A stretch of DNA of 64,000 nt, from assembly GCA_963170155.1 (NCBI GenBank), contig CAUJGP010000023.1, forward strand, positions 1 through 64,000, written 5' to 3'. Position numbers and translations under genes: made by a program. Numbering within the stretch: the first letter of the stretch is position 1; each line of letters begins with the position of its first letter. The stretch comes from Bdellovibrionota bacterium. Lineage in GTDB: Bacteria; Bdellovibrionota; Bdellovibrionia; Bdellovibrionales; Bdellovibrionaceae. The notes under the pieces were generated by a model, which was not told the origin of the DNA, made no database searches, and was given only the letters and a program-made list of their open reading frames with translations. This document shows, one piece after another, positions 1 to 64,000 of this stretch.

Positions 1-45
1 GATGTTAAACAAAAATAGTAGCACTAAGCTAGATCAACCAGGAAG

Positions 46-54
46 TTATCCACA
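46..54 (+). promoter_or_regulatory. DnaA-box-like 9-mer
   Basis: The 9-mer TTATCCACA is an exact match to the consensus DnaA box. A weaker copy in the opposite orientation (TGTGGACAG) lies at 81-89. Two boxes at a window edge do not make an origin, and an identical 9-mer occurs by chance inside rplJ near 20567. Whether more boxes lie to the left cannot be seen. Confidence 0.25.
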
Positions 55-90
55 GATACTCGGTAAAAATAAATAAATCCTGTGGACAGC

Positions 91-349
91 TCAAGAAAAT
101 GAACTGATTTTCAAATTAAATCTCCGAACTGACTCTACATATGTTTTTTCCATGGTATAATCAACCTCTTCTTGAAGACGACTTTCTATAGATTTAAGAG
201 AATTTAAAATTACTACTTTGCGAGGAACAGCAGAAAGAAATTTTATTTTTAACTTTTTGCGATCCTAGTTTTAGAGCGGTTTTAAGAAATACTTTTGACC
301 GCCCTAAAGAATTAACTTCATATTCTGGAGATTCTTCTTTTTTAGCCAT
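91..349 (-). pseudogene. Small frameshifted gene relic, unknown function
   Basis: On the minus strand an ATG at 349 opens a frame beginning MAKKEESPEYEVNSLG that runs to a stop at 194-196. A second frame (264 to the stop at 91-93) continues with sensible composition (SAVPRKVVILNSLKSIESRL). The total span is 259 nt, one base more than a multiple of three, so one frameshift in 194-264, a stretch rich in A runs, would join the two halves into a protein of about 86 residues. The family is not recognised. The ATG overlaps the stop of the TetR-like fragment next to it, like genes in one operon. It could also be a real 51-residue ORF, a sequencing error or slippage; decay fits the relics around it. 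Confidence 0.35.
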
Positions 350-545
350 TGAAGGAGCTCAATCCATTAAAAAGGTGATTGCGTACAAAAAATTGTATGA
401 TATCGAGTAATTTATTTGCGATATTTGTTTTTAAAATTTCCTGAAGAAGAATGATAGATTTATCAATGAGTTGGGAAGTGTTGGTATAAGAAGGACTGGT
501 GTCTTTGAGCCAATAACAAACAATAGAGTGGATGGGAAAGTAGTG
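342..545 (-). pseudogene. C-terminal fragment of a TetR-family regulator
   Basis: A minus-strand frame of 67 residues without a start codon carries the signature of the end of a TetR ligand-binding domain: WLKDTSPSY, then TSQLIDKSIILLQEIL, then a helix LLDIIQFFVRNHLF. The N-terminal helix-turn-helix is absent: the upstream DNA is occupied by another gene ending at 546, so this is a truncated remnant. It is followed, with overlap, by the frameshifted relic at 91-349. Family assignment rests on motif resemblance by eye. Confidence 0.45.
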
Positions 546-1028
546 TTATCTGACTGCACCAGAAGAGTTGGAATTTGATCTGCCGCTTGAGCGATTCTCT
601 TCTAGAATGTCACATGCTTCAGTCTTCATATGTACCTTCAAAAGAGCACCATCAATTTCGTCTTCTAAATTTCTTAATCCTGTAGTCATCATTCGATAGG
701 CAACGTCTTTGCCGATATGTCCTGCATTAAATTGTCTCAGAAATGCTCTAGGTTGATCTATAAGATTTTGATTCACTCGCACTTCGCCTTGATTTTTTAT
801 AATTTCTAGTCGATCTGTTAGCGTAGACAGAGATCTGCGAAGGGGTTCAAGCTTTTGCTCTCTTGTGAGCTCATCATCAACCAGAAAGCGAGAAAACTCA
901 CTTTTCCATTCCTTATGCTCTCTCGCGACTTTTTGAACACCGAAGCATTTGGACAATTTCGGACTCATAGCTGTAGCAAAACAGTTCGTGGAAGCTAATG
1001 CGATAATAAAAACAATGAAGGTATTCAT
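546..1028 (-). CDS. Small secreted protein, unknown function
   Basis: The protein has 160 residues and its family is not recognised. The chosen ATG at 1028 is preceded by an AGGAG ribosome site and starts a clear signal peptide (MNTFIVFIIALASTNCFATA), so the product should be exported to the periplasm or beyond. An in-frame start at 1073 lacks a ribosome site and would bury the signal peptide. The mature part is charged and helical, with two cysteines that could form a disulfide, and ends in a Ser/Asn/Arg-rich tail. It is the only intact frame among the relics in the first 2 kb. Confidence 0.6.
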   Translation of the reverse strand: MNTFIVFIIALASTNCFATAMSPKLSKCFGVQKVAREHKEWKSEFSRFLVDDELTREQKLEPLRRSLSTLTDRLEIIKNQGEVRVNQNLIDQPRAFLRQFNAGHIGKDVAYRMMTTGLRNLEDEIDGALLKVHMKTEACDILEENRSSGRSNSNSSGAVR

Positions 1029-1150
1029 AAAATTTACTCCTACAATATCCTTAAGGTGCAATTGGGATGCCATGATTGTTGATATTTAAATCGTGTTTCT
1101 AAGCTCTTAGTTGCGGCCATTATGTAAGACGATTTCCATATGTCAAAATA

Positions 1151-1497
1151 TTAGACAGCAGGATCTAAAATCCAATCCCCATGAAACATCGATGCACGGG
1201 CTGCCGTGAGCTTTCTGAAGCAGATGGAAGTGCCTCTCTCGAGTTTGCTACCGACCTCGAATTTTCGTTTTAAAAGATCGTTTTGTTGACTTAGGACCAT
1301 GTCAGAATTTTCTAGGCGCAAAAAATTGTCATCGGCCTACAATCAAATTTAAATAATTTGGTGGGTAGCGGGTTGGTCATAAATGCGGAGGCTTCGCGCC
1401 ATAAACCACTTTTATCGCTGGATTTTCCTCTAATTATTTTATCAATCTTTCCTTCTGTAAGAAAGTAATCCCCTTTAGCTAAACTGGATTGCGGTGG
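1151..1497 (-). pseudogene. Frameshifted remnant of an unknown gene
   Basis: Two overlapping minus-strand frames, 1497-1312 and 1336-1151, read like one protein broken by a frameshift in 1312-1336. The first includes GDYFLTEGKIDKIIRGKSS and WREASAFMTNPLPTKLFKF; the second includes FLRLENSDMVLSQQNDLLKR and a C-terminal FHGDWILDPAV. No start codon is visible; the upstream part may have been lost where the transposase relic at 1494 begins. The family is not recognised. Neither half has a ribosome site, so expression is unlikely. Confidence 0.35.
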
Positions 1498-1781
1498 TTA
1501 GTCATTTTGATAAGGCATTACTGAGATATAGTTTTATTAAAAGTTGTAAGTCTATTTGTGGTGTTATGATTTTATTGGAAGCCGCGGCCAAGAGTGATAT
1601 CAGTCATTTAGAATTGCGGTCCAATAATGATTGTCATTACGCAGCTAAAATATTTAGGGAAGAATTAACCAGACTTGGAACTCATACACGAACGATGATT
1701 AACACTCTCAAAGGCAATGCCATTATTGAGAGATTTTTTAGGAGCTTGAAGCAAGAATATGTCATGCTTTTAATGAGTTGA
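1494..1781 (+). pseudogene. Decayed IS3-type transposase (integrase core fragment)
   Basis: From about 1590 the frame matches the end of an IS3-family OrfB/integrase catalytic core: LELRSNNDCHYAAKIFREEL corresponds to the usual 'HSDNGSQY' block, and AIIERFFRSLKQEYV to the terminal catalytic-Glu block. The second catalytic Asp is replaced (RSN instead of HSD), the first is not present, and the frame stops before the normal C-terminus. A short open stretch in another frame (1783-1875) may be the shifted tail. No terminal inverted repeats were found. From 1876 to the next gene nothing further is seen. Confidence 0.65.
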
Positions 1782-1978
1782 CCTTCAGCCGGCTCAGTTT
1801 GTTGATCCTCAATACACCGAACACGAGGTGTGGGAATTACAAAAGAAAGATTGGTTAAATTTTAGGAAAAAATAGTTTTTCTGCTTTTGTTGCGATATAA
1901 GCTCCAAAAATATGAAGGGCTTAGATCTTTATTTTATAATTCACGGCCCCTCATTATGAAGGAAAGAAGATCCATTTA

Positions 1979-2554
1979 ATGAAATTTTTGAATCATAAGA
2001 TATTACCCAATCATGTCGCTGTCCTTGTACCCTCTGTTAAAAAAGCGGCGGAATATCTGAAACAATTTGATTTTAAGATCGGAAAAGAAGAAGAGTGGGA
2101 AGGCGAAGGAACTAAAGAGATTTATGTGGAGTTAGGTCGGGTCAACTCATTGCTGTTAATGGAGCCAATTAAACCCGGAGCTTATCAGCGAGCCTTAGAA
2201 AAAAGAGGTCCCGGCCTGCATCATCTTGCCATTGATGTCCTTAATCTTGAATCTTTTTTAGAAGCCATCGCACTAAGTGGTTGGCTTCTTCACCCAACAA
2301 GTCTTAAAACAATGAAGCAAACAAAGACAGCTTACCTTGCTCGTCCGGGGTTTCCTGCCTTGATTGAGGTTCAAGAGCGAGAAAAATTAAACAATGGACT
2401 ATTATTTGTGAATGAAATTGTTTTAAAAATGGATTCTATCCATGAAAAGCTTTTGGAACCAATTGGTTTACATAATGTGGTAAAGGCAGGTTTAGTGAAT
2501 GAGTGTTCCATCAATGGAGAAAAAATTAAATTTAGTAATTTGTGGGATTTTTGA
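1979..2554 (+). CDS. VOC (glyoxalase/epimerase-fold) protein
   Basis: The 191-residue protein starts at an ATG 8 bases after AAGGAAAGAAG. The N-terminal half resembles methylmalonyl-CoA epimerase and glyoxalase I: NHVAVLV (His12), LLLMEP (Glu62), GLHHLAIDV (His82) and ALIEVQE (Glu130) occupy the positions of the metal ligands of a paired beta-alpha-beta-beta-beta fold. This is long enough for one VOC module of about 130 residues plus a 60-residue tail of unknown role. The substrate cannot be told; a mutase partner gene is not in the window. It has no signal peptide, so it is cytoplasmic. It is separated from the hydrolase downstream by a hairpin. Confidence 0.7.
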   Translation: MKFLNHKILPNHVAVLVPSVKKAAEYLKQFDFKIGKEEEWEGEGTKEIYVELGRVNSLLLMEPIKPGAYQRALEKRGPGLHHLAIDVLNLESFLEAIALSGWLLHPTSLKTMKQTKTAYLARPGFPALIEVQEREKLNNGLLFVNEIVLKMDSIHEKLLEPIGLHNVVKAGLVNECSINGEKIKFSNLWDF

Positions 2555-2578
2555 TAAGTATTGCTATAAAATTTTTTA

Positions 2579-2615
2579 TAAATCGGTAGCGCCTCACTCC
2601 ATCGTTGCCGATTTA
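2579..2615 (+). terminator. Intergenic hairpin, possible terminator
   Basis: Arms TAAATCGGTAGCG and CGTTGCCGATTTA pair over 13 positions with two mismatched or wobble pairs around an 11-base loop, directly after the VOC gene. The following sequence (CTTATTTAT) is only moderately T-rich, so termination may be weak. Confidence 0.4.
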
Positions 2616-2671
2616 CTTATTTATGATATAACGCTTGTGATATTAGGTGACTCTTGGATAAGGGGCCCATC

Positions 2672-4120
2672 ATGAATGTAAGAATGATCATCTTTTTTAC
2701 TTTCTCATTATTTTTTGTATATGTAGGAAATGTCGAGGCGCTCGCATTTCCGGCTTCTGAGCTACAAACGACGCCAAAAAAAATGAATGTAATGTCAGAA
2801 AACCATTTGAAATTTTTTGAATCTGAAAAGCTATCTGAGTACAAATCGGGGAGAGCTTTTTGCATGGAAAACAGTTCAAAATTAAAAAGTGAGATAGCTC
2901 ATTGGGTTTCTGTTCCAAAGTTCTATCATCGACCAGAGCTTGGCACGACTGAAATATATGCGTATACCCTTAAGCCTCTGGATCATCAGTATCCAACTCT
3001 GCTCTTTTTTATAGGTGGGCCAGGAACGAGTAGCAGAACAACGCCAATGGATCTTTCAAAAACAAATATTATTTATTTTGAGCCACGTGGGGTTTCTTGT
3101 TCTCGCCCAGATTCACGAGATGATTTTTATAATCCTGCTTTTTATAGTTCTGAAGCGATTGCAAGGGACGCTCGAGAGATTTTGAAATCTTTGGGAATCT
3201 CTTTGGTGAGTGTTTATGGACACTCTTATGGAACAATTGCGGCTACAATTTTTGCTTCCTATTTTCCTGAGTATACAAAAAATCTGATTTTAGAAGGCGT
3301 TATCAGTCAGGCAAATCAAAGTCTTATCCAATCTTCATTAAAGCAAAAATATCTTCAACAATTTTTTAATTCACTTGATTTGGAGATGCAGGATAAAATT
3401 ATTGACCTGGGATCAAGGGTAGTTCCTGCTAATTGGTTTTCTAAAGTGGGTAATATGATGCTGTATTTGAATTCAGGGTTAGTTTCTTACAGAAAATTTT
3501 TAGATGTTATATTGAGTTTTGATGAAGGCACTTTCAAGCAAATGATAAATTCTTTTTACTACCCAGCAGAAGAGGATGCCTTATATTTTAGTCAAGTCAC
3601 TTTTGGTATGTTATCTTGTCAGGAAACTTTGGCAGTGCAGAAAGATTTAAGTACATATTTGGTTTTCAATGAAAAAAAGAAACTACGTTACGATCGAGAG
3701 AATTCTTTTTCAGAACATCACTGTGAGCCGTTGGATCTAAATCATCACAGCGGTGATTTTTACAGTGCTGCAAAATACCCAGTACAGGCTCCTGTGTTTT
3801 ATTTTTTGGGAGAAACCGATGGTACAACCGATTTAGAGCAAGGGTTGTATCATTACAAAAATGTACCTCAAAAAGAACGTCATTTGTTAGTGATGAAAGA
3901 AGGTGGGCATTTACCAAATCTCAATTTTATCAAAGAAAATCGCCCTTGCAATAGGAATCAAAAAGATAATCAATGTGAAGCTTTAAAGCCTAATCAATTG
4001 CAAACAGAAATTTTTAACTCCATTGTGCATTTCAATTCTTTGGATTATGATCGCATTGCTGAATTCAACCGGATTGTTTTAAACACTTGGGATGTGCAAT
4101 CAAAATTAAAACATGAATAA
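2672..4120 (+). CDS. Secreted alpha/beta hydrolase, proline-iminopeptidase-like
   Basis: This 482-residue exported hydrolase starts at ATG 2672, 7 bases after AAGGGG; the in-frame TTG at 2654 has no such site. The signal peptide ends near NVEALA. An oxyanion-hole motif GGPG (residues 115-118) and the nucleophile elbow GHSYG (Ser185) place it with tripeptidyl/prolyl aminopeptidases of the alpha/beta-hydrolase fold. The late acid is probably in FLGETDGT and the catalytic His in KEGGHLPN. The peptidase role is inferred from GGPG plus GHSYG; esterase activity is possible. Exported peptidases suit an organism living on proteins. It is convergent with the permease downstream. Confidence 0.75.
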   Translation: MNVRMIIFFTFSLFFVYVGNVEALAFPASELQTTPKKMNVMSENHLKFFESEKLSEYKSGRAFCMENSSKLKSEIAHWVSVPKFYHRPELGTTEIYAYTLKPLDHQYPTLLFFIGGPGTSSRTTPMDLSKTNIIYFEPRGVSCSRPDSRDDFYNPAFYSSEAIARDAREILKSLGISLVSVYGHSYGTIAATIFASYFPEYTKNLILEGVISQANQSLIQSSLKQKYLQQFFNSLDLEMQDKIIDLGSRVVPANWFSKVGNMMLYLNSGLVSYRKFLDVILSFDEGTFKQMINSFYYPAEEDALYFSQVTFGMLSCQETLAVQKDLSTYLVFNEKKKLRYDRENSFSEHHCEPLDLNHHSGDFYSAAKYPVQAPVFYFLGETDGTTDLEQGLYHYKNVPQKERHLLVMKEGGHLPNLNFIKENRPCNRNQKDNQCEALKPNQLQTEIFNSIVHFNSLDYDRIAEFNRIVLNTWDVQSKLKHE

Positions 4121-4166
4121 CGAACTTAATGTCTTCTCAGTCCTTTTACAGTTGGTAGACTGTATA

Positions 4167-5513
4167 TTATAATTGGGTCGATTTTTTCATCTTATTTTTG
4201 AAGAGTTGATAAGCTGGGATGCCCGCTAAGATAAAAGCTAAGCCAATACCGCTTTCACGTGGAGATGTTATTAGTGTGTTAATGAGCAATAAAATGGAGA
4301 GGCTGACAAAACCAATGGGGAGCCACGGATAGAACGGCACCTTGAATGGTCTTTTTATATCGGGTTGTTTTTTTCGAAAAATTAGAATCGAAGCGGTAGT
4401 TAATGCATAAAAGATCCAAGCAGCAAAGACGACATAGTCTGTAAGTTGGTCAAAACTACCAGAAAGTGCAAGGATACTGGCGATGCAGCCTTGTACGAGA
4501 ATAGATACGATGGGAACGCGTGAACCTTGGCTGACTTTTGCTAAAAAGCGCGGAAACAAGTCATCTTGTGCCATTGCAAAGGGAACGCGAGCTCCGGTGA
4601 GAATTGAACCATTCATTCCTCCCAAAGCTGAAATTACAAAAGCAATGGATAGAATCACGGAGGCCATGCTCCCGATGACCACAGTAGCAGCTTTGGTGGC
4701 AACAGGGAGAGATCCTGGCATCGCATTGGAATAAGCTGAAGCCACTTCTTCGAAGGGGAGTGCCATAAAGTAGGTTAGATTGATGAGAATATAGATGGTG
4801 AGAATAATTATCATACCGAATGATAATGCGATTGGAATGGTACGGCCTGGGTTTTTAACTTCACCTGCAGCCATGGGCATATTATTCCACCCATCGTATG
4901 CCCATAATGCCGCTAAGGTCGCTGCTCCAAAAGCATTCCATCCCGTCCATTGATCATTTCCTGAAAAGAGATTTGACCATGCGTCTGCTGATGGCACAAA
5001 GACTAGAAGTGACAGAGCTAAGCCTAGGATCATGACTACTTTTAGCAGAGTGATGAAAGCCTGTACGCTTCCCCCAATAGAGACCGAGAAACAGTTAAGA
5101 AGTGTGAATGTGATGATGAAACCCACAGCTAAGAACTGAGGATTTTCCATTGGAATCACACTTTTCAGGAATGTTGCAGCTCCTACGCCATAAGCGGCAA
5201 TAGAGCCCGGGGCACCAATCCAAAATCTCATCCAGCCATACAAAAAAGCAAGACCATTACCATAACCTTCTTTGAGAAAAGCATACTCACCACCGGCGCG
5301 TGGAAACAAAGCTCCGAGTTCAGCATAGCAAAGGGCTCCTGCCAAAGAGAGTAGTCCTGCAAAGACCCAACAGCCAAGCACCCATGCTGGTGAACCCATT
5401 TGCTGGGACATAACGGCGGCTTTGAGAAAAACACCAGTGCCAATTACGGTTCCAACAACAAGAGCCATAGTTTTTTTGAGATCAAGGCTGCGAATAAGCG
5501 TTTTGTTTTGCAT
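4167..5513 (-). CDS. APC-superfamily amino-acid permease
   Basis: The 448-residue integral membrane protein has about 12 hydrophobic segments. The first membrane helix has the conserved glycine-rich substrate loop (VVGTVIGTGVF, residues 20-30), and the region around residue 200 reads LWAYDGWNNMPMAAGEVKNP, typical of the LAT/APC amino-acid transporter branch (COG0531). It imports or exchanges amino acids across the inner membrane; the specific substrate cannot be read. It is transcribed alone and is convergent with the hydrolase; its upstream region (5514-5662) would hold the promoter. An alternative is a polyamine or cationic amino-acid exchanger of the same superfamily. Confidence 0.85.
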   Translation of the reverse strand: MQNKTLIRSLDLKKTMALVVGTVIGTGVFLKAAVMSQQMGSPAWVLGCWVFAGLLSLAGALCYAELGALFPRAGGEYAFLKEGYGNGLAFLYGWMRFWIGAPGSIAAYGVGAATFLKSVIPMENPQFLAVGFIITFTLLNCFSVSIGGSVQAFITLLKVVMILGLALSLLVFVPSADAWSNLFSGNDQWTGWNAFGAATLAALWAYDGWNNMPMAAGEVKNPGRTIPIALSFGMIIILTIYILINLTYFMALPFEEVASAYSNAMPGSLPVATKAATVVIGSMASVILSIAFVISALGGMNGSILTGARVPFAMAQDDLFPRFLAKVSQGSRVPIVSILVQGCIASILALSGSFDQLTDYVVFAAWIFYALTTASILIFRKKQPDIKRPFKVPFYPWLPIGFVSLSILLLINTLITSPRESGIGLAFILAGIPAYQLFKNKMKKSTQL

Positions 5514-5662
5514 AGCTACACTTTAGCAGAGGATTCAATCAGGAATCTATTAGAATTATTAAAACTAAATAGAAATAATTATATTCTTCTACAATCCTAT
5601 TAAACGATAGCTATTTAGCTCAAAAAATTTTGCGAATTTTAACTGTGGTGATATTAAACCAT

Positions 5663-5746
5663 AACATAGCGGCAGACCTCTTTTTCCGTTATTCTAACGG
5701 ATTGGTATTGTTTGCTTCAACGAGGTGAAGCCGCTATGTTTTTTCT
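5663..5746 (+). ncRNA. Putative structured small RNA or palindromic element
   Basis: A perfect 11-base inverted repeat (AACATAGCGGC at 5663-5673, GCCGCTATGTT at 5730-5740) encloses a second pairing (ACCTC/GAGGT) and an inner hairpin CCGTTA-TTC-TAACGG. On the plus strand the outer stem is followed directly by six T residues, as in an intrinsic terminator. It lies in the 287-base gap between the permease start and the flagellin stop, both on the minus strand, so it is not simply the terminator of either gene. It may be a plus-strand sRNA with its own terminator, or an 80-base palindromic mobile repeat. No match to a known RNA family is recognised. Confidence 0.45.
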
Positions 5747-5800
5747 CAATAATCCACAACGTTTCGAACGTTCTCAATGCCTTAAAAGGATTAAAATCCA

Positions 5801-6634
5801 TTAACCTAACAATTTAAGAGCCAACTGCTGAGTATTATTGGCTTGACTCAAAATACTAACGGCCGCTTGCTGTAGTATTGTGTTTCTCACCATTTCACTG
5901 GATTCAACAGCAATGTCTGTATCGCGGATTCGTGAATTGGCTGCTGAGAAGTTCTCATCAGTGATTCCCAAATTATTCGTCGTTGATACTAAACGATTTT
6001 GCATGGCTCCAAAGTTAGCTCTAATTGCATTGACTGAAACCAGAGCGTTGTCGACTACATTAATGCTATTTTGAGCTGCTTCTTTATTGGCAACAGATTC
6101 AGCTGTTAACCCTAAAGCTTCCAATGAAGAGTTTGCAGCAGAAGCATTGAATGAAATCCTGTCTTCAAAGGGATCATTTTGCACTCCCACTTGAATATCA
6201 ATGATTCCTCCGGTGCCATTCAACAGCTCAAAACCGTTATAGCTTGTATTTTCAGTGATCCTTTGAATTTCTGATTTGAGCTGTTGATATTCAACATCCA
6301 CAAATTTTCTTTCAGTATCACCGATAGTGTCCGAAGACGCTTGGATGGCTAATTCACGGAGACGAATCAGCATATTGGAAACTTCATTAAGGCTTCCTTC
6401 TGCGATTTGTACTAATGAAATACCATCTTGAGCATTTCGGCTTGCTTGCCGTAGTCCTCGAATTTGTGCTCTGAGGTTTTCAGAGATAGCCAATCCTGCG
6501 GCATCATCAGCAGCCTGATTGATTCTGTATCCAGAACTCAAGCGCGCCATAGATCTCTCAAGATTGTTACTCGTGGAAAACATATTTTTACGAGCATTGA
6601 TTGCTGCAACGTTTGTTGCGATCCTTAAACCCAT
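5801..6634 (-). CDS. fliC: Flagellin
   Basis: This 277-residue flagellar filament subunit starts at ATG 6634, 8 bases after AAGGAGGAT. The N-terminal D0/D1 helices (MGLRIATNVAAINARKN; RLSSGYRINQAADDAAGLAI) and the C-terminal D1/D0 helix ending LSQANNTQQLALKLLG are intact, with almost no variable D2/D3 region, typical of the compact flagellins of Bdellovibrio. It is exported by the flagellar type III apparatus and assembled outside the cell. A second flagellin gene lies upstream on the same strand; several non-identical flagellins per filament are usual in this group. The 703-base gap between them suggests a separate promoter. Confidence 0.95.
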   Translation of the reverse strand: MGLRIATNVAAINARKNMFSTSNNLERSMARLSSGYRINQAADDAAGLAISENLRAQIRGLRQASRNAQDGISLVQIAEGSLNEVSNMLIRLRELAIQASSDTIGDTERKFVDVEYQQLKSEIQRITENTSYNGFELLNGTGGIIDIQVGVQNDPFEDRISFNASAANSSLEALGLTAESVANKEAAQNSINVVDNALVSVNAIRANFGAMQNRLVSTTNNLGITDENFSAANSRIRDTDIAVESSEMVRNTILQQAAVSILSQANNTQQLALKLLG

Positions 6635-6674
6635 TTCCTATCCTCCTTGCATGGCTGAATCCTCCTTGATAAGT

Positions 6675-6711
6675 GCCATCCGATTGGCAATCAGAAGCAT
6701 TCTGCTTCTGA
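6675..6711 (-). repeat. Two adjacent inverted repeats in the flagellin leader
   Basis: TGCCA/TGGCA (6675-6679 and 6686-6690) and CAGAAGCA-TTC-TGCTTCTG (6693-6711, perfect 8-base arms) lie 40-80 bases upstream of the flagellin start. If transcribed they would fold in the 5' untranslated region; they may affect mRNA stability or bind a regulator. Confidence 0.4.
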
Positions 6712-7110
6712 GGTTTAAGATAATATTCTTTTTTAAAGATGATATTACCCCGTTAACTTTTCGGAAAAAAACAGAAAGAAGTGAAGTCTAGATTTTTTGT
6801 TTTGGGTCCAGATTTTTAAAGGGAGATAAATTGAAATTACAGACAAAGAAAATGAACTACAGTGGTGCATAAAAAGACCACGATCACGTTTTCAGAGTGG
6901 ATTCTTAGAAGTTTTATTTCAATCTGCAATCACTTGTTAATCAACGATTCATCTTCTTTTTTGCAAAAGAAAGTAAAACTCATTAAAGTTCAATGATAAA
7001 TCACACTTTTTTATATTAACATCCATAATGAGCGTGACAGTACCAATGCTCATTATCATGTCATATTTTTTGTTTATGTTCACAACATTCATGCCCTACA
7101 TGCTGAATGA

Positions 7111-7160
7111 TACATGCAAAAGCATGTAAAATTGGGAGTCATACCGAGTTAAAGTATGAC
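7111..7160 (+). repeat. Pair of hairpins in the inter-flagellin gap
   Basis: TACATGC-AAAA-GCATGTA (7111-7128) and GTCATAC-N9-GTATGAC (7138-7160, extended by GGG/CCC with a bulged A) sit in the gap 6635-7337, which contains no convincing gene. A third inverted repeat, AATGAGC/GCTCATT, spans about 7027-7054. None is followed by a T run on either strand, so they look structural or regulatory rather than terminators. The rest of the gap is AT-rich and featureless. Confidence 0.35.
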
Positions 7161-7337
7161 CCCAGATGCAGGAAACAAATACATTAGTTCAGCAAAAACA
7201 GGCTCATGCTAAACTGAGGGCGATCGATAAGTATCGCAAACCAAATCAATTAAGAAGTTGTTATTTTAATATAACATCATCTCTTCAGGAGTATCTTGGT
7301 TAGAGGTTAATAAAAAATTATTAAATCTCTTAACCTA

Positions 7338-8186
7338 TTATCCTTGCATTGACTTGCTCAGTAGAGACAGTGCAGTGTTTGCCGATTGGTTCGCTTGCGC
7401 TAGAACCGCGGTGCCGGCCTGGAGCAAGATATTATTTTTAGTAAATTCACTGGTTTCTTCCGCTACATCAACATCGCGAATACGAGAATTGGCTGAGGCC
7501 ATATTTTCAACACTGACTTGGATGTTGCTGATGACAGATTGGAGTCGATTCTGAATGGCACCGAAGTCGGCGCGCATGGCAGAAACACTGACAATGGCTT
7601 GGTCAATAGACGACAAAGCATTTTGTGCAGAGGCTTTATCCGCCACACTTGTCAGATTCACTCCTAATGCGGCTGAGTTACCATCAGCACGAGAGGCATC
7701 AAAAGAGATTCGGTCAATCTCGGGATTATTTCTCGTGCCTACCTGAAAGTCCAGAATAGAACCGACCCCTGAGAGAAGTTGAGTTCCATTGAATTCTGTC
7801 CCATCGGCAATTCGATCAATTTCCGAAATGAGCTGATCATATTCCACATTGAGGAATTGTCTCTCAACAGGACCGATCGTGTCTGAGGCAGCTTGAACGC
7901 TGAGTTCTCGCAGTCGAATAAGGATAGAACTGATTTCATTCAGCCCACCTTCTGCAACTTGTACGAGGGAAATACCGTCCTGCGCATTTCTTGAAGCTTG
8001 TTTGAGGCCGCGAATTTGGGCCTTCAAATTTTCTGAAATTGCGAGTCCGGCAGCGTCGTCACCTGCACGGTTAATTCGATACCCAGACGAGAGTCTTTCC
8101 ATACTCTTGTCTAAGCCTACTTTGGTTCCCCACATTGTTCGCTGAGCATTCAACGAAGCAGTGTTGGTATTAATACGCAAACCCAT
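7338..8186 (-). CDS. fliC: Flagellin
   Basis: This is a second filament subunit of 282 residues. ATG 8186 follows a strong AAGGAGGAGG site; an in-frame start at 8219 would add 11 residues with no ribosome site, and the family begins MGLRI. The D0/D1 N-terminus (MGLRINTNTASLNAQR; RLSSGYRINRAGDDAAGLAI) and C-terminal helix (ANQSANTALSLLSKSMQG) are intact and the hypervariable domain is missing. It differs from its downstream neighbour mostly in the middle and at the C-terminus, so this is an old duplication. A sigma-28-like promoter lies about 90 bases upstream. Confidence 0.95.
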   Translation of the reverse strand: MGLRINTNTASLNAQRTMWGTKVGLDKSMERLSSGYRINRAGDDAAGLAISENLKAQIRGLKQASRNAQDGISLVQVAEGGLNEISSILIRLRELSVQAASDTIGPVERQFLNVEYDQLISEIDRIADGTEFNGTQLLSGVGSILDFQVGTRNNPEIDRISFDASRADGNSAALGVNLTSVADKASAQNALSSIDQAIVSVSAMRADFGAIQNRLQSVISNIQVSVENMASANSRIRDVDVAEETSEFTKNNILLQAGTAVLAQANQSANTALSLLSKSMQG

Positions 8187-8275
8187 GATTCCTCCTCCTT
8201 GAAGATTCAACCGACTCATCCTTGGTCAGTCGGGGTTTCTTTTCTAAAACCCAATGGGTACTCTTCTTGATTTGC

Positions 8276-8303
8276 TGATCGGAGTGAGTGTAAAAACCTT
8301 GAG
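8276..8303 (-). promoter_or_regulatory. Sigma-28 (FliA)-like promoter for flagellin
   Basis: Read on the minus strand, CAAGGTTT, a 10-base spacer and TCCGATCA resemble the flagellar consensus TAAAGTTT / N11 / GCCGATAA (6 of 8 matches in each box, spacing one short). The predicted transcript start is 80-90 bases before the flagellin ATG. It was identified by eye only. Confidence 0.35.
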
Positions 8304-8447
8304 CGTTTTTTTCAAAAAATAATAAATCTGGACAAACGTTGAGAGCGAAAAGGATGTGATAGAGTTCTGATCTTCTTAAGAGAGGGTTATAAAACTCCTA
8401 ATAAAGCTTTCTTTCAAGGGCACTCTAAGACCCTGTAAAAAGATACT

Positions 8448-9443
8448 TTATTTTGAGCTATTTTTTTGAAACTCCCTATGAAGTAAATTGAAGACAATAA
8501 AACTAGTCGCTATTGTTATGACAGGATGATTCATCCATTGAGATTGCGAAGGTTCAGAGTATGAAGGTTTTTTTGAAAAATCAGAGAAATCTAAATGAGG
8601 GTTAAAAAACGAAGTGGAAGGGTGAATTTTCTGTTTTGAAACAGTATTGATGCAGGAAGAATTAAATAGTACTTTTATAGAATCTGGAGTTTCAAAAGAG
8701 TTATTTTCCCATGAGGTTTTTTGGCATGTTCCTGTAATAATCTTTATTTTCGGAATTGGTTTTATCTCTTTACCGAGTCCCCATTGGACAAAGGGTTGGT
8801 AGGTATTTGATATATAGGCAATGTGGTAATAGAGGTTAGGATGAAATTGAATAGTTTTTAAGTGCTCATGTTTCACTAAAAAGCCATTAATATAAAGTTC
8901 ATCGTCTTTTCGATGAAGTTCGATTGGGGAATATAAGATTCCAGGATATTTTTCTGCACCTTCTCGGAGAGTTTTTGATTGTAGAGGGTTATTCCATGGA
9001 TTTATTTCATCACTTATAGATTCTTGAGGGGTATTGAGAGAGCCTTCTGTTTTTAAGATACTTAAAAGAAGGGATTTTTTGATGGGGCTTAAGAAACCAT
9101 TCGTTAATTCTTCTACGAGAGAATAAAAGTTTTCCTCTGATGCTTTATTTATGAAATCCAAATAAGAGAGTGAGTTTTTTGAAGACTTTATCGAATCAGA
9201 ATCGAAGGGCTCTTGATGGAAGAGAGTGAACTTATAAATGAAGTCTTTTGTTATCGTGCCGTACATTGATTTCCAATACTGAGCGAAGCTGATAGCATCA
9301 GAATTTTGTTTAAAGTAATTCTTACAGCTTTCTTCTGTCGTACTTTCATGGCAAACAAGAATAAAAGAAAAAGTCTGACCTTTTAGGGTCACTGATACAA
9401 AAAAAAGAATGCTTAGAGTAAAAAATATTAAAACTCTTCTCAT
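8448..9443 (-). CDS. Exported protein of unknown function, last gene of the pilus cluster
   Basis: The 331-residue protein's family is not recognised. An N-terminal signal or anchor (RRVLIFFTLSILFFVSVTLKGQ) is followed by a long polar region with several cysteines (SFILVCHES, ESCKNYF, TGTCQKTSW, NSSCINTV), suggesting disulfides in the periplasm, and a hydrophobic segment near the C-terminus (TIATSFIVFNLL) that could be a membrane anchor. The start ATG overlaps the upstream stop as ATGA, so it is translationally coupled to the CpaB-like gene and probably belongs to the Tad/Flp-type assembly machinery. No catalytic motif is visible. Confidence 0.6.
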   Translation of the reverse strand: MRRVLIFFTLSILFFVSVTLKGQTFSFILVCHESTTEESCKNYFKQNSDAISFAQYWKSMYGTITKDFIYKFTLFHQEPFDSDSIKSSKNSLSYLDFINKASEENFYSLVEELTNGFLSPIKKSLLLSILKTEGSLNTPQESISDEINPWNNPLQSKTLREGAEKYPGILYSPIELHRKDDELYINGFLVKHEHLKTIQFHPNLYYHIAYISNTYQPFVQWGLGKEIKPIPKIKIITGTCQKTSWENNSFETPDSIKVLFNSSCINTVSKQKIHPSTSFFNPHLDFSDFSKKPSYSEPSQSQWMNHPVITIATSFIVFNLLHREFQKNSSK

Positions 9444-10054
9444 AGGGGATCTTTCGTTTGGATGCGTGGAGAACGAGAGGTTTTTTCTTTTTTGATTTTT
9501 TCCGATGATGGCAAATTTTCTTTGTTAGTGGGCTGAGCATCAGGTCTTTGTATTACAGCAAAGACAGGAAGCGATAGTCGTTGAATCAATTTGCGAGATT
9601 CTTCAGGTACGAGAGCTCCAAATAATTTTTGATTGTTGGGAGCTCTAATAATTTTTAGGTGTGTGGCGATAAGCAGATTTTGATGAGGTTTATTGTGCCT
9701 TTGATTTTCTTCGGCTTCGAAAACGGGGTGTGCTGGCATTGCTTCATATAGGTCGACCATCCCATATTGACCTATGAGAGGATCAATAGCGTCGGCATTT
9801 GCAAGTTGGAGGGTTACTAAAACAAATCCTTTAGGAACAAAAGTGTCTAGAGAGGGTGATTTTGTGGTAGAAATCGAGGTTGATGGTATGGGTGTTGATG
9901 AGCGATGATCATTTGGAAAAGAGTCCGAGTTATTTTTCAATAAAGAAATGATCCCCATCAATACTAAAACGCCTAGAATCCAATAAGGTTTTTCGGGATC
10001 GAGTATTCTTTCTTTTATTTTTTGTGCTAATTGAATCAGTTTTTTCAAATTCAT
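9440..10054 (-). CDS. CpaB/RcpC-like pilus assembly protein
   Basis: The 204-residue protein has a single membrane anchor (WILGVLVLMGIISLL, about 25-40), a Ser/Thr/Pro-rich spacer and a domain reading PKGFVLVTLQLANADAI, GQYGMVDLYEA and VPEESRKLIQRLSLPVFAVI. This recalls the SAF/RcpC region of CpaB proteins, which sit in the periplasm of Tad (Flp) pilus systems and associate with the outer-membrane secretin. The ATG at 10054 has a GAGG site 6 bases upstream but lies inside the preceding reading frame, overlapping it by 125 bases. It ends in a Lys/Ser/Arg-rich tail. The assignment is moderate and rests on domain resemblance and context. Confidence 0.55.
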   Translation of the reverse strand: MNLKKLIQLAQKIKERILDPEKPYWILGVLVLMGIISLLKNNSDSFPNDHRSSTPIPSTSISTTKSPSLDTFVPKGFVLVTLQLANADAIDPLIGQYGMVDLYEAMPAHPVFEAEENQRHNKPHQNLLIATHLKIIRAPNNQKLFGALVPEESRKLIQRLSLPVFAVIQRPDAQPTNKENLPSSEKIKKEKTSRSPRIQTKDPL

Positions 10055-10232
10055 ATTTTACCTCATGTTTTGGATAGAAGTTTCTTATGCGTTTTTGATC
10101 AACCTCTAGGTGACTCCATAAATATCCTATGAGGCTCATAAAAAGTGTGATAGTCAGAACGGTTTCTAATAAAGTCTGTCCTCGTACAGAATGGGTAACC
10201 AGGGGGCCTCCTTTTTTAAGGTTGCTGAGCAT
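9930..10232 (-). CDS. Small prepilin-like (TadE/pseudopilin type) protein
   Basis: A 100-residue frame contains VRG/QTLLETVLTITLFMSLIGYL, a short basic leader, Gly, then a hydrophobic helix with Glu at position +5: the prepilin-peptidase signature of TadE/Flp pseudopilins. An AAGGAGG lies 4 bases before a CTG codon at 10202, which would give an 8-residue leader before the Gly, whereas the ATG at 10232 has only a weak site; the CTG may be the true start. The frame overlaps the upstream gene by 67 bases (37 from the CTG) and the downstream gene by 125 bases, so its last 42 residues are dual-coded. The C-terminal part could be artefactual if a frameshift exists. Confidence 0.5.
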   Translation of the reverse strand: MLSNLKKGGPLVTHSVRGQTLLETVLTITLFMSLIGYLWSHLEVDQKRIRNFYPKHEVKYEFEKTDSISTKNKRKNTRSRKTLLDSRRFSIDGDHFFIEK

Positions 10233-10927
10233 TGTCCTTTAAATTTTTGGGGCCAAGGATCCCAGTTGCTAAAGTGAGATTTAGTTTTTAATTGATAGGT
10301 CCAAAAAAGAGTTAAGCTTTGTATTTGTTCAAAATTTTCTTTAAATTGAAAATAAGGTTTATTAAATAGTGGTGATGTTTTGAGTTCAATGGAAGGATTG
10401 GGACTCATTTTTTCATAAATATTTATATCGCTTATATCAATAAATGCATCCAATTTATGTTGGTATCTCTCAAAGAGACTTTGTAATTCTTCTTTTCCTT
10501 TTTTCAGATGGTTCCGTGAAAGTTGTAAAAGGTTATGAATAGAATTCGAAGCTTTTGTTTCTTCTGCAATGGATGGTAATAGATGGTTTTGATTCCGTGG
10601 CATTGAATGCATTTTAGTCGCCATTCTTGAGTGGTTTAGTTTCATTATTTGTTGAATGGCCTTGGATGCTTGAGCCTGTGCGGCCAGCAGCTCTCGGCGA
10701 CAGATTTGATGCAGATGGCTTTTCATCTCAACTTGAATAATTTTAGCATAAATATAAAAAATTACGGTTAAGATCAGTGGTAAAAGAAGGCATAAAAATA
10801 CAAGGGCGTAACCAGAATTTGATGCATGATTTTGAGATCTAAGTGTAGATAGTTTTTCATAAAAATAAAAGCAGAGCTTATTTTTTAGCGAAAAATAGAT
10901 GAAGTTTTTTAAATAAAAATACTTCAT
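10166..10927 (-). CDS. TadG-like membrane-anchored pilus protein
   Basis: This 253-residue protein has one strong membrane segment (GYALVFLCLLLPLILTVIFYIY, about residues 39-60) following a basic stretch, then a long helical periplasmic region, as in TadG/TadE-type minor pilins. ATG 10927 overlaps the TadE-like stop as ATGA. It lacks a detectable von Willebrand A domain, which longer TadG proteins carry. The N-terminal 35 residues are unusually rich in Tyr/Phe/Lys, and an internal start could be used. The role is inferred from topology and position between two prepilin-like genes. Confidence 0.5.
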   Translation of the reverse strand: MKYFYLKNFIYFSLKNKLCFYFYEKLSTLRSQNHASNSGYALVFLCLLLPLILTVIFYIYAKIIQVEMKSHLHQICRRELLAAQAQASKAIQQIMKLNHSRMATKMHSMPRNQNHLLPSIAEETKASNSIHNLLQLSRNHLKKGKEELQSLFERYQHKLDAFIDISDINIYEKMSPNPSIELKTSPLFNKPYFQFKENFEQIQSLTLFWTYQLKTKSHFSNWDPWPQKFKGQCSATLKKEAPWLPILYEDRLY

Positions 10928-11313
10928 TGACGCTCTCTGATTTGAATTGTTTTCCAGTGAAAGTTTTTAAGAACTTTAAATTCAGCATAGTAACTTTCGG
11001 ATAGTTTATATATTTTTGTTTGGCCAAGAAATGGAGCGTTTTGAATATGCTTTTGAGCTTCAAGGAGGCAATAATCAATGTTTTTATTTTTTTTAAATGT
11101 TTTTTCACAAATCAGAGCTTCATGTAATGTATGCTCTGTGACGACAGTCCAAATTTGTTCGTAGAGAAAAAATAGAAAAAAACCGACTATGGATAGAAAT
11201 AAGGGAAGAGTTAAGATTGTCTCATAAAGAGCTTGTCCTTTTGCTTTACAAGGGTTTTGTATTTTGCAGTATTGTTCCCATAGAGTGAGGATCCATTTAT
11301 TCTTAAATGCCAT
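10924..11313 (-). CDS. TadE-like minor pilin
   Basis: The 129-residue protein carries AKG/QALYETILTLPLFLSIVGFF (about residues 24-45): basic leader, Gly cleavage position, Glu at +5 and a hydrophobic helix, as expected for substrates of the TadV-type prepilin peptidase. The C-terminal part contains two cysteines (ALICEKTF, YCLLEA) and is predicted periplasmic. Its ATG overlaps the pilin stop as TAATG, and its own stop overlaps the next gene as ATGA, so expression is coupled along the cluster. It is likely a minor pilin or pilus-base component of a Tad/Flp system. Confidence 0.6.
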   Translation of the reverse strand: MAFKNKWILTLWEQYCKIQNPCKAKGQALYETILTLPLFLSIVGFFLFFLYEQIWTVVTEHTLHEALICEKTFKKNKNIDYCLLEAQKHIQNAPFLGQTKIYKLSESYYAEFKVLKNFHWKTIQIRERQ

Positions 11314-11573
11314 TACTTTTTAACCCCCGCATTGGCACCTTTCATATAATCATGGAGATCACGTGTTTGTACCTGATCAACTTGCACTTTGATGGGTGAA
11401 ATACTTCTGGATGAGTCTCCGGCAAGGGCTTTAGAAATATTGGCAAAATGCACATTGATATTGGTGCCAACGGCTTTGACCATTCCAATTGTTGTTACTG
11501 CGATGAGGGCAACAATAATGAGATATTCAATGAGTGATTGACCGCGAGAGCAACAGACTAAAAAAAGCTTCAT
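11313..11573 (-). CDS. flp: Flp-type major pilin
   Basis: The 86-residue prepilin begins MKLFLVCCSRG/QSLIEYLIIVALIAVT: a short leader, Gly, the canonical Flp motif with Glu at +5 and Tyr at +6, and a hydrophobic polymerisation helix. The tail after residue 40 is polar and would face outward. Tad/Flp pili mediate adhesion; in Bdellovibrio-like predators several flp genes occur. It is the first gene of the cluster with GGAG 7 bases before the ATG, but that site is partly inside a small hairpin (11582-11600). The ATPase, secretin and prepilin peptidase genes of the system are not in the window. Confidence 0.8.
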   Translation of the reverse strand: MKLFLVCCSRGQSLIEYLIIVALIAVTTIGMVKAVGTNINVHFANISKALAGDSSRSISPIKVQVDQVQTRDLHDYMKGANAGVKK

Positions 11574-11581
11574 AGTGATTC

Positions 11582-11600
11582 TCCATCCCTAGGTGATGGA
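11582..11600 (-). promoter_or_regulatory. Hairpin covering the pilin ribosome-binding site
   Basis: On the minus strand TCCATC-ACCTAGG-GATGGA forms a 6-base stem whose 3' arm contains the GGA of the GGAG ribosome site (11581-11584) of the flp pilin. Opening of this hairpin could control pilin translation. Function is inferred from geometry only. Confidence 0.35.
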
Positions 11601-11669
11601 AGATAGCCTATGCAAGCCTTGTACTTATTTTAAAAGAGAGATTATTAAAATATAGATCCGGGGAGTCCG

Positions 11670-11957
11670 TTATTTGGATTTTGATTTAGCTTTAATAGAT
11701 TTATCATCTTTGGCTTTTATTTCTACAGCCGTCGCTTTAGCTTCTTTTGTTTCCTTGGTTTTTTTGAGCTTTCTGGTGGTAATAATTTGATCTAAAATAT
11801 CATAAGCTTCTTTTTGAAGGTCATTTTCAAAAATAAAACGATAAAAACCTTCAATTTCAGGGCTTTGGCGAAATTTCTTGATGGACGTTGGGATTCCTTC
11901 TGATTGTACAAAATCAATGGAGCTTCCATCTTTCGAAAGTTTTACCTTATCAGCCAC
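11670..11957 (-). CDS. Small cytoplasmic protein with Lys/Ala-rich tail
   Basis: The chosen start is GTG 11957, preceded by TTGAGGAGG at 5 bases; the upstream in-frame ATG at 12011 has no ribosome site. The 95-residue product is not assigned to a family. Residues 1-55 look globular (SSIDFVQSEGIPTSIKKF, GFYRFIFENDLQKEAYDIL), and the last 40 residues are a highly charged Lys/Ala/Glu tail like those of nucleic-acid-binding small proteins. It has no signal peptide. It is transcribed alone between the pilin cluster and arfB. Confidence 0.6.
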   Translation of the reverse strand: MADKVKLSKDGSSIDFVQSEGIPTSIKKFRQSPEIEGFYRFIFENDLQKEAYDILDQIITTRKLKKTKETKEAKATAVEIKAKDDKSIKAKSKSK

Positions 11958-12084
11958 TGTAACCTCCTCAATAGTTATGCTAGGATTCCTGTTAATAAAA
12001 AAGCATAACATAGTGATATATAAGAAGGCATGATAAATCGCAATGGTTTTATTATTCGGTGGGTGTTGCAGAACTCAAAAAATT

Positions 12085-12288
12085 TCATTGATTTACTCGA
12101 GTTTCAATAGATTCTAGAAGATTTGCCCACCTGTTTAATTTGGATCGTGGAGAGAAGTTCTTCTCAGTAGACGTATGACTCAGTATTTGAAGGCTTTCAC
12201 TCTTTTTTATGGTTATTGTAGATCGTGTGACTGTGTTATTGAAATAGACACCTAATTGATTGGCATAAAAGAGAAAATGAAGGATCAA
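12085..12288 (-). CDS. Possible small ORF, unknown
   Basis: A 67-residue minus-strand frame starts with TTG and lacks a ribosome site; a start further in is possible. The C-terminal part (SPRSKLNRWANLLESIETRV) has plausible protein composition, but no family is recognised and nothing confirms expression. It diverges from arfB, whose ATG is 3 bases beyond its start. Treat it as tentative. Confidence 0.2.
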   Translation of the reverse strand: MILHFLFYANQLGVYFNNTVTRSTITIKKSESLQILSHTSTEKNFSPRSKLNRWANLLESIETRVNQ

Positions 12289-12290
12289 GG

Positions 12291-12722
12291 ATGAGAATAA
12301 TTAAAATTAATTCTAAACTGGAAATACCTGAGATCGAAATGGAATGGTCTTATGTTCGTAGTTCTGGGCCAGGAGGACAAAATGTGAATCGTACGAACTC
12401 TTGTGTTGTGCTTCGTTGGAACTTCAAAGAGAGCCAGAGTTTACAGCAAATTCCTTTATCGTCGACGACTCTTGAAAAATTGCAAAGAATATCAACAAAA
12501 GAGGGGGATATTCTTATTCGATCTCAAACCTTTCGTGATCAAGAGAGAAATTATCACGAATGCATAGATAAATTTATCAAACTCTTAACTCAAGTGTTTC
12601 ATATTCCAAAAAGAAGAATATCGACAAAGCCCACTCAAACGAGTAAGAAAAAACGATTGCAATCAAAAAAATTGCATTCAGAAAAAAAGAATCTTCGTCG
12701 TCAAAAAAGATTTGATGAATAA
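12291..12722 (+). CDS. arfB: Release-factor-like ribosome rescue hydrolase (ArfB/YaeJ type)
   Basis: The 143-residue protein carries the GGQ peptidyl-tRNA hydrolysis motif within SSGPGGQNVNRTNS (about residues 24-37) and lacks the codon-recognition domain of full release factors. The basic C-terminus (TSKKKRLQSKKLHSEKKNLR) matches the ArfB tail that enters the empty mRNA channel of stalled ribosomes. It therefore releases nascent chains from ribosomes without a stop codon. ATG 12291 follows AAGGATCAAGG. folD starts 48 bases later on the same strand, so they may be co-transcribed. A related family member (class I RF-like PrfH) is less likely given the tail. Confidence 0.85.
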   Translation: MRIIKINSKLEIPEIEMEWSYVRSSGPGGQNVNRTNSCVVLRWNFKESQSLQQIPLSSTTLEKLQRISTKEGDILIRSQTFRDQERNYHECIDKFIKLLTQVFHIPKRRISTKPTQTSKKKRLQSKKLHSEKKNLRRQKRFDE

Positions 12723-12770
12723 TTTATGACACTGTAAAAATTGAAAAATGACTTTAAGGAGATTCGTTTT

Positions 12771-13634
12771 ATGCTCATTTTAGATGGAAAAGCAGTTGCG
12801 CAAAAAATGAAATCTATAATAGCTGTCAGAGCGCTTGAATTTGCAAAGCAAGTTGGCAGAAAGCCAGGTCTTGGTGTTATTATTGTTGGAGAAGATCCTG
12901 CGAGCCATGTTTATGTTAAAAATAAGGAGATGGCCTGTCAGGCCGTTCATTTCCACTCTATTCGTCTTCAACTTCCTAGCTCCACTACAAAAGAAGAGCT
13001 TCTTCAAGCCATTCAAAAAATGAATCAGAACGAACTGGTCGATGCTTTTTTGGTTCAAATGCCACTGCCCCCACATTTATCGTCAGAGATTATTTTAGAT
13101 GCTATTGACCCATTGAAAGATGCTGATGGGTTGCACCCTATAAATATGGGGTATTTGTGGGTGAACCGACAAAGAGTCGCCCCTTGCACTCCTTGGGGCG
13201 TGATAAAAATTTTAGACCATTATCAGATTCCTATTAAGGGTCAATCATGCGTCGTTGTTGGTCGTAGCCAAATCGTTGGGCGTCCAATGGCACATTTATT
13301 AACAATGGCCGATGGCACAGTGACATTATGTCATAGTCGTACTCCCAATTTGCGAGAAAAAACCCGACAGGCTGATATTATTGTGGTGGCTGCAGGACAA
13401 CGGCATCTTTTAGGCTCCGATGATTTTAAAAAAGGGGCAACCATTATCGATGTTGGGATTCACGGCTCAGGTCAAGGCAAAGGTGTTACAGGAGATGTCC
13501 GTTTTTCTGAGCTTGAAGGACATGTGGCTGCCGCGACTCCAGTTCCTGGCGGAGTGGGGCCCATGACCATTGCTTGTTTACTTGAGAATACTTTGATCTT
13601 AGCCCAACACAATAAAAACATTATAATAAACTAA
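12771..13634 (+). CDS. folD: Methylenetetrahydrofolate dehydrogenase / cyclohydrolase
   Basis: The 287-residue bifunctional enzyme interconverts 5,10-methylene-THF, methenyl-THF and 10-formyl-THF in one-carbon metabolism. ATG 12771 is preceded by AAGGAG; a TTG start 30 bases upstream would add an atypical extension. Visible are the catalytic block YVKNKEMAC, the dinucleotide loop VVVGRSQIVGRPMAHLL and the C-terminal signature TPVPGGVGPMT. Length is normal. It is cytosolic and likely dimeric. It supplies formyl groups for initiator tRNA and purines. Confidence 0.95.
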   Translation: MLILDGKAVAQKMKSIIAVRALEFAKQVGRKPGLGVIIVGEDPASHVYVKNKEMACQAVHFHSIRLQLPSSTTKEELLQAIQKMNQNELVDAFLVQMPLPPHLSSEIILDAIDPLKDADGLHPINMGYLWVNRQRVAPCTPWGVIKILDHYQIPIKGQSCVVVGRSQIVGRPMAHLLTMADGTVTLCHSRTPNLREKTRQADIIVVAAGQRHLLGSDDFKKGATIIDVGIHGSGQGKGVTGDVRFSELEGHVAAATPVPGGVGPMTIACLLENTLILAQHNKNIIIN

Positions 13635-13686
13635 CTTTATTGAGCTATAAGATTCATTTTAACTTTATAATATAAGCCGTAGTTAT

Positions 13687-14301
13687 TTATTTGTTAGATT
13701 CGACGGGTGTCTTTTTTATCGCAGGAAATTTTAATAAGGCTGTTCCTACAGGTCCCGTAAATATCAATTCGGTATTGAAATGTTCTATTTGATTTACTGG
13801 TATTTCGAAGGTGATAACGTAGGGGTAGCTCCATTGATTATAATGAGGATAAAGGTTTTTAATTTCAATTGGAAGTAAGCTCAATTTTTTGGGAGCTCCA
13901 ACGAACTCTTTCCCTTCAACTTTAAGTACAACTTTCCATAGAGTGTCTGTCCGTGCAAGATTGCTTGTTTTTTTGTCTGGTGTGAAAAAGCTGACGAAAA
14001 CTTCGGTTTTTTCATTGGCATTCTTTTGTTTTAATTCGAGCTCGCTTTGGTATTTGGATTTATCCCACCGGAATAAGGTAGCTTGTCTTAATAGCTGGGC
14101 TTCGGAGACATGAGAGTTGATAAGGGTGGCATGAACTTCTAAAACATTATAAGGGCCATCATATTTTTGAACATGAGCTGAATAATCTTCTGTGGTTTTC
14201 TCGTATTGGTTTTCAGACATGGAGAACGTGGTAGAGGTATCGGGGGAGCTGGCGCAGCCGAGCAGTAATTGTGCTAGTATAAACAACGAAAATTTAAACA
14301 T
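13687..14301 (-). CDS. Lipoprotein, unknown function
   Basis: ATG 14301 (MFKFSLFILAQLLLGC) follows GAGGAG; the in-frame ATG at 14313 lies upstream of that site. A type II signal peptide with lipobox LLGC anchors it by lipid; Ala at +2 favours outer-membrane sorting under the usual rule. The mature 190-residue domain is beta-rich with no recognised family (HATLINSHVSEAQLL, DTLWKVVLKVEGKEFVG, YVITFEIP). It is convergent with folD and preceded by two palindromes at 14315-14430. Its role is unknown. Confidence 0.7.
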   Translation of the reverse strand: MFKFSLFILAQLLLGCASSPDTSTTFSMSENQYEKTTEDYSAHVQKYDGPYNVLEVHATLINSHVSEAQLLRQATLFRWDKSKYQSELELKQKNANEKTEVFVSFFTPDKKTSNLARTDTLWKVVLKVEGKEFVGAPKKLSLLPIEIKNLYPHYNQWSYPYVITFEIPVNQIEHFNTELIFTGPVGTALLKFPAIKKTPVESNK

Positions 14302-14314
14302 GACACTCCTCATT

Positions 14315-14430
14315 GATCTTATATGTAAGATCTATTGGATATAAAATCCATCTTTGTTGCTTTGTCCATGTCTCATCTTATTAGGAATGATCCATGCCTT
14401 TGCTTAATTTGGATTCAAGCGCATTGAATC
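14315..14430 (-). repeat. Two palindromes upstream of the lipoprotein gene
   Basis: GATCTTA-TATG-TAAGATC (14315-14332) and GATTCAA-GCGCA-TTGAATC (14412-14430) are perfect 7-base inverted repeats about 80 bases apart in the divergent gap 14302-14686. Both could be operators for a dimeric regulator; the second is followed by TGGATTTTTT on the plus strand, so it might also terminate plus-strand transcripts. Nothing else is seen in this gap. Confidence 0.3.
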
Positions 14431-14686
14431 TGGATTTTTTTCAAATATGCTCTTAAACGCTTTTAAAATTATTTCCTTTAGCCTAGAGTTCGTCAAATAA
14501 CATTTTTCTTAGTTCTTATTGTGCTTCTTTAGGATCGGTTTCTCAGGGTGGGGCTTACTTTCATTGATTATAGAATTTATTCTTAAGCAAATCCTCACCA
14601 AGCCACGATAAAGGCAGGTATTGTAGTTTTTAAAATAAGGTTTGGATTCGTTATTTAGCTGTAATTTTGAGAAGGAATCAAAGAGT

Positions 14687-15532
14687 ATGAAAAAAAATCG
14701 AGGACGGTTCGCCCATGGCTTTTCTAAGGTGAAGAAGGGCGATCGTGAAAGCTCTAGGGGATTAGGTGAATCTAAGGTCAGGCCATTGGAGCAACGTATT
14801 TCTGTAAGGATTTCAATAGGCATACATGCTGTTAGAGAGGCTTTAAAGGTTCGCTCCTCTGAAATTATCAAGTTGATTATTCGAAAGGGTTGGGAGTCTT
14901 CGAAAGATCTCACAGAGCTTGTTTATGAGGCTAAGCGATACCAAGTAACTGTGGAAGAGAGAGTCCCAGAAGCTTTGGATCGTATAGGAGCCCATAATCA
15001 AGGGGTGGCTTGTGAAATAAAGGATACATTTAAGAGCCTAGAGATAGAGAATTTTGGTACGGGAGCGTCTTCGATCGTATTGCTTTTAGATGGCGTAGAG
15101 GATCCTCATAATTTGGGGGCAATACTACGAACAGCATGGCTGATGGGGGTAGAATTGGTTATTTTGCCCACAGATAAGGCTGTAGGGCTAACTCCCACTG
15201 TTCATAAAATCTCTTGTGGTGGAGTGGAGCATGTTCCTGTTTTGCAGGTGCCTAGTTTAAGTTCAGCCATGGAAAGTTTGAAAAAAAGAGGGTTTTGGAT
15301 TTATGGCTTATCAGCTTCAGGCTCAAAAACAATTCGTCAATTGAGAATTTCGAATAAGGTTGGTTGGGTTTTAGGAGCAGAAGATAAGGGAATTCGAAGA
15401 GTCATTGAAAAGGGCTGCGACGATTTAGTTTCTATTCCTCAGCTTGATAATGCAGCCAGCTACAATGTATCGGTGGCCGCGGGAATCACTTTGTATGAGA
15501 CTCTCCAGCAATTCAGCTCTGAAAAAGTTTAA
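14687..15532 (+). CDS. rlmB: 23S rRNA 2'-O-ribose methyltransferase, RlmB/TrmH type
   Basis: The 281-residue SPOUT methyltransferase has three knot motifs: LLDGVEDPHNLGAILRTA, GWVLGAEDKGIRR and SIPQLDNAASYNVSVAAG. An N-terminal L30e-like RNA-binding domain (GIHAVREALKVRSSEI) is preceded by about 40 basic residues. These features fit RlmB, which methylates G2251 in the peptidyl-transferase centre; TrmH or RlmN-like targets cannot be excluded by eye. Start ATG 14687 (MKKNRGRF) follows GAAGGAA; the TTG at 14642 has no site. It stands directly before the tRNA-tuf operon. Confidence 0.85.
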   Translation: MKKNRGRFAHGFSKVKKGDRESSRGLGESKVRPLEQRISVRISIGIHAVREALKVRSSEIIKLIIRKGWESSKDLTELVYEAKRYQVTVEERVPEALDRIGAHNQGVACEIKDTFKSLEIENFGTGASSIVLLLDGVEDPHNLGAILRTAWLMGVELVILPTDKAVGLTPTVHKISCGGVEHVPVLQVPSLSSAMESLKKRGFWIYGLSASGSKTIRQLRISNKVGWVLGAEDKGIRRVIEKGCDDLVSIPQLDNAASYNVSVAAGITLYETLQQFSSEKV

Positions 15533-15550
15533 CTTTTTTGTGAGAATCCT

Positions 15551-15579
15551 TTGACTCTTGAAAAAAATCTCCATAGAAC
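15551..15579 (+). promoter_or_regulatory. Sigma-70-type promoter for the tRNA-tuf operon
   Basis: TTGACT, a 17-base spacer and TAGAAC lie 210 bases before the first tRNA. A second TTGACA at 15636-15641 lacks a convincing -10, and a TATAAT at 15618 lacks a -35. The gap 15533-15788 otherwise holds no gene. Confidence 0.35.
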
Positions 15580-15788
15580 ACTCAATCTAAGTCAACAATT
15601 TAAAATTATCATTAAAGTATAATGCCAATTAAAGGTTGACAGCTTTGAACCCAGAAGAATCTGCTTTTTAAGAAGCTAAAGCCCGCTAAGGCCATAGAGA
15701 TTTTGAAGGGATTAATAAGGCATGGGTTTAATAGAGTCTATCTTTAGTTGGTGTAGAGATTTGGTGTAAGTGAATAGTTGTTGTTAGG

Positions 15789-15864
15789 GCTGGCTTAGCT
15801 CAATTGGTAGAGCAGCTGATTTGTAATCAGCAGGTTGCGGGTTCGAGTCCCATAGCCAGCTCCA
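15789..15864 (+). tRNA. tRNA-Thr(TGT)
   Basis: This 76-base cloverleaf has acceptor GCTGGCT/AGCCAGC with encoded CCA, anticodon stem CTGAT/ATCAG with anticodon TGT (reads ACA) and T-loop GGTTCGAGTCC. It is the first of four tRNAs in the order Thr-Tyr-Gly-Thr upstream of tuf, the same order as in the Escherichia coli tufB operon. Confidence 0.97.
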
Positions 15865-15890
15865 AGTTTAAAGTTGATAAGGTTTATATT

Positions 15891-15977
15891 GGAGAGATGC
15901 CCGAGTGGCTAAAGGGGGCAGACTGTAAATCTGCTGGCCTTGCGCCTACGTAGGTTCGAATCCTACTCTCTCCACCA
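15891..15977 (+). tRNA. tRNA-Tyr(GTA)
   Basis: This 87-base class II tRNA has a long variable arm. The acceptor is GGAGAGA/TCTCTCC with encoded CCA, the anticodon GTA sits within GACTGTAAATC, and the T-arm is AGGTTCGAATCCT. It decodes UAC/UAU. The cognate synthetase gene tyrS lies at about 55 kb in this window. Confidence 0.97.
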
Positions 15978-16008
15978 ATCAATTTTAGCTGGGTCCTTGT
16001 GGCTCTGG

Positions 16009-16085
16009 GCGGGAGTAGCTCAATTGGCTAGAGTATCAGCCTTCCAAGCTGAGGGTTGCGGGTTCGAGACCCGTCTCCCGCTCCA
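16009..16085 (+). tRNA. tRNA-Gly(TCC)
   Basis: This 77-base cloverleaf has acceptor GCGGGAG/CTCCCGC with encoded CCA, anticodon loop CTTCCAA (anticodon TCC, reads GGA/GGG) and T-arm GGGTTCGAGACCC. It is third in the tRNA cluster before tuf. Confidence 0.97.
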
Positions 16086-16132
16086 TTTTTTGTTGTATTG
16101 AGGTGGTGGCTTGAGTTGTTATTACCAGTAGT

Positions 16133-16207
16133 GCCCATGTGGCTCAGTGGTAGAGCACACCCTTGGTAAGGGTGAGGTCGCGGGTTCAATTCCCGCCATG
16201 GGCTCCA
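16133..16207 (+). tRNA. tRNA-Thr(GGT)
   Basis: This 75-base cloverleaf has acceptor GCCCATG/CATGGGC with encoded CCA and anticodon GGT in CCTTGGTAAGG (reads ACC/ACU). With the TGT isoacceptor it covers most Thr codons. It is followed by a 166-base AT-rich leader to tuf with no other gene. Confidence 0.97.
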
Positions 16208-16373
16208 TGTTTAATATGGGGTCCCTTGGAGCTGCTGATAATTAGGTTTTTATGATTGGAATTTTTAGAATTTAGGTTAATGATTGTTGAAGTTAATTTA
16301 AGATTAAGAGTAATTTATTAAAGTAATTAAATAAAAAGAAATCGATAGAGATTTTCTGAATGAGGAGGAATGA

Positions 16374-17564
16374 ATGTCCAAGGAAAAGTTTAACCGTTCA
16401 AAGCCACACGTAAATATTGGTACTATTGGTCACGTTGATCATGGTAAAACAACTTTGACAGCTGCGATTACAACTTGTTTGGCATCAGAGGGTAAGGCGC
16501 AAGCTCTTGCATATGATCAAATTGATAAAGCTCCTGAAGAAAAAGAGCGTGGTATTACGATTTCCACTTCTCATGTTGAGTATGAAACAGATAAGCGTCA
16601 CTACGCTCACGTAGATTGTCCTGGTCACGCGGATTATGTAAAGAATATGATTACTGGTGCTGCTCAAATGGACGGAGCAATTCTAGTGGTTTCTGCAGCT
16701 GATGGTCCTATGCCACAAACTCGTGAGCATATTCTGTTGGCTCGTCAGGTGGGGGTTCCAGCCCTTGTTGTTTTCTTAAATAAAGTTGATATGGTTCAAG
16801 ATGCTGAACTCCTTGAACTTGTGGAGTTGGAAGTGCGTGAGCTTTTATCTAAGTATGAGTTCCCTGGCGATCAGATTCCTATAGTAAAGGGTTCTGCTTT
16901 AAAAGCGTTAGAGGGTGATACTTCTGATTTGGGTCGTCCTTCTATTAGAAAACTTATGGATGCTGTTGATAGCTATATTCCACAACCTCAAAGGGCTGTT
17001 GATAAAACTTTTTTAATGCCTATCGAAGATGTTTTTTCTATTTCAGGTCGTGGTACTGTTGTAACGGGTCGAATCGAGCGCGGAATTATTAAAATCAATG
17101 AGGAAGTGGAAATTGTTGGTATTCGTCCAACACAAAAGACAACTGTGACTGGTATTGAGATGTTTAGAAAGCTTCTTGATGAGGGTCAGGCTGGCGATAA
17201 CTGTGGTTGTCTTCTTCGAGGTACTAAAAAAGAAGATGTTGAGCGAGGACAGGTTCTTGCTAAGCCTGGAACTATTAAGCCTCATAAAAAATTCAAGGCA
17301 GAAGCTTATATCTTAACAAAAGAAGAGGGCGGGCGCCACACTCCATTCTTTAATGGTTATAGGCCTCAATTCTACTTTAGAACAACAGATGTAACTGGTG
17401 TTGTTACTCTTAAGCCAGGTGTAGAAATGGTTATGCCAGGAGATAGAGTTGAGATGAATATTGAATTAATTGCTCCAATTGCCATGGAGAAAGAATTGCG
17501 TTTTGCTATTCGTGAAGGTGGCAGAACTGTGGGTGCGGGAGTTGTTGTTGAGGTTGTTGAGTAA
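16374..17564 (+). CDS. tuf: Elongation factor Tu
   Basis: EF-Tu (396 residues, normal length) carries aminoacyl-tRNA to the ribosomal A site as a ternary complex with GTP. G1 [10 protein letters not shown], the effector-region ERGITI, G3 DCPGHADY and G4 NKVDM are all intact, followed by beta-barrel domains II and III ([13 protein letters not shown]). The start is the second of two nearby ATGs, 4 bases after GAGGAGGA. It is placed in the tufB arrangement (tRNAs upstream, tRNA-Trp, secE and nusG downstream); no second copy follows fusA in this window. A terminator lies downstream. Confidence 0.98.
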
Positions 17565-17589
17565 GAAGGCAAATATAAAATAATTGATG

Positions 17590-17632
17590 ATGGGGACTTT
17601 CTGATAGGAGGTCCCCATTCGTTGTTTGTTTT
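17590..17632 (+). terminator. Terminator or attenuator after tuf
   Basis: ATGGGGAC and GTCCCCAT (17590-17597, 17611-17618) form a perfect 8-base GC-rich stem around a 13-base loop, followed by the T-rich TCGTTGTTTGTTTT. It may only partly stop transcription, since tRNA-Trp, secE and nusG follow on the same strand. Confidence 0.6.
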
Positions 17633-17708
17633 AAATGATTTCAGTTGAAAAAAATAATTAAATTGAAGTAATAAATAGTAATTGTGGTTTTTGTTTATAT
17701 GTAAAAAT

Positions 17709-17784
17709 AGGGTTGTAGCTCTAACGGTAGAGCGAAGGACTCCAAATCCTTAGGTTGTGGGTTCGAATCCCACCGGCCCTGCCA
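17709..17784 (+). tRNA. tRNA-Trp(CCA)
   Basis: This 76-base cloverleaf has acceptor AGGGTTG/CGGCCCT (two G-T wobbles), discriminator G, encoded CCA, anticodon CCA in GGACTCCAAATCC and T-arm TGGGTTCGAATCCCA. Its position between tuf and secE is common in bacteria. Confidence 0.97.
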
Positions 17785-17817
17785 AAGTTCGAGTGCATAA
17801 AGGAAGTGACATAGTTT

Positions 17818-18195
17818 ATGGATAAAACAAATCAAAAGATAATAACATTGTCCTTTGTTACCTTTTCAGTTCTAGTTGGGCTTTCGTTAAGTTTATTATT
17901 GAAAACTTTTGCGGCCTCTTTTGCTATTGTTGCTCGTATTCACAGTATCGATTTGGTTAAACATGGATTGCCAGTGGGGGTGGCTCTTATATTGTTTGCG
18001 TCGCTTCAGTTCAATAAAAAAGTGTTGGCTTGGGGAGAGGATGTAGCCCTTGAGATCAGGAAGGTTGTTTGGCCGTCAAGGAAAGATACAACAGCGATGA
18101 CAATTGTAGTTATTGTTATGGTTTTGATTTCCTCCGTGATTATTACCACCTTTGATTTTGTTTCGGGCTATTTAGTAAATTACTTAGTAAGGTAA
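17818..18195 (+). CDS. secE: Preprotein translocase subunit SecE
   Basis: SecE (125 residues) is the essential clamp subunit of the SecYEG channel. It is the long, three-membrane-segment form: two N-terminal hydrophobic helices, the conserved amphipathic motif EIRKVVWPSRKDTT (about residues 81-94) and the core C-terminal membrane helix. Its channel partner secY is in the spc operon at about 42 kb. nusG begins 9 bases downstream, the usual pairing. Confidence 0.95.
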   Translation: MDKTNQKIITLSFVTFSVLVGLSLSLLLKTFAASFAIVARIHSIDLVKHGLPVGVALILFASLQFNKKVLAWGEDVALEIRKVVWPSRKDTTAMTIVVIVMVLISSVIITTFDFVSGYLVNYLVR

Positions 18196-18204
18196 GGTGG
18201 GGTT

Positions 18205-18738
18205 GTGGAGAAAAGATGGTACATTATTAATTGTCAGACCGGGTGCGAGGCTACTGCAAAGTCAGCTATTGAAGAGCGCATTAAGTCTCAAAAGCTGGAA
18301 GAGCATTTCGGTGACATTTTGATTCCATCAGAGAGCGTTATTGCCCTTGATAAGAAGGGTCAAAAGCAAACAAAATCTCGAAAGTTTTTTCCTGGCTATA
18401 TGTTCGTTCAGATGCATTTAAATGATAAGACATGGCACCTTGTGAGGCATTCTTCTAAGGTGACCGGCTTTGTTGGGGGAAGTTCTAAGCCACCGGAAGT
18501 TCCAGAAAGTGAAGTTCTTCGTGTGACACAGCAGATGGCAGTGGGAGCAGAAAAGCCTCGGGCAAAAATAAAATTTCAAACTGGTGAAACAGTGACGGTC
18601 ATTGATGGACCTTTTAGTAATTTTAGTGGGACAGTGGAAGAAATTAATGAGGATAAGGGTAAAGTGAAAGTTCTTGTAAGTATTTTTGGAAGGCCAACTC
18701 CGGTTGAGTTGGATTTTATACAGGTGGAAAAGCATTAA
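18205..18738 (+). CDS. nusG: Transcription termination/antitermination factor NusG
   Basis: This 177-residue factor binds RNA polymerase and links it to Rho or ribosomal S10. GTG start after AAGGTGGGG. The NGN domain is complete (KRWYIINCQTGCE, FPGYMFVQMHL, SSKVTGFVGG) and a KOW motif follows (GETVTVIDGPFSNFSGTVEE). Length matches the compact two-domain form. It is co-oriented with secE; a 250-base leader then precedes rplK. Confidence 0.97.
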   Translation: MEKRWYIINCQTGCEATAKSAIEERIKSQKLEEHFGDILIPSESVIALDKKGQKQTKSRKFFPGYMFVQMHLNDKTWHLVRHSSKVTGFVGGSSKPPEVPESEVLRVTQQMAVGAEKPRAKIKFQTGETVTVIDGPFSNFSGTVEEINEDKGKVKVLVSIFGRPTPVELDFIQVEKH

Positions 18739-18938
18739 AAGCTGTCTTATAAAGATCTTCACTGTAAGGCTGTATGGAAAAAATATTGAATAAAATTTTC
18801 AATTAACATGATTAAAATAAGTAGCAGTTACGTTATATTATTGTGCTGTTTTAGATAGAGATGGTACAGGTGAGTTTTGTAACTCAATGGTATGGGTTTC
18901 GTATTTGGTATCGGAAAAGTGTTTATAAAATAAGTTCT

Positions 18939-18967
18939 AATCTAGTTCGAATAGGTCGATCTAGATT
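18939..18967 (+). promoter_or_regulatory. Leader hairpin before rplK, candidate L1 autoregulation site
   Basis: AATCTAG-T-TCGA-ATAGG-TCGA-T-CTAGATT folds into a 7+4 base-pair stem with one T-T mismatch and a 5-base loop, ending 28 bases before the rplK start. In many bacteria L1 represses the L11-L1 operon by binding a leader structure; whether this is that site is inference. The rest of the 18739-18995 gap shows no gene and no clear promoter. Confidence 0.35.
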
Positions 18968-18995
18968 TAAATAACCTCATTACTTAGGAGTGGGT

Positions 18996-19421
18996 ATGGC
19001 AAAAAAAGTAACTGGGATGGTGAAATTGCAGATACCGGCAGGGAAGGCTAATCCAGCACCTCCCGTTGGACCGGCGCTCGGGCAACATGGGGTAAACATT
19101 ATGGAGTTCTGTAAGCAGTTTAATGCTCGCACTCAGAGCATGGGTGATTCTATCGTACCCATTATTATCACTGTTTATCAGGATCGATCGTTTACTTTCA
19201 TCACTAAAACACCACCTGTTTCAAGTTTGATTAAAAAAACTTGTAAGCTGCAAAGTGGATCAAAGCAGCCGCAGAAAGATAAGGTTGGAAAAATTAAGAT
19301 GTCAGATATAAAGAATATCGGGCAGTTAAAAATTCCAGATCTAAATTGTTTAACTGTAGAATCAGCAATGTCTCAAGTGGTTGGAACAGCTCGAAGCATG
19401 GGCGTAGAAGTGATAGAGTAG
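18996..19421 (+). CDS. rplK: 50S ribosomal protein L11
   Basis: L11 (141 residues) forms the GTPase-associated centre stalk base with 23S rRNA helices 43/44. ATG 18996 after AGGAG is preferred over the in-frame GTG at 18990, giving the canonical [20 protein letters not shown] start. The proline-rich N-terminal face [20 protein letters not shown] and the C-terminal RNA-binding domain are complete. It is followed by rplA with 9 bases between stop and start. Confidence 0.98.
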
Positions 19422-19430
19422 GTGAAAACT

Positions 19431-20132
19431 ATGGCAAAAAATAAAAGATATACAAAGGCAAGTAAAGTTGTTGATGCGGGAAAGCGTTATAGTTTGGAGG
19501 AGGCTTGTAAATTAGTGATCCAAACGGCAACAGCTAAGTTCGACGAATCTATTGATGTTGCAGTTAATCTTGGTGTTGATCCAAAGCAGTCTGATCAAGC
19601 TGTCCGTGGTGCAGTAGCTCTTCCTCATGGTTTAGGAAAGAACGTGCGAGTTATTGTTTTTGCAAAAGGACCTAAAGAAGCTGAGGCAAAGACAGCGGGT
19701 GCTGATTATGTTGGGGCAGAGGATTTGGTTCAGAAGATCACAGAGGGTTGGTTAGATTTTGATAAGGCTATCGCAACTCCTGATATGATGGGCTTAGTTT
19801 CAAAGGTCGCAAAGATTCTTGGGCCACGAGGTCTTATGCCGAACCCAAAAATTGGAACGGTGACAATGAATGTGGGCGAAGCTGTTGCTACGGAAAAGAA
19901 GGGTAAGCTTGATTTCAGGGTTGATAAAGCGGGTATTATTCATGCTTCAGTGGGTCGTAAGTCAATGGGAGAAGAAAAAATTCGAGACAATTTTCTTGTC
20001 TTTTTGGGGGCTGTCATGAAAGCCAAGCCAGCCTCTAGTAAGGGAATTTATCTTCAATCTATCGCTTTAGCCTCAACGATGGGACCTAGTGTTAAGATGG
20101 ATGCTCTACAGGCTTCAACCAAAACAGTTTAA
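19431..20132 (+). CDS. rplA: 50S ribosomal protein L1
   Basis: L1 (233 residues) forms the mobile L1 stalk that helps release E-site tRNA and often represses its own operon. The ATG at 19431 gives the usual MAKNKRYTKA start; a GTG 9 bases earlier is in frame but atypical. Domain II carries LGPRGLMPNPKIGTVT, the family signature. It is normal in length and is followed by a 239-base leader before rplJ. Confidence 0.98.
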   Translation: MAKNKRYTKASKVVDAGKRYSLEEACKLVIQTATAKFDESIDVAVNLGVDPKQSDQAVRGAVALPHGLGKNVRVIVFAKGPKEAEAKTAGADYVGAEDLVQKITEGWLDFDKAIATPDMMGLVSKVAKILGPRGLMPNPKIGTVTMNVGEAVATEKKGKLDFRVDKAGIIHASVGRKSMGEEKIRDNFLVFLGAVMKAKPASSKGIYLQSIALASTMGPSVKMDALQASTKTV

Positions 20133-20371
20133 TTTATTAGTTTTTAATTTGCATGGTGGTCTACAGCTATTTGTAGCCTGCTAAATGCGGTCAGAGAAAG
20201 TAGGTGTCACAAGTTTGGTGCTTGTCAGTTTAACTGTAGGCATAAAACTGTGTGACCTAAATCCTTCAAAGAGGGGGCCTACCGAGACGGGCATTGGTTT
20301 TGAGAATGGATTGTCTTTAACCTCCACCCATCCTGAATCGCATAAGATTCTATAGAAAGGAGGTCAGATAT
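20133..20371 (+). promoter_or_regulatory. Ribosomal L10 leader region
   Basis: This 239-base non-coding leader lies between rplA and rplJ, where many bacteria carry an RNA element bound by the L10-L12 complex that represses rplJL translation. Several short inverted segments are visible (for example GGTGTCACAAG with CTGTGTGACC), but no fold was computed. Assignment is mainly by position. Confidence 0.5.
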
Positions 20372-20896
20372 ATGATGACTCGCGCAGATAAAGCCAATTT
20401 AGTGAAAGATCTTGCTGAAAAGTTTAGTAAAGCTAAAGCAGCCTTTCTTGTTGATTTTAAAGGCTTGAAGGTTGAGCAAGTAACAACGCTTCGTAAGAAG
20501 CTTCATCCTGTTGAATCAGAGATGCAGGTTGTGCGAAACACTCTTGCTGTTAAGGCACTTGAAAATTATCCACAAGTTGGAAAGGTTTTTAAAGATGTTT
20601 TAAGGGGAACAAATGCTGTTGTCTTTGCTTATGGTGATGTCACAGCTTCTGCAAAGGTACTAACTACATTTGCTAAAGATGTTGAGTTACTTCAGCTTAA
20701 GATAGGTGTTATGGATAATGCAGCGCTTGATCAAGAAAAGATTAAGTATTTATCCACGCTACCAACTAAAGAAGTATTACGAGCACAATTTTTGGGATTA
20801 CTGCAAGCTCCAATGTCGAAGTTTGTAGGAACTCTCAATGCAGTCCCTAGTGGATTTGTAAGAGTATTAGCAGCTCAAAAGGAAAAATTAGGTTAA
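20372..20896 (+). CDS. rplJ: 50S ribosomal protein L10
   Basis: L10 (174 residues) anchors the L7/L12 dimers at the stalk base. The N-terminal rRNA/L11-binding domain is typical (FLVDFKGLKVEQVTTLRKKL, VVRNTLAVKAL) and the C-terminal helix binding L12 is present (KFVGTLNAVPSGFVRVLAAQ). The start is preceded by AAAGGAGG with two tandem ATG codons at 20372 and 20375; the first is at the better spacing. Confidence 0.97.
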   Translation: MMTRADKANLVKDLAEKFSKAKAAFLVDFKGLKVEQVTTLRKKLHPVESEMQVVRNTLAVKALENYPQVGKVFKDVLRGTNAVVFAYGDVTASAKVLTTFAKDVELLQLKIGVMDNAALDQEKIKYLSTLPTKEVLRAQFLGLLQAPMSKFVGTLNAVPSGFVRVLAAQKEKLG

Positions 20897-20920
20897 ATTT
20901 AAATTTTATTGGAGGTTTTT

Positions 20921-21298
20921 ATGTCACTTACAAAAGATCAAGTTATCGATTATTTATCAAGTATGCCAGTAATTGAATTGGCTGGGCTTATTAAAGATTT
21001 GGAAGAGAAGTGGGGAGTTACTGCTGCGGCTCCTGTTGCTATGGCAGCAGTTGGTGGTGGTGCTGCGGCTGCCCCTGTTGAAGAAAAAACAGCGTTTGAT
21101 GTTATTTTAACTGACGCTGGTGCTAACAAAATCAATGTGATTAAAGAAGTTCGCGCTATCACTGGTTTGGGTTTGGCGGAAGCAAAGGCTCTTGTTGAGG
21201 GGGCTCCTAAGGCTGTTAAGGAAGGAGCTTCTAAGGAAGATTCTGAGAAGTTCAAAAAGGCGCTTGAAGCAGCTGGCGCTAAAGTTCAAGTTAAGTAA
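20921..21298 (+). CDS. rplL: 50S ribosomal protein L7/L12
   Basis: This 125-residue stalk protein recruits translational GTPases. ATG 20921 follows TTGGAGG; a TTG at 20909 falls inside the ribosome site and was rejected. The N-terminal dimerisation domain, Ala/Gly-rich hinge (about residues 38-55) and C-terminal factor-binding domain ([20 protein letters not shown]) are all present. It is followed by a strong hairpin before rpoB. Confidence 0.98.
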
Positions 21299-21313
21299 TA
21301 GGCTTTATTTTTT

Positions 21314-21360
21314 AAGCTCTACCTTGCTAGAAGTGGGGTAGAGCTTGTATTATTTTATTT
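21314..21360 (+). terminator. Attenuator/terminator between rplL and rpoB
   Basis: AAGCTCTACC (21314-21323) pairs perfectly with GGTAGAGCTT (21337-21346) around a 13-base loop and is followed by the T-rich TATTATTTTATTTTT. A partial terminator at this place reduces rpoBC transcription relative to rplJL in E. coli; the same role is inferred here. Confidence 0.75.
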
Positions 21361-21390
21361 TTAGTCACCGTATTTGTCTAAGGAGAAAGA

Positions 21391-24300
21391 ATGGGAAATA
21401 CTCCTATCACCGCATCTAATCTTAGGATTCGAAAAACCTATGCTAAAAACAAACAGGTTATTGAAATTCCTAATTTAATTAATCTTCAAAAAAGTTCTTA
21501 TGAAGCTTTTCTTCAAAAGGATGTTGATATTGATAAAAGAGGTGAGGATGGTCTCAATGGGGTATTTCGCTCTGTTTTTCCAATCAGTGATTTTAATAAT
21601 ACGGCATCTTTGGAGTTTGTAAGTTATACGCTCGAGCCAGCAAAGTATGACGTGGACGAGTGTAGGCAGAGAGGTATGACTTATGCCGCACCCATCAAAG
21701 TTACACTTCGTTTGATCGTATTTGAGGTCAATGAAGAGACAGAAGCTAAAAATATTCGAGATGTAAAAGAGCAAGAGGTTTATTTAGGAGAAATTCCTCT
21801 CATGACGGCCAATGGCTCTTTTATTATTAATGGAACAGAGAGGGTTGTCGTTAGTCAGCTTCATCGATCTCCAGGTGTCTTTTTTGATCATGATGGGGGT
21901 AAAAATAATGCGAGTGGAAAATTAATTTATTCAGCCCGAGTTATTCCTTATCGAGGTTCTTGGTTGGATTTTGAGTTTGATCAAAAAGACTTGATTTATG
22001 TTCGCATTGATCGCCGTCGTAAATTTCCAGCAACTATTTTGTTAAAGGCCCTTGGGTATAATACGGAGCAATTATTAGAACATTTCTATGATCTCGATGA
22101 GGTTTATGTTCGTGATGGAAAATTATATCGAAAGCTAGATATTGATCGTTTATCGGGTCAGCGCGCTATCGTGGATATTTTTGATCCGAAAAATGGAGAA
22201 GCTATTGTTAAGGCAGGCCGACGTATTACTCGAGCAATAGTTAAAAAGCTCAAAGAACTTGAAGTTACAGAAGTTGAGGTAGGGGAGGCCGAATTAGAAG
22301 GCAAGGTTCTCGCTAAACCTATTATTGATGAGGAGACTGGAGAGATTGTAGCGGATGCTAACTCTGAGCTTACTAAGATTAATTTAAGGAAAGCTCTAGA
22401 GATTGGTACTACTAAATTTTATCTTATTTTTTTCGATGGATTATCTGTTGGTCCTTTTTTGCGTAACACTTTATTGGTTGATAAAATAAACACTAAAGAA
22501 GAGGCTTTGCTGGAGATTTATAAACGCTTGCGTCCTGGCGAACCCCCTACTCTTGAAGCTGTAACAGTTTTTTTTAAAAAGCTCTTTTTTGATCCTGAAA
22601 CTTATGATTTGTCAGAAGTGGGACGAATTAAAATTAATCATAAATTTGGTATTCCAATGGAGGAGTGCCCTCCTGATTATAGAATTTTAACGAATAAAGA
22701 TATTTTAGCCACTGTAAAGCAGTTGATTGATTTAAAAAATGGCCGCGGAGTTGTTGATGATATTGATCACCTCGGTAATAGGCGTGTGCGATCCGTAGGT
22801 GAGTTGTTAGAGAACCAATATCGTATTGGTCTTGTTAGAATGGAGAGAGCTATTCGTGAGAGAATGTCTCTTCAGGATGTTGAAACGATGATGCCCCATG
22901 ATTTAGTGAATGCGAAACCAGTGAATGCAGTTGTAAAAGAGTTTTTTGGAGCTTCTCAACTTTCGCAGTTCATGGATCAGACTAATCCACTTTCAGAAAT
23001 TACTCATAAAAGAAGATTATCTGCTTTGGGGCCAGGAGGCTTAACGCGAGATCGGGCTGGATTTGAAGTTCGAGACGTTCATCCCACTCACTATGGGCGT
23101 ATTTGTCCAATTGAGACTCCAGAGGGGCCAAATATTGGTTTGATTGCATCCTTAGCAACTTATGCCAGGATCAACAATTATGGCTTTATTGAAACACCTT
23201 ATCGTCGCGTGGAAACGTCCAAGGTGTCTAAAGATATTTCTTATTTATCTGCTTTAGAAGAGCAGGGTCATTTGATTGCACAAGCAACAAGAGAATCAGG
23301 AATCCATCGTGAAATTACCACTGAAAATGTAACGTGCAGAAGAGATGGAGAATATGAGGTTGTCGATAAAAATAAAGTTACATTGATGGATGTTTCTCCT
23401 AGTCAGCTTGTGTCTATTGCAGCGAGCTTAATTCCATTTTTAGAGCATGATGATGCGAATAGAGCTCTTATGGGATCCAATATGCAAAGGCAAGCCGTGC
23501 CATTGCTTCGTTCAAGAGCGCCCCTTGTAGGAACAGGTGTGGAAAAATTAGTTGCCCGTGATTCGGGAACTTCTGTTGTTGCTCAGAATGACGGTGTTAT
23601 TGAGGAGGTAGATGCTTCAAGAATTGTTATTCGTCGACTGGCAAAAGGAGGAGAAATTGGGGCTAACGTTGATATTTATAATCTTACAAAGTATCAACGT
23701 ACAAATCAAAATACTTGTTTCAATCAAAAGCCTATAGTTCAAAAGGGTGATCGTGTTTCAAAAGGGGATATTATTGCGGATGGGCCTTCTACAGAGTTGG
23801 GAGAATTAGCTCTTGGTCAAAATATCTTGGTCGCGTTTACTCCTTGGATGGGTTATAACTTTGAAGATTCTATTTTAATTAGTGAGCGGCTTCTAAAGGA
23901 AGATACTTATACATCCATTCACATTGAAGAATTTGAATGTGTTGCAAGAGATACAAAGCTAGGAAAAGAAGAGATTACTCGAGATATTGCTAATGTGGGA
24001 GAGGAAGCTCTTAAAGATCTTGATGGGTCTGGTATTATTCGTATTGGTGCAGAGGTGAAGCCAGGCTACATTTTGGTTGGTAAAGTAACGCCAAAAGGTG
24101 AAACACAACTTTCTCCTGAAGAAAAGCTATTGAGAGCTATTTTTGGTGAGAAGGCTGGAGATGTTCGAGATACGTCTTTAAGGGTTCCATCTGGTGTTTA
24201 TGGAACGGTCATTGATGCTCAGGTTTATAGCCGTGAAGGCGCTGAGCGAGACGAGCGTTTGTCCTCAATTATTGATGAAAAGAAAAAGAAGTTAGAAAAA

Positions 24301-25575
24301 GATTTATCTGTTGAGCAAAACGTTATCAAAAATAACGCAATTTCAAAACTAAAAGAGCTTCTTGTGGGTAAGACAACTCAAGGGGTATTGCTCAATGAAG
24401 ATGGGAGCGAGAAGCTTCTGACTAAAGGACAAGTTATTGTTGCGGCTGATTTGGAAACAATTCCATTTGATTTATTATCGTATATTCCATTGGATTCCGA
24501 TCTTGAGTATCAAGTTACAAAAGTACTCGATAGCGCTAGGAATCAATTAGACGCTGTGAGAATGGTTTTCGATGAGAAAATTGATCGACTTCGTAAGGGC
24601 GATGAGCTTCCTCCCGGTGTGATCAAGATGGTTAAGGTTTACGTGGCTATTCGGCGTAAACTTCAAGTGGGTGATAAGTTCGCAGGACGACATGGAAATA
24701 AGGGTGTTGTTTCGAAAGTTTTACCTGTGGAAGATATGCCATATTTAGCTGATGGAACTCCTATTGATATGGTGTTAAATCCATTGGGTGTGCCATCGCG
24801 GATGAATATCGGGCAAATTCTAGAGGTTCATTTGGGTTGGGCCGCGCATAACCTGGGCAAGCAATTATCACAACATTTAGATAATTGGAATGCTGAACAG
24901 GTTCGCAAAGAAATGACTGCTGCTTATAATGATGTTGAGATTACAGAGAAAATAGAAAAGGCCAATGAAGCATCATTGAAATCAATTGTTAACAGCGTAA
25001 AAAATGGAATTCATATTGGAACTCCTGTTTTTGATGGTGCCACTGAAGAAGATGTTAAGGGGCTTTTTGCAAAGGCTGGTTTACCAAGTACGGGTAAGAC
25101 AATTTTATTTGATGGGCGAACTGGGGTTCCATTTCAAAACCCAGTTACTGTAGGAATTATGTATATGTTAAAGCTCCATCATCTTGTTGAAGAAAAGATT
25201 CACGCTCGTTCTATTGGTCCATATTCATTAGTGTCTCAACAGCCTTTAGGAGGTAAAGCTCAGTTTGGTGGACAAAGGTTAGGTGAAATGGAAGTTTGGG
25301 CAATCGAAGCTTATGGTGCTGCTTATTCATTGCAGGAATTTCTCACGGTTAAGTCTGATGATGTTGCTGGAAGAACGCGTATGTATGAAAGTATCGTAAA
25401 GGGTGAGAATATCCTAGAGCCAGGCTTACCAGAGTCGTTTAACGTTTTGGTAAAAGAACTTCAAAGTTTAGCATTGAATGTAGAGCTGGTGGAGTCGGAT
25501 ATTCTTACAGATGCAGTAGAGGGTCCAAATGGTTCCATTCCTGAATCTGGCAGTAACACGGAAAACACTCATTAA
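21391..25575 (+). CDS. rpoB: RNA polymerase beta subunit
   Basis: The beta subunit (1394 residues) forms half of the polymerase active cleft and the rifampicin pocket. ATG after AAGGAG. The rifampicin region reads [20 protein letters not shown] and [10 protein letters not shown], that is, the sensitive wild-type residues. The catalytic-core blocks [14 protein letters not shown] and [13 protein letters not shown] and the C-terminal [18 protein letters not shown] are intact. rpoC follows after 42 bases. Lineage-specific insertions were not assessed. Confidence 0.98.
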
Positions 25576-25617
25576 TTTGCAATTTGCTTTGATAGCAAGA
25601 GTTAAAAGGAGAGAACC

Positions 25618-28600
25618 TTGAGAGACTTGTTAAACTTTTTTGATAAGCCAAAAGATCCATTGTCATTTGATTCTGTGAGAGTGTCTTTAGCATCTCCAGA
25701 GATGATCCGAGAGTGGTCTTTTGGAGAAGTTAAAAAGCCAGAGACAATCAATTATCGTACTTTTAAGCCGGAAAGAGACGGATTATTTTGTGCCAAGATT
25801 TTTGGGCCCATTAAAGATTATGAATGTCTTTGTGGTAAATATAAAAGAATGAAATATCGTGGTGTGGTTTGTGAGAAGTGTGGCGTTGAGGTGACTCAAA
25901 GCAAAGTACGCCGCGAGCGTCTAGGCCATATTGAATTAGCAACACCTGTTGCACATATATGGTTTCTTAGATCTTTACCAAGTCGGATTGGCAACCTTTT
26001 AAACTTGTCATTGAAAGATGTTGAAAAGGTTCTTTATTGTGAGTCCTACGTTGTTGTTGACCCTATGGAGACTCCCTTAGTTGAGGGTCAAGTTTTATCC
26101 GAAGAAGCTTATCAAGCAGCATTGAATGAGCATGGACCTAACTTTAAAGCAGGAATGGGTGGAGAAGCAGTTCGTAGTCTTTTACGCAATATTGATCCTG
26201 AGTATTTATCAAGAAAGTTAAGAATTGATATCAAAGAAACAAAGTCTGATGCTCAGATCAAAAAATTATCAAAACGCTTGCGAGTTGTAGAAGCTTTTAA
26301 AAATTCGGTGAATCGTCCTGATTGGATGATGCTTGAGGTTCTTCCTGTTTTGCCTCCGGATCTCCGGCCTTTAGTTCCTTTGGATGGAGGTCGATTTGCA
26401 ACATCAGATTTGAATGATTTATACCGTCGTGTAATTAATAGAAATAATCGATTAAGAAAGCTTCAAGAGCTTAATGCACCTGATATCATCATCAGAAATG
26501 AAAAAAGAATGTTGCAAGAGTCAGTGGATGCGCTTCTTGATAATGGTCGTCGGGGAAAGACCTTTACCGGACCTAACAAAAGACCTTTGCGTTCTTTAAG
26601 TGATATGTTGAAAGGAAAGCAAGGCCGTTTCCGACAGAATCTTTTGGGTAAACGGGTTGATTATTCGGGTCGTTCTGTAATTGTTGTGGGACCAACACTT
26701 AAGCTGCACCAATGTGGACTTCCTAAAAAAATGGCGCTGGAGTTATTTAAACCTTTTGTATTTAATAAGCTGGAAGAAAAGGGTTTTGCAACGACTATTA
26801 AGCAAGCCAAAAGATTGGTGGATCAAGAAACAGTAGAAGTTTGGGATATTCTATCTGATGTTGTTAAAGAGCATCCAGTATTACTCAATAGAGCGCCAAC
26901 ACTTCACCGATTAGGGATTCAGGCTTTTGAACCTGTGTTACATGAGGGAAAAGCGATTCAGCTTCATCCTCTAGTATGTACAGCTTTTAATGCTGATTTT
27001 GATGGTGATCAAATGGCTGTACACGTTCCGCTTTCTGTTGAAGCTCAGGTTGAAGCTCGTGTATTAATGATGTCTACAAACAATATTTTAAGTCCTGCGA
27101 GTGGTAAGCCCATTATTAATCCATCTCAAGATATTGTATTAGGACTATATTGGCTTACACGGATTCGCCCTGGTGCTCGTGGAACCGGCAAAGTCTTCGG
27201 ATCTGTTGCAGAGGCTCAATACGCTTTTGAAGCAGGTATTATTGATTTGCAGGCGGCTTGTAAGGTTAGAATTCATGGGAAATTACGAGACACTTCTATT
27301 GGCCGAGCTATTTTAAGTGATTCAGTTCCTAAAGAAGTTCCTTTTGAAGAGATTAACGTGGTGATGAATAAAAAACAGATTGCAGCGTTGATTGATAAAA
27401 CGTTTCGTTTAGCGGGCGCTAAAGCAACTTGTATTTTGGCTGATAAAATTATGGAGCTTGGATTTAAATACTCAACTCAAGCGGGGATGTCGATTGCAAT
27501 TGATGATATGGTTATTCCTCCTTCTAAAAAACTTTTGATTGCTGAAGCTGAAAAACAAGTTCAAGAAATTCAGCAACAGTATGATGAAGGTCTTATTACT
27601 GATGGTGAGCGATATAATAAGGTTGTTGATATTTGGGCTCAGACAAGTGATCGAGTGGCTAAAGAAATGATGGGGCGGCTTGAAAAGCAAAGATTTATTG
27701 ATGAGCAAGGTCAGGAATTTGAAGCTCCTTCATTTAATCCCATTTTTATTATGGCTGACTCTGGCGCACGGGGATCTGCTACTCAGATTCGTCAGTTAGG
27801 TGGGATGAGGGGATTAATGGCTAAGCCTTCTGGTGAGATTATTGAAACACCAATTACAGCTAATTTTCGTGAAGGATTATCCGTACTCCAGTATTTTATT
27901 TCCACTCATGGTGCTCGTAAGGGATTGGCAGATACAGCTTTAAAGACTGCAAATTCAGGTTATTTAACTCGTCGTCTTGTTGATGTCGCTCAAGATGTGA
28001 TTGTGAGTGAATTTGACTGTGGAACACAAGATGGTTTGGTTGTGACCCCTCTTTATCAAGGTGGAGAGATTATTCAAGGTCTGGGAGAAAGAATACTAGG
28101 AAGAACTGCAATTAATGATGTGATGGATCCGATCAGTAATCAAATTATTGTTTCGAGTGGTCAAGAAGTGACTGAGTTTCATATTAAAAAAATTGATGAA
28201 CTGGGTATTGAATCTGTAGGTATTCGATCTGTTTTAACTTGTAAGTCTCGACGCGGTGTTTGTGTTAAGTGTTATGGGCGTGATCTTTCTCGAGGGGCAA
28301 CCGTTAACCTTGGAGAAGCTGTAGGTATTATTGCAGCACAATCCATTGGCGAGCCTGGAACTCAATTGACAATGAGAACCTTCCACATGGGGGGAGCTGC
28401 ATCTAAATCTGTTGAACAGTCTGTTCATAATTCACGTTATGATGGGATTGTTAAGTGGAGTGGAGTTTATGCAGTAAAAAATAAACAAGGCAAGAATGTC
28501 GTCATGAATAGGAATGGAGATGTTGTTGTTTTTGATGAGAATGGTCGTGAAAGAGAACGATTTAAGTTAGTGTATGGTGCTCTCCTTCATTTTAATGATG

Positions 28601-29742
28601 GTGATAAGATTCAAAAGGGTGCTGTTATTGCTGAATGGGATCCTTATTCAAATCCAATTATTGCTGAGGTTTCAGGACACATTGCCTTCCAGGATATTGA
28701 AGAAGGTGTGACCATGACTGAGCAAGTAGATTCTGTTACTGGATTTGCTACAAAAGTTATTTCAGAGAGCAAATCAGCAGACCAAAAGCCAACAGTACTT
28801 CTTACAGACGTGGCAGGGCAGCCAGTTCGACTACCTAATCGTGATTTACCCGCTCGTTATGTTATACCCGTAGGTGCTCATTTAATGGTTGCAGATGGTC
28901 AGGAGATTCATTCGGGAGAGTTAATAGCTAAAATTCATAGGGAATCCTCAAAAACTCGTGATATCACGGGAGGGCTTCCTCGGGTTGCTGAGCTCTTTGA
29001 AGCAAGAAAACCAAAAGAAGCTGCTATTATCGCTGAGATGGAAGGGTATGTTTCTTTCGGAAAAGACGTAAAAGGTAAGCAGCGTCTGATTGTAACCCCC
29101 GAAGTTGGGGAGCAGCAGGAATATCTAATTCCAAAAGGTAAGCACGTTGCTGTCCGAGAAGGGGAATATGTTAAAAAAGGTGAGGCTCTCGTTGATGGGC
29201 CAACCAATCCTCACGATGTTTTGAAGGTGCTTGGAGAAAAAGCTTTAGCTCATTATCTTACGAATGAAATTCAAGAGGTATATCGACTTCAAGGGGTAAG
29301 TATTAATGATAAGCACATTGAAGTTATTGTGCGACAGATGCTTCGTAAAGTTGAAATCATAGATGCTGGTGATACAAGATTTCTCTCAGGAGAACAGGTT
29401 GAGAAATATCAGTTTGTTGAGGAGAATGAAAAAGTGGGAAGCGAAGGTGGCCAAAAAGCAACACTATTGCCATTGCTTCTTGGAATTACCAAAGTTTCAT
29501 TGAGTACAGATAGCTGGATTAGTGCTGCTTCTTTCCAAGAAACAACAAAGGTATTAACAGAGGCTGCGATTAATTCAAAAATTGATCATTTACGAGGCTT
29601 AAAAGAAAATATTATTATGGGTCGCTTAATTCCTGCAGGTACAGGGGTTGCGGCATATAAAAAATGGGATGTTGTTGTTGAAGAAGATGAGCGTGCTGTT
29701 TATACATCGCCTTTGCCGGGTGGTGTGCATACCAATGCTTAG
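25618..29742 (+). CDS. rpoC: RNA polymerase beta' subunit
   Basis: The beta' subunit (1374 residues) carries the catalytic Mg-binding [12 protein letters not shown]. The start is TTG 25618, 5 bases after AAAAGGAGAG; no ATG in frame gives the conserved N-terminus [20 protein letters not shown]. The first zinc site is [20 protein letters not shown] and the second [19 protein letters not shown]. Bridge-helix and trigger-loop blocks are present ([26 protein letters not shown]). It is the last gene before the rpsL promoter. Confidence 0.98.
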
Positions 29743-29769
29743 AAAACTAAATTTTAGAAAGTTAAACTC

Positions 29770-29798
29770 TTGACCTATCGATGGAAAAAATGTAAATT
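29770..29798 (+). promoter_or_regulatory. Sigma-70 promoter for rpsL-rpsG
   Basis: TTGACC, a 17-base spacer and TAAATT lie 37 bases before the rpsL start and 28 bases after the rpoC stop. Good spacing and hexamers suggest an independent promoter for the str genes. Confidence 0.6.
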
Positions 29799-29834
29799 CC
29801 GCCGCTCGGTGTGAACTAATAGAAGGGGAGCGTA

Positions 29835-30209
29835 ATGCCTACTATAAATCAGCTCATTAAAAACGAGCGCATCGTACAAAAAAATCAAACCAAATCTCCT
29901 GCTTTGACCTCGTGTCCGCAGCGCCGGGGGGTTTGTACTCGTGTTTATACAACAACTCCAAAAAAGCCAAATTCGGCTTTGAGAAAAGTAGCTCGGGTTC
30001 GATTATCCAATGGATATGAGGTAACTTCTTATATTCCTGGAATTGGACATAACTTGCAAGAGCACTCGGTTGTTTTGATTCGAGGAGGAAGGGTTAAAGA
30101 TCTTCCTGGAGTTCGTTATCATATCATCCGAGGAGTCTTAGATCTTCAAGGAGTGAATGGGCGTTTGCGTGGTCGATCGAAATATGGTACCAAGAGACCA
30201 AAAAAATAA
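29835..30209 (+). CDS. rpsL: 30S ribosomal protein S12
   Basis: S12 (124 residues) lies at the decoding centre and controls fidelity. Conserved loops [12 protein letters not shown] and [11 protein letters not shown] have the streptomycin-sensitive lysines (KKPNS and RVKDLPG). The ATG follows AGGGGAGCG. rpsG starts 15 bases downstream. The RNA-binding N-terminal arm is normal. Confidence 0.98.
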
Positions 30210-30224
30210 TAAGAAGGAACTGAT

Positions 30225-30698
30225 ATGTCTCGCAGAAAAGGTAATTATAAAAGAGAAGTGCTTCCAGATCCAATTTATAAAGATGTGGTGGTAACAAAAT
30301 TTATTAATCGCATGATGTACGATGGAAAGAGGAGTGTTGCTCAATCTCTTTTTTATGGTGCTTTAGAAGAATTGAAGGGGAAAGCTGGTGCAGATGAGCC
30401 TTTGGTTGCTTTTAAAAAAGCCCTTGAAAACGTAAAACCATCAATTGAAGTTAGGTCTCGTAGAGTTGGTGGAGCAACTTATCAAGTTCCAGTGGATGTG
30501 CGTCCATCGCGTCGGTTGGCGTTGGCTATGAAGTGGATTGTCGCGCAGGCTCGTGAAAGAGGCGAAAAGGATTTTGGAAAGCGACTTGCTGGGGAGCTTT
30601 TGGACGCCTACAACAATAGAGGAAATTCCATTAAGAAAAAAGATGATGTTCATCGTATGGCCGAAGCTAATAAAGCTTTTTCGCACTATAACTGGTAA
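30225..30698 (+). CDS. rpsG: 30S ribosomal protein S7
   Basis: S7 (157 residues) nucleates assembly of the 30S head and contacts E-site tRNA. Conserved blocks: [31 protein letters not shown] and [20 protein letters not shown]. The ATG follows AGAAGGA. It is followed at once by a very strong terminator, so fusA is not simply the third gene of one transcript as in E. coli. Confidence 0.98.
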
Positions 30699-30720
30699 GA
30701 GATAAAGATTTTTAATTTGT

Positions 30721-30754
30721 AAAAAGGAGATTCTTCGGAATCTCCTTTTTTTTT
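30721..30754 (+). terminator. Strong intrinsic terminator after rpsG
   Basis: GGAGATTC-TTCG-GAATCTCC (30726-30745) has a UUCG tetraloop closed by C-G, flanked by AAAAA and followed by a run of nine T, giving an extended perfect stem. It separates rpsLG from fusA; flanking A and T runs make it potentially bidirectional. Confidence 0.9.
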
Positions 30755-30837
30755 ATAGTTTTAAGTTTGACTCACAATGATTTGAAAAAGAATTTATAGG
30801 TTTGTGAGTTTAGTTATTAAAAATAGCGGAGAAATTT

Positions 30838-32937
30838 ATGTCCTACATGGATCCCAAGAAACCAGAAGATTTAGCCTTTACTCGAAACTTTGGAATTATG
30901 GCTCATATCGATGCGGGAAAAACGACAACAACAGAGCGGATTCTCTATTATACAGGTAAAAGTTATAAGCTTGGAGAGGTTCACGATGGTGATACTGTTA
31001 TGGATTGGATGGAGCAGGAGCAGGAAAGAGGGATTACTATAACGGCTGCTTCTACGACATGCGAGTGGAAAAACCATCGATTAAATTTAATCGATACTCC
31101 TGGGCACGTTGATTTTACTATTGAAGTTGAAAGAAGTTTAAGAGTGCTTGATGGGGCTATTGTTTTATTTGATGGCGTTAGCGGTGTTGAACCACAAACA
31201 GAAACTGTTTGGCGACAAGCAGATCGCTATAAAGTACCTAGAATTTGTTTTGTTAATAAGCTAGATAGAGTTGGATCTGATTTTTTCTTTTGTCTTAATT
31301 CAATAAAAGAAAGATTGGGTGTTGCTCCTCTTCCATTGCAAATTCCCATTGGAATAGAAGAGGGTTTTGTAGGTATTGTTGATTTAATTTCTAAATCAGC
31401 TTTATTTTGGGATGGTGGTAAGGGAGAGAATTATACTATAGGGGATGTTCCTGGAAATCTTATAGAGTTGGTTAACAAGCATAGAGAGGAATTAGTAGAG
31501 CGAATTGTTGAGCTTGATGATGGTTTGCTTGAGCGGTATTTGTCGGGGGAAATTATTCCAGTAAATGATCTGAAACAAGCTCTTCGAAAAGGAGTGTTGG
31601 CGTTACGGGTGATTCCTGTTCTTTGTGGAGCTGCTTTTAAAAATCGAGGTATTCAGCCTCTTCTGGATGCTGCTGTTGAGTATCTCCCAAGTCCTCTGGA
31701 TGTGGGATCTGTAATGGGTGATTTTCCATTAGACCCTGAAAAAAAGATAAAATGTAATATTGATTTTCAGGAGCCAGTAGCGGCTCTTGCTTTTAAAATA
31801 TCTAATGACCCATTTGCAGGAACTCTTACCTATGTCCGAGTGTATTCGGGTGAATTAAAAGTGGGAGAGCAGGTTTTGAATCCGCGTGAAAATAAAAAAG
31901 AAAGAATTCAAAAAATTGTTAGGATGCATGCTAATTCAAGAGTTGAAATTAATTATTTACGTGCTGGAGACATTGGCGCTGTTGTTGGTTTAAAATTTAC
32001 AGGAACAGGAGACACGCTCTGTAGTCCTCAGCGCCAGGTCGTTTTTGAATCAATAAAAACACCTGAGCCTGTGATTGCGGTAGCAGTTGAGGCAAAGTCA
32101 TCTATTGATCAAGAAAAAATGATGTTGGGTCTTCAGAAGTTAGTGAGAGAGGATCCTTCTGCTAAAATAAAGGCAGATTCAGAGACAGGGCAAACTTTAC
32201 TTTTAGGCATGGGTGAATTGCATCTAGAGATTCTCATAGATCGATTGAATAGAGAATATAAAATCCAAGCAAATATAGGTAAGCCACAGGTTTCTTATCG
32301 TGAGGCTATTTATCGGGAGAGTGTTGGAGAGTATCGCTATGAAAGAGTATTAGGGGGAGAAGAAGCTTTCGCTTTTGTGCGTCTTAGAGTTTTTTCAAGT
32401 GAGGCTCCTGCTGGAATTATCACTTTTAATGCAGGAGTGATTGAGCAAAAATTTCCTAAGGAGTTTATTCTTGCAGTAGAAAATGGTCTTCGTGAAGGGC
32501 TAGATGTCGGTCCTTTGGCAAGTTTTCCAATGATTCATACCAGTGTGGAGGTTTTACAAATTCAGTGGGACTCTGTTAAATCATCTGAAATGTCTTTTAA
32601 GGCGGCGGCGGCACTTGCTTTGAGAGAGGCTTTAAAGCATGCTGAATCTAAGTTGTTAGAGCCTATTTTTAAATTAGAGATTACTAGCCCTGAAAGTTTT
32701 ATTGGGAATATTGTATCTGATTTAAATATGCGAAAAGGGCGTATTTTATCTATGTCTATGCGCGGTGTTGTTCATGTTCTACAAGCTGAAGCGCCTCTTG
32801 GAAATTTGTTTGGTTACGCAACAGATTTGAGATCTATCAGCCAGGGGAGAGCTAGCTTTGCCATGGAGTTTAAAGAGTATTCAATTATACCGCAAAAGAG
32901 CTCTGCAGAATTATTAAAAACAATGGGAAGATTTTAG
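30838..32937 (+). CDS. fusA: Elongation factor G
   Basis: EF-G (699 residues) catalyses translocation. GTPase motifs: [29 protein letters not shown]; the switch I block ERGITITAA is typical. Domains II to V follow, with [14 protein letters not shown] and QISFRE-like [14 protein letters not shown] after GCGGAGAAA. It has its own upstream region of about 80 bases after the rpsG terminator with a TTGACT at 30767 but a poor -10. Other EF-G paralogues elsewhere in the genome cannot be excluded. Confidence 0.95.
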
Positions 32938-32946
32938 TTTTTTTTC

Positions 32947-32975
32947 TTGACTACGTAAGATGAATTATTGATAGT
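32947..32975 (+). promoter_or_regulatory. Sigma-70 promoter for the S10-spc-alpha operons
   Basis: TTGACT, a 17-base spacer and GATAGT stand just after fusA and 125 bases before rpsJ, leaving a leader of about 115 bases. It probably drives the 13.8 kb block to rplQ, in which no internal terminator was seen. Confidence 0.5.
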
Positions 32976-33011
32976 GGCCCTCCTACGCGCTTTCAATAAG
33001 CCAGATTCTAA

Positions 33012-33049
33012 TGGGAGTTCTTATAGGGATGTTCGATTCCTCCTTCCCA
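33012..33049 (+). promoter_or_regulatory. S10-operon leader hairpin
   Basis: Outer arms TGGGA/TCCCA enclose a second hairpin GGGAT-GTTCG-ATTCC. In gammaproteobacteria an S10 leader is bound by L4 to repress the operon; this structure has the right position, but homology cannot be shown by eye. Confidence 0.35.
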
Positions 33050-33099
33050 GTAAATGAATTGATGGCATGGCAAAAACGAATAACTAAAATGAGAGAGAT

Positions 33100-33417
33100 A
33101 TGCAAAGTCAAAAGATCAGAATAAGACTTAAAGCTTTTGATCATAAGCTTCTAGATCAGTCGACCCGAGAAATTGTTGATACGGCAAAAAGGACGGGAGC
33201 AAAAATTGCTGGTCCAATTCCGTTGCCGACCCGGATTAATAAATTTACTGTTTTAAGATCGCCTCATGTTGATAAAAAATCTCGTGAGCAATTCGAAATT
33301 AGAACTCATAAGAGGATGTTGGATATTTTGGAACCCACGCAGCAAACAATAGACCAGCTAATGAAGTTGGACTTGTCTGCGGGTGTTGATGTTGAGATTA
33401 AATTGTCAGCTGTATAA
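33100..33417 (+). CDS. rpsJ: 30S ribosomal protein S10
   Basis: S10 (105 residues) is in the 30S head; it also acts as the NusE antitermination subunit binding NusB and NusG. Conserved blocks: [26 protein letters not shown] and [13 protein letters not shown]. It is the first gene of the S10 operon, 12 bases before rplC. ATG after GAGAGAG. Confidence 0.98.
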
Positions 33418-33429
33418 TGGGAGTGTTTT

Positions 33430-34098
33430 GTGAGCGAAACTAATACTGCGCAAGCAAATACAAATAGTGAGCTTAAATTAAATGGGCTTTTTCTATTTAA
33501 AGAGGGTATGACCACAGTTTATGGGGAAGCTGGTGAAGCGATTCCTGTAACGGTTTTACGTTATGAGGTTTTAACAATTTCACAAGTCAAGACGCCTGAA
33601 AAGGATGGATATGCAGCTTTGCAGTTAGCTTGTTGTCCTAAGTCGTCTAAGAATACTTCAAAAGCTGAGGTAGGTCATTTTGCTAAGTCAGGTTTGGCGG
33701 CAGGTGCGCTTTATGTGAAAGAAATCAGACAAGAGTTGCCTCAGGGCGATTTGCTTGGGGGGCGCGTATCTATTAATAGTCTCTCTAAGGGAGATACTGT
33801 TAGTATTTCTGGAGTCTCTAAGGGGCATGGCTTTGCGGGGGCGGTAAAGCGTTGGGGTTTGGCTGGTGGGCCGGCATCTCATGGATCTAAGTTTCATAGA
33901 AGACCTGGGTCTTCTGGAAATAGAACTTGGCCAGGAAGAGTTATGCCTGGAAAGAAATTCCCAGGGCATTGGGGTGTTGAGGCTGTTACTGTTAAAAATG
34001 TAAAAGTTGTTGATATCATTGAAGAGCATAATGTGGTTCTTGTTAAGGGGCCAGTCCCTGGCGCAAGAAATTCAATTGTAAAGTTAATAAGGGCATAG
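33430..34098 (+). CDS. rplC: 50S ribosomal protein L3
   Basis: L3 (222 residues) begins 23S assembly, and its long loop reaches the peptidyl-transferase centre (GPASHGSKFHRRPGSSGNR and WPGRVMPGKKFPGHWG). GTG start after GGGAG. A 12-residue polar N-terminal extension (SETNTAQANTNS) precedes the usual start, making it slightly longer than the E. coli protein. Confidence 0.98.
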   Translation: MSETNTAQANTNSELKLNGLFLFKEGMTTVYGEAGEAIPVTVLRYEVLTISQVKTPEKDGYAALQLACCPKSSKNTSKAEVGHFAKSGLAAGALYVKEIRQELPQGDLLGGRVSINSLSKGDTVSISGVSKGHGFAGAVKRWGLAGGPASHGSKFHRRPGSSGNRTWPGRVMPGKKFPGHWGVEAVTVKNVKVVDIIEEHNVVLVKGPVPGARNSIVKLIRA

Positions 34099-34101
34099 TC
34101 T

Positions 34102-34728
34102 ATGATAGCTCAAGATGTATTAAATTGGAAAAAAGAAAAGGTTGGAAGTATAGAGCTTGATCCAAAGATTTTTGGAAGAGCTTTCTCTAAGGAGTTGCTT
34201 CATGAGGTAGTGAAGTGGCAGCTGGCCTCTCGTCGCCAAGGAACTCACATGACGAAGACAAAGGGTTTGGTGAGGGGTGGTGGTAAGAAGCCTTTTAAGC
34301 AAAAGGGTACGGGTGGTGCTCGGCAGGGCTCAAGTCGTTCAATCTTGATGCCGGGAGGAGGAACAGCTTTTGGTCCTCAGCCTAGAAGTTATGCTTATTC
34401 ATTACCAAAAAAAGTTAGGAAAGTTGCTTTATCTGTTGCTCTTTCTTATTTAGTAAAAGAGGGGCGATTTGTCGTTCTTAATGATATTGATTCCACAGGC
34501 AAAACTAAAGACATGCATTCAAAGCTTGTGGGCCTTGGTTTAAAAAAGGCTTTTATTGTAGATGATGTTTTAAAGTTATCTGTTGCTCGTGCAAGTCGAA
34601 ATTTAGCTAAATTTAAATATGCTGATGTTACTGGTTTAAATGTATACGATTTGCTTAGATACGATAATCTTATTGTTAGTCATAATGCTATAGCCAAAAT
34701 GGCTGCAAGATGTAATATTGAGGGGTAG
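34102..34728 (+). CDS. rplD: 50S ribosomal protein L4
   Basis: L4 (208 residues) lines the exit tunnel through its extended loop, seen here as TKGLVRGGGKKPFKQKGTGG and ARQGSSRSILMPGGG. In some bacteria it also represses the S10 operon. It starts 3 bases after rplC and is followed by rplW after 2 bases, so translation is coupled. C-terminal core: LLRYDNLIVSHNAIAKM. Confidence 0.97.
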   Translation: MIAQDVLNWKKEKVGSIELDPKIFGRAFSKELLHEVVKWQLASRRQGTHMTKTKGLVRGGGKKPFKQKGTGGARQGSSRSILMPGGGTAFGPQPRSYAYSLPKKVRKVALSVALSYLVKEGRFVVLNDIDSTGKTKDMHSKLVGLGLKKAFIVDDVLKLSVARASRNLAKFKYADVTGLNVYDLLRYDNLIVSHNAIAKMAARCNIEG

Positions 34729-34730
34729 TT

Positions 34731-35009
34731 GTGAAGAGTATTATTTTACAGCCATTAATAACCGAAAAAAATACTTATAGGCAGTCTGATGGAGTGTATG
34801 TTTTTCGATGTGCCGTTGATGCGAGCAAAGAGGATATTAAAAAAGCCGTAGAGGTTTTTTTCAAGGTGAATGTGAGTCAGGTTAATACTAGTATTACTCG
34901 TAAAAGAGCGAAGAAGACTCGCTTTGGTGTTGGTCGGGTTTCATATGCTAAGAAAGCCTTTGTTAAGCTTCATGCTGGTCAAAAAATTGCGGTCTTTGAA
35001 AGGGTATAG
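34731..35009 (+). CDS. rplW: 50S ribosomal protein L23
   Basis: L23 (92 residues) is at the tunnel exit and is the docking point for trigger factor and SRP. GTG start; typical sequence [12 protein letters not shown] with [19 protein letters not shown]. The exit-side loop is short, as in other bacteria. It is flanked by gaps of 2 bases to rplD and rplB. Confidence 0.97.
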
Positions 35010-35011
35010 AG

Positions 35012-35830
35012 ATGGGAATTAAGAATTATTCACCAAGATCTCACGGAAGCCGTGGTGCTACTGGCTTTGATTTTTCTGAAATAACAAAGTCAAAGCCAGA
35101 AAAGTCTCTCACGACATCCTTAACAAAAGCCTCTGCAAGGGGAAACCATGGTCAAATTACAATTCGCCATAGAGGGGGCGGACACAAAAGGCGATATCGC
35201 TTAATTGATTTTATACGAAATAAAGTGGACATTCCGGCCGTTGTTGCTGCAATTGAGTATGATCCTAATAGAACAGCAAGAATTGCTCTTTTGCATTATG
35301 TTGATGGTCAAAAAGCTTATATCGTCGCTCCCATTGGCTTGTCGGTTGGAGATCAGATATTATCAAGTGATAAAGCAGATATAAAGCCTGGAAATGCACT
35401 TCCTTTATATGCAATTCCTGTGGGTACTGTGATTCATAATATTGAATTAAGGCCTGGTAAGGGTGCTCAAGTAGCTCGAGGAGCTGGATCTCAGGCAACT
35501 TTAGTTTCTAAGGAGGGGCAGTACTGTCAGGTTCGTTTTCCCTCTGGAGAGGTGAAGTTAATATTATCTATTTGTCGTGCGAGTATTGGTCAGGTTGGCA
35601 ATACTGACAATGAAAATCTAAACTTAGGAAAAGCTGGAAGAACGCGATGGCGTGGAATTCGACCTACGGTAAGAGGTATGGCGATGAACCCAGTTGATCA
35701 TCCTCTTGGAGGAGGTGAGGGAGTTGGTAAGGGTCATCACCCTGTAACTCCTTGGGGTAAGCCTTGTAAAGGCTTTAAGACAAGAAATAATAAGCGTACT
35801 AACAGCAGTATTGTTAAGAGACGAAAGTAG
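35012..35830 (+). CDS. rplB: 50S ribosomal protein L2
   Basis: L2 (272 residues) is required for subunit joining and peptidyl transfer. Conserved: [16 protein letters not shown], the SH3-like barrel, and the C-terminal [10 protein letters not shown]-type loop, here [17 protein letters not shown] with the functional histidine. Normal length. Its stop lies 10 bases before the rpsS start. Confidence 0.98.
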
Positions 35831-35840
35831 GGAGTGGCTT

Positions 35841-36131
35841 ATGGCTCGTTCAGTTAAAAAGGGTCCATTCGTGGATTATCAGTTGGTTAAGAAAGTTGAG
35901 TATGCGCTCGAAAAAAATGATAAGAAAGTTATTAAGACATGGTCGAGGCGTTCTATGGTAACTCCAGATTATGTAGGGCTAACTTTTGCCGTTCATAATG
36001 GAAGAAAATTCGTTCCTGTTTATGTAACAGAGAATATGATTGGTCATAAGTTGGGTGAGTTTGCTCCTACAAGAACTTTTATGGGGCATGCAGAAAAAAA
36101 GGCTGCTGCGTCAGCTCCAGCTAAAAAATAG
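35841..36131 (+). CDS. rpsS: 30S ribosomal protein S19
   Basis: S19 (96 residues) is in the 30S head and forms a pair with S13. The ATG at 35841 after AGGGAG gives the conserved [19 protein letters not shown]; an upstream in-frame start inside rplB is rejected. [20 protein letters not shown] and [13 protein letters not shown] are present. The C-terminal Ala/Lys tail is slightly longer than in E. coli. Confidence 0.97.
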
Positions 36132-36141
36132 AGGTGGCTAA

Positions 36142-36474
36142 ATGGAAGTTAAAGCAAGCTTAAAATATGCAAGAGTGGGTGCTCAAAAAGCAAGGTTGGT
36201 TGCTGATTTAGTGAGAGGGAAAGATGTCTCTGAGGCTTTGAAGATTTTAAAGTTCTCCGATAAAAAGACGTCTGTTTTATTAAAAAAATTGATTGAATCA
36301 GCCGTTGCTAATGCTGATGTAAAGGGAGTCGTTGACTCTGATAATCTTTTTGTGAAAACAGTGTTTGTGGACATGGGGCCTTCCTTGAAGAGATTTCGTC
36401 CAAGAGCGCAAGGAAGAGCATACGGGGTTTTGAAGAAGACAAGTCATATAAACGTAGTTTTGGGCGAGAGGTAG
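36142..36474 (+). CDS. rplV: 50S ribosomal protein L22
   Basis: L22 (110 residues) lines the nascent-chain tunnel with its beta hairpin ([19 protein letters not shown]). The globular part carries [18 protein letters not shown]. It is the site of erythromycin-resistance changes in other bacteria; the loop looks unaltered. It starts 10 bases after rpsS. Confidence 0.98.
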
Positions 36475-36476
36475 TT

Positions 36477-37142
36477 GTGGGACAAAAGGTAAATCCAATT
36501 GGGTTACGTGTAGGAGTTATTAGGACCTGGGATTCTCGATGGTATGCTAAGGGGAGTCAGTATTATGAAAACTTACATGAGGATATCAAGCTTCGTAAGT
36601 TTTTAAAAGAAAAACTAAAGCATGCTGGTGTTTCTAAAATTGAAATGGAAAGAGCTGTTAAGAAGATTAAAATTATTATTCATACTGCGCGTCCAGGTGT
36701 TGTTATAGGTAAAAAAGGAACAGGAATTGATTCATTAAAGGCTGAAGTTCAGAAGCAGACGCCTAATGAAGTTTTTCTTAGTATTCAAGAAGTTCGTAAA
36801 CCTGATATTGATGCTCAGTTAGTTTCTGAATCAATAGCATTGCAGTTAGAAAAGCGGATCTCCTGGAGAAGAGCTATGAAGAAAGCTATTGCAGCTGCAA
36901 TCAGGGGTGGTGTGAGAGGTATTAAGGTTCGTGTTTCTGGGCGTTTGGATGGAGCTGAAATTGCTCGTTCAGAATGGTATAATGAGAAATCTGTACCTTT
37001 GCATACGCTTCGAGCTGATATTGATTATGGAACAGCTGAAGCTTTGACGGCTTATGGAATTATTGGTTTAAAGGTGTGGATTTATAAAGGTGATATTCTT
37101 TCTCAGCGTGAGGTAGAGGAGGCCGGTCGTGTTAAGTCCTAA
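36477..37142 (+). CDS. rpsC: 30S ribosomal protein S3
   Basis: S3 (221 residues) is at the mRNA entry tunnel, with helicase activity shared with S4 and S5. GTG start. The KH domain has the GKKG loop in [15 protein letters not shown]; the C-terminal domain carries [20 protein letters not shown]. Its 3' end overlaps the rplP start by 14 bases, coupling translation. Confidence 0.98.
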
Positions 37143-37536
37143 GCGAGTTAAATGGAGAAAGCAGCATGTTGGGCATGGAGGCGGAGTAGCCTCCAAGGGG
37201 AATAAATTAGATTTTGGAGACTTTGGTTTACAGGCTGTTGAAGATGGTCGCTTAACAGCGAGACAGCTTGAGGCTAGTCGTATTGCTATTTCAAGAAGTG
37301 TTAAACGTGGTGGAAAAATGTGGGTTCGCGTGTTTCCTCATACGCCTGTAACAAAAAAAGCAGCTGAAACACGTATGGGAAGTGGTAAAGGAAATCCAGA
37401 ATTTTGGGTTGCAAGGGTGCAGCCGGGAAGAGTTCTTTTTGAAATTAATGGTATCACAAGAGAGCAGGCTGTTGAGGCCTTTACTTTAGCGATGCATAAA
37501 CTTCCATTTAAAACAAAAATTTTAGTGCGGGAGTAG
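37129..37536 (+). CDS. rplP: 50S ribosomal protein L16
   Basis: L16 (135 residues) helps position A-site tRNA. GTG start inside rpsC after AGGAGG gives [15 protein letters not shown], matching the family. Core signatures: [19 protein letters not shown] and [19 protein letters not shown]. Its loop near the peptidyl-transferase centre is normal. Confidence 0.97.
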
Positions 37537-37538
37537 AG

Positions 37539-37730
37539 ATGAAGTATTCAGAAATGCAAAGCTTGGCGATTGCTGATTTGGTAAAAAAGAGAAAAGAGTT
37601 GGTAGGTGAAATTTTTAACCTAAAAATGAAAAACTCTATTGGACAGGTTCAGAATCCGTTAATGATTAGAAACTATAGAAGAGATATAGCAAGAATTAAC
37701 ACAGTAATATCTTCAAAAAAAGTGAAGTAG
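37539..37730 (+). CDS. rpmC: 50S ribosomal protein L29
   Basis: L29 (63 residues) is a two-helix protein near the tunnel exit next to L23. Conserved motif: ELVGEIFNLKMKNSIGQVQN followed by RRDIARINTVI. It starts 2 bases after rplP and is 6 bases from rpsQ. Confidence 0.95.
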   Translation: MKYSEMQSLAIADLVKKRKELVGEIFNLKMKNSIGQVQNPLMIRNYRRDIARINTVISSKKVK

Positions 37731-37736
37731 GTAGTT

Positions 37737-38009
37737 ATGGAGAAAAATAATTCAACACGAGGAAGAAGAGTTGAAGTTATTGGGCAGGTTGTAAGTAACA
37801 AAATGGATAAGACCATTTCTGTAGTTACTTATAGAATGGTTCGTCATGGCAAATATGGTAAGTACGTTAAGAAAACCACGGTCATGAAAGCTCATGATGA
37901 AGAGAATGTTGCTAAGATCGGCGATACAGTTAAGATTTTTGAATCAAGACCGCTGAGCAAGACAAAGCGATGGACTCTTGCTGAAGTTGTCGAAACGGTG
38001 AAAGGTTAG
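37737..38009 (+). CDS. rpsQ: 30S ribosomal protein S17
   Basis: S17 (90 residues) is an OB-fold protein that binds 16S rRNA early in assembly. Signatures: [50 protein letters not shown] after GTAGGTAGTT is a weak ribosome site, so coupling to rpmC (6-base gap) is likely. Confidence 0.96.
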
Positions 38010-38017
38010 GTTTCATC

Positions 38018-38386
38018 ATGATACAGATGCAGACAAAACTTACAGTAGCAGATAACTCTGGAGCAAAAGAAGTTGCTTGTATTAAGGTTATTGGGGGTTC
38101 TAAGAGAAGATACGCCACTATTGGTGACATTATTATCGTATCGATTAAAGAGGCGCTTCCTAATTCAAAAGTTAAAAAGGGAGATGTTGCTAAGGCTGTG
38201 GTAGTTAGAACGGTAAAGCAAACAAGAAGACCTGATGGAACTTATATTCGATTCGATGATAACTCAGCTGTTTTAATTAATGCGGCAAAAGAGCCTATTG
38301 GGACACGGATATTTGGACCTGTTGCAAGAGAATTGAGAGCAAAGCAGTTTGTGAAGATTGTTTCGCTTGCTCCAGAAGTTCTATAG
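38018..38386 (+). CDS. rplN: 50S ribosomal protein L14
   Basis: L14 (122 residues) forms the intersubunit bridge B8 and contacts RsfS. Complete signature: [51 protein letters not shown]. It is the first spc-operon gene. The next gene is rplE after only 12 bases; rplX (L24), which normally stands here, is absent. Confidence 0.98.
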
Positions 38387-38398
38387 AGGAATGAAGTT

Positions 38399-38938
38399 AT
38401 GAATAGATTAGAGAATCGATATAAAGATGAGATTAGGCCGGGTCTTGTAAAGCAATTAGGCTTTAAGAATGTGATGCAAGTTCCTAAGCTAGAAAAAGTT
38501 GTTATTTCTGTTTGTTTAAGTGAAGCTGTGCAAAACCCTAAGGTATTAAACTCTGTTGTGGATGAGCTTACTGCAATTACAGGACAGAAGGCTGTTATCA
38601 CTCATGCAAAGAAAGCCATTTCTAACTTTAAACTAAGGGAAGGGATTGCTATTGGAGCTCGAGTTACCTTACGAAGAGAGAGAATGTATGCATTTATGGA
38701 TAAGCTCATGAATTTAGCTTTGCCAAGAGTGCGTGACTTTAGAGGGCTTCCTCCAAAGGGCTTTGATGGTCGAGGCAATTATAATATGGGTTTAAAAGAG
38801 CAGATTGTATTCCCCGAAATTAACTTTGATAAAGTTGAAAAGGCTCGGGGTATGAATATTACAATTTGTACTTCTGGTAAAACAGATGCTGAGGGCAAGG
38901 CTTTACTTGAAGCTCTTGGTATGCCTTTCAGGAAATAA
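38399..38938 (+). CDS. rplE: 50S ribosomal protein L5
   Basis: L5 (179 residues) binds 5S rRNA and contacts P-site tRNA. Typical blocks: [49 protein letters not shown] and [19 protein letters not shown]. There is no L24-like extension or fusion. The gene directly follows rplN. Confidence 0.98.
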
Positions 38939-38949
38939 TGAGGTGAAGT

Positions 38950-39255
38950 TTGGCAAGATTAGCTGCTATTGAAAAAAATAATAGAAGAAAAGCGGTTTCC
39001 ACAAAGTTTTGGAAACTAAGACGTGAGTTGCGGGCAAAATTTATTGATTCTAAGTTAAGTGATCAAGAAAGACAGGATGCCTTTTTAAAACTGCAAAAAT
39101 TACCTAGGGATACGTCTCCAGCAAGAGTAATTAACCGGTGCCAGCTTACAGGGCGACCACGTGGTAATTACCAAAAGTTTGGATTGTCTCGTTTGGCTTT
39201 TAGGCAGCTCGCTTTAGATGGAAAATTGCCTGGTGTTACTAAATCAAGTTGGTGA
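38950..39255 (+). CDS. rpsN: 30S ribosomal protein S14, zinc-free long form
   Basis: S14 (101 residues) is of the long C-minus type: the CxxC zinc pairs of the short form are missing and only one Cys is present ([11 protein letters not shown]). TTG start after AATGAGGTGAAG; the protein begins [14 protein letters not shown] as in E. coli. It sits late in 30S-head assembly between rplE and rpsH. Confidence 0.95.
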
Positions 39256-39267
39256 GGATAATTAAAT

Positions 39268-39657
39268 ATGGATACGGTAGGAGAGTTTTTAACTAGAATA
39301 CGAAATGCTGGAGCTGCTGGTCATGAGAAATTCGATATTCCCTCATCAAAAATGAGAGAATCAATAGCGAAGATTCTCGTGGATGAGGGTATGGTAAGAT
39401 CCTATAAGGTGGCTAAAGATAGTAAGCAAGGTGTAATGCGCCTGTATTTAAAGTATGATGATACTGGGGTTCATGTCATATCTAATTTAGCAAGAGCAAG
39501 TCGGCCGGGTCGGCGTTTGTATGTTAAAGGTGATACTATTCCTTCAGTACGATCTGGTATGGGTTTTTGTATATTAAGCACTAATAAAGGTTTAATGAGC
39601 AGTAGAAATGCTCAGAAGCAAAATATTGGTGGTGAATTAGTTTGTAAAGTTTGGTAG
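39268..39657 (+). CDS. rpsH: 30S ribosomal protein S8
   Basis: S8 (129 residues) binds the central 16S domain and in E. coli represses the spc operon. Motifs: VGEFLTRIRNAGAAGHEKFD and a C-terminal GFCILSTNKGLMSSRNAQKQ. It is slightly shorter in the middle than some homologues. It is followed by rplF after 7 bases. Confidence 0.96.
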   Translation: MDTVGEFLTRIRNAGAAGHEKFDIPSSKMRESIAKILVDEGMVRSYKVAKDSKQGVMRLYLKYDDTGVHVISNLARASRPGRRLYVKGDTIPSVRSGMGFCILSTNKGLMSSRNAQKQNIGGELVCKVW

Positions 39658-39664
39658 GTGTATT

Positions 39665-40207
39665 ATGTCCAGAGTGGGTAAGGCTCCAATCAGTTTTGAT
39701 GAAAAAGTACAAGTAACTGTTTCTCCAGCAAATGAAGTTTTAGTAAAAGCTGGGAATAAACAGATTAATTTAAAAGTGCGTCCTGAAGTCAGTGTTGAGC
39801 TTGATGGTAAGTCTTTGGTTCTCTCCAAGAATGAAGATTCAAAGACTGCTAGTAGCCTTCACGGCATGTATCGCGCATTAATTCAAAATGCGGTAACAGG
39901 TATTTCAAAAGGGTTTACAAAGTCTCTTGAATTACATGGAGTGGGTTACAGGGCAAACGTGGCAGGAAAAAGATTGGAAATGAGTTTGGGGTTTAGTCAT
40001 CCTGTTGTTTATGAAATTCCAGAAGGAATTGAAATTAAAGTTGATAAGCAAACAAATATTTCTATCACAGGTTTTGATAGAGCCTTGGTGGGAGCTGTTG
40101 CTGCAAAAATTAGAAGCTTTAGACCTCCTGAGCCTTATTTGGGAAAAGGAGTTCGATATTCTGATGAGAAAATTCGTAGAAAAGCTGGTAAGTCAGCAGG
40201 AAAGTAA
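39665..40207 (+). CDS. rplF: 50S ribosomal protein L6
   Basis: L6 (180 residues) is near the factor-binding site. Two repeated domains; signature RSFRPPEPYLGKGVRYSDE close to the C-terminus, N-terminus MSRVGKAPISFDEKV. ATG after GGTAGGTG. Normal in length. Confidence 0.97.
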   Translation: MSRVGKAPISFDEKVQVTVSPANEVLVKAGNKQINLKVRPEVSVELDGKSLVLSKNEDSKTASSLHGMYRALIQNAVTGISKGFTKSLELHGVGYRANVAGKRLEMSLGFSHPVVYEIPEGIEIKVDKQTNISITGFDRALVGAVAAKIRSFRPPEPYLGKGVRYSDEKIRRKAGKSAGK

Positions 40208-40219
40208 TGTGAGATTAAT

Positions 40220-40588
40220 ATGAAGATAGTGTTGAAAAAAAATACGAGCCCTAAGGTTAATAATAGATTAAAAAAGAAATTGCGCATTAGAAAAAAGGTT
40301 TCTGGTACTGTAGAGAAGCCTCGCCTGTGTGTATTTAAAAGCGCAAAACATATTTATGCGTCATTGATTGATGATACTACAGGTAAGACTCTGCTAACAG
40401 TTTCGTCTTTAAATATTAAGGATGATTTGTCTGGCGTAGAGATGGCAAAGAAAGTGGGCTTAGAGATTGCGGGCAAGGCCAAGTCAGAAAAGATTGAGAC
40501 AGTTGTTTTTGACAGGAACGGATTTATTTATCATGGTCGCATAAAATCATTGGCTGATGGTGCTCGTGAAGCTGGTTTGAAATTCTAA
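40220..40588 (+). CDS. rplR: 50S ribosomal protein L18
   Basis: L18 (122 residues) binds 5S rRNA with L5. Motifs: [28 protein letters not shown] and a C-terminal [20 protein letters not shown]. It starts 12 bases after rplF and is followed by rpsE after 10 bases. Confidence 0.96.
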
Positions 40589-40598
40589 GGAGTAGTTA

Positions 40599-41051
40599 AT
40601 GGAAAAGGTGAATGCTGAATTTGAAGAGAGAGTCGTCTCTATCAATCGAGTAGCAAAAGTGGTCAAAGGGGGGCGACGGTTTTCTTTCTCTGCTCTAGTT
40701 GTTGTTGGAAATAAGGCAGGAGAGATAGGTATAGGAACTGGTAAAGCCGGTGAGGTTCCTGAGGCAATAGGAAAGGCAAGTCGTTCAGCAAAAAAAATGA
40801 CAAAAGGTGTACAGCTTCACCAATTAAGAACAATCCCTCATGAAGTGATTGGAAGATTTGGTGCTGCAAAAGTTGTCATGAAGCCAGCAGCTCCAGGAAC
40901 TGGTGTTATTGCAGGAGGAGCTGTTCGTGCAGTTTTGGAATCTGTGGGAGTTAAAGATATTCTTACAAAATGTGTAGGTACAAGAAACCCACATAATGCT
41001 GTAAGAGCAACTTTAGATGGTCTTAAACAATTAAAACAAAAAGCTGAGTGA
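40599..41051 (+). CDS. rpsE: 30S ribosomal protein S5
   Basis: S5 (150 residues) is at the mRNA entry and the decoding region. Motifs: [33 protein letters not shown], and [21 protein letters not shown] short N-terminus compared with E. coli (about 166 residues). Its stop lies 8 bases before the preferred rpmD start. Confidence 0.97.
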
Positions 41052-41059
41052 GGTTTCTT

Positions 41060-41245
41060 GTGATTAAGACATTTCGTATAACATTAAAAAGAAGTCTCAT
41101 CGGTTGCACTCAGACTCAGAGGGCAACTGTTGAAGCGCTAGGTCTCAGAAAAAGACATCAGACAGTAAAACTTGCTGATAACCCAGCTAATCGTGGACAG
41201 ATTTTTAAAGTTCAACATTTGCTGGATGTTCAGGTGGAGAAGTAA
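41060..41245 (+). CDS. rpmD: 50S ribosomal protein L30
   Basis: L30 (61 residues). GTG 41060 has GAGG 6 bases upstream and gives the usual family length; a GTG at 41048 would overlap rpsE and add 4 residues. Typical sequence [20 protein letters not shown] then [10 protein letters not shown]. rplO starts one base after its stop. Confidence 0.93.
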
Positions 41246-41246
41246 G

Positions 41247-41675
41247 ATGAGTTTATTGGAAACTTTAGCTCCTAAAAAGGGAGCTACGCATTCAAGAAAA
41301 AGAATTGGTCGAGGAAGAGGTTCTGGCCTAGGTCAAACTGCAGGGAAGGGACATAAAGGGCAGCTGGCTCGTACTGGGGGAACTGTACGCCGAGGGTTCG
41401 AAGGAGGACAAACTCCTTTAATTCGTCGCTTGCCTAAGTTTGGCTTTAAATGCCCTTCAAGTATAACGTATGAAATTCTTACTTTATCTGATCTTGAATC
41501 ATTAAATGGTGAGATTACATTAGAGCTTTTAAAGAATTCTGAATTGATTAAAAACACTCAAGTTAAGGTTTTAGCGAATGGAAAAATTACACATGCTATT
41601 ACTTTAAAAGGTATTAAGGTGAGTCAGGGTGCACGGCGAGCTATTGAGGCTGTTGGTGGAAAGATAGAGGAATAG
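41247..41675 (+). CDS. rplO: 50S ribosomal protein L15
   Basis: L15 (142 residues), late-assembly protein. The ATG at 41247 after GTGGAGAAG gives MSLLETLAPKKGATHSRKRI; an in-frame start inside rpmD is rejected. Glycine-rich N-terminal arm GRGRGSGLGQTAGKGHKG and C-terminal LKGIKVSQGARRAIEAVGG are intact. Confidence 0.97.
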   Translation: MSLLETLAPKKGATHSRKRIGRGRGSGLGQTAGKGHKGQLARTGGTVRRGFEGGQTPLIRRLPKFGFKCPSSITYEILTLSDLESLNGEITLELLKNSELIKNTQVKVLANGKITHAITLKGIKVSQGARRAIEAVGGKIEE

Positions 41676-41679
41676 TCGA

Positions 41680-43002
41680 GTGGCAGTTATGGATGGAATC
41701 TCTAAAAATGCTGATCTACAACGAAGAATACTCTTCACGCTAGGGATTTTGGCAGTTTATCGCATAGGAGTGCATGTTGCTACTCCTGGAGTTGATAATA
41801 CAGCTGTTCTTTCTTTTTTTCAGGCACAAAGTGCAGGAATTTTTGGGCTTTTTAATACTTTTACAGGTGGAGCTTTAAGTCAATTTAGTGTTTTTGCTCT
41901 AGGGATCATGCCATATATATCTGCTTCAATTATTTTTCAACTATTGAGTTCAGCAGTTCCTTATCTTGAGTCACTGAAAAAAGAAGGGGAGCAGGGTAGA
42001 AAGAAAATTAATCAATATACTAGGTATGCAACTGTAGTATTGGCAGTCATTCAAGGTTCTGCAATTAGTAGTTGGCTAATGGGTTCATCAAGTCCTGAAG
42101 GTAAAGCATTAGTACTTGGTTCACATGTTGGATTTCTACCATTTCAAATTATGACAGTTTTAACTCTGACTGCTGGTACTTGCTTTATTATGTGGTTGGG
42201 AGAGCAGATTACAGAAAGAGGCATTGGTAATGGGGCTAGTTTAATTATCTTTACTGGTATTGCAGCTTCGATTCCTGCTGGAGCCCAGAGCTTATTTTCT
42301 CTTGTGTCCAATGATGAAATTTCTTCTGCTGCGGCACTGGCTATAGTATTTTTGATGATTTTGGTAATCGCAGCCGTTATTTATGTTGAGGTTGCTCAAC
42401 GAAAGATCCCAATTCAGTATTCGCAGCGAGGAACAGGTAAGACGGCTATGACAATACCTCAAAGTCACCTTCCTTTAAAACTAAATTTTTCAGGGGTGAT
42501 TCCTCCTATTTTTGCAAGCTCCTTGTTAATGTTTCCTGCAACGATGGCTCAGTTCGTAAATGCTCCTTGGTTGCAGTCAATTCAAGCTTCCTTGAGCCCT
42601 AATGGCGCTATGTATAATATTATATTTGTTTTATTAATTGTATTTTTCTGCTTTTTCTACACAGAAATTGTATTTAATCCAAAGGAAGTAGCTGAAAACT
42701 TGAAAAAGCATGGAGGTTTTATTCCTGGAGTGAGAGCTGGCCAAAGCACATCCGATTATATTCAAACAGTTATTGAGCGGATTAATGTGGGAGGAGCTAC
42801 TTATTTATCAGCAATATGTGTGTTACCTGGGCTTCTAAATGAACTTTTTAAAATACCATTTTATTTTGGAGGTACGAGTTTATTGATTCTTGTTGGGGTA
42901 GCGTTAGACACTTCACAGCAGATTCAATCCTATATGTTATCTCAAAAATATGAAGGTTTTTTAAAGGGTGCAAAAATTAGGAGCCGGAGGGTACAGTATT
43001 GA
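41680..43002 (+). CDS. secY: Preprotein translocase subunit SecY
   Basis: SecY (440 residues) is the membrane channel for protein export, with ten hydrophobic segments. Signatures: RRILFTLGILAVYRIGVHV (segment 1), FTGGALSQFSVFALGIMPYI (plug region) and GFIPGVRAGQSTSDYI. GTG 41680 or ATG 41689 could be the start; the difference is three residues. It works with SecE, encoded at 17.8 kb, and SecG/SecA, outside the window. adk overlaps its stop by four bases. Confidence 0.97.
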   Translation: MAVMDGISKNADLQRRILFTLGILAVYRIGVHVATPGVDNTAVLSFFQAQSAGIFGLFNTFTGGALSQFSVFALGIMPYISASIIFQLLSSAVPYLESLKKEGEQGRKKINQYTRYATVVLAVIQGSAISSWLMGSSSPEGKALVLGSHVGFLPFQIMTVLTLTAGTCFIMWLGEQITERGIGNGASLIIFTGIAASIPAGAQSLFSLVSNDEISSAAALAIVFLMILVIAAVIYVEVAQRKIPIQYSQRGTGKTAMTIPQSHLPLKLNFSGVIPPIFASSLLMFPATMAQFVNAPWLQSIQASLSPNGAMYNIIFVLLIVFFCFFYTEIVFNPKEVAENLKKHGGFIPGVRAGQSTSDYIQTVIERINVGGATYLSAICVLPGLLNELFKIPFYFGGTSLLILVGVALDTSQQIQSYMLSQKYEGFLKGAKIRSRRVQY

Positions 43003-43649
43003 TTCTCCTCCTATTTGGTGCACCTGGTTCAGGTAAGGGCACTCAGAGTGCCCTGTTAGTTGAAAAAAAAGGTTTTTTTCAGATTAGTACGGGCGATCTT
43101 TTAAGATCAGCAATAAGGGATGGTACTAAGCTTGGAAATGACGCTAAGTTGTATCTTGATCAAGGAAAGCTTGTTCCAGATTCGGTTGTTATAGGCTTGG
43201 TTGATGATATTTTAGAAAAAGCTCTTAGCAAGGGCCATAAGTTATTTATATTTGATGGTTTTCCTAGGACAGGAGCTCAAGCTCAAAGTTTGAAGGAAAT
43301 TTTAAAAAAACATGAATTATATGCAGAAGCTGCTGTATTTATTAATGTGGATAATGAGGTTTTAGTTAAAAGATTAACAGGACGGCGTATTTGTCAAGTG
43401 TGTGGATCTGTCTACCACATTGAAAATAACCCCAGTAAAAAAAGTGGAATTTGTGATAAATGTGGTGGGCAATTAATTTTGCGTTCCGATGATAAGGAAG
43501 AGGTTGTTTTATCGCGTTTAGAGACTTATCAGGTGACAGCTGGTTTGCTTAGAAATTTTTATAATAGTGATGGAATTGTAAAAGAAGTAAATGGTGATCA
43601 ATCTGTTGAGGTGGTCTATGAAAATATTGTATCAAGTGCTGGTTTGTAA
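42999..43649 (+). CDS. adk: Adenylate kinase, zinc-LID type
   Basis: The enzyme (216 residues) catalyses AMP + ATP to 2 ADP. TTG start overlapping the secY stop (TTGA) after GGAGCCGGAGG. P-loop GAPGSGKGT, NMP-binding STGDLLRSAIRDGT, and a LID with four cysteines (RRICQVCGSVYH and SGICDKCGG) that should bind zinc. FIFDGFPRT is conserved. secY-adk linkage is common in bacteria; the map and infA genes that often follow are absent. Confidence 0.97.
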   Translation: MILLLFGAPGSGKGTQSALLVEKKGFFQISTGDLLRSAIRDGTKLGNDAKLYLDQGKLVPDSVVIGLVDDILEKALSKGHKLFIFDGFPRTGAQAQSLKEILKKHELYAEAAVFINVDNEVLVKRLTGRRICQVCGSVYHIENNPSKKSGICDKCGGQLILRSDDKEEVVLSRLETYQVTAGLLRNFYNSDGIVKEVNGDQSVEVVYENIVSSAGL

Positions 43650-43732
43650 GCAGTTGATAGATAGTTCTAGACTCTTTCTCTAAAATAGTGTAGAGAGGCC
43701 ATTCTGAAAAAATTAAAACAGCTAGGAAAGTT

Positions 43733-43846
43733 ATGAAAGTACGTCCTTCAGTAAAAAAGATTTGTAGTAAGTGTAAAATTATTAAACGTAAGGGTGCTGT
43801 TCGTGTAATTTGCGAAAACCCTAAACACAAGCAGAGACAGGGGTAG
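43733..43846 (+). CDS. rpmJ: 50S ribosomal protein L36
   Basis: This 37-residue protein, [20 protein letters not shown] and on to HKQRQG, has the complete zinc ligand set C11-x2-C14, C27, H32 of the zinc-containing form. ATG follows CTAGGAAAG. It is placed between adk and rpsM, as is usual at the spc/alpha junction. No zinc-independent paralogue is visible in the window. Confidence 0.97.
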
Positions 43847-43849
43847 TAG

Positions 43850-44224
43850 ATGGCTCGTTTAGCGGGTGTAGATTTGCCCAGAAATAAACGTGTAGAAGTA
43901 GCTTTAACTTATATTTTTGGAATTGGTCGTCCAAAGGCTCGATGGATTTGTTCGCAAGCGAATATCCCTGAAAGTCTTAGAACAGAAGGTCTAACAGACG
44001 AGCATATTGCAAAAATTCGTTCGGTTATTGAATCCCATATTAAAATTGAGGGTGATCTACGACGTGAAATTGGTTTATCGATTAAACGTCTCATGGATTT
44101 AAATTGTTATCGAGGGATTAGACATCGGAAAGGGCTGCCAGTTCGAGGTCAGAATACAAGATCTAACGCACGAACGCGTAAGGGGCCAAAAAAGACGGTC
44201 GCTAATAAGAAAAAAGCTGTATAA
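43850..44224 (+). CDS. rpsM: 30S ribosomal protein S13
   Basis: S13 (124 residues) contacts P-site tRNA with its C-terminal tail and bridges to the 50S. Motifs: [33 protein letters not shown], and [18 protein letters not shown] with [14 protein letters not shown]. It starts 3 bases after rpmJ, as the first gene of the alpha cluster. Confidence 0.97.
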
Positions 44225-44240
44225 AAAAGGATAATGTAAA

Positions 44241-44648
44241 ATGGCAACTCCAGGTACTAAAGAAGTAACAGCAAAAAAAGCTAAGAAAAAAATTAAAAAA
44301 ATAGTCTCTCAAGGGCTTTGTCATATTCAAGCGGGATTTGGAAATGTGATTATTACCATCACGGATGGAGGTGGTGATACGCTTTCTTGGTCTTCAGCGG
44401 GCCATCTTGGTTTCAAGGGGAGTCGAAAAGGAACCCCTTTTGCAGCGACTGTAACGGCAGAAGATGCAGGAAAGAAAGCGATGGAGTTAGGGGTTCGGTC
44501 TCTTGATGTCTTTTTAAATGGTCCAGGAGCAGGTCGGGAGCCTGCAATTAGAGCTCTTGCTAGCTTAGGGCTTAGAATTAATCTATTAAAGGATATTACC
44601 CCTGTGCCGCATAATGGTTGCCGTCCACCTAAACGAAGAAGAATTTAG
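44241..44648 (+). CDS. rpsK: 30S ribosomal protein S11
   Basis: S11 (135 residues) lies on the platform near the mRNA exit. Motifs: [37 protein letters not shown] and the C-terminal [13 protein letters not shown]. The Lys-rich N-terminus ([11 protein letters not shown]) is longer than in some relatives. ATG after AAAAAAGGA. Confidence 0.97.
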
Positions 44649-44656
44649 AGGTTGTT

Positions 44657-45283
44657 GTGAGTTGTGTAAATAAAAGTGTTTGTAAAATTTGTAGACGTGA
44701 AAATTTGAAATTATTTTTAAAAGGAGAGCGTTGTTATACTGATAAGTGTTCATTTGAGAGACGACCTTATCCTCCAGGTCAACACGGTCAGTCCCGCTTA
44801 AAGTTTTCTGAGTTTGCACTTCAGCTTCGTGAGAAGCAGAAGACAAAGAGATATTATGGGGTTTCTGAAAAACAGTTTAGAAGGTACGTTGGATTTGCTG
44901 AAAAATCTAAAGAAGTGACTGGTTTGGCTTTATTAAAGAATTTAGAGCAACGACTTGATAATGTTGTTGCTACCTTAGGGTTTGCTTCTTCAAGAAAAGA
45001 TGCAAGGCAAATTGTATCTCATGGTCATGTTTTGGTGAATGGTAAGAAAGTTAATATTCCAAGTTATTCAGTTGTTAAAGGGGACACTATTCAAATTTCT
45101 GGTAATGGTAAAGAGATGGCTAGAGTGATGGCTGCAGTTCAAGGGGCCGCAAAGAGAACTATTCCCTCTTGGCTTGAAGTAGATCATGGGGCTTTAAAGG
45201 GTATTGTGAAGGATCTGCCAGGGAGAGAAGAGATCACTTTGCCTGTTGAAGAGAATATGATTGTTGAGTATTATTCACGATAA
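44657..45283 (+). CDS. rpsD: 30S ribosomal protein S4, zinc-binding form
   Basis: S4 (208 residues) nucleates the 30S body. GTG start. The N-terminal zinc site has four cysteines (SVCKICRRE and GERCYTDKC). The S4 RNA-binding domain ([20 protein letters not shown]) and [18 protein letters not shown] are typical. It may repress the alpha operon, as in E. coli; no leader structure was found at rpsM because the gap is only 3 bases. Confidence 0.97.
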
Positions 45284-45300
45284 GAGACACTGGAGGTCCC

Positions 45301-46335
45301 ATGCAAGAGCATTATTATTTATTCTGGAAAGATTTAATTAAACCAAAAGGTTACGAGGTAGATCGTGATTCCTTAAGAGATGATTATGGGAGATTTCTAG
45401 TAAAGCCTCTTGAAAGAGGGTTTGGGGTAACTCTCGGTAACTCTTTAAGACGTATTCTTCTTAGCTCAATGATGGGGTCAGCAGTAAGCGCTGTTAGATT
45501 TGATGGAGTTTTACATGAGTTCTCCACAATTCCAGATGTTTTGGAAGATGTAACTGATATTATGTTGAATCTGAAAGAAGTCCGATTCAGACAGTATAGC
45601 TCTGAGGAACAACATTTAAGAATTAATAAAAAAGGGCCTGGTAAAGTTACTGCTGCGGACATTCAAACGAATGATAAAGTAGAAGTTTTGAATCCACATC
45701 AAGTGATTGCTACATTAGGAGAAAATGCTCAGTTTAATGTTGAGATTGTTGTGAGTTATGGCCGTGGCTATGTTGCTGCGGATGAAAGAGAACGAGATTT
45801 AGCTGTTGGCTTTATTGCAATGGATGCTTTATACAGCCCCATAAAGAAGATTAATTATAGTGTTTCTAATGCTCGTGTTGGTCAGAGGACAGATTATGAT
45901 GCTTTGACTTTTGAAGTGTGGACGGATGGCTCATTAAAACCAGAGGAAGCGGTCTCACTGGGGTCAAAAATTTTAAAAGATCAGCTTCAAATATTTTTGA
46001 CTTTTGATGAGGCTATGGAACCGACTGAGGATTTTAAAGACCATAAGAACACGAGTCTTAATGAAAATCTATTTCGTTCTGTTGACGATTTAGAGCTTTC
46101 AGTTCGCAGTGCTAATTGCTTAAAGAATGCAAATATTCGCTTTATTGGAGAGTTAGTAGTTAGAACTGAGGCTGAAATGCTTAAGACTAAAAACTTTGGT
46201 CGTAAGTCTTTAAATGAGATTAAAGAGATTTTATCTGAGATGGGTCTTGGTTTGGGGATGAAAATTGATGGATGGCCACCAGTTGGTTGGGATCCAAATA
46301 CGGCTCCTCAAATAAAGCGAGAGCAAGCAAATTAG
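45301..46335 (+). CDS. rpoA: RNA polymerase alpha subunit
   Basis: Alpha (344 residues) assembles the polymerase core and contacts UP elements and activators. N-terminal domain: [20 protein letters not shown] and [20 protein letters not shown]-terminal domain with [14 protein letters not shown] and [20 protein letters not shown] after TGGAGG. Slightly longer than the E. coli protein (329) mainly at both ends. Confidence 0.98.
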
Positions 46336-46369
46336 ATCGCATAAGAAAAGTTGTGTGTTGGAGTAAATA

Positions 46370-46885
46370 ATGAGACATAGAAGACGTGTGAAACATTTTA
46401 GTCGTAAGCAAGGACCTAGAAAAGCTTTGATTCGGGGGCTTGTTGAGTCTCTGGTTGAGCATGGACGCATTAAGACAACAGTTGAAAAGGCAAAAGAGAC
46501 TCGCCGACATGTAGAGCGAGCTATTACTTTGGGGAAAAAGGGAAGTCTAGCTGCCCGCAGATTGATTTTGGCGCGCTATCCTCAAGTTAACGTTATGAAT
46601 TCCATTGTTAATGATCTTTCTGTTCGTTTTAAAGATCGTAATGGCGGATATACTCGTGTTATAAAGTTAGGTAAGCGTCCGGGTGATATGGCAGAGATGG
46701 CCTTTATAGAGTTCGTGGATTACGATTTTGCGGCTAAGTCGGCTGAGAGAGTAGGGAGTGGGAGTTCAGAACCACAAAAGAAATCTAAAGAGAATGTAGT
46801 TTCATCGAAAAAAGCTGTTTATAGAGTGGCAAGGAAAGTTCGAAATAAAATACAGGCTCAATCTCGTCGAGAGAACAGAGCTTAA
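46370..46885 (+). CDS. rplQ: 50S ribosomal protein L17 with C-terminal extension
   Basis: L17 (171 residues) is near the tunnel exit. The core MRHRRRVKHFSRKQGPRKA, and KLGKRPGDMAEMAFIEFVDY, is standard and ends at about residue 123. A 48-residue Ser/Lys/Arg-rich tail (SKENVVSSKKAVYRVARKVR) follows; E. coli L17 has 127 residues. The tail is probably disordered and RNA-binding. A palindrome AGAGCTTAAAAGCTCT spans the stop, then a strong terminator closes the operon. Confidence 0.96.
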   Translation: MRHRRRVKHFSRKQGPRKALIRGLVESLVEHGRIKTTVEKAKETRRHVERAITLGKKGSLAARRLILARYPQVNVMNSIVNDLSVRFKDRNGGYTRVIKLGKRPGDMAEMAFIEFVDYDFAAKSAERVGSGSSEPQKKSKENVVSSKKAVYRVARKVRNKIQAQSRRENRA

Positions 46886-46913
46886 AAGCTCTCTTGATTT
46901 AATAGAGTAAAAT

Positions 46914-46953
46914 AAAAAAGGCACTATCTTGTTTAGAAATAGTGCCTTTTTTA
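46914..46953 (+). terminator. Terminator of the alpha operon
   Basis: GGCACTAT (46920-46927) and ATAGTGCC (46939-46946) form a perfect 8-base stem flanked by AAAAA and TTTTTT. It marks the end of the ribosomal block; the A/T flanks could make it bidirectional. Confidence 0.9.
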
Positions 46954-47001
46954 TTTTAAAAATTTAGTAGACTATAGAAATGAAAAGGATTTCATTAAGT
47001 T

Positions 47002-48897
47002 ATGGTTACAGTTTTTATTGGTCAAAGAGGAACAGGGAAATCATCTTTATTGAAGAGAATGAGTGAATATCTAAAGGGTATTCCTCATGTTTGTTATGAT
47101 CTTGATACCGAAATTGAGATAAGAGAGTCCAAAAAAATTACTGACATATTTTCAAATTATGGTGAGGAGGCTTTCCGCCAACTCGAAAGAAAATACTTTA
47201 AAAATTTAATAGATGAAGGTGTGGGTTTACATCTTAAACTTTCTTCAAGTCAGATTTTTATTGCTGTTGGAGGTGGATTTGATGTGAGCAATCTTCCGTC
47301 TGATTGCAGGGTTGTTTCTTTGTTGAGAGCTAGTGATTCACTTGGGCGCATTTTTTTAGATCGTCCGATACTTGAACCAAAACTTTCTCCTTTGGAGGAG
47401 TTTTTTAAGCGTTATGAGACAAGAAAACTTTCTTTTCAAAATGTTGCATGGGAAGAATATTTGATTCCAGAAGGATTGAATGCTCCTTCTTCTACTGAGA
47501 AAGAGATTTTAGTTGAAAATCCAAAAAATGTTGGAGGCGTTTTAACGCTTTTACCACAGCATTTTAATTCTAAATTAGGGTTTCAATTTTTTATAAGTAG
47601 AAGATTAGAATGGGAGTTAGATTTTTTTGAAATAAGAGATGATCTCCTTTCAGAGAAAGAAATTGAAGAGGCATTAAATTATATTCCAAAAGAGAAAGTT
47701 TTACTAGCCCGTCGAGAAATAAAAAAATTTGAGGATAAATTTTTGAATGAGTTAGAAGCTCAAATAACTCTTATTGATTATGACCGAGAATGCATTTCTA
47801 ACAGCGAGATAACTTCTGTGTCTGGTAATTGTAAAAAAATTATTTCAATCCATTATTTTAGAGAGAAAGAAAATTTATCACTTTTGTTGAAAAATATGGA
47901 AGCTTATGAAGAAAAAGGTTTTCATGTTAAATTAGCGGTTGAAATCAATAATTTCACAGAACTTATTTTAGGGCATCATTGGCAAATGAAAAACCAGATG
48001 CAAAGAAGTTTTTTACCTCGTTCTAGAGATGGCCGCTGGTTATGGTATCGGTTATGGAAAGGGAGATCACAAAGGATTAATTTTTTTAGAGAGGGAACAG
48101 GATCTGCGCCAGATCAGCCCTCTCTTTATCAATGGTTGCAACGAATACAAACCGGCAATTTTTTTGCAGCATTATTGGGTTTTCCGGTTCAACATAGTCT
48201 AACTCCACACTATCAGAGTTCATTTTTTGAAAAAAGAGATATGTCTGTTTTGCCTATTTCAATTCATGAAGAAGAATTTACTCAAGCCTTTGATTTTTTG
48301 AGTGAAATAGGATTATTAGCTGCAGCCGTGACTTCTCCATTAAAGCTCGTTGCCTACGATAATTGTCAGAATACTACGAGCTTAGCTCAAAAATATAAAT
48401 CAGTGAATACTATGGTTAGGAATAAAGCTGGTCAGTGGTTAGGACATAATACAGATGAAGAGGGGTTAATTACATTAAAAGATAAGGCAAAAAAAATAAT
48501 TTATGCAGGTCGTGAAGAAGAAGCAATAATTTTAGATGATTCTTTGAATGAAGAAAAAATTGCTATTTGGGGTGGAGGCGGCACTTTACCCTTATTAAGA
48601 AATATATTTTCTAATGCCGAATTCTTTTCTGCTCAAACAGGTATGTCAAGAGAAGGAAAAGACCTATCTCTTTGGATGCCAGAGATTGTCGTTTGGGCAG
48701 GAGGCAAATTAAAAGAAGAAGGCATTCAATCTCCACCGAGACATTGGCAACCTCGATTGATAGTTGATCTTAATTATCGTGAAGATTCAGGAGGTCGAGA
48801 GTTGGCGTTGAAGTTAGGGTCAGCTTATATTTCTGGGGAAATTATGTTTTACGCTCAAGCTAATGCACAACAAATTTTTTGGCAAAGCCAACTTTAA
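47002..48897 (+). CDS. Trifunctional shikimate kinase / dehydroquinate dehydratase / shikimate dehydrogenase
   Basis: This is a 631-residue fusion of three shikimate-pathway enzymes. Residues 1-160: kinase with P-loop GQRGTGKSS (7-15), DLDTEIE (33-39), FRQLE (58-62), VGGGF (89-93) and RPIL (121-124). About 185-385: type I dehydroquinate dehydratase with FFEIRDD (Glu210), SIHYF (His284), the Schiff-base Lys310 in HVKLAVEI and a late APDQPS. About 390-631: dehydrogenase with PVQHSLTP, Lys448 in TSPLK, Asp485 in NTDEEG and dinucleotide loop GGGGTLP. All key catalytic residues are present, so it could carry dehydroquinate to shikimate-3-phosphate. Order Kin-DHQ-SDH matches the C-terminal half of the fungal arom protein. 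Only a weak, distant AAGG precedes the ATG. Confidence 0.85.
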   Translation: MVTVFIGQRGTGKSSLLKRMSEYLKGIPHVCYDLDTEIEIRESKKITDIFSNYGEEAFRQLERKYFKNLIDEGVGLHLKLSSSQIFIAVGGGFDVSNLPSDCRVVSLLRASDSLGRIFLDRPILEPKLSPLEEFFKRYETRKLSFQNVAWEEYLIPEGLNAPSSTEKEILVENPKNVGGVLTLLPQHFNSKLGFQFFISRRLEWELDFFEIRDDLLSEKEIEEALNYIPKEKVLLARREIKKFEDKFLNELEAQITLIDYDRECISNSEITSVSGNCKKIISIHYFREKENLSLLLKNMEAYEEKGFHVKLAVEINNFTELILGHHWQMKNQMQRSFLPRSRDGRWLWYRLWKGRSQRINFFREGTGSAPDQPSLYQWLQRIQTGNFFAALLGFPVQHSLTPHYQSSFFEKRDMSVLPISIHEEEFTQAFDFLSEIGLLAAAVTSPLKLVAYDNCQNTTSLAQKYKSVNTMVRNKAGQWLGHNTDEEGLITLKDKAKKIIYAGREEEAIILDDSLNEEKIAIWGGGGTLPLLRNIFSNAEFFSAQTGMSREGKDLSLWMPEIVVWAGGKLKEEGIQSPPRHWQPRLIVDLNYREDSGGRELALKLGSAYISGEIMFYAQANAQQIFWQSQL

Positions 48898-48970
48898 TAA
48901 ACTTGATAGACAAATGACTCTGCTATTAACGCTAATTATTTTATTTGTGTAGTATAAGGAAGAATGAGTT

Positions 48971-49843
48971 TCAGCGCTTATCAAAATTGGAGATAATGGC
49001 CTCTTTGAGAGCTTGTATGGATCTAACTCCTTTATTTTCAACTCTCATTAAAAGGCAGATTTCATCTTTAAAAATAGGGCTATTAGAAAGCTTTTTTAAT
49101 TTTTTGGACTTTGATGATTGAGCTACTCGAGTGGGTAAGATACCAATACCACAACCATTCCCAACGAGATCTGTAATAACATCTAGATTATTTGATTCAA
49201 TAACCCTTCCTATATTAATTTTATGTTTTTTAATTTGGCGTAATAGATTTTGCGTTTGAATAAGAGCTGAATCGCAGATTAAAACTGCAGAGCCAGAATC
49301 AATGTCTAAGTTGGGACGATTTTCTCCATTAGACCAAAATGCAACTTCATCATTACAAATTTTACTTATAATTAAATCAGGATGCTTAACTGGATTAACG
49401 GCCACTCCAATATCAATTGAAGAACTAATGACTTCTTCAGCAATTCGGCGAGATAAATCATGCTTTAATTGAATTTCTACTTTTGGGTGTTGCTCCATAA
49501 AGCGAGGTAAAAAACCAGAAAGCGTGTATAAAGCAACGGAAGGATGGCAACCAATAGTATAAGTTCCTTGAACTTCAAGGATAGAGGCTAATGCGTTGGT
49601 TCGTAATTGATCCCATGTTTGTAATAAATGCTTAGCATGGGTGATCAGCTGTTTTCCAGCTTGAGTGAAAATAACACCTTTATTACTACGAGTTAAAATT
49701 TTAGTGCCGATAGAATCCTCTAATCGCTGTACGGCCAACGTAAGGGAAGGTTGGCTTATTCCGAGACGCTCGGAAGCTCTTGATAAATTTAAAGTGTTAG
49801 CAACTTCAATAATATATTTAATATCTGTTGGAGAGGGTAACAT
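48971..49843 (-). CDS. LysR-family transcriptional regulator
   Basis: The 290-residue regulator has an N-terminal winged helix-turn-helix (LNLSRASERLGISQPSLTLA, followed by VQRLEDSIGTKILTRSNKGV) and a C-terminal periplasmic-binding-like effector domain. The recognition helix and the 'Q-S-L-T-L-A-V-Q-R-L-E' core are intact. Its effector and targets are unknown. It is convergent with the aro fusion and is transcribed toward it, 87 bases downstream of the M32 gene on the same strand. Confidence 0.9.
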   Translation of the reverse strand: MLPSPTDIKYIIEVANTLNLSRASERLGISQPSLTLAVQRLEDSIGTKILTRSNKGVIFTQAGKQLITHAKHLLQTWDQLRTNALASILEVQGTYTIGCHPSVALYTLSGFLPRFMEQHPKVEIQLKHDLSRRIAEEVISSSIDIGVAVNPVKHPDLIISKICNDEVAFWSNGENRPNLDIDSGSAVLICDSALIQTQNLLRQIKKHKINIGRVIESNNLDVITDLVGNGCGIGILPTRVAQSSKSKKLKKLSNSPIFKDEICLLMRVENKGVRSIQALKEAIISNFDKR

Positions 49844-49930
49844 AAGATCCTTTAAGAGTTATTAAATTAAAGATACAAAGTTTTAATTATTTCTTATTTA
49901 TTCTTTTAAAACATTTATCCTGATGGTGCT

Positions 49931-51445
49931 TTATTCTAAATACTTTTCTTTTAAATAATTTTTAAAGTAACTAGGATTAAGAGATTCGCCTGTTGCACTA
50001 AAAATAAGTTCTTGAGAAGTTAATAAACTTCCTTGAGACCATATTTTATCATTAAGCCACCCTTTAATAAAATTTAAATTTCCTTGTGTTAGATTCTCAA
50101 CAAAATTGGGATCACTCTGTTTTATCTTGTAGAATAATTGAGAGGCTAAAATAGACCCTAAGGAATAACTTGGAAAATAGCCAAAGGCTCCAGATGGCCA
50201 ATGAACGTCTTGCATACAACCATTTTTAAAATCATCTTTAGTAGAAAGCCCCAAATAGGTTTGCATCTTGAAATCCCAGACTTCGGGAAGGTCTTTTGCT
50301 TCTAACTTTCCAGAGATCAAATCACTTTCAATTTCATAACGCAAAATAATATGCATGGGATAAGTGACTTCGTCAGCATTGACTCTAATGAATGACCTCT
50401 TAATTGTATTGAATAGATTAAAGATCCTTTGAGGAGAAGGAATATTTGCACCTTTAAACAAGTGGGTTTCTAATACAGGAAATAGAAATTTAAAAAAATG
50501 TTTATTTCTTCCAATGCAATTTTCAAAAAATAGGCTTTGGCTTTCGTGAATATCCATTCCTCTAGCCATTCCAACAGGTTGATGATTCCATTTTGTAGGA
50601 AGATTTTGTTCATAGAGAGCGTGACCAGTTTCGTGCATGGTACCCATCATGCTTTCCATGAAGTTAGAGATATTGTATCGTGTGGTCATCCTTATGTCTT
50701 GAGGAACTCCTCCACAAAAAGGATGATGACTGGTATCTAGGCGGCCTTTTGACATGTCAAAACCTAGATTTTTTATTAAGGAAAGCCCTAGATTTTTTTG
50801 TAAGTGGATAGGGATGGGCGGTAAATCTGTAGACGATGGGTCGGATTTTTGATGATCTATAATCTCTTGTGTAAGAGCTGGTAAAAAAGATTTTACTTGA
50901 TTAAAAATTTTTGAAATTTCACTTGACGTGATACCAGGTGAAAATTGATCGAGTAGGCAATCATATCCCGTCATTCCCATAGTTTGAGATCTTTGTTGTG
51001 CCTCTGCCCTCGCAAGGAGAAGTAACTTTTCAAATAACGGTAAGAAATCTTTCCAGTTGTTTTCGCCCCTCATGATTCTCCAAGCTTGCTGACACTCGGA
51101 GGCTGCAAGAGAATAGGCTTCGACCAAATCTTTTTTGACGGCATGAGCACGTAAAATTATTTTTTTCATTTCTCGAAAGTTGGCTTGTTCCCAGAGATGA
51201 AGACTCGAAGCATTTTCCTCTACTTTTTGTAGTAACTCAAGCAACTCAGGGTTGATCAGGATTTCATGCTTTATAACATGAAGCTCAGATTGAGCTGCGG
51301 CTCGGGCTACTCCAGATTGAGCTGGCATCATGACCGATTCATCCCAGGATAAAATAGCAGAAGCATGATCAAGAGCATTCATGCGTGTGAAGAATTTTTC
51401 AAGTTGTAAATATTCATTCATTCTTGGGACTATAGAATTAAAAAC
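49931..51445 (-). CDS. M32-family carboxypeptidase (carboxypeptidase Taq type)
   Basis: This 504-residue metallocarboxypeptidase removes C-terminal residues from peptides. The zinc site HETGH (about residues 271-275) and the M32 signature MDIHESQSLFFE with its ligand Glu are present; the N-terminal LDHASAILSWDESVMMPAQS matches the family. The start at 51445 overlaps the lptD stop and has GAGG close by; a start at 51421 (MNEYLQLEKFF) also fits family lengths. No signal peptide, so cytoplasmic. Suits peptide-rich nutrition. Confidence 0.88.
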   Translation of the reverse strand, partial: VFNSIVPRMNEYLQLEKFFTRMNALDHASAILSWDESVMMPAQSGVARAAAQSELHVIKHEILINPELLELLQKVEENASSLHLWEQANFREMKKIILRAHAVKKDLVEAYSLAASECQQAWRIMRGENNWKDFLPLFEKLLLLARAEAQQRSQTMGMTGYDCLLDQFSPGITSSEISKIFNQVKSFLPALTQEIIDHQKSDPSSTDLPPIPIHLQKNLGLSLIKNLGFDMSKGRLDTSHHPFCGGVPQDIRMTTRYNISNFMESMMGTMHETGHALYEQNLPTKWNHQPVGMARGMDIHESQSLFFENCIGRNKHFFKFLFPVLETHLFKGANIPSPQRIFNLFNTIKRSFIRVNADEVTYPMHIILRYEIESDLISGKLEAKDLPEVWDFKMQTYLGLSTKDDFKNGCMQDVHWPSGAFGYFPSYSLGSILASQLFYKIKQSDPNFVENLTQGNLNFIKGWLNDKIWSQGSLLTSQELIFSATGESLNPSYFKNYLKEKYLE

Positions 51446-53897
51446 CATAAGCCTCAAGTAATTTTGTGGGCGACTGAAGTGAGGTTTTTCCATCAAATAG
51501 GAAATCAAAATTAATTTTATAACTAGGAAGCTCATTGATTACATGATGCTGAAGAAAAGTTATGCCCCAGCAGTTGCCCGGAGGTCGAAGAATAACAGCG
51601 TAAGTGAGTTGTTTGATTCTAGAGCCATCCCTTTTAGCCGAAATATCATTACCATTATAGATAAGACGACCTGCAAAATTAACATTTTTTCCTGTGGTTC
51701 CAAGTTGTAAAAGATAATCTTCGGTGCGCCCTTTAACATCAAAGATTCCTTCACTGTTTGGCGTGTACTTTCTAGAAAGGCCTAATTTTACATAGTTTCC
51801 ATTTTCGTCATTAATAGTCATGTGAGAAGAAGTATCGCTGAGTTTTTGATAGGGAAAGAAATTAATTTTGGTATAAGTATTAAAATTTGAAAGCCTAATA
51901 CTTAAAATACTTTCTATATCCGACCATGGTCTTCTGGTTCCACTTTGTTGAGATTCATAAACATCGTATGTTTGGCTTATGCGCCAAGTAAGAAGTCGAT
52001 TATAACTGGGAATATTGTCTTGGTTCCAAGTTTTATGAGTGATTTTGTTTGTTATCCTATAGGTAATGAGATTTCTATCGTAGAGTCGATCATCGTAATC
52101 AAATTGAATACCATTGGCAGCATCCCCCTCTAGATCTGCATTCGAGATAACATCACGAGAAGAAAATGGAATTTCGCTTGATTTGTTATAACCTAAGAAT
52201 GGGTGACTGGGTTGTTCTAACCAAGGGACGGCAGTAGAAATAATTTCTGGCTGTATTTCGTGTTTAAAGCGTTGAGAGTAAGGGTCTTCCGAACTATCAA
52301 AAACTCTACTGAAAGAAGTTTGTAGTTTTAATTCTGTTCTTAAAAATCTTCGGCTTAAATGGGGAATATTTTCAATCCCAAAATTGTAATAAGATTCGCG
52401 ATAAGAGACTTTAGGAACTAGATTAAAATAGTCTCCTAATTTGGTGGGCCTCGTGATATTTGGTTCAATGATGAGGCGTTGACCGGATCTGATGAGATCT
52501 GTTCCTGGATCAAATTGACCGTCTCGAACAGGCTTACAACTGGGGTCTAAGTCCCAATCAGAACTGTTATTGGTTGCCGAACAACTATGAGCCACCTGCC
52601 GCTCTTGTTTTCCGTTCGTATTTGTGACAGCGATGATATCATCATAAGAAAAATCATTACGAGCAAAATTTGTATATCGCAAATCATAGTTATAAAAAAT
52701 TCCCGTATCACCGAAAGGTTGGCGAGTAGAAGACCAATTAATCTCGGGCAGTCTATGGACGCTCTCTTGATTACTTCCCATTGGATGGCTTTGCAAAAAA
52801 TTGCTATAGTAAGAAGAATCAATACTGAAGTGATGTTGATCTCTATTTTTAGTTAGTGAAACTCTTGATTCTGCTGCGGGATCAGATTTGTTGAGGGTTT
52901 CAAAAGGAAAATCATTGGAGTATTGAAGATCGCTAGCATTGTTGATATCAGCCCTATGAATCCAATCATTAGGCAAAACCCAATAGTGTTTGTAGCGCAG
53001 GAACCATCGATTAACAATAGAGGATTCTTTTAAAAACTGCTTATAACGGTCTGTATGTCCAAAAATTTTATCGCGAATAAATCCTGAATCCATTTCTCCA
53101 TAACTATTTTTATCTAAAATATAGCGATAGTTGAGAAGACCCTTCGTTCCTCGAATGGAATAGGTTTGTAGTGTAATTGTGGCATCTTGACTTCTAGAGA
53201 TAGCCCAAAAAAAGGGTTGAGAGAAACTAAATTCTCCGTTGCCTTCAAAGAGACTTTTTCCTTTAAGTAAATTGGAGGCATTAATTTTACTGTGTCCATA
53301 AAACTCTATACTTGGTGCAAGTAGTCCCGTTTGGCGCTCACTTTTGAGAGGTACAACCAGATAAGGAAGCCATAGAACAGGAGCAGTTCCGAAGTGAATA
53401 AGAGCATTTTTAATGAGGGCATAACCACCGATTTGAGCTTCAATGGATTGGCCATTAAAGCTCCAAGCTGGTGGGCAGGTGGTACAAGATGTGAATTGAC
53501 TTTGAAATGCAACATATTCATCGTCACCATTTTTTTCAATGACTTCTCCTTCGAACAGAATTTGACCCGATTGAATAAAGCCTGAATAGATAGTTCCAAC
53601 GTTAGTTTCATAATTCATGACAATTTTATTGCCACCAATGGTGGCTTTAGGGGTAACAAAGAGAACTTGGCCTTCAGCCTCAAAGGTTTTTGTACTTTGA
53701 TAAATTTTTGCTTGTTGTGCAGAGAGATGCTGGCCTTTGAAAACGATTTGAACATTTCCTTTAAGTTCAATGGATTGATTTTTTAAATCACGCTCTCCTG
53801 ATGCTGCTTGAATTGAAATTCCGTCAAAGGTTCCTTGAGCCTTTAATTTTGAAGTTCCTATGACTAATGCAGAAATAAGAAGAAGAGCGAATCTCAT
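51438..53897 (-). CDS. lptD: LPS-assembly outer-membrane protein LptD
   Basis: LptD (819 residues from the chosen start) inserts lipopolysaccharide into the outer leaflet with LptE. A signal peptide starts at the ATG at 53897 (MRFALLLISALVIGTS); a start at 53933 would add 12 residues. Residues 25-130 form the OstA jellyroll (SIELKGNVQIVFKGQHLSAQ, FEAEGQVLFVTPKATIGG), followed by a large beta barrel. Cysteines SCTTCPP and a late PPGNCWGITF match the disulfide-bearing positions of the family. Its presence shows an LPS-bearing outer membrane. It overlaps the M32 gene by 8 bases. Confidence 0.93.
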   Translation of the reverse strand: MRFALLLISALVIGTSKLKAQGTFDGISIQAASGERDLKNQSIELKGNVQIVFKGQHLSAQQAKIYQSTKTFEAEGQVLFVTPKATIGGNKIVMNYETNVGTIYSGFIQSGQILFEGEVIEKNGDDEYVAFQSQFTSCTTCPPAWSFNGQSIEAQIGGYALIKNALIHFGTAPVLWLPYLVVPLKSERQTGLLAPSIEFYGHSKINASNLLKGKSLFEGNGEFSFSQPFFWAISRSQDATITLQTYSIRGTKGLLNYRYILDKNSYGEMDSGFIRDKIFGHTDRYKQFLKESSIVNRWFLRYKHYWVLPNDWIHRADINNASDLQYSNDFPFETLNKSDPAAESRVSLTKNRDQHHFSIDSSYYSNFLQSHPMGSNQESVHRLPEINWSSTRQPFGDTGIFYNYDLRYTNFARNDFSYDDIIAVTNTNGKQERQVAHSCSATNNSSDWDLDPSCKPVRDGQFDPGTDLIRSGQRLIIEPNITRPTKLGDYFNLVPKVSYRESYYNFGIENIPHLSRRFLRTELKLQTSFSRVFDSSEDPYSQRFKHEIQPEIISTAVPWLEQPSHPFLGYNKSSEIPFSSRDVISNADLEGDAANGIQFDYDDRLYDRNLITYRITNKITHKTWNQDNIPSYNRLLTWRISQTYDVYESQQSGTRRPWSDIESILSIRLSNFNTYTKINFFPYQKLSDTSSHMTINDENGNYVKLGLSRKYTPNSEGIFDVKGRTEDYLLQLGTTGKNVNFAGRLIYNGNDISAKRDGSRIKQLTYAVILRPPGNCWGITFLQHHVINELPSYKINFDFLFDGKTSLQSPTKLLEAYGF

Positions 53898-54128
53898 TAG
53901 ATGCAAAAAAATCTCCCACAACAAATACATCAATACGTTTAAATTTAAGAATTGTGGTTAAGTCTATAGATTTAAAGGGAAAGATTCAAGATTTCTGTTG
54001 TTTGTAGGCGAGAACCGAGATTGCTGACCAATCTTGTCAAATCATGTTTAAGAATAATGGAATAAACTTTGCATAATTAATTTGAATATATCTCAAACTG
54101 CTTTGGCCCTAGATCATTGGTGGTGTAT

Positions 54129-54830
54129 ATGTCTAAACTCATTTTATCGTTAACAATTTTTGTAATGACTTATCAAATAACGTCTACTGCGGTGGCCGAT
54201 GAATGTGAATATCGTATAATATTTCTTCCCCAAATTCATAGAAATGTTATAGATTCTAGATTAGGTGAAACAAATATAGAGGAAGTGGCAAAGTCCCAGT
54301 TTCATATTGCTAAAATAATTCTAGAAAATTCTGAAGTCCCTATATTTTCTGAACAAGTAGATGAAAATATCATTGCTTCAAAAATTGAAGGAGATCTTCG
54401 ATTGGCGGGCGAGAAAATAAAGTTTATTTTTCCATTCGGAATTCCCGAGAATTTTGAAAGTCTTTCTATTAAACAGAAGGAGCAGCTTGCTTTTGCTGGT
54501 GCCGACTTTGTTTTATTATTTATTCATAAAATTCAAGTGCTTTATAAGGTAGTAGAAAACCGATCTGTCTCAGATGCCATCTTTGCAAGAATTAATGAGC
54601 TGATGGGTGAATTAAAGCCTTCGGATAAGATTGATTCTTATTCTGAGTTAATGATCCTTGTAGATGATGTCCGCGAAAAGGCGGCATTGAATGAAATTAA
54701 AAAATATTTTAATTTAAATCCCAAGGAAAAATCAGCTTTTTTGATTTATGGAAAGAATCATAATTTCCGGCGCCATGACGATATTTTTCCTGGAAAGTGT
54801 ATCAAAACTCCACAAAGTCTAAACTATTAG
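54129..54830 (+). CDS. Secreted protein, possibly TraB/ChaN-like fold
   Basis: The 233-residue protein has a signal peptide (MSKLILSLTIFVMTYQITST, cut near AVADE). The family is not securely recognised. IIFLPQIHRN near the mature N-terminus and SAFLIYGKNHNFRRHDD near the C-terminus, with a helical middle, recall proteins of the TraB/ChaN/TIKI type, which have paired histidine motifs at the two ends. This is inference from pattern only. ATG 54129 is chosen; an in-frame TTG at 54117 is less likely. It diverges from lptD across a 231-base gap. Confidence 0.55.
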   Translation: MSKLILSLTIFVMTYQITSTAVADECEYRIIFLPQIHRNVIDSRLGETNIEEVAKSQFHIAKIILENSEVPIFSEQVDENIIASKIEGDLRLAGEKIKFIFPFGIPENFESLSIKQKEQLAFAGADFVLLFIHKIQVLYKVVENRSVSDAIFARINELMGELKPSDKIDSYSELMILVDDVREKAALNEIKKYFNLNPKEKSAFLIYGKNHNFRRHDDIFPGKCIKTPQSLNY

Positions 54831-54854
54831 AGAGTCCATATGGTAGTGCATGGA

Positions 54855-56132
54855 CTAGGAAGATTTAAGAATTAAATGCAGTTGAGTCTTTCCTAATCCA
54901 ATCAGTATAAAATTGGTATTACTAAAGGAATGGGGTCCAACTAATAGTTTTTCATCCAAAATCTTTACACGATTGATTGTGACAGCGCCACTATTAATGT
55001 GGCGACGGGCTTCGCTTTTGCTAGAACAGAGTTTGGTTTTTACCAGAAGATCCAGAATAGGTAGACTTGCTACATCTAAATTTGAAGAGGGGACTTCTTT
55101 TGCGAGTGCTTGAAGAGCGGGTTCAGAGAGTTTTTGAAGAGATGTGGGATCTTTGGAAAAAAGAACTTGGGAAGCCTTTTCACAGGCTTCAAATTGCTCA
55201 CTTCCATGGATCATTATCGTCAATGTTTTAGCCAATAGTTTTTGTGCTTCTCTTTTGTCAGGTGCTGCTTTCACCCAGGATTGGGCTTCGGCAATAATTT
55301 CTAAATCGAGCAAAGTTAGAGCATTCAGAAGTTTTATTACTTCTGAATCTTCTCGTTGCAAAAAATACTGATAAAATTGGTAAGGAGTGGTCATTTCTGG
55401 GTCTAAATAAATAGCGCCAGATTCTGTTTTGCCAAGCTTATTGCCTGAAGCGTCTGTCAACAGAGGGGAACTTAGGGCATGGGTTTCTGAGCTATGCTTG
55501 CGGCGAATTAACTCTATTCCTGTTGTGGTATTTCCCCATTGATCACTACCACCCATTTGAACTTTACATCCATAATTCTCGAACAGATGAAGATAGTCAT
55601 AGCCTTGCATTAGCATGTAGCCAAATTCAGCATAAGAAATTCCAGTTTCCATCCTAAGTTTCACGCTGTCCTTAGCAATCATGTAATTTATAGTGAGGTG
55701 CTTTCCGACATCTCTTAAAAATTCAACAAAATTTATTTTTGAAAACCAATCTAGATTATTTAAAAAAATAGGTTGTACAGGACCAGGAGAAAGGTCAATG
55801 AGGGATTCAATTTGTTTTTTGATACGCACTGTATTTTCATTCGCAGTGTCTAACTTTAATAAAGTGCGCTCTGCTTTTTTTCCCGAGGGATCACCAATAA
55901 GTCCTGTGGCTCCTCCGAGAAGTACAATAGGCTGTACATTGTGTAGTTGAGCCCGTCTCAAGAGAAGAATAGCGAGTAAATTTCCAATTTGTAAGCTAGC
56001 TCCGGACGGATCAAAACCAATATAAACTCTTGGGGTTTCGTTTTTTTGTTTTGCTTGAGCAAAGTATTGTTCAATATTGGGGGTAAAGTTGTGGATAAGT
56101 CCCCTTTGATTTAGATGCTCAAACAAATTCAT
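54855..56132 (-). CDS. tyrS: Tyrosyl-tRNA synthetase
   Basis: TyrS (425 residues) charges tRNA-Tyr; its tRNA gene is at 15.9 kb. The HIGH-equivalent lies in FDPSGASLQIGNLLA, the KMSKS-equivalent in GNKLGKTESGAIYLD, and tyrosine-binding blocks YMLMQGYDYLHLFENYG and MGGSDQWGN are intact. A C-terminal S4 domain (LCSSKSEARRHINSGAVTIN) is present. ATG 56132 follows CAGGAG; an upstream ATG at 56186 has no site and adds 18 odd residues. Confidence 0.96.
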   Translation of the reverse strand: MNLFEHLNQRGLIHNFTPNIEQYFAQAKQKNETPRVYIGFDPSGASLQIGNLLAILLLRRAQLHNVQPIVLLGGATGLIGDPSGKKAERTLLKLDTANENTVRIKKQIESLIDLSPGPVQPIFLNNLDWFSKINFVEFLRDVGKHLTINYMIAKDSVKLRMETGISYAEFGYMLMQGYDYLHLFENYGCKVQMGGSDQWGNTTTGIELIRRKHSSETHALSSPLLTDASGNKLGKTESGAIYLDPEMTTPYQFYQYFLQREDSEVIKLLNALTLLDLEIIAEAQSWVKAAPDKREAQKLLAKTLTIMIHGSEQFEACEKASQVLFSKDPTSLQKLSEPALQALAKEVPSSNLDVASLPILDLLVKTKLCSSKSEARRHINSGAVTINRVKILDEKLLVGPHSFSNTNFILIGLGKTQLHLILKSS

Positions 56133-56244
56133 AAATGCAACTCCTGGCTCTTTATCAAGTGTTGCATAGAGACATTTGTATTGCATCCAAAAAATAGTGA
56201 ATTGGCTTGGTCACATAAAAGATTTATTTCACAGCATTGATTCA

Positions 56245-57780
56245 TTACGAATGGCCAAGTGTTTTTTCCAACTTTTTATTGAAAAATAAAAAGAAAAATC
56301 CAACAAGAATCCCTAGGATTGCAAAGACAAGAAAAAATGCTTCGTGAGACATTGAGGAATAAAGGGTTCCTAATCTACCCGCTAGGTAATTTCCAATGAA
56401 AGAGGATAAAAACCACATTCCCATCATCATGGACATGAAGCGAGGAGGTGCTACTTTGGTAACAAGAGACAGTCCAATGGGCGAAAGGTACAATTCACCC
56501 ATTGTGAAAACCCATGTTGTTAATACAAGCCAAGATAAATTCGAGAGAGAGACTTCGGGAGTTATAACACGCATGGCGAGGGAAAGAATAAGAAAGGCCC
56601 CTCCAGCTAAAAAACTACCAATAGCCATTTTTTTGACGGAACTGGATTTATGACCTGTTTTACGAAATTTGGCCTCCCACAAGCCCGTTAACAAAGGTGT
56701 GAATACAAAAATAAAAAAGGGATTCAAAGATTGATAATTTGTAGATCTTAGACCTAATGATGCCCAATCTGCTTTTTGGTCCGCCCAAAGTTGTAAGGTG
56801 TTTCCCTGTTGTTCAAAAATAGCCCAAAAAGCAATAGTTCCCAAGCAAAGGATAACCAAAGCTGTTACTTTTTCGCGATCCAATTGAGGGGTAATTTTTT
56901 TTATTGAGTAAGCAATAGCACCTAAAATTCCTAAGATAATGATAGCTTTGAATAGTGATGGAAGCATGAGAAGAATAATAAAACCGGCCATGGAGCCAAA
57001 GAAACTAAGGCTCGTATAGAGAAGAATTTTACTTCTTTTTTCTAAAGGGGCTAAATGGTTTTGTGGTTCGGGAGGAAGGTGTTTGCGACCTAAGTGATAA
57101 ACAAGTAACCCTAGTAACATACCTACACCAGCGAAAGTAAATCCCATATGCCAGGCATCTCCCGGTTGAGTTCTACCTAACATTGTGCAGACCCATTGAG
57201 CGAGATTATCGCAGAGAAAAGGAGAGAAAAAGGCACCTAAATTAATTCCCATATAAAAGATAGCGAAAGCTCCGTCACGGCGAGGATCATCCTCAGCATA
57301 AAGACTGCCGACTTGAGTAGAAATATTAGGTTTAAAAGCTCCGTTTCCTAAAATTAAAAATAGAAGTGCAAGTAAAAATTGACTTTCAAAAGCCATGAGA
57401 AGATGACCAATGGCCATTAAGAAGCCACCAAAGTAAACAGACTTTCTTTTTCCCCATACTTTATCTGCTAAAATTCCTCCAAAGAAAGGAGAAAGATAAA
57501 TAAAACCTGTATAGAGTCCATAGATTTCTGAAGAGAAGGGTTGAATTTCCATAGGACCAAATCCCATTTCCAGCAAACCTTTAAAAAACTGAAACCCCAT
57601 CACATTGGCAGCGCGTTCGGGATCAACGAGTAGGTACTTTGTCAGATATAAAACAAGAAGAGCCCTCATTCCATAATAAGACATTCTTTCCCACATTTCT
57701 GAAAAAAACAGGACATACAGTCCTTTTGGATGACCGAAGATATTTTGAGTGGTGTTGGTGCTTGCGTTTGATTTAGCCAT
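56245..57780 (-). CDS. POT-family proton-dependent oligopeptide transporter
   Basis: The 511-residue major-facilitator protein with about 14 hydrophobic segments. The signature EMWERMSYYGMRALLVLYLT (the ExxERFxYY type of POT/PTR) is at residues 29-48. It takes up di- and tripeptides with protons across the inner membrane. ATG after AGGGG. With the exported hydrolase (2.7 kb) and M32 peptidase (50 kb) it fits a peptide-feeding lifestyle. Close relatives are DtpA/DtpT. Confidence 0.9.
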   Translation of the reverse strand: MAKSNASTNTTQNIFGHPKGLYVLFFSEMWERMSYYGMRALLVLYLTKYLLVDPERAANVMGFQFFKGLLEMGFGPMEIQPFSSEIYGLYTGFIYLSPFFGGILADKVWGKRKSVYFGGFLMAIGHLLMAFESQFLLALLFLILGNGAFKPNISTQVGSLYAEDDPRRDGAFAIFYMGINLGAFFSPFLCDNLAQWVCTMLGRTQPGDAWHMGFTFAGVGMLLGLLVYHLGRKHLPPEPQNHLAPLEKRSKILLYTSLSFFGSMAGFIILLMLPSLFKAIIILGILGAIAYSIKKITPQLDREKVTALVILCLGTIAFWAIFEQQGNTLQLWADQKADWASLGLRSTNYQSLNPFFIFVFTPLLTGLWEAKFRKTGHKSSSVKKMAIGSFLAGGAFLILSLAMRVITPEVSLSNLSWLVLTTWVFTMGELYLSPIGLSLVTKVAPPRFMSMMMGMWFLSSFIGNYLAGRLGTLYSSMSHEAFFLVFAILGILVGFFFLFFNKKLEKTLGHS

Positions 57781-57914
57781 GAAAGTAAAAACCCCTTGTT
57801 CACAGGATCATTGAAGTTTTTACTTATAGGGTTATTTTGGATTGAACACAAATATTTATCTAATCAGTGTCGCAAACATGAAAAAATATTTCGGGGCAAT
57901 AGACTCCCTATAGA

Positions 57915-59111
57915 TCAATAACGCTGGGCCCGTCCATTTCTAACATTCGTCATATATACTTTGGTGTATTGTACTTTGATGAGTTTATTTTCTTTAGGAG
58001 TATCAGATGGAATGGAGTTAATGACAATTTGATTGTGAAGTGGATCGTAAGACCAATCTTGAAGTTCTGTTTTCTTTTTTTGATTATCCTGACAGACTTT
58101 ATCATTCGGATCACATACTTGAGTTGCCTCATAATAATCATCAGCTGTTACAAAAACTTTAATAGTTCCTAATTCTGGGATGTCTTGTAATTGAATTTTT
58201 TGCTTTTCTGTTTTTTCTTGGATTGTTTTTCCAATCTCAGCCAACATATTTGGGAAATCGCCTCTACAAAGAGAAAATTGTTGACCTTGTGACTCTATGA
58301 GAAAATTAATGATTTTTGTGGGTTTTCCATCGATCATTCCCGGGTCTACTTTCGCACAACCATTTTTCTTATCTGTTGCCGCTAATAGTCCGAAAGTTGA
58401 TATTTTTGATCCATCAGAGCTCTGTTTTAATCGTCTTAATTCTTCATTAAGTTGCCTATAAGAAATATTGGTGCTCGAATCGTCAGCGTCAGTAATAATA
58501 ATGATCGCCAGGCGAGCATCTGGCCTATAGAAACTTTGATTAGAAATGGCAGATAGAGCTGGTTCAGAAAAGGTGCTTAAAATAGGGGAGAAGATTTGTT
58601 CATGCTCTGGGCCTTGGTAATTCCCATTCTTATCTCTGAGGGGTAAAATACCTATTAATAAACTTCTTGAAAGCAGTCCAATATCATTATGTTCTCGAGT
58701 ATAATAGTGAGTTGGGAGGCCGCGAGTATCGCCTTTAAGTGGGAGAAGATGGCCATTAGGGTTGAAGTTTGGAATTTCTGTGCCGTAACGAGAGTCGAAT
58801 ACAGGTACAATTCCAATATGATAATCTAGAGTATTATTATCTTCAATGGCTCGTACAAGTCGATCAATGTTTCTGGAAAGATTTTGTTGATGAACTCCCA
58901 TGCTTTCAGAATTATCGATTACAAATAAAATATCAACAGCGTTTGAAATCTTCAATTCAGTGATTTCCCCTTCCGCACGCCCTGATTGATCTCGAAGCTC
59001 TGGAGGCGTCATTTTTCGTGAATTGGTATGATCACAGGAAATCACAAAGAAGCATGATAATCCTATGGCAAGAAAAGTTAGAAGGCATTGATTTTTATGC
59101 GAGGGTTTCAT
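57915..59111 (-). CDS. Lipoprotein with von Willebrand A domain
   Basis: The 398-residue protein has a type II signal (lipobox VISC, Cys26). Residues 58-300 form a vWA domain with an intact MIDAS motif DNSES (Asp66, Ser68, Ser70) in VDILFVIDNSESM and a later IIIITDADDSST, so metal-dependent protein binding is likely. About 100 C-terminal residues follow, with paired cysteines (QVCDPNDKVCQDN). Asp at +2 after the lipid Cys is, in E. coli, an inner-membrane retention signal; other phyla differ. ATG shares one base with the upstream stop (TAATG). It is the last gene of the envelope operon. A ligand is not evident. Confidence 0.75.
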   Translation of the reverse strand: MKPSHKNQCLLTFLAIGLSCFFVISCDHTNSRKMTPPELRDQSGRAEGEITELKISNAVDILFVIDNSESMGVHQQNLSRNIDRLVRAIEDNNTLDYHIGIVPVFDSRYGTEIPNFNPNGHLLPLKGDTRGLPTHYYTREHNDIGLLSRSLLIGILPLRDKNGNYQGPEHEQIFSPILSTFSEPALSAISNQSFYRPDARLAIIIITDADDSSTNISYRQLNEELRRLKQSSDGSKISTFGLLAATDKKNGCAKVDPGMIDGKPTKIINFLIESQGQQFSLCRGDFPNMLAEIGKTIQEKTEKQKIQLQDIPELGTIKVFVTADDYYEATQVCDPNDKVCQDNQKKKTELQDWSYDPLHNQIVINSIPSDTPKENKLIKVQYTKVYMTNVRNGRAQRY

Positions 59112-59995
59112 TATTTAGTTCCTCCTTTAAATGGATCTACGGGACATTCACTTGTCGCGGCTTCAAAGCTATCAATTTCATCTAACCAAATATCATTGCT
59201 AGAGGTATAGGGGAAAACCAGGGTGTTTCTCTTGGAATTGGATGAAGTGTATTCCGCTTTTTTCTTTTGCATTTGTTTATTATGAGCAAAAACTTGTTGC
59301 ACAACTTGAGACTCTAGAAGATGCATTTTTTGTAAGATGACTTCAATTTCTTTAGTTTCCTCTTTTGCAAGTTGAGAAAGACGAATGATAATGGCGCTTT
59401 CATTCTCAGTGGAGACAGCATTTTGAATTTCTTTATCACGATAAAAATAACGAGGAAGAAATTTAATGTCTTGTCCAAAGTCATCCGCTTTAATCTGATT
59501 TAACTGATCTTTTTTGTTTTTCAAAACAGTCAAAGCTTTTGTTAGAGATAAGTTTGTTTGGGTGTCCGCTAATTTTTCTATTTCAGCACTTCGTTCTTTG
59601 AAGCGTGTTTTAAAAAAGGAAAAATCTTCTAGTACGCCTTTGATATTGCAGAGTTTATAGTTGATCATGGCTTTGAGTAAATAGGGCTCTGGGCCAATTT
59701 GAGGAGCGAGGAGATCACTAGTAACTGTAGTGATCGTTGCTAGAGCTTCATTCGCTTGGTCTTTTCTCAAAAAAGACCAGGTTTTTTCTTCCAAGGCTTC
59801 AAGCCAAAAATCAGAAGTTTGGGGAATTTTGTTGTAGAGAGCAATAGCTTGATCTACTTTTCCTTTTTCATAAGCCAGGCGAGCCTCATCTATTATCATT
59901 TTTTCACTGGGTTTTTTTGCAAAAGCAAGACACCCTACAAGATGAAAAAAGATCAATAAGAGAAATGCAGTAATATAGTAATTTTTAATTTTCAT
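59111..59995 (-). CDS. Helical repeat (TPR-like) exported protein or lipoprotein
   Basis: This 294-residue protein has a signal peptide with a possible lipobox (LVGC, Cys22) or alternatively a type I site after LAFA. The first 110 residues after it resemble tetratricopeptide repeats (ARLAYEKGKVDQAIALYNKI, EKTWSFLRKDQANEALATI, LLKAMINYKLCNIKGVLEDF), followed by a coiled-coil-like stretch (KEIEVILQKMHLLESQVVQQ) and a short polar tail. It is probably a periplasmic scaffold. The start overlaps the barrel-gene stop as ATGA; the stop is shared with the vWA start. Confidence 0.65.
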   Translation of the reverse strand: MKIKNYYITAFLLLIFFHLVGCLAFAKKPSEKMIIDEARLAYEKGKVDQAIALYNKIPQTSDFWLEALEEKTWSFLRKDQANEALATITTVTSDLLAPQIGPEPYLLKAMINYKLCNIKGVLEDFSFFKTRFKERSAEIEKLADTQTNLSLTKALTVLKNKKDQLNQIKADDFGQDIKFLPRYFYRDKEIQNAVSTENESAIIIRLSQLAKEETKEIEVILQKMHLLESQVVQQVFAHNKQMQKKKAEYTSSNSKRNTLVFPYTSSNDIWLDEIDSFEAATSECPVDPFKGGTK

Positions 59996-60702
59996 AGTAA
60001 AAATCCTAATGCGAACTGAAGAGACATTAAATTGATTTGAGGGTCTGAAGCGTAAACGTTGTCTTTATAGCTTTGGTAGCGGATTTCAAAGCGGGTAGAA
60101 ATGTGTTGAGTGAGCCACAATCCTACGCCTGAGCCGAGAGAGAAGAGTGGAGAGTTCTGTGCTGAATCCAATTTAATTACACCTGCTCCAGCCATGAGAT
60201 AAACGTCAAATTGAGTGACTGCCTGATCGAATAGATTTAATTTTCCATAGATAGGATACCATGAGACTGTTCCTAATTGTGAACTTGTTGGAAAATTAAT
60301 CTCTGGGAGTTTTGCTTGATTTCCTTGAGCGATGGCTGCAGCTGCCTCATTGGAAACTTGGGTTCCTTCAGCAGTCAAAGCATTGATGTAAGAGTCGTAT
60401 CGAAATCCTAAGGACCATTGAGGATTGATATGCAGTTCAACTTGAGCACCAGCAGCTTGGGTTCTGATATAGGAATCGCCTCCACTGACCAAACCATAAT
60501 GGCTACTAATTTCCAAACGTAGATCTCTATCGACGGCTCTTTTCTGAACAACTCGGACCTTGTTTTTATTATCAAGAGCTTTTGCCTTTTTAAGAATAGG
60601 TTGACTAGATCCTAATGAATCCCAATCTGCTGCCATTGAAAACGAACCGCACAAGCAGATAAAAAGAGCTTGAAGGATTATTTTATTCTTATTTTTTATC
60701 AT
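59992..60702 (-). CDS. Outer-membrane beta-barrel protein
   Basis: This 236-residue protein has a signal peptide (MIKNKNKIILQALFICLCGS, cut after SMA) and an alternating amphipathic pattern ending in LMSLQFALGFLL, a terminal strand typical of beta barrels. Strands include AQVELHINPQWSLGFRYDSY and TRFEIRYQSYKDNVY. The ATG at 60702 has GGGAG 8 bases upstream; an in-frame ATG at 60807 lies deep in the preceding gene. It resembles the small barrels (about 8 strands) accompanying AgmX-type genes in myxobacteria and Bdellovibrio; this comparison is from memory of the families. Confidence 0.65.
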   Translation of the reverse strand: MIKNKNKIILQALFICLCGSFSMAADWDSLGSSQPILKKAKALDNKNKVRVVQKRAVDRDLRLEISSHYGLVSGGDSYIRTQAAGAQVELHINPQWSLGFRYDSYINALTAEGTQVSNEAAAAIAQGNQAKLPEINFPTSSQLGTVSWYPIYGKLNLFDQAVTQFDVYLMAGAGVIKLDSAQNSPLFSLGSGVGLWLTQHISTRFEIRYQSYKDNVYASDPQINLMSLQFALGFLL

Positions 60703-62059
60703 TTTTATCTCCCTGTTTTGATTCCTTGGGCGTAGGGTTACATTTTTTATTTTCGGTGATATTAAGTTTTTTGACAAACTCCGTGGAGCTGCTTTGTCCA
60801 TTGTCATCTCCTGCAGAAATAATTTTAATTTCTGTAGGACCTACAGGTTGTGAGCAAGGAATAGTCCAAGAAAAAGAGCATTGATGACGAAAAGGAGATT
60901 TTGATAAAATTTTACATTTAGCCAATTTAGGAGATCCAGACAGAAGTACACTTGTATCTGCTAAGTAAGTGGTCATTGTGCCAACATGAGAAGGTAGAAA
61001 GCTTTCAAAAGTCCAAGTGTATTTTGAGGTTTGAGCAACTTGTTCTAATTCAGGTTTATTTGTTTTAAAAACAGGGCGAAGCAGTTCTTGGCGATAAGTG
61101 ATTTCAAAACTAACTAAAGTTTCTGTTGATAACTTATCATTTGCTCCCTTTGCCTGAAGAATCAAATTGCTCATAATGGTTTTTGGGAGTGGTTTTCCAT
61201 TACTACTCTGCACAACAGGAACGGTAATGATCTTTGTATTGAATACAGCTTTAAAATCCCAGAGGCCAGGCTGTCCTTTCACTGGAGTAGGATCACCCGA
61301 TAAAATGAAAAAACGCCCACCATTGATGACTGACTCTTTGTCATGAAACTTATCAATATCCAATGGATTTAGAAGAAGGGGTTTTTGTGAGTTTGATGCG
61401 GATTCATCTTTAACCCTAATTGTTAAAGGCAGAAGCTCTCCTTCGTTGAGTCGTGTGACATCCGGAAATTTCGCAATTCCTTGAATAGCAACAATTTCAG
61501 GTGTTGTTTTAGGAAATTCAAGAGTGTAGTCAATAGCGGTTTCTGCGGCTAGATTTTTTGCGATTTCCTTTGATCGAAGATCTTTGGTATCAGTGATTTC
61601 GATCTTCAGATGAAAACGTTTGATTGTTCCAGATTTGAAAATAGCCATGAGGTCGGCAGATGGCGTCCATTTTAATTCCCAAATTCCATTAACAAATTGA
61701 GGTTGTTCGGCACCTTGAGGCAAATCATAAGACACTAATTTATAACTTGTTCCTGGAAGGTGCAGTGCTGTGTTGATACGCAGCACGTTTTGTTTGCCAA
61801 CTTCAAAGACAACTCGAGGAGTGCTTTGAGGGCTTATGGAATACAAATCTGTTTGTATATAGTTTTGATTAATGGGTTCTTCACTATGAACGGGCCCTAG
61901 GGTTTTTCTTATTTGTTTGTATTGATTGAGTGAATCATTTGTAGATTTATGTTGTGCACAACCCATCATCCCTAGAGAAAAAAGAAGAACTATTGTTAAT
62001 AATCCAATATTTTTTTCAGGACTTTGTTCCTTTTTTAAAATTTTGTTATTGTTAATCAC
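60689..62059 (-). CDS. Large lipoprotein with Ig-like/cadherin-like domains
   Basis: This 456-residue lipoprotein has a type II signal (lipobox MMGC). It has two or three beta-sandwich-like modules with repeated phrases (FVNGIWELKWTPSADL; GQPGLWDFKAVFNTKI), conserved cysteines near the C-terminus (LAKCKIL, HQCSFSWTIPCSQP) and a Lys-rich end. GTG start after GGAG. Its family is not recognised; it probably forms an extracytoplasmic binding or spacer module of the operon. It overlaps the beta-barrel gene by 14 bases. Confidence 0.6.
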   Translation of the reverse strand: MINNNKILKKEQSPEKNIGLLTIVLLFSLGMMGCAQHKSTNDSLNQYKQIRKTLGPVHSEEPINQNYIQTDLYSISPQSTPRVVFEVGKQNVLRINTALHLPGTSYKLVSYDLPQGAEQPQFVNGIWELKWTPSADLMAIFKSGTIKRFHLKIEITDTKDLRSKEIAKNLAAETAIDYTLEFPKTTPEIVAIQGIAKFPDVTRLNEGELLPLTIRVKDESASNSQKPLLLNPLDIDKFHDKESVINGGRFFILSGDPTPVKGQPGLWDFKAVFNTKIITVPVVQSSNGKPLPKTIMSNLILQAKGANDKLSTETLVSFEITYRQELLRPVFKTNKPELEQVAQTSKYTWTFESFLPSHVGTMTTYLADTSVLLSGSPKLAKCKILSKSPFRHQCSFSWTIPCSQPVGPTEIKIISAGDDNGQSSSTEFVKKLNITENKKCNPTPKESKQGDKNDKK

Positions 62060-62096
62060 AAATTCTCCTTATTTATCTTTCTATTTATTTAAAATC

Positions 62097-63479
62097 TTAT
62101 TGAGCTGTTAAGCTTTGTGAGGATCCAGAAACACGTTGGAGAGCAAATGGATAACTAACTTCAACATTAACACCTCCCGCAGGTCGTGGAAATTTCCATG
62201 TTTTAATCTTGCTGAGCATGCATTTTTCTACTTGGGAAGAGCGCAAGCTGCTACTGGAAACGGATTGTGAAGCGACTTGCCCCTTTCCATTAATAATAAA
62301 ATCGACTAGAACTCGTCCTTTTAATTCAGGCTTTTTCTGGAGACCTAGTTCATAACAATAAGTTATTTGTCCAAGGTTTTTCATGACGACTAAAATAACC
62401 GCTTCGCGATCAAGCCCTCCTTCAATCATGGCTTCGTCAGAAACTGGATAGCTAAAAGTAGAAGAACCTGAGCCTCCTATTCGTGATGAACCATAACTTT
62501 CGTGGCCACCACCCTTACCCTTGGTTCCATAGCTTCCTGATCCGCGGTGACCATTTCCCCAGCCACTTCCTAAGCTGCCTCCGCCTCCACCAACTTGGCC
62601 AGCAATGAGGCCTTTTCCGTAGAGGGCTTGCTCATATCCTCCACCAAAATCAGAACCATGCCCCATGGTCCCGTTTCCGACTCCAGTCCCAGCTCCTTTT
62701 CCTCGTCCTCCAGTACCTTTTTGGCCACTCACTCTTAAGCCAGATCCTTGTCCAGAACGAACGCCTTTGAGAGTGTTGCTAAGGGTGCCAAGCGTCCCCA
62801 TTCTTTGAAAAGAGGTGGGTGCATTCTTAGGGGATTTAGAAGAGTTAGCTCGAGGATTACGAGATAAATTCTGATTCTTTGTTCTATTTTTTCCAGATTG
62901 TGTAACATGAAGAGATTTTGTTTTATCAATCCGGGGTTTCACAGTAACAGTTTGTTTGCGTTCTTGAGGCATTGGTTGTCGTTTTTCTTTTGTTTTAGCA
63001 GCAATAAGATCAGGTTTTTTTGTCTCTAGTTTTTGCGGAGGATCCACTTGGATTGTTACCATGTTTTCAGCTTTAAGGGATTTATCCTCTGATTTTTTTT
63101 GTGGAAGAAATAAATAAAATAAAATAAGGATTCCTAGTGTTACACCATGAGAAATAGAACTCCACTTCATTGTTACAGGCAGTGAAATATCTTGTTTTTC
63201 AGTGGGTAGTTGAGGATCCAGAGGTGAGTGTTCATCGCCTTTTTGAATTGAAAGGCTGCCATAACTTTTTAATGGAATAGATTCTTCATCATTAATAGAA
63301 ATGGAGTGGAGTAAGTGGTGTGATTTTTTATAGTCGAAATGAGAATCAACCAATTCAAGCCGTCTTGTATCTTTATTTTGGACCAAGTTGAGATGATTGG
63401 ATTGACTTTGAAGAACACGAAGGGCTTGGCCTTGATGGTTCTTTAAAATATATAGTTTTGTAGAATTATCTTTTTTCAT
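62097..63479 (-). CDS. AgmX/TonB-type trans-envelope protein with glycine-rich linker
   Basis: This 460-residue protein has, in order: a small N-terminal cytoplasmic region (about 1-100), one membrane helix (VTLGILILFYLFLPQ, about residues 112-126), a basic/Pro-containing periplasmic part, a glycine-rich linker (about 235-345, e.g. GGGGGSLGSGWGNGHRGSG), and a C-terminal domain of AgmX/PglI (TonB-like) type: ITYCYELGLQKKPELKGRVL, FIINGKGQVAS, VEKCMLSKIKTWKFPRPAGG. It is anchored in the inner membrane and reaches the outer membrane. A TolQR/ExbBD-like motor, not in the window, is expected to drive it. ATG 63479 after AGGG. Confidence 0.8.
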   Translation of the reverse strand: MKKDNSTKLYILKNHQGQALRVLQSQSNHLNLVQNKDTRRLELVDSHFDYKKSHHLLHSISINDEESIPLKSYGSLSIQKGDEHSPLDPQLPTEKQDISLPVTMKWSSISHGVTLGILILFYLFLPQKKSEDKSLKAENMVTIQVDPPQKLETKKPDLIAAKTKEKRQPMPQERKQTVTVKPRIDKTKSLHVTQSGKNRTKNQNLSRNPRANSSKSPKNAPTSFQRMGTLGTLSNTLKGVRSGQGSGLRVSGQKGTGGRGKGAGTGVGNGTMGHGSDFGGGYEQALYGKGLIAGQVGGGGGSLGSGWGNGHRGSGSYGTKGKGGGHESYGSSRIGGSGSSTFSYPVSDEAMIEGGLDREAVILVVMKNLGQITYCYELGLQKKPELKGRVLVDFIINGKGQVASQSVSSSSLRSSQVEKCMLSKIKTWKFPRPAGGVNVEVSYPFALQRVSGSSQSLTAQ

Positions 63480-63488
63480 AGGCACACC

Positions 63489-63881
63489 CTAATTCCTTTG
63501 CATTTCTTTAGCTCTTCGATCTTTAAAATCAGTCCGAATTGAAATGAGGTTTAAAAGAGGTTTTTCATTTTCGACAGTGACTAACCCTTCTCCTGGGACT
63601 TGATACTTTCCACCAACCATTTGATCATTAAAAATCATTTTTTGTTCCAAAGGCTTTGATTCTGGCTGAGATTTTATTCCCTTTAGTGATGAGGGATTCT
63701 TTTTTGTAGAAGAAATTTGTTTCTTTGCCGCATGAGAATGCTTTTTTCCTGCAACCAATTTATTCTTTTTAGTTTTTTGCGCGGAAATAGAATTGGTCGA
63801 TGAATTCGCCGCCATCGTTGGAAAAGCCCATAGTGTTGAGATCAAAAGAATCACACAGGTGCTTGCTTTCATTAATTTCAT
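63489..63881 (-). CDS. Small secreted Lys-rich protein
   Basis: The 130-residue protein has a clear signal peptide (MKLMKASTCVILLISTLWAF, cut near TMAA) and a Lys/Ser/Asn-rich region that looks disordered (KKNKLVAGKKHSHAAKKQIS), then a more ordered C-terminus (VGGKYQVPGEGLVTVENEKP; LISIRTDFKDRRAKEM). Not recognised. ATG after GAGGAGG; the start overlaps the stop of the partial gene upstream (ATGA), and its own stop is 9 bases from the AgmX-type gene. Confidence 0.6.
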   Translation of the reverse strand: MKLMKASTCVILLISTLWAFPTMAANSSTNSISAQKTKKNKLVAGKKHSHAAKKQISSTKKNPSSLKGIKSQPESKPLEQKMIFNDQMVGGKYQVPGEGLVTVENEKPLLNLISIRTDFKDRRAKEMQRN

Positions 63882-64000
63882 AGGTGACCTCCTCTAATAT
63901 TTTGTCCTCGGGCTTGTAAAAAAACGACCATACTTTGATTGCCTCGCTTTTTTTCCATCATTAGTAGTTGGCTGTGTAAATCGGGATCAAACGGGTCCTT
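63878..64000 (-). CDS. C-terminal fragment of a gene cut by the window edge
   Basis: An open minus-strand frame enters from the right edge and ends MEKKRGNQSMVVFLQARGQN followed by IRGGHL and the stop at 63878-63880, overlapping the next ATG as ATGA. Forty residues are visible; the tight coupling shows it belongs to the envelope operon. The family cannot be identified. Confidence 0.6.
   Translation of the reverse strand, partial: KDPFDPDLHSQLLMMEKKRGNQSMVVFLQARGQNIRGGHL

Follow-up and report, generated by a model that had tools for sequence, protein, structure and literature searches.

A hairpin beside a flagellin gene in a Bdellovibrionota bacterium as the probable orphan end of an IS256-family insertion sequence

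A nested hairpin between a permease gene and a flagellin gene

The DNA analysed here, called the window, is a stretch of 64,000 nucleotides from a Bdellovibrionota bacterium. Pfam identified the neighbours of the hairpin studied below as an amino-acid permease gene and a flagellin gene (PF00669/PF00700), both on the minus strand, in agreement with the preliminary description of this DNA. At 5801-6634 and 7338-8219 (minus), two flagellin genes stand in tandem, both carrying the Flagellin_N and Flagellin_C domains. Elsewhere in the window, an ORF of 95 amino acids with NTLKGNAIIERFFRSLKQEYV lies at 1494-1781 (plus); it had no Pfam match at E 0.001, but its sequence resembles part of the integrase core of IS3-type transposases. 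A tRNA cluster (Thr-Tyr-Gly-Thr) is located at 15789-16207 (plus), and a separate tRNA-Trp at 17709-17784 (plus).

The outer stem of the hairpin pairs AACATAGCGGC (5663-5673) with GCCGCTATGTT (5730-5740) at 11 of 11 positions, a second stem joins ACCTC (5676-5680) to GAGGT (5722-5726), and an inner hairpin of 7 bp joins TCCGTTA (5685-5691) to TAACGGA (5695-5701). A run of six T at 5739-5744 on the plus strand shares two of its bases with the outer stem. All of these had been described correctly, apart from the inner pairing, which was given as CCGTTA/TAACGG and is one pair longer. RNA folding of positions 5650-5760 yielded -32.5 kcal/mol on the plus strand (z -5.09) and -35.2 kcal/mol on the minus strand (z -5.18). 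The preliminary description had named folding as a check; none of 200 shuffles reached the hairpin's fold energy on either strand, and the hairpin is beyond chance. Because z is about -5 on both strands, the fold by itself does not pick a strand.

Two other checks proposed there, Rfam and copy number, came back negative. No Rfam family matched the hairpin at its gathering score, and the best matches at a permissive threshold lay far below gathering scores. The hairpin is a single copy in the window genome (next DNA match E 0.3, next covariance-model match E 0.9), which argues against a mobile or REP-like multicopy repeat. A simple terminator scan did not return the outer stem, because its loop exceeds the length that the scan allows, and the totals of promoters and terminators found between 4500 and 7500 were not above those of shuffles.

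Relatives of the hairpin and the lost transposase gene

We searched 59 genomes with a DNA query of 131 bases; besides the window, only genomes G029 and G057 gave matches below E 0.01. The G029 copies lay at contig ends, or a few to tens of bases from them, as do repeats that break assemblies, and that assembly held no transposase of the G057 kind at E 1e-10. In G057, the hairpin forms a leader directly 5′ of a 415-aa ORF with a Mutator-type PF00872 domain (E 2.2e-62). Terminal repeats bound the G057 element at both ends (GATATATTTTAGAAAGTTGTGGATTTG and GAAAAATTTCAGAAAGTTGTGGATTGC), and the 9-bp AATAAGGAC lies on either side of it, as judged by eye; target duplications of the IS256 family are 8-9 bp long. 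The GCCGCTATG arm of this element contains the transposase start codon. Its contig (L012, G057:C19, 11946 bases) holds one IS copy and is probably a circle of approximately 10.6 kb, because its ends are near-identical; one ORF on it is presumably ParA-like.

Within the order and phylum, the leader also precedes intact transposase genes in relatives: G117, G094, G325 and G339 have open frames behind it with 55-75% identity. Wherever an open transposase frame follows (G057, G117, G094:C102, G325 and G339), leader and coding sequence share a strand, equivalent to the minus strand of the window. Other copies were less complete. Locus L137 (G114:C124, 1501-1613, minus) is a second left end with a leader and no recognisable transposase behind it, on a contig that stops at the IS tip; in L141 (G094:C141, approximately 1580-1605, plus) the frame breaks about 20 codons past the start, at sequence which we take to resemble the end of an IS3-type element, perhaps a later insertion. 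A scan of genome contigs gave seven loci, all in records titled Bdellovibrionales, Pseudobdellovibrionaceae or Oligoflexia. Viral contigs contained neither a transposase relative nor a match to the stem pattern, and a DNA search of plasmids returned nothing matching window positions 5500-5800; 4318 of 72,556 plasmid records matched the transposase at E 1e-5.

By comparison with these relatives, the window contains the following parts:

5749-5775 (minus): left terminal inverted repeat of IS256-family type, GAGAACGTTCGAAACGTTGTGGATTAT, with its tip at 5775; terminal-repeat profile score 28.4
5663-5740 (minus): structured leader, from 14 related folds, pair counts and a covariance-model match at 5662-5741 (minus)
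5730-5740/5663-5673, 5722-5726/5676-5680 and 5685-5701 (minus): outer stem, Shine-Dalgarno stem and inner hairpin P3 of the leader
within the leader (minus): inner hairpin P2, of which the best fold keeps only three pairs
5676-5680 (minus): Shine-Dalgarno-like GAGGT of the lost transposase gene, paired with ACCTC, from the sequence and alignment with relatives
5665-5667 (minus): ATG start codon of the lost transposase gene, within the outer stem, from the sequence and comparison with the G057 element
5691-5720 (minus): putative promoter-like TTGAAG-18-TAGAAT within the hairpin, a consensus match only, from which RNA would begin past the 5′ arm
5739-5744 (plus): T6 beyond the stem, antisense to the transposase, from the sequence

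The window and the G057 element have ATGTTA in common, after which, by eye, similarity ends about two codons into the gene. On a profile built from ten terminal repeats, which include that of the window, the left repeat scored 28.4 and the runner-up between 4001 and 7500 scored 8.9; in 100 shuffled 3.5-kb sequences, 95% of the maxima fell below approximately 13.8. On the same profile, no right terminal repeat stood out in that range. In the window genome, the G057 transposase sequence retrieved nothing at E 10, and PF00872 had no match at E 1e-40; as a positive control, the transposase query did reach relatives across the order, in 17 of 140 genomes at E 1e-10. The window copy is a remnant of the IS256 family from which the PF00872 gene is absent. 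We consider it likely that the hairpin derives from an insertion sequence of the IS256 family (Mutator, PF00872), as its now orphaned left end, with the leader fold as a lock over the transposase start.

The earlier proposal of a palindromic miniature element thus had the mobile element right and its miniature nature wrong, there being one terminal repeat and one copy. Specifically, a MITE requires two terminal repeats, of which one was found, and either a MITE or a REP-like repeat requires many copies, of which the genome has one. The surroundings of CTGTGG (5643-5648), a candidate right terminal repeat for a miniature element, were not among the best profile scores. Readings as an integron attC site and as a retron were dropped upon the linkage to the transposase.

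To what extent the hairpin still serves its host was considered from its surroundings and its state of preservation. It lies just downstream of the flagellin gene and on the same strand, and the host might have taken over the orphan end as a regulatory RNA or as a 3′-end structure of the flagellin transcript reading in. All outer pairs are intact despite the loss of the gene, whereas the stem of the degenerate copy in G118 is broken, and a precedent exists in the IS200 tnpA leader of Salmonella (PMC12594629). However, recent loss of the transposase explains the intact arms equally, P2 is eroded in the window, and the matches listed in the order search include no genome of the same genus by which age or selection could be gauged. 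We regard such a take-over as very unlikely: the window's lock, its gene lost, is most likely a relic, and a new host role for the hairpin is possible but unsupported.

Covariation, sense strand and start-site occlusion

Individual folds of 14 leaders followed one plan: the start codon lies in an outer stem, the Shine-Dalgarno sequence in a short one, and both stems enclose the inner hairpins P2 and P3; G118 has a degenerate copy with an interrupted stem. The arms of P3 vary yet stay complementary (TCCGTTA/TAACGGA, CGTCA/TGACG, GCTCGG/CCGAGC, CTGCCC/GGGCAG and, with a wobble, CGGGT/GCCCG). P2 and P3 rest on the individual folds and have no column count, because MAFFT left these inner hairpins unaligned. 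A covariance model built from nine leaders on the transposase coding strand also matched leaders outside the model set, in G114, G039 (three places), G118, G094:C141 and G029:C84. We counted 15 pairs in 14 distinct sense matches. Nine of these sequences had served to build the model, which the alignment also followed, so the count is tilted toward structure. Paired cells amounted to 89.4% (reached by 0/500 shuffles; 26-56% in slid controls), changes on both sides occurred in five pairs (1/500 shuffles), and the covariation score was 0.149 versus 0.105 in shuffles (0/500). Speaking against structure, further pair types numbered 8, fewer than the 9.7 in shuffles (499/500 reach). The leader is structured and covaries; a lack of covariation in related genomes was one of the two points that the preliminary description had named as speaking against its reading.

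The inverted repeat could instead be a DNA site, e.g. a sub-terminal palindrome bound by the transposase, of which the RNA fold would be a by-product. Its sub-terminal position in a DDE-type element is consistent with this, and the wobble cells (7 G-U versus 7 A-C) are neutral on strand and fail to separate RNA from DNA. Nevertheless, the repeat coincides with the translation start across elements while its sequence changes, and the inner hairpins covary too; a DNA site is therefore very unlikely to be the main explanation.

The sense strand of the leader follows from the position of the transposase gene and, less independently, from the model score, which in the window was 66.8 bits on the minus strand and 33.9 bits on the plus strand. 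The autonomous plus-strand sRNA proposed in the preliminary description found no support, the leader being on the coding strand of the transposase. As to the intrinsic terminator that was to end this sRNA, the T6 exists, but a T run of at least five just outside the arm occurs in only 5 of the 14 close leaders, window included. The hairpin and T run could still be primarily the terminator of a plus-strand antisense RNA of the element. The T6 lies beyond the stem on the appropriate strand, and PMC10266640 describes antisense RNAs over IS256 start sites in E. faecalis. Moreover, the nine bases outside the 5′ arm are mildly A-rich on the sense strand in the 36 elements for which all nine are present (0.39 versus approximately 0.32 for 9-mers drawn at random from those leaders, P = 0.006). 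In addition to the rarity of the T run, two observations argue against a primary terminator: a scan of 4500-7500 gave no promoter-like site on the plus strand between 4827 and 7000, and in the close group the 3′ arm always covers the Shine-Dalgarno sequence and start codon, a placement that a terminator does not need. We judge this explanation very unlikely, and the data leave room for antisense termination as a second role of the hairpin.

We determined whether transposase start regions pair with their leaders in elements from genomes of the order and the phylum (17 of 140 in the order search at E 1e-10; 21 of 368 at 1e-30; for PF00872, 29 of 368 at 1e-40) and from 26 hand-chosen plasmid records. 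Of 85 elements, 49 remained below 80% identity; for L084 and L105 the rule gave no start. The upstream sequence of L071 was too short, so that 48 elements entered the test. Their start codons were taken from annotation or set by a Shine-Dalgarno rule that ignored structure, and L041 and L072 were kept although they seem truncated or wrongly started. The measure was the mean probability of positions -18 to +3 pairing with the upstream leader, with dinucleotide-shuffled upstream leaders as the null; many leaders had already been inspected before this test was designed.

Pairing of the start region averaged 0.63 in the 48 IS256-family elements, versus 0.36 in shuffles. In 21 of them P was ≤ 0.05 (the remaining 27 lay above that level), 10 were matched by at most 1 of 150 shuffles, and 41 had a pairing of about 0.5 or more. 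In contrast, 46 control ORFs, all from the window and hence from one genome only, averaged 0.38, the same as their shuffles; the corresponding counts were 2, 1 and 17 (Fisher P = 5e-6 for elements versus controls, with kinship among elements making P-values too small). The result held at 17/43 (P ≤ 0.05) without the five closest elements and at 11/22 for plasmid elements alone. Pairing exceeded the element's own shuffle mean in 44 of 48 cases, barely so in L077, L087, L094 and L096; the four others were L023, L041, L072 and L082. The window leader itself scored 0.70 versus 0.45 (14/500 shuffles), and the annotated IS256 copy L085 had an occluded start at 0.82 versus 0.37 (0/150). Occlusion of the start recurs across the IS256 family on unrelated leader sequences. 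L074 and L075 carry an extra strong hairpin (CCCCTAGG...CCTAGGGG type) far upstream of the Shine-Dalgarno sequence, unlike the start-masking plan.

A proposed lock and its counterparts in other insertion sequences

We hypothesize that occlusion represses translation of the transposase. In leader RNA of the transposase strand (minus in the window), as folded for intact relatives, the 5′ arm pairs with the start codon and a CCT(C) segment with the Shine-Dalgarno sequence, enclosing two hairpins. A transcript entering from outside would contain both arms and be translated poorly into transposase, whereas one initiated within the element, past the 5′ arm, would lack that arm and be translatable. 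Such a foldback lock would keep the transposase silent when a neighbour is read through. The flagellin gene reads toward the former transposase gene on the minus strand, and flagellin transcription running in may be the sort of incoming transcript that the lock would face.

For RNAs starting past the 5′ arm, the start region was predicted to be unpaired at 0.56 versus 0.31 (47 sequences), a gain that arises partly by construction. Promoter-like sites within the hairpin occurred in 19 of 45 leaders (window included), compared with 12.7 expected (1/100 shuffles); further cut-offs gave 11 versus 6.5 (4/100) and, at the strictest score, 5 versus 1.8 (2/100). In five elements of Bacillota plasmids (L085, which is IS256, L086, L091, L093 and L097), a hexamer TACAAT, TATGAT, TAGAAT or TAAAAT comes after the end of the 5′ arm or straddles it; the closest relatives showed no convincing internal promoter. 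The modest excess suggests that native transcripts may start inside the hairpin. Support is good for the masking structure and weaker for a switch between read-through and native RNA.

Leaders of other insertion sequences hide translation starts as well. A stem-loop in the IS200 tnpA leader hides the ribosome-binding site of the transposase, and the leader was later put to use by the host (PMC12594629, PMC3196728); IS200 has two separate stem-loops, one of which terminates incoming transcripts (PMC3196728). The likeness of IS200 (IS200/IS605 family) to IS256-type leaders lies in this masking; the families are unrelated, and the window-type leader is a single stem around two hairpins, with the start codon within the stem. 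For ISPpu9, the 5′ UTR of tnp is reported to fold so as to bury the ribosome-binding site, and weakening the fold raised reporter expression 26-fold (PMC8450116); an antisense RNA opens the structure in that element. The buried ribosome-binding site is common to this element (IS110/IS492 family, Pseudomonas putida) and ours, while the transposases are unrelated. In our elements, too, the Shine-Dalgarno sequence and start codon pair with the upstream leader by an inverted repeat; to our knowledge, no structure-opening antisense RNA has been described for the window's group. IS10 and IS50 have foldback protection, in which incoming transcripts are masked and native ones are not. The logic proposed here is alike, although the families differ and, for IS256-type elements, there is only a hint that native transcription starts within the hairpin.

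Control of IS256 is attributed to promoter strength and an antisense RNA, and a leader hairpin is absent from that description as far as the available excerpt goes (PMC10266640). IS256 of Staphylococcus/Enterococcus belongs to the same PF00872-type family and has an occluded start, and its leader sequence is unrelated to the window's. See also PMC8944449 and PMC9330008. Among the titles and abstract openings listed in our searches of part of the open-access literature, none reported a leader hairpin for IS256-family elements. The start-masking leader is a known kind of control, here in a family where our literature search found none described. The boldest combination, a family-wide IS256 read-through lock together with an orphan lock that the host of the window kept to act on the incoming flagellin transcript, strikes us as highly improbable.

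The window shows that an orphan transposon end can mimic a free-standing sRNA. Locally, this relic is ordinary, yet it has brought to light a leader that masks translation starts across a large family of transposons, whose transposase relatives are widespread. If such a leader is family-wide, it would explain how elements stay quiet in strongly transcribed places, e.g. beside a flagellin gene.

Follow-up and report, generated by a model that had tools for sequence, protein, structure and literature searches.

The window considered here, the whole 64,000-nt stretch at the start of contig CAUJGP010000023.1 from a Bdellovibrionota bacterium, contains a gene in which shikimate kinase (SK), type I 3-dehydroquinate dehydratase (DHQase) and shikimate dehydrogenase (SDH) domains follow one another in a single reading frame. 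The gene, its domains and its immediate surroundings comprise the following features.

46370..46885, forward strand: rplQ (ribosomal protein L17), the upstream neighbor, from the list of open reading frames (ORFs) and identified from its sequence
46877-46892: weaker hairpin, from the terminator scan
46920..46955, forward strand: terminator-like hairpin and T run, GGCACTAT-11 nt-ATAGTGCC, then TTTTTT, as read from the sequence
46986..46990, forward strand: possible Shine-Dalgarno element AAGGA, 11 nt 5' of the fusion ATG, predicted from the sequence
47002..48897, forward strand: gene for a putative trifunctional SK/type I DHQ dehydratase/SDH; ATG start, 631 amino acids (aa), stop included
47002..47526, forward strand: SK domain, aa 1-175; Pfam SKI, E 6.6e-11; GxRGxGK P-loop at aa 7-13, D33/D35, R59, GGG 90-92, R116/R121, R137/R141
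47527..48153, forward strand: type I 3-dehydroquinate dehydratase domain, aa 176-384, from sequence and fold matches; E210, R212, R238, E263, H284, K310 (Schiff-base Lys), R350, Q372
48154..48894, forward strand: SDH domain, aa 385-631; Pfam Shikimate_dh_N, E 2.4e-10; S399, K448, N469, D485, GGGG 524-527, Q619

The upstream neighbor rplQ is the final gene of an rpsM-rpsK-rpsD-rpoA-rplQ cluster and lies outside the shikimate system. The terminator-like hairpin at 46920-46955, overlooked by the terminator scan because its loop is longer than 8 nt, would set the fusion gene apart from this ribosomal-protein operon.

Pfam recognized both outer domains of the 631-aa protein, with SKI at aa 9-73 (43 bits against a cut-off of 22.1) and Shikimate_dh_N at aa 391-470, also over its cut-off; relative to the NCBIfam equivalog cut-offs, the scores of the SK and SDH regions were far too low. 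Pfam DHquinase_I matched neither the window protein nor any of 39 family members. The initial annotation had itself named a domain search without a type I DHQase as evidence that would count against it, and with Pfam this is literally the outcome; NCBIfam, a PDB profile search and the predicted fold, by contrast, all show a DHQase. As the weak point of that first reading, the middle domain was examined separately. The NCBIfam models PRK09310 (bifunctional DHQ/SDH; aa 207-495, E 6.6e-10) and PRK13576 (type I DHQD; aa 206-322) both matched below their cut-offs, and the top PDB sequence match of the window protein was the Arabidopsis DHQ-SDH 2gpt, over aa 198-493. A profile of the middle domain built from 12 relatives returned DHQases as its two best PDB matches (E 5.5e-4 and 0.026).

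AlphaFold modeled the whole protein with a pLDDT of 93.0 and a pTM of 0.91, and the fold of the SDH domain matched Aquifex AroE with a VIA-align Z of 21.3. Since SDH chains filled the VIA-align list for the whole model, the DHQ domain was also predicted alone (pLDDT 90.6); its structural matches at ranks 1-39 were all type I DHQases (Z 13.5-16.5), and the best non-DHQase match was an unrelated TIM barrel (Z 11.8). By predicted fold, the middle domain is unambiguously a type I DHQase, and the miss by Pfam reflects too low a sensitivity of its model. Since Pfam does not detect the DHQase part at all and no NCBIfam model scores it over its cut-off, automated pathway calls could score carriers of the fusion as lacking aroD. 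The assignment of SK, type I DHQase and SDH to one ORF at 47002-48897 is thus borne out by the ORF itself, Pfam, NCBIfam, PDB matches and fold. Plant and chlamydial DHQ-SDH proteins (2gpt; PRK09310) contain the same tandem, and the predicted DHQ and SDH part superposes on plant 2gpt over 420 residues at 3.9 A; the window protein differs from them in its additional N-terminal kinase, an identity of ~20% and a PRK09310 score of 38 against a cut-off of 598 bits.

Conservation of the active sites was assessed across 115 homologues. The P-loop and E210, H284, K310, K448 and D485 were unchanged in all 115, as were G7, G12, K13, D35, R59, G90, G92 and R141 of the kinase, R350 of the DHQase and N469, G524 and Q619 of the dehydrogenase. 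Slightly less conserved were R116 (108/115) and R121 (114/115) in the kinase and R212 (109/115) and Q372 (112/115) in the DHQase. The window protein, therefore, contains the catalytic residues that had been named for its three domains, with one correction: all are invariant, but E210, initially listed with His284 and Lys310 among the catalytic residues, is by homology the Glu in the ElRxD motif that binds the substrate, and E86 of S. typhi, which belongs to the E-H-K trio, more probably has its counterpart in E263. The features that define each enzyme family are present in the window protein, comprising the P-loop, shikimate-binding Asp/Arg, GGG and LID Arg for SK, the TIM-barrel fold, Schiff-base Lys, catalytic His, ElRxD and substrate-binding Arg/Gln for AroD, and the Lys-Asp pair, Asn, C-terminal Gln and Rossmann glycine motif for AroE.

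From these residues we infer that all three domains are catalytic. An imine would form at K310, where dehydroquinate would be dehydrated; NADPH-dependent reduction would come next at the K448/D485 site, and phosphorylation by the N-terminal kinase last, the three sites most likely working in sequence on one polypeptide. Channelling of intermediates, as proposed in the initial annotation, may occur; equal dosage and co-assembly would be reason enough for the fusion. For Chaetomium AROM, the nearest precedent, PMC9074039 reports an in vitro throughput no higher than that of the isolated domains. With SK and SDH far under the equivalog cut-offs and the DHQ domain below Pfam detection, a change of substrate or activity in one of the domains is conceivable.

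The remaining pathway was surveyed in the genome to which the window belongs (2.85 Mb; estimated 100% complete, 0.49% contamination). PF08501 matched only the fusion, indicating no other shikimate dehydrogenase, and no type II DHQase (aroQ) scored over the PF01220 cut-off. PF01487 matched nothing, and no second type I DHQase was detected. PF01202 matched the fusion and one 82-aa frame, leaving no credible second aroK: the latter match, at G000:C28:64254-64358(-), was rejected at 27 bits over 35 positions. This SK-like P-loop match, also represented by L032/L134, may be a vestige or belong to a different small kinase. DHQ synthase (DHQS) and chorismate synthase are present. A further operon (L133:5486-8948), 93 kb from the fusion gene, carries aroA, encoding 5-enolpyruvylshikimate-3-phosphate (EPSP) synthase (EPSPS), together with a chorismate mutase-prephenate dehydrogenase fusion and a DAHP synthase bearing a ferredoxin-like domain. 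In the proposed check of the genome for stand-alone aroK, aroD and aroE, thus, aroD, aroQ and aroE went undetected and no further credible aroK emerged; the remaining pathway is in place, and the fusion would almost certainly supply steps 3-5. In a metabolic model of B. bacteriovorus (PMC7529429), the required amino acids include Phe and Trp but not Tyr, a pattern compatible with a working chorismate pathway.

These data also bear on the possibility that a single domain is dead or acts on another substrate, the divergent DHQase being the likeliest candidate, while an unrecognized enzyme performs the step. The DHQ domain is indeed highly divergent and invisible to Pfam, and there is a precedent in Candida albicans AROM, in which an inactive DHQase domain is replaced by a separate DHQase (PMC9074039). 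Invariance of E210, H284, K310 and R350 speaks against such a loss, as do the failure to detect another DHQase of either type in the genome of the window and the result of a Pfam search for type I enzymes in five other fusion-carrying genomes, which found none. We, therefore, regard a dead or repurposed domain as very improbable and retain the trifunctional reading.

The fusion is widespread among relatives. The family is too divergent for a single-sequence scan of contigs, which came up empty, while an alignment-based scan found it. Among 100 relatives, 92 matched, most over the full length and with 33-45% identity, and a profile run against 369 genomes from the phylum located the fusion across most families of the Bdellovibrio order and only sporadically outside it. 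Among the carriers with names are Bdellovibrio bacteriovorus kdesi (fusion gene at L067:5001-6818) and Bdellovibrio sp. qaytius (L099). An annotation or assembly artefact, in which three adjacent genes are read as one, has practically no probability left: no evidence for it was found, the ORF has no frame break, and the same fusion occurs in complete genomes (NZ_CP102930 and CP025734) and in dozens of independent assemblies, nearly all without internal stops. This conservation across genomes already refutes such an artefact.

Beyond the phylum, a distant three-domain version was detected in Myxococcota, among them Lujinxingia vulgaris (Bradymonadales), with 16 near full-length copies in 379 sampled Myxococcota genomes. 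Examples are L130:3933-5813, L127:2428-4479 and L125:4980-6794; in L125 and L127 the next gene downstream is aroC, and two homologues have His in place of the DHQase Gln. The Bradymonadales, the order of Lujinxingia, have been described as predatory (PMC7460792), and the fusion thus occurs in two groups with predators. In the DHQ tree, the Bdellovibrionota and Myxococcota fusions formed one clade (100/100), with the DHQases of plants, of AROM and of stand-alone type all falling outside it, so that both sets share one origin, by descent or transfer. The three-domain fusion is, therefore, real and no one-off, being the norm in the Bdellovibrio order and present in part of the Myxococcota.

The genomic context of the fusion in relatives is usually an aroB-aroA-aro(K.D.E)-aroC operon. 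Of 70 named loci, 49 had aroB upstream and 40 had aroC as the next gene after the fusion, while aroA directly preceded the fusion in 50 and was joined to it in frame in five; among 53 unfused pairs of aroA and fusion gene, 33 overlapped by 4 bp. In B. bacteriovorus kdesi, the operon (L067:2784-7843) contains three consecutive ATGA stop/start overlaps, at aroB/aroA, aroA/fusion and fusion/aroC, and a DAHP synthase is encoded 3 kb downstream on the opposite strand. The window lineage is unusual in that its fusion gene stands alone behind rplQ; as the fusion stands behind aroA in relatives, the gene in the window is displaced from the usual aro operon. A different arrangement was found in L057, from another family of the same order, with the separate genes aroA-aroE-aroC-aroK-aroB-aroQ and a type II DHQase.

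Four-domain EPSPS-SK-DHQ-SDH proteins of ~980-1140 aa are encoded at L040:2489-4801(-), L041:2002-4935(-), L042-L046, L100, L112 and L123. Pfam places EPSPS ahead of SK and SDH in these proteins, with an EPSPS-kinase linker of 0-12 residues. On the family tree, a quick reconstruction with many weak forks, the EPSPS fusion required three changes, and EPSPS was apparently joined independently at least three times. DHQS was not fused to the fusion in any copy seen. Several candidates for further domains were dismissed: aroB adjoins the L112 gene unfused, so that L112 is not a five-domain protein, and the first 356 aa of its ORF are another gene read out of frame; likewise, the upstream part of the ~1000-aa ORFs of L029, L006 and L081 is a different gene out of frame.

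Together, these patterns make it highly probable that the fusion replaces aroD/aroQ, aroE and aroK, that it had a single, operon-born origin and that its likeness to eukaryotic AROM is convergence. The fusion would have arisen once, ahead of the diversification of the Bdellovibrio order, and would be common to a subset of Myxococcota including Bradymonadales or have been transferred to or from them. Its birthplace was most likely an aroB-aroA-aroK-aroD-aroE-aroC operon, in which single-base indels at the 4-bp stop/start overlaps would turn neighboring genes into fusions, a putative route that would later have added aroA (EPSP synthase) by the same step in at least three lineages. The likeness to AROM would then be convergent.

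As initially noted, the kinase-DHQ-SDH order equals that of the C-terminal part of AROM. This likeness admits another explanation, namely that the bacterial fusion and AROM go back to one fusion event, AROM deriving from a bacterial EPSPS-SK-DHQ-SDH protein, with AroB added in eukaryotes, or the bacterial form resulting from reverse transfer. The order aroB-aroA-aroK.D.E, shared by operon and fusions, corresponds to the AROM domain order DHQS-EPSPS-SK-DHQ-SDH; AROM chains were the best PDB sequence matches of both profiles and the best Foldseek matches; the SDH tree placed AROM beside the fusions (94/93), on partial AROM sequences; and the DHQ tree was compatible with a joint clade of fusions and AROM (p-AU 0.119). 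The top PDB rank was dropped as a sign of kinship, as AROM ranks first because the scores of several domains add up. Taken singly, SDH scored 51 bits against AROM and 81 against Aquifex AroE, and SK ~50 bits against AROM and 68 against the Aquifex kinase, while mean pairwise scores per domain put AROM no closer than bacterial enzymes. In the EPSPS tree, moreover, the AROM domain nests among E. coli-type enzymes, and uniting it in one clade with the EPSPS of the Bdellovibrionota was rejected (p-AU 0.025). A branch of 2.1 changes per site splits the two groups in the DHQ tree, and the domains are placed differently in the predicted model (rmsd 18-19 A over AROM domains). On balance, a shared fusion event appears unlikely, and the narrower proposal that eukaryotic AROM, at least its SK-DHQase-SDH part, descends from a bacterial fusion like this one appears quite unlikely; if true, the bdellovibrionid order aroB-aroA-aroK.D.E would be a relic of the ancestral gene order. 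The suggestion of convergent fusion in the initial annotation, thus, gains support from the EPSPS tree, while the DHQ and SDH trees do not settle the matter, and convergence with eukaryotic AROM is the favored reading of the sequence comparisons.

Bifunctional AroK-AroB, bifunctional AroD-AroE and eukaryotic AROM are established shikimate-pathway fusions. Like AROM/Aro1 (6hqv, 7u5s and 7tbv), the window protein holds SK, type I DHQase and SDH in this order on one chain and would work like the C-terminal three domains of AROM. AROM carries EPSPS in front, as do some relatives of the window protein, whereas the window protein starts at the kinase; its DHQ and SDH domains are shorter and their predicted placement different. 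Because it lacks DHQS and EPSPS, we do not file it as AROM. AroK-AroB proteins (PRK13951 and PRK14021) resemble the window protein in their N-terminal SK, but the partner is DHQ synthase rather than DHQase/SDH, and the 43-bit match to the window protein covers the kinase part only. Escherichia coli AroK, AroD and AroE and the L057 aro cluster are expected to catalyze the same reactions as separate proteins, in L057 with a type II DHQase.

Shikimate enzymes covering at least three steps are held to be typical of fungi, apicomplexans and other protists, while plants and bacteria typically have separate ones (PMC9074039). We found no description of bacterial SK-DHQ-SDH or EPSPS-SK-DHQ-SDH proteins in the open-access literature searched. 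A protist paper (PMC7052976) names prokaryotes, in passing, among the organisms that have AROM, and Richards et al. 2006, the main paper on AROM evolution, lies outside this search; priority is therefore uncertain. A bacterial order, thus, has a cryptic three-step enzyme, in some members a four-step one, and an operon in AROM order. Separate genes, overlapping genes, a fusion of three and a fusion of four form a natural series in which one can test how an AROM-like enzyme is built up step by step and whether fusion brings the benefit claimed for it.

Individual loci deviated from the common pattern. In L105:1602-4259, the fusion ORF reaches 886 aa through in-frame inserts, namely one of ~100 aa inside the kinase and tandem copies of a KGFCLANFPNVLNFHNQNK-like unit, and looks like a case of a repeat element inserted in frame. 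Expanded or broken fusion copies were observed in G263 and G247. Lastly, the fusion and aro operon of L072 (titled Streptomyces griseus) and L081 (titled Planctomycetota) fall among those of Bdellovibrionota, and the record names of these metagenome bins are, therefore, probably wrong.
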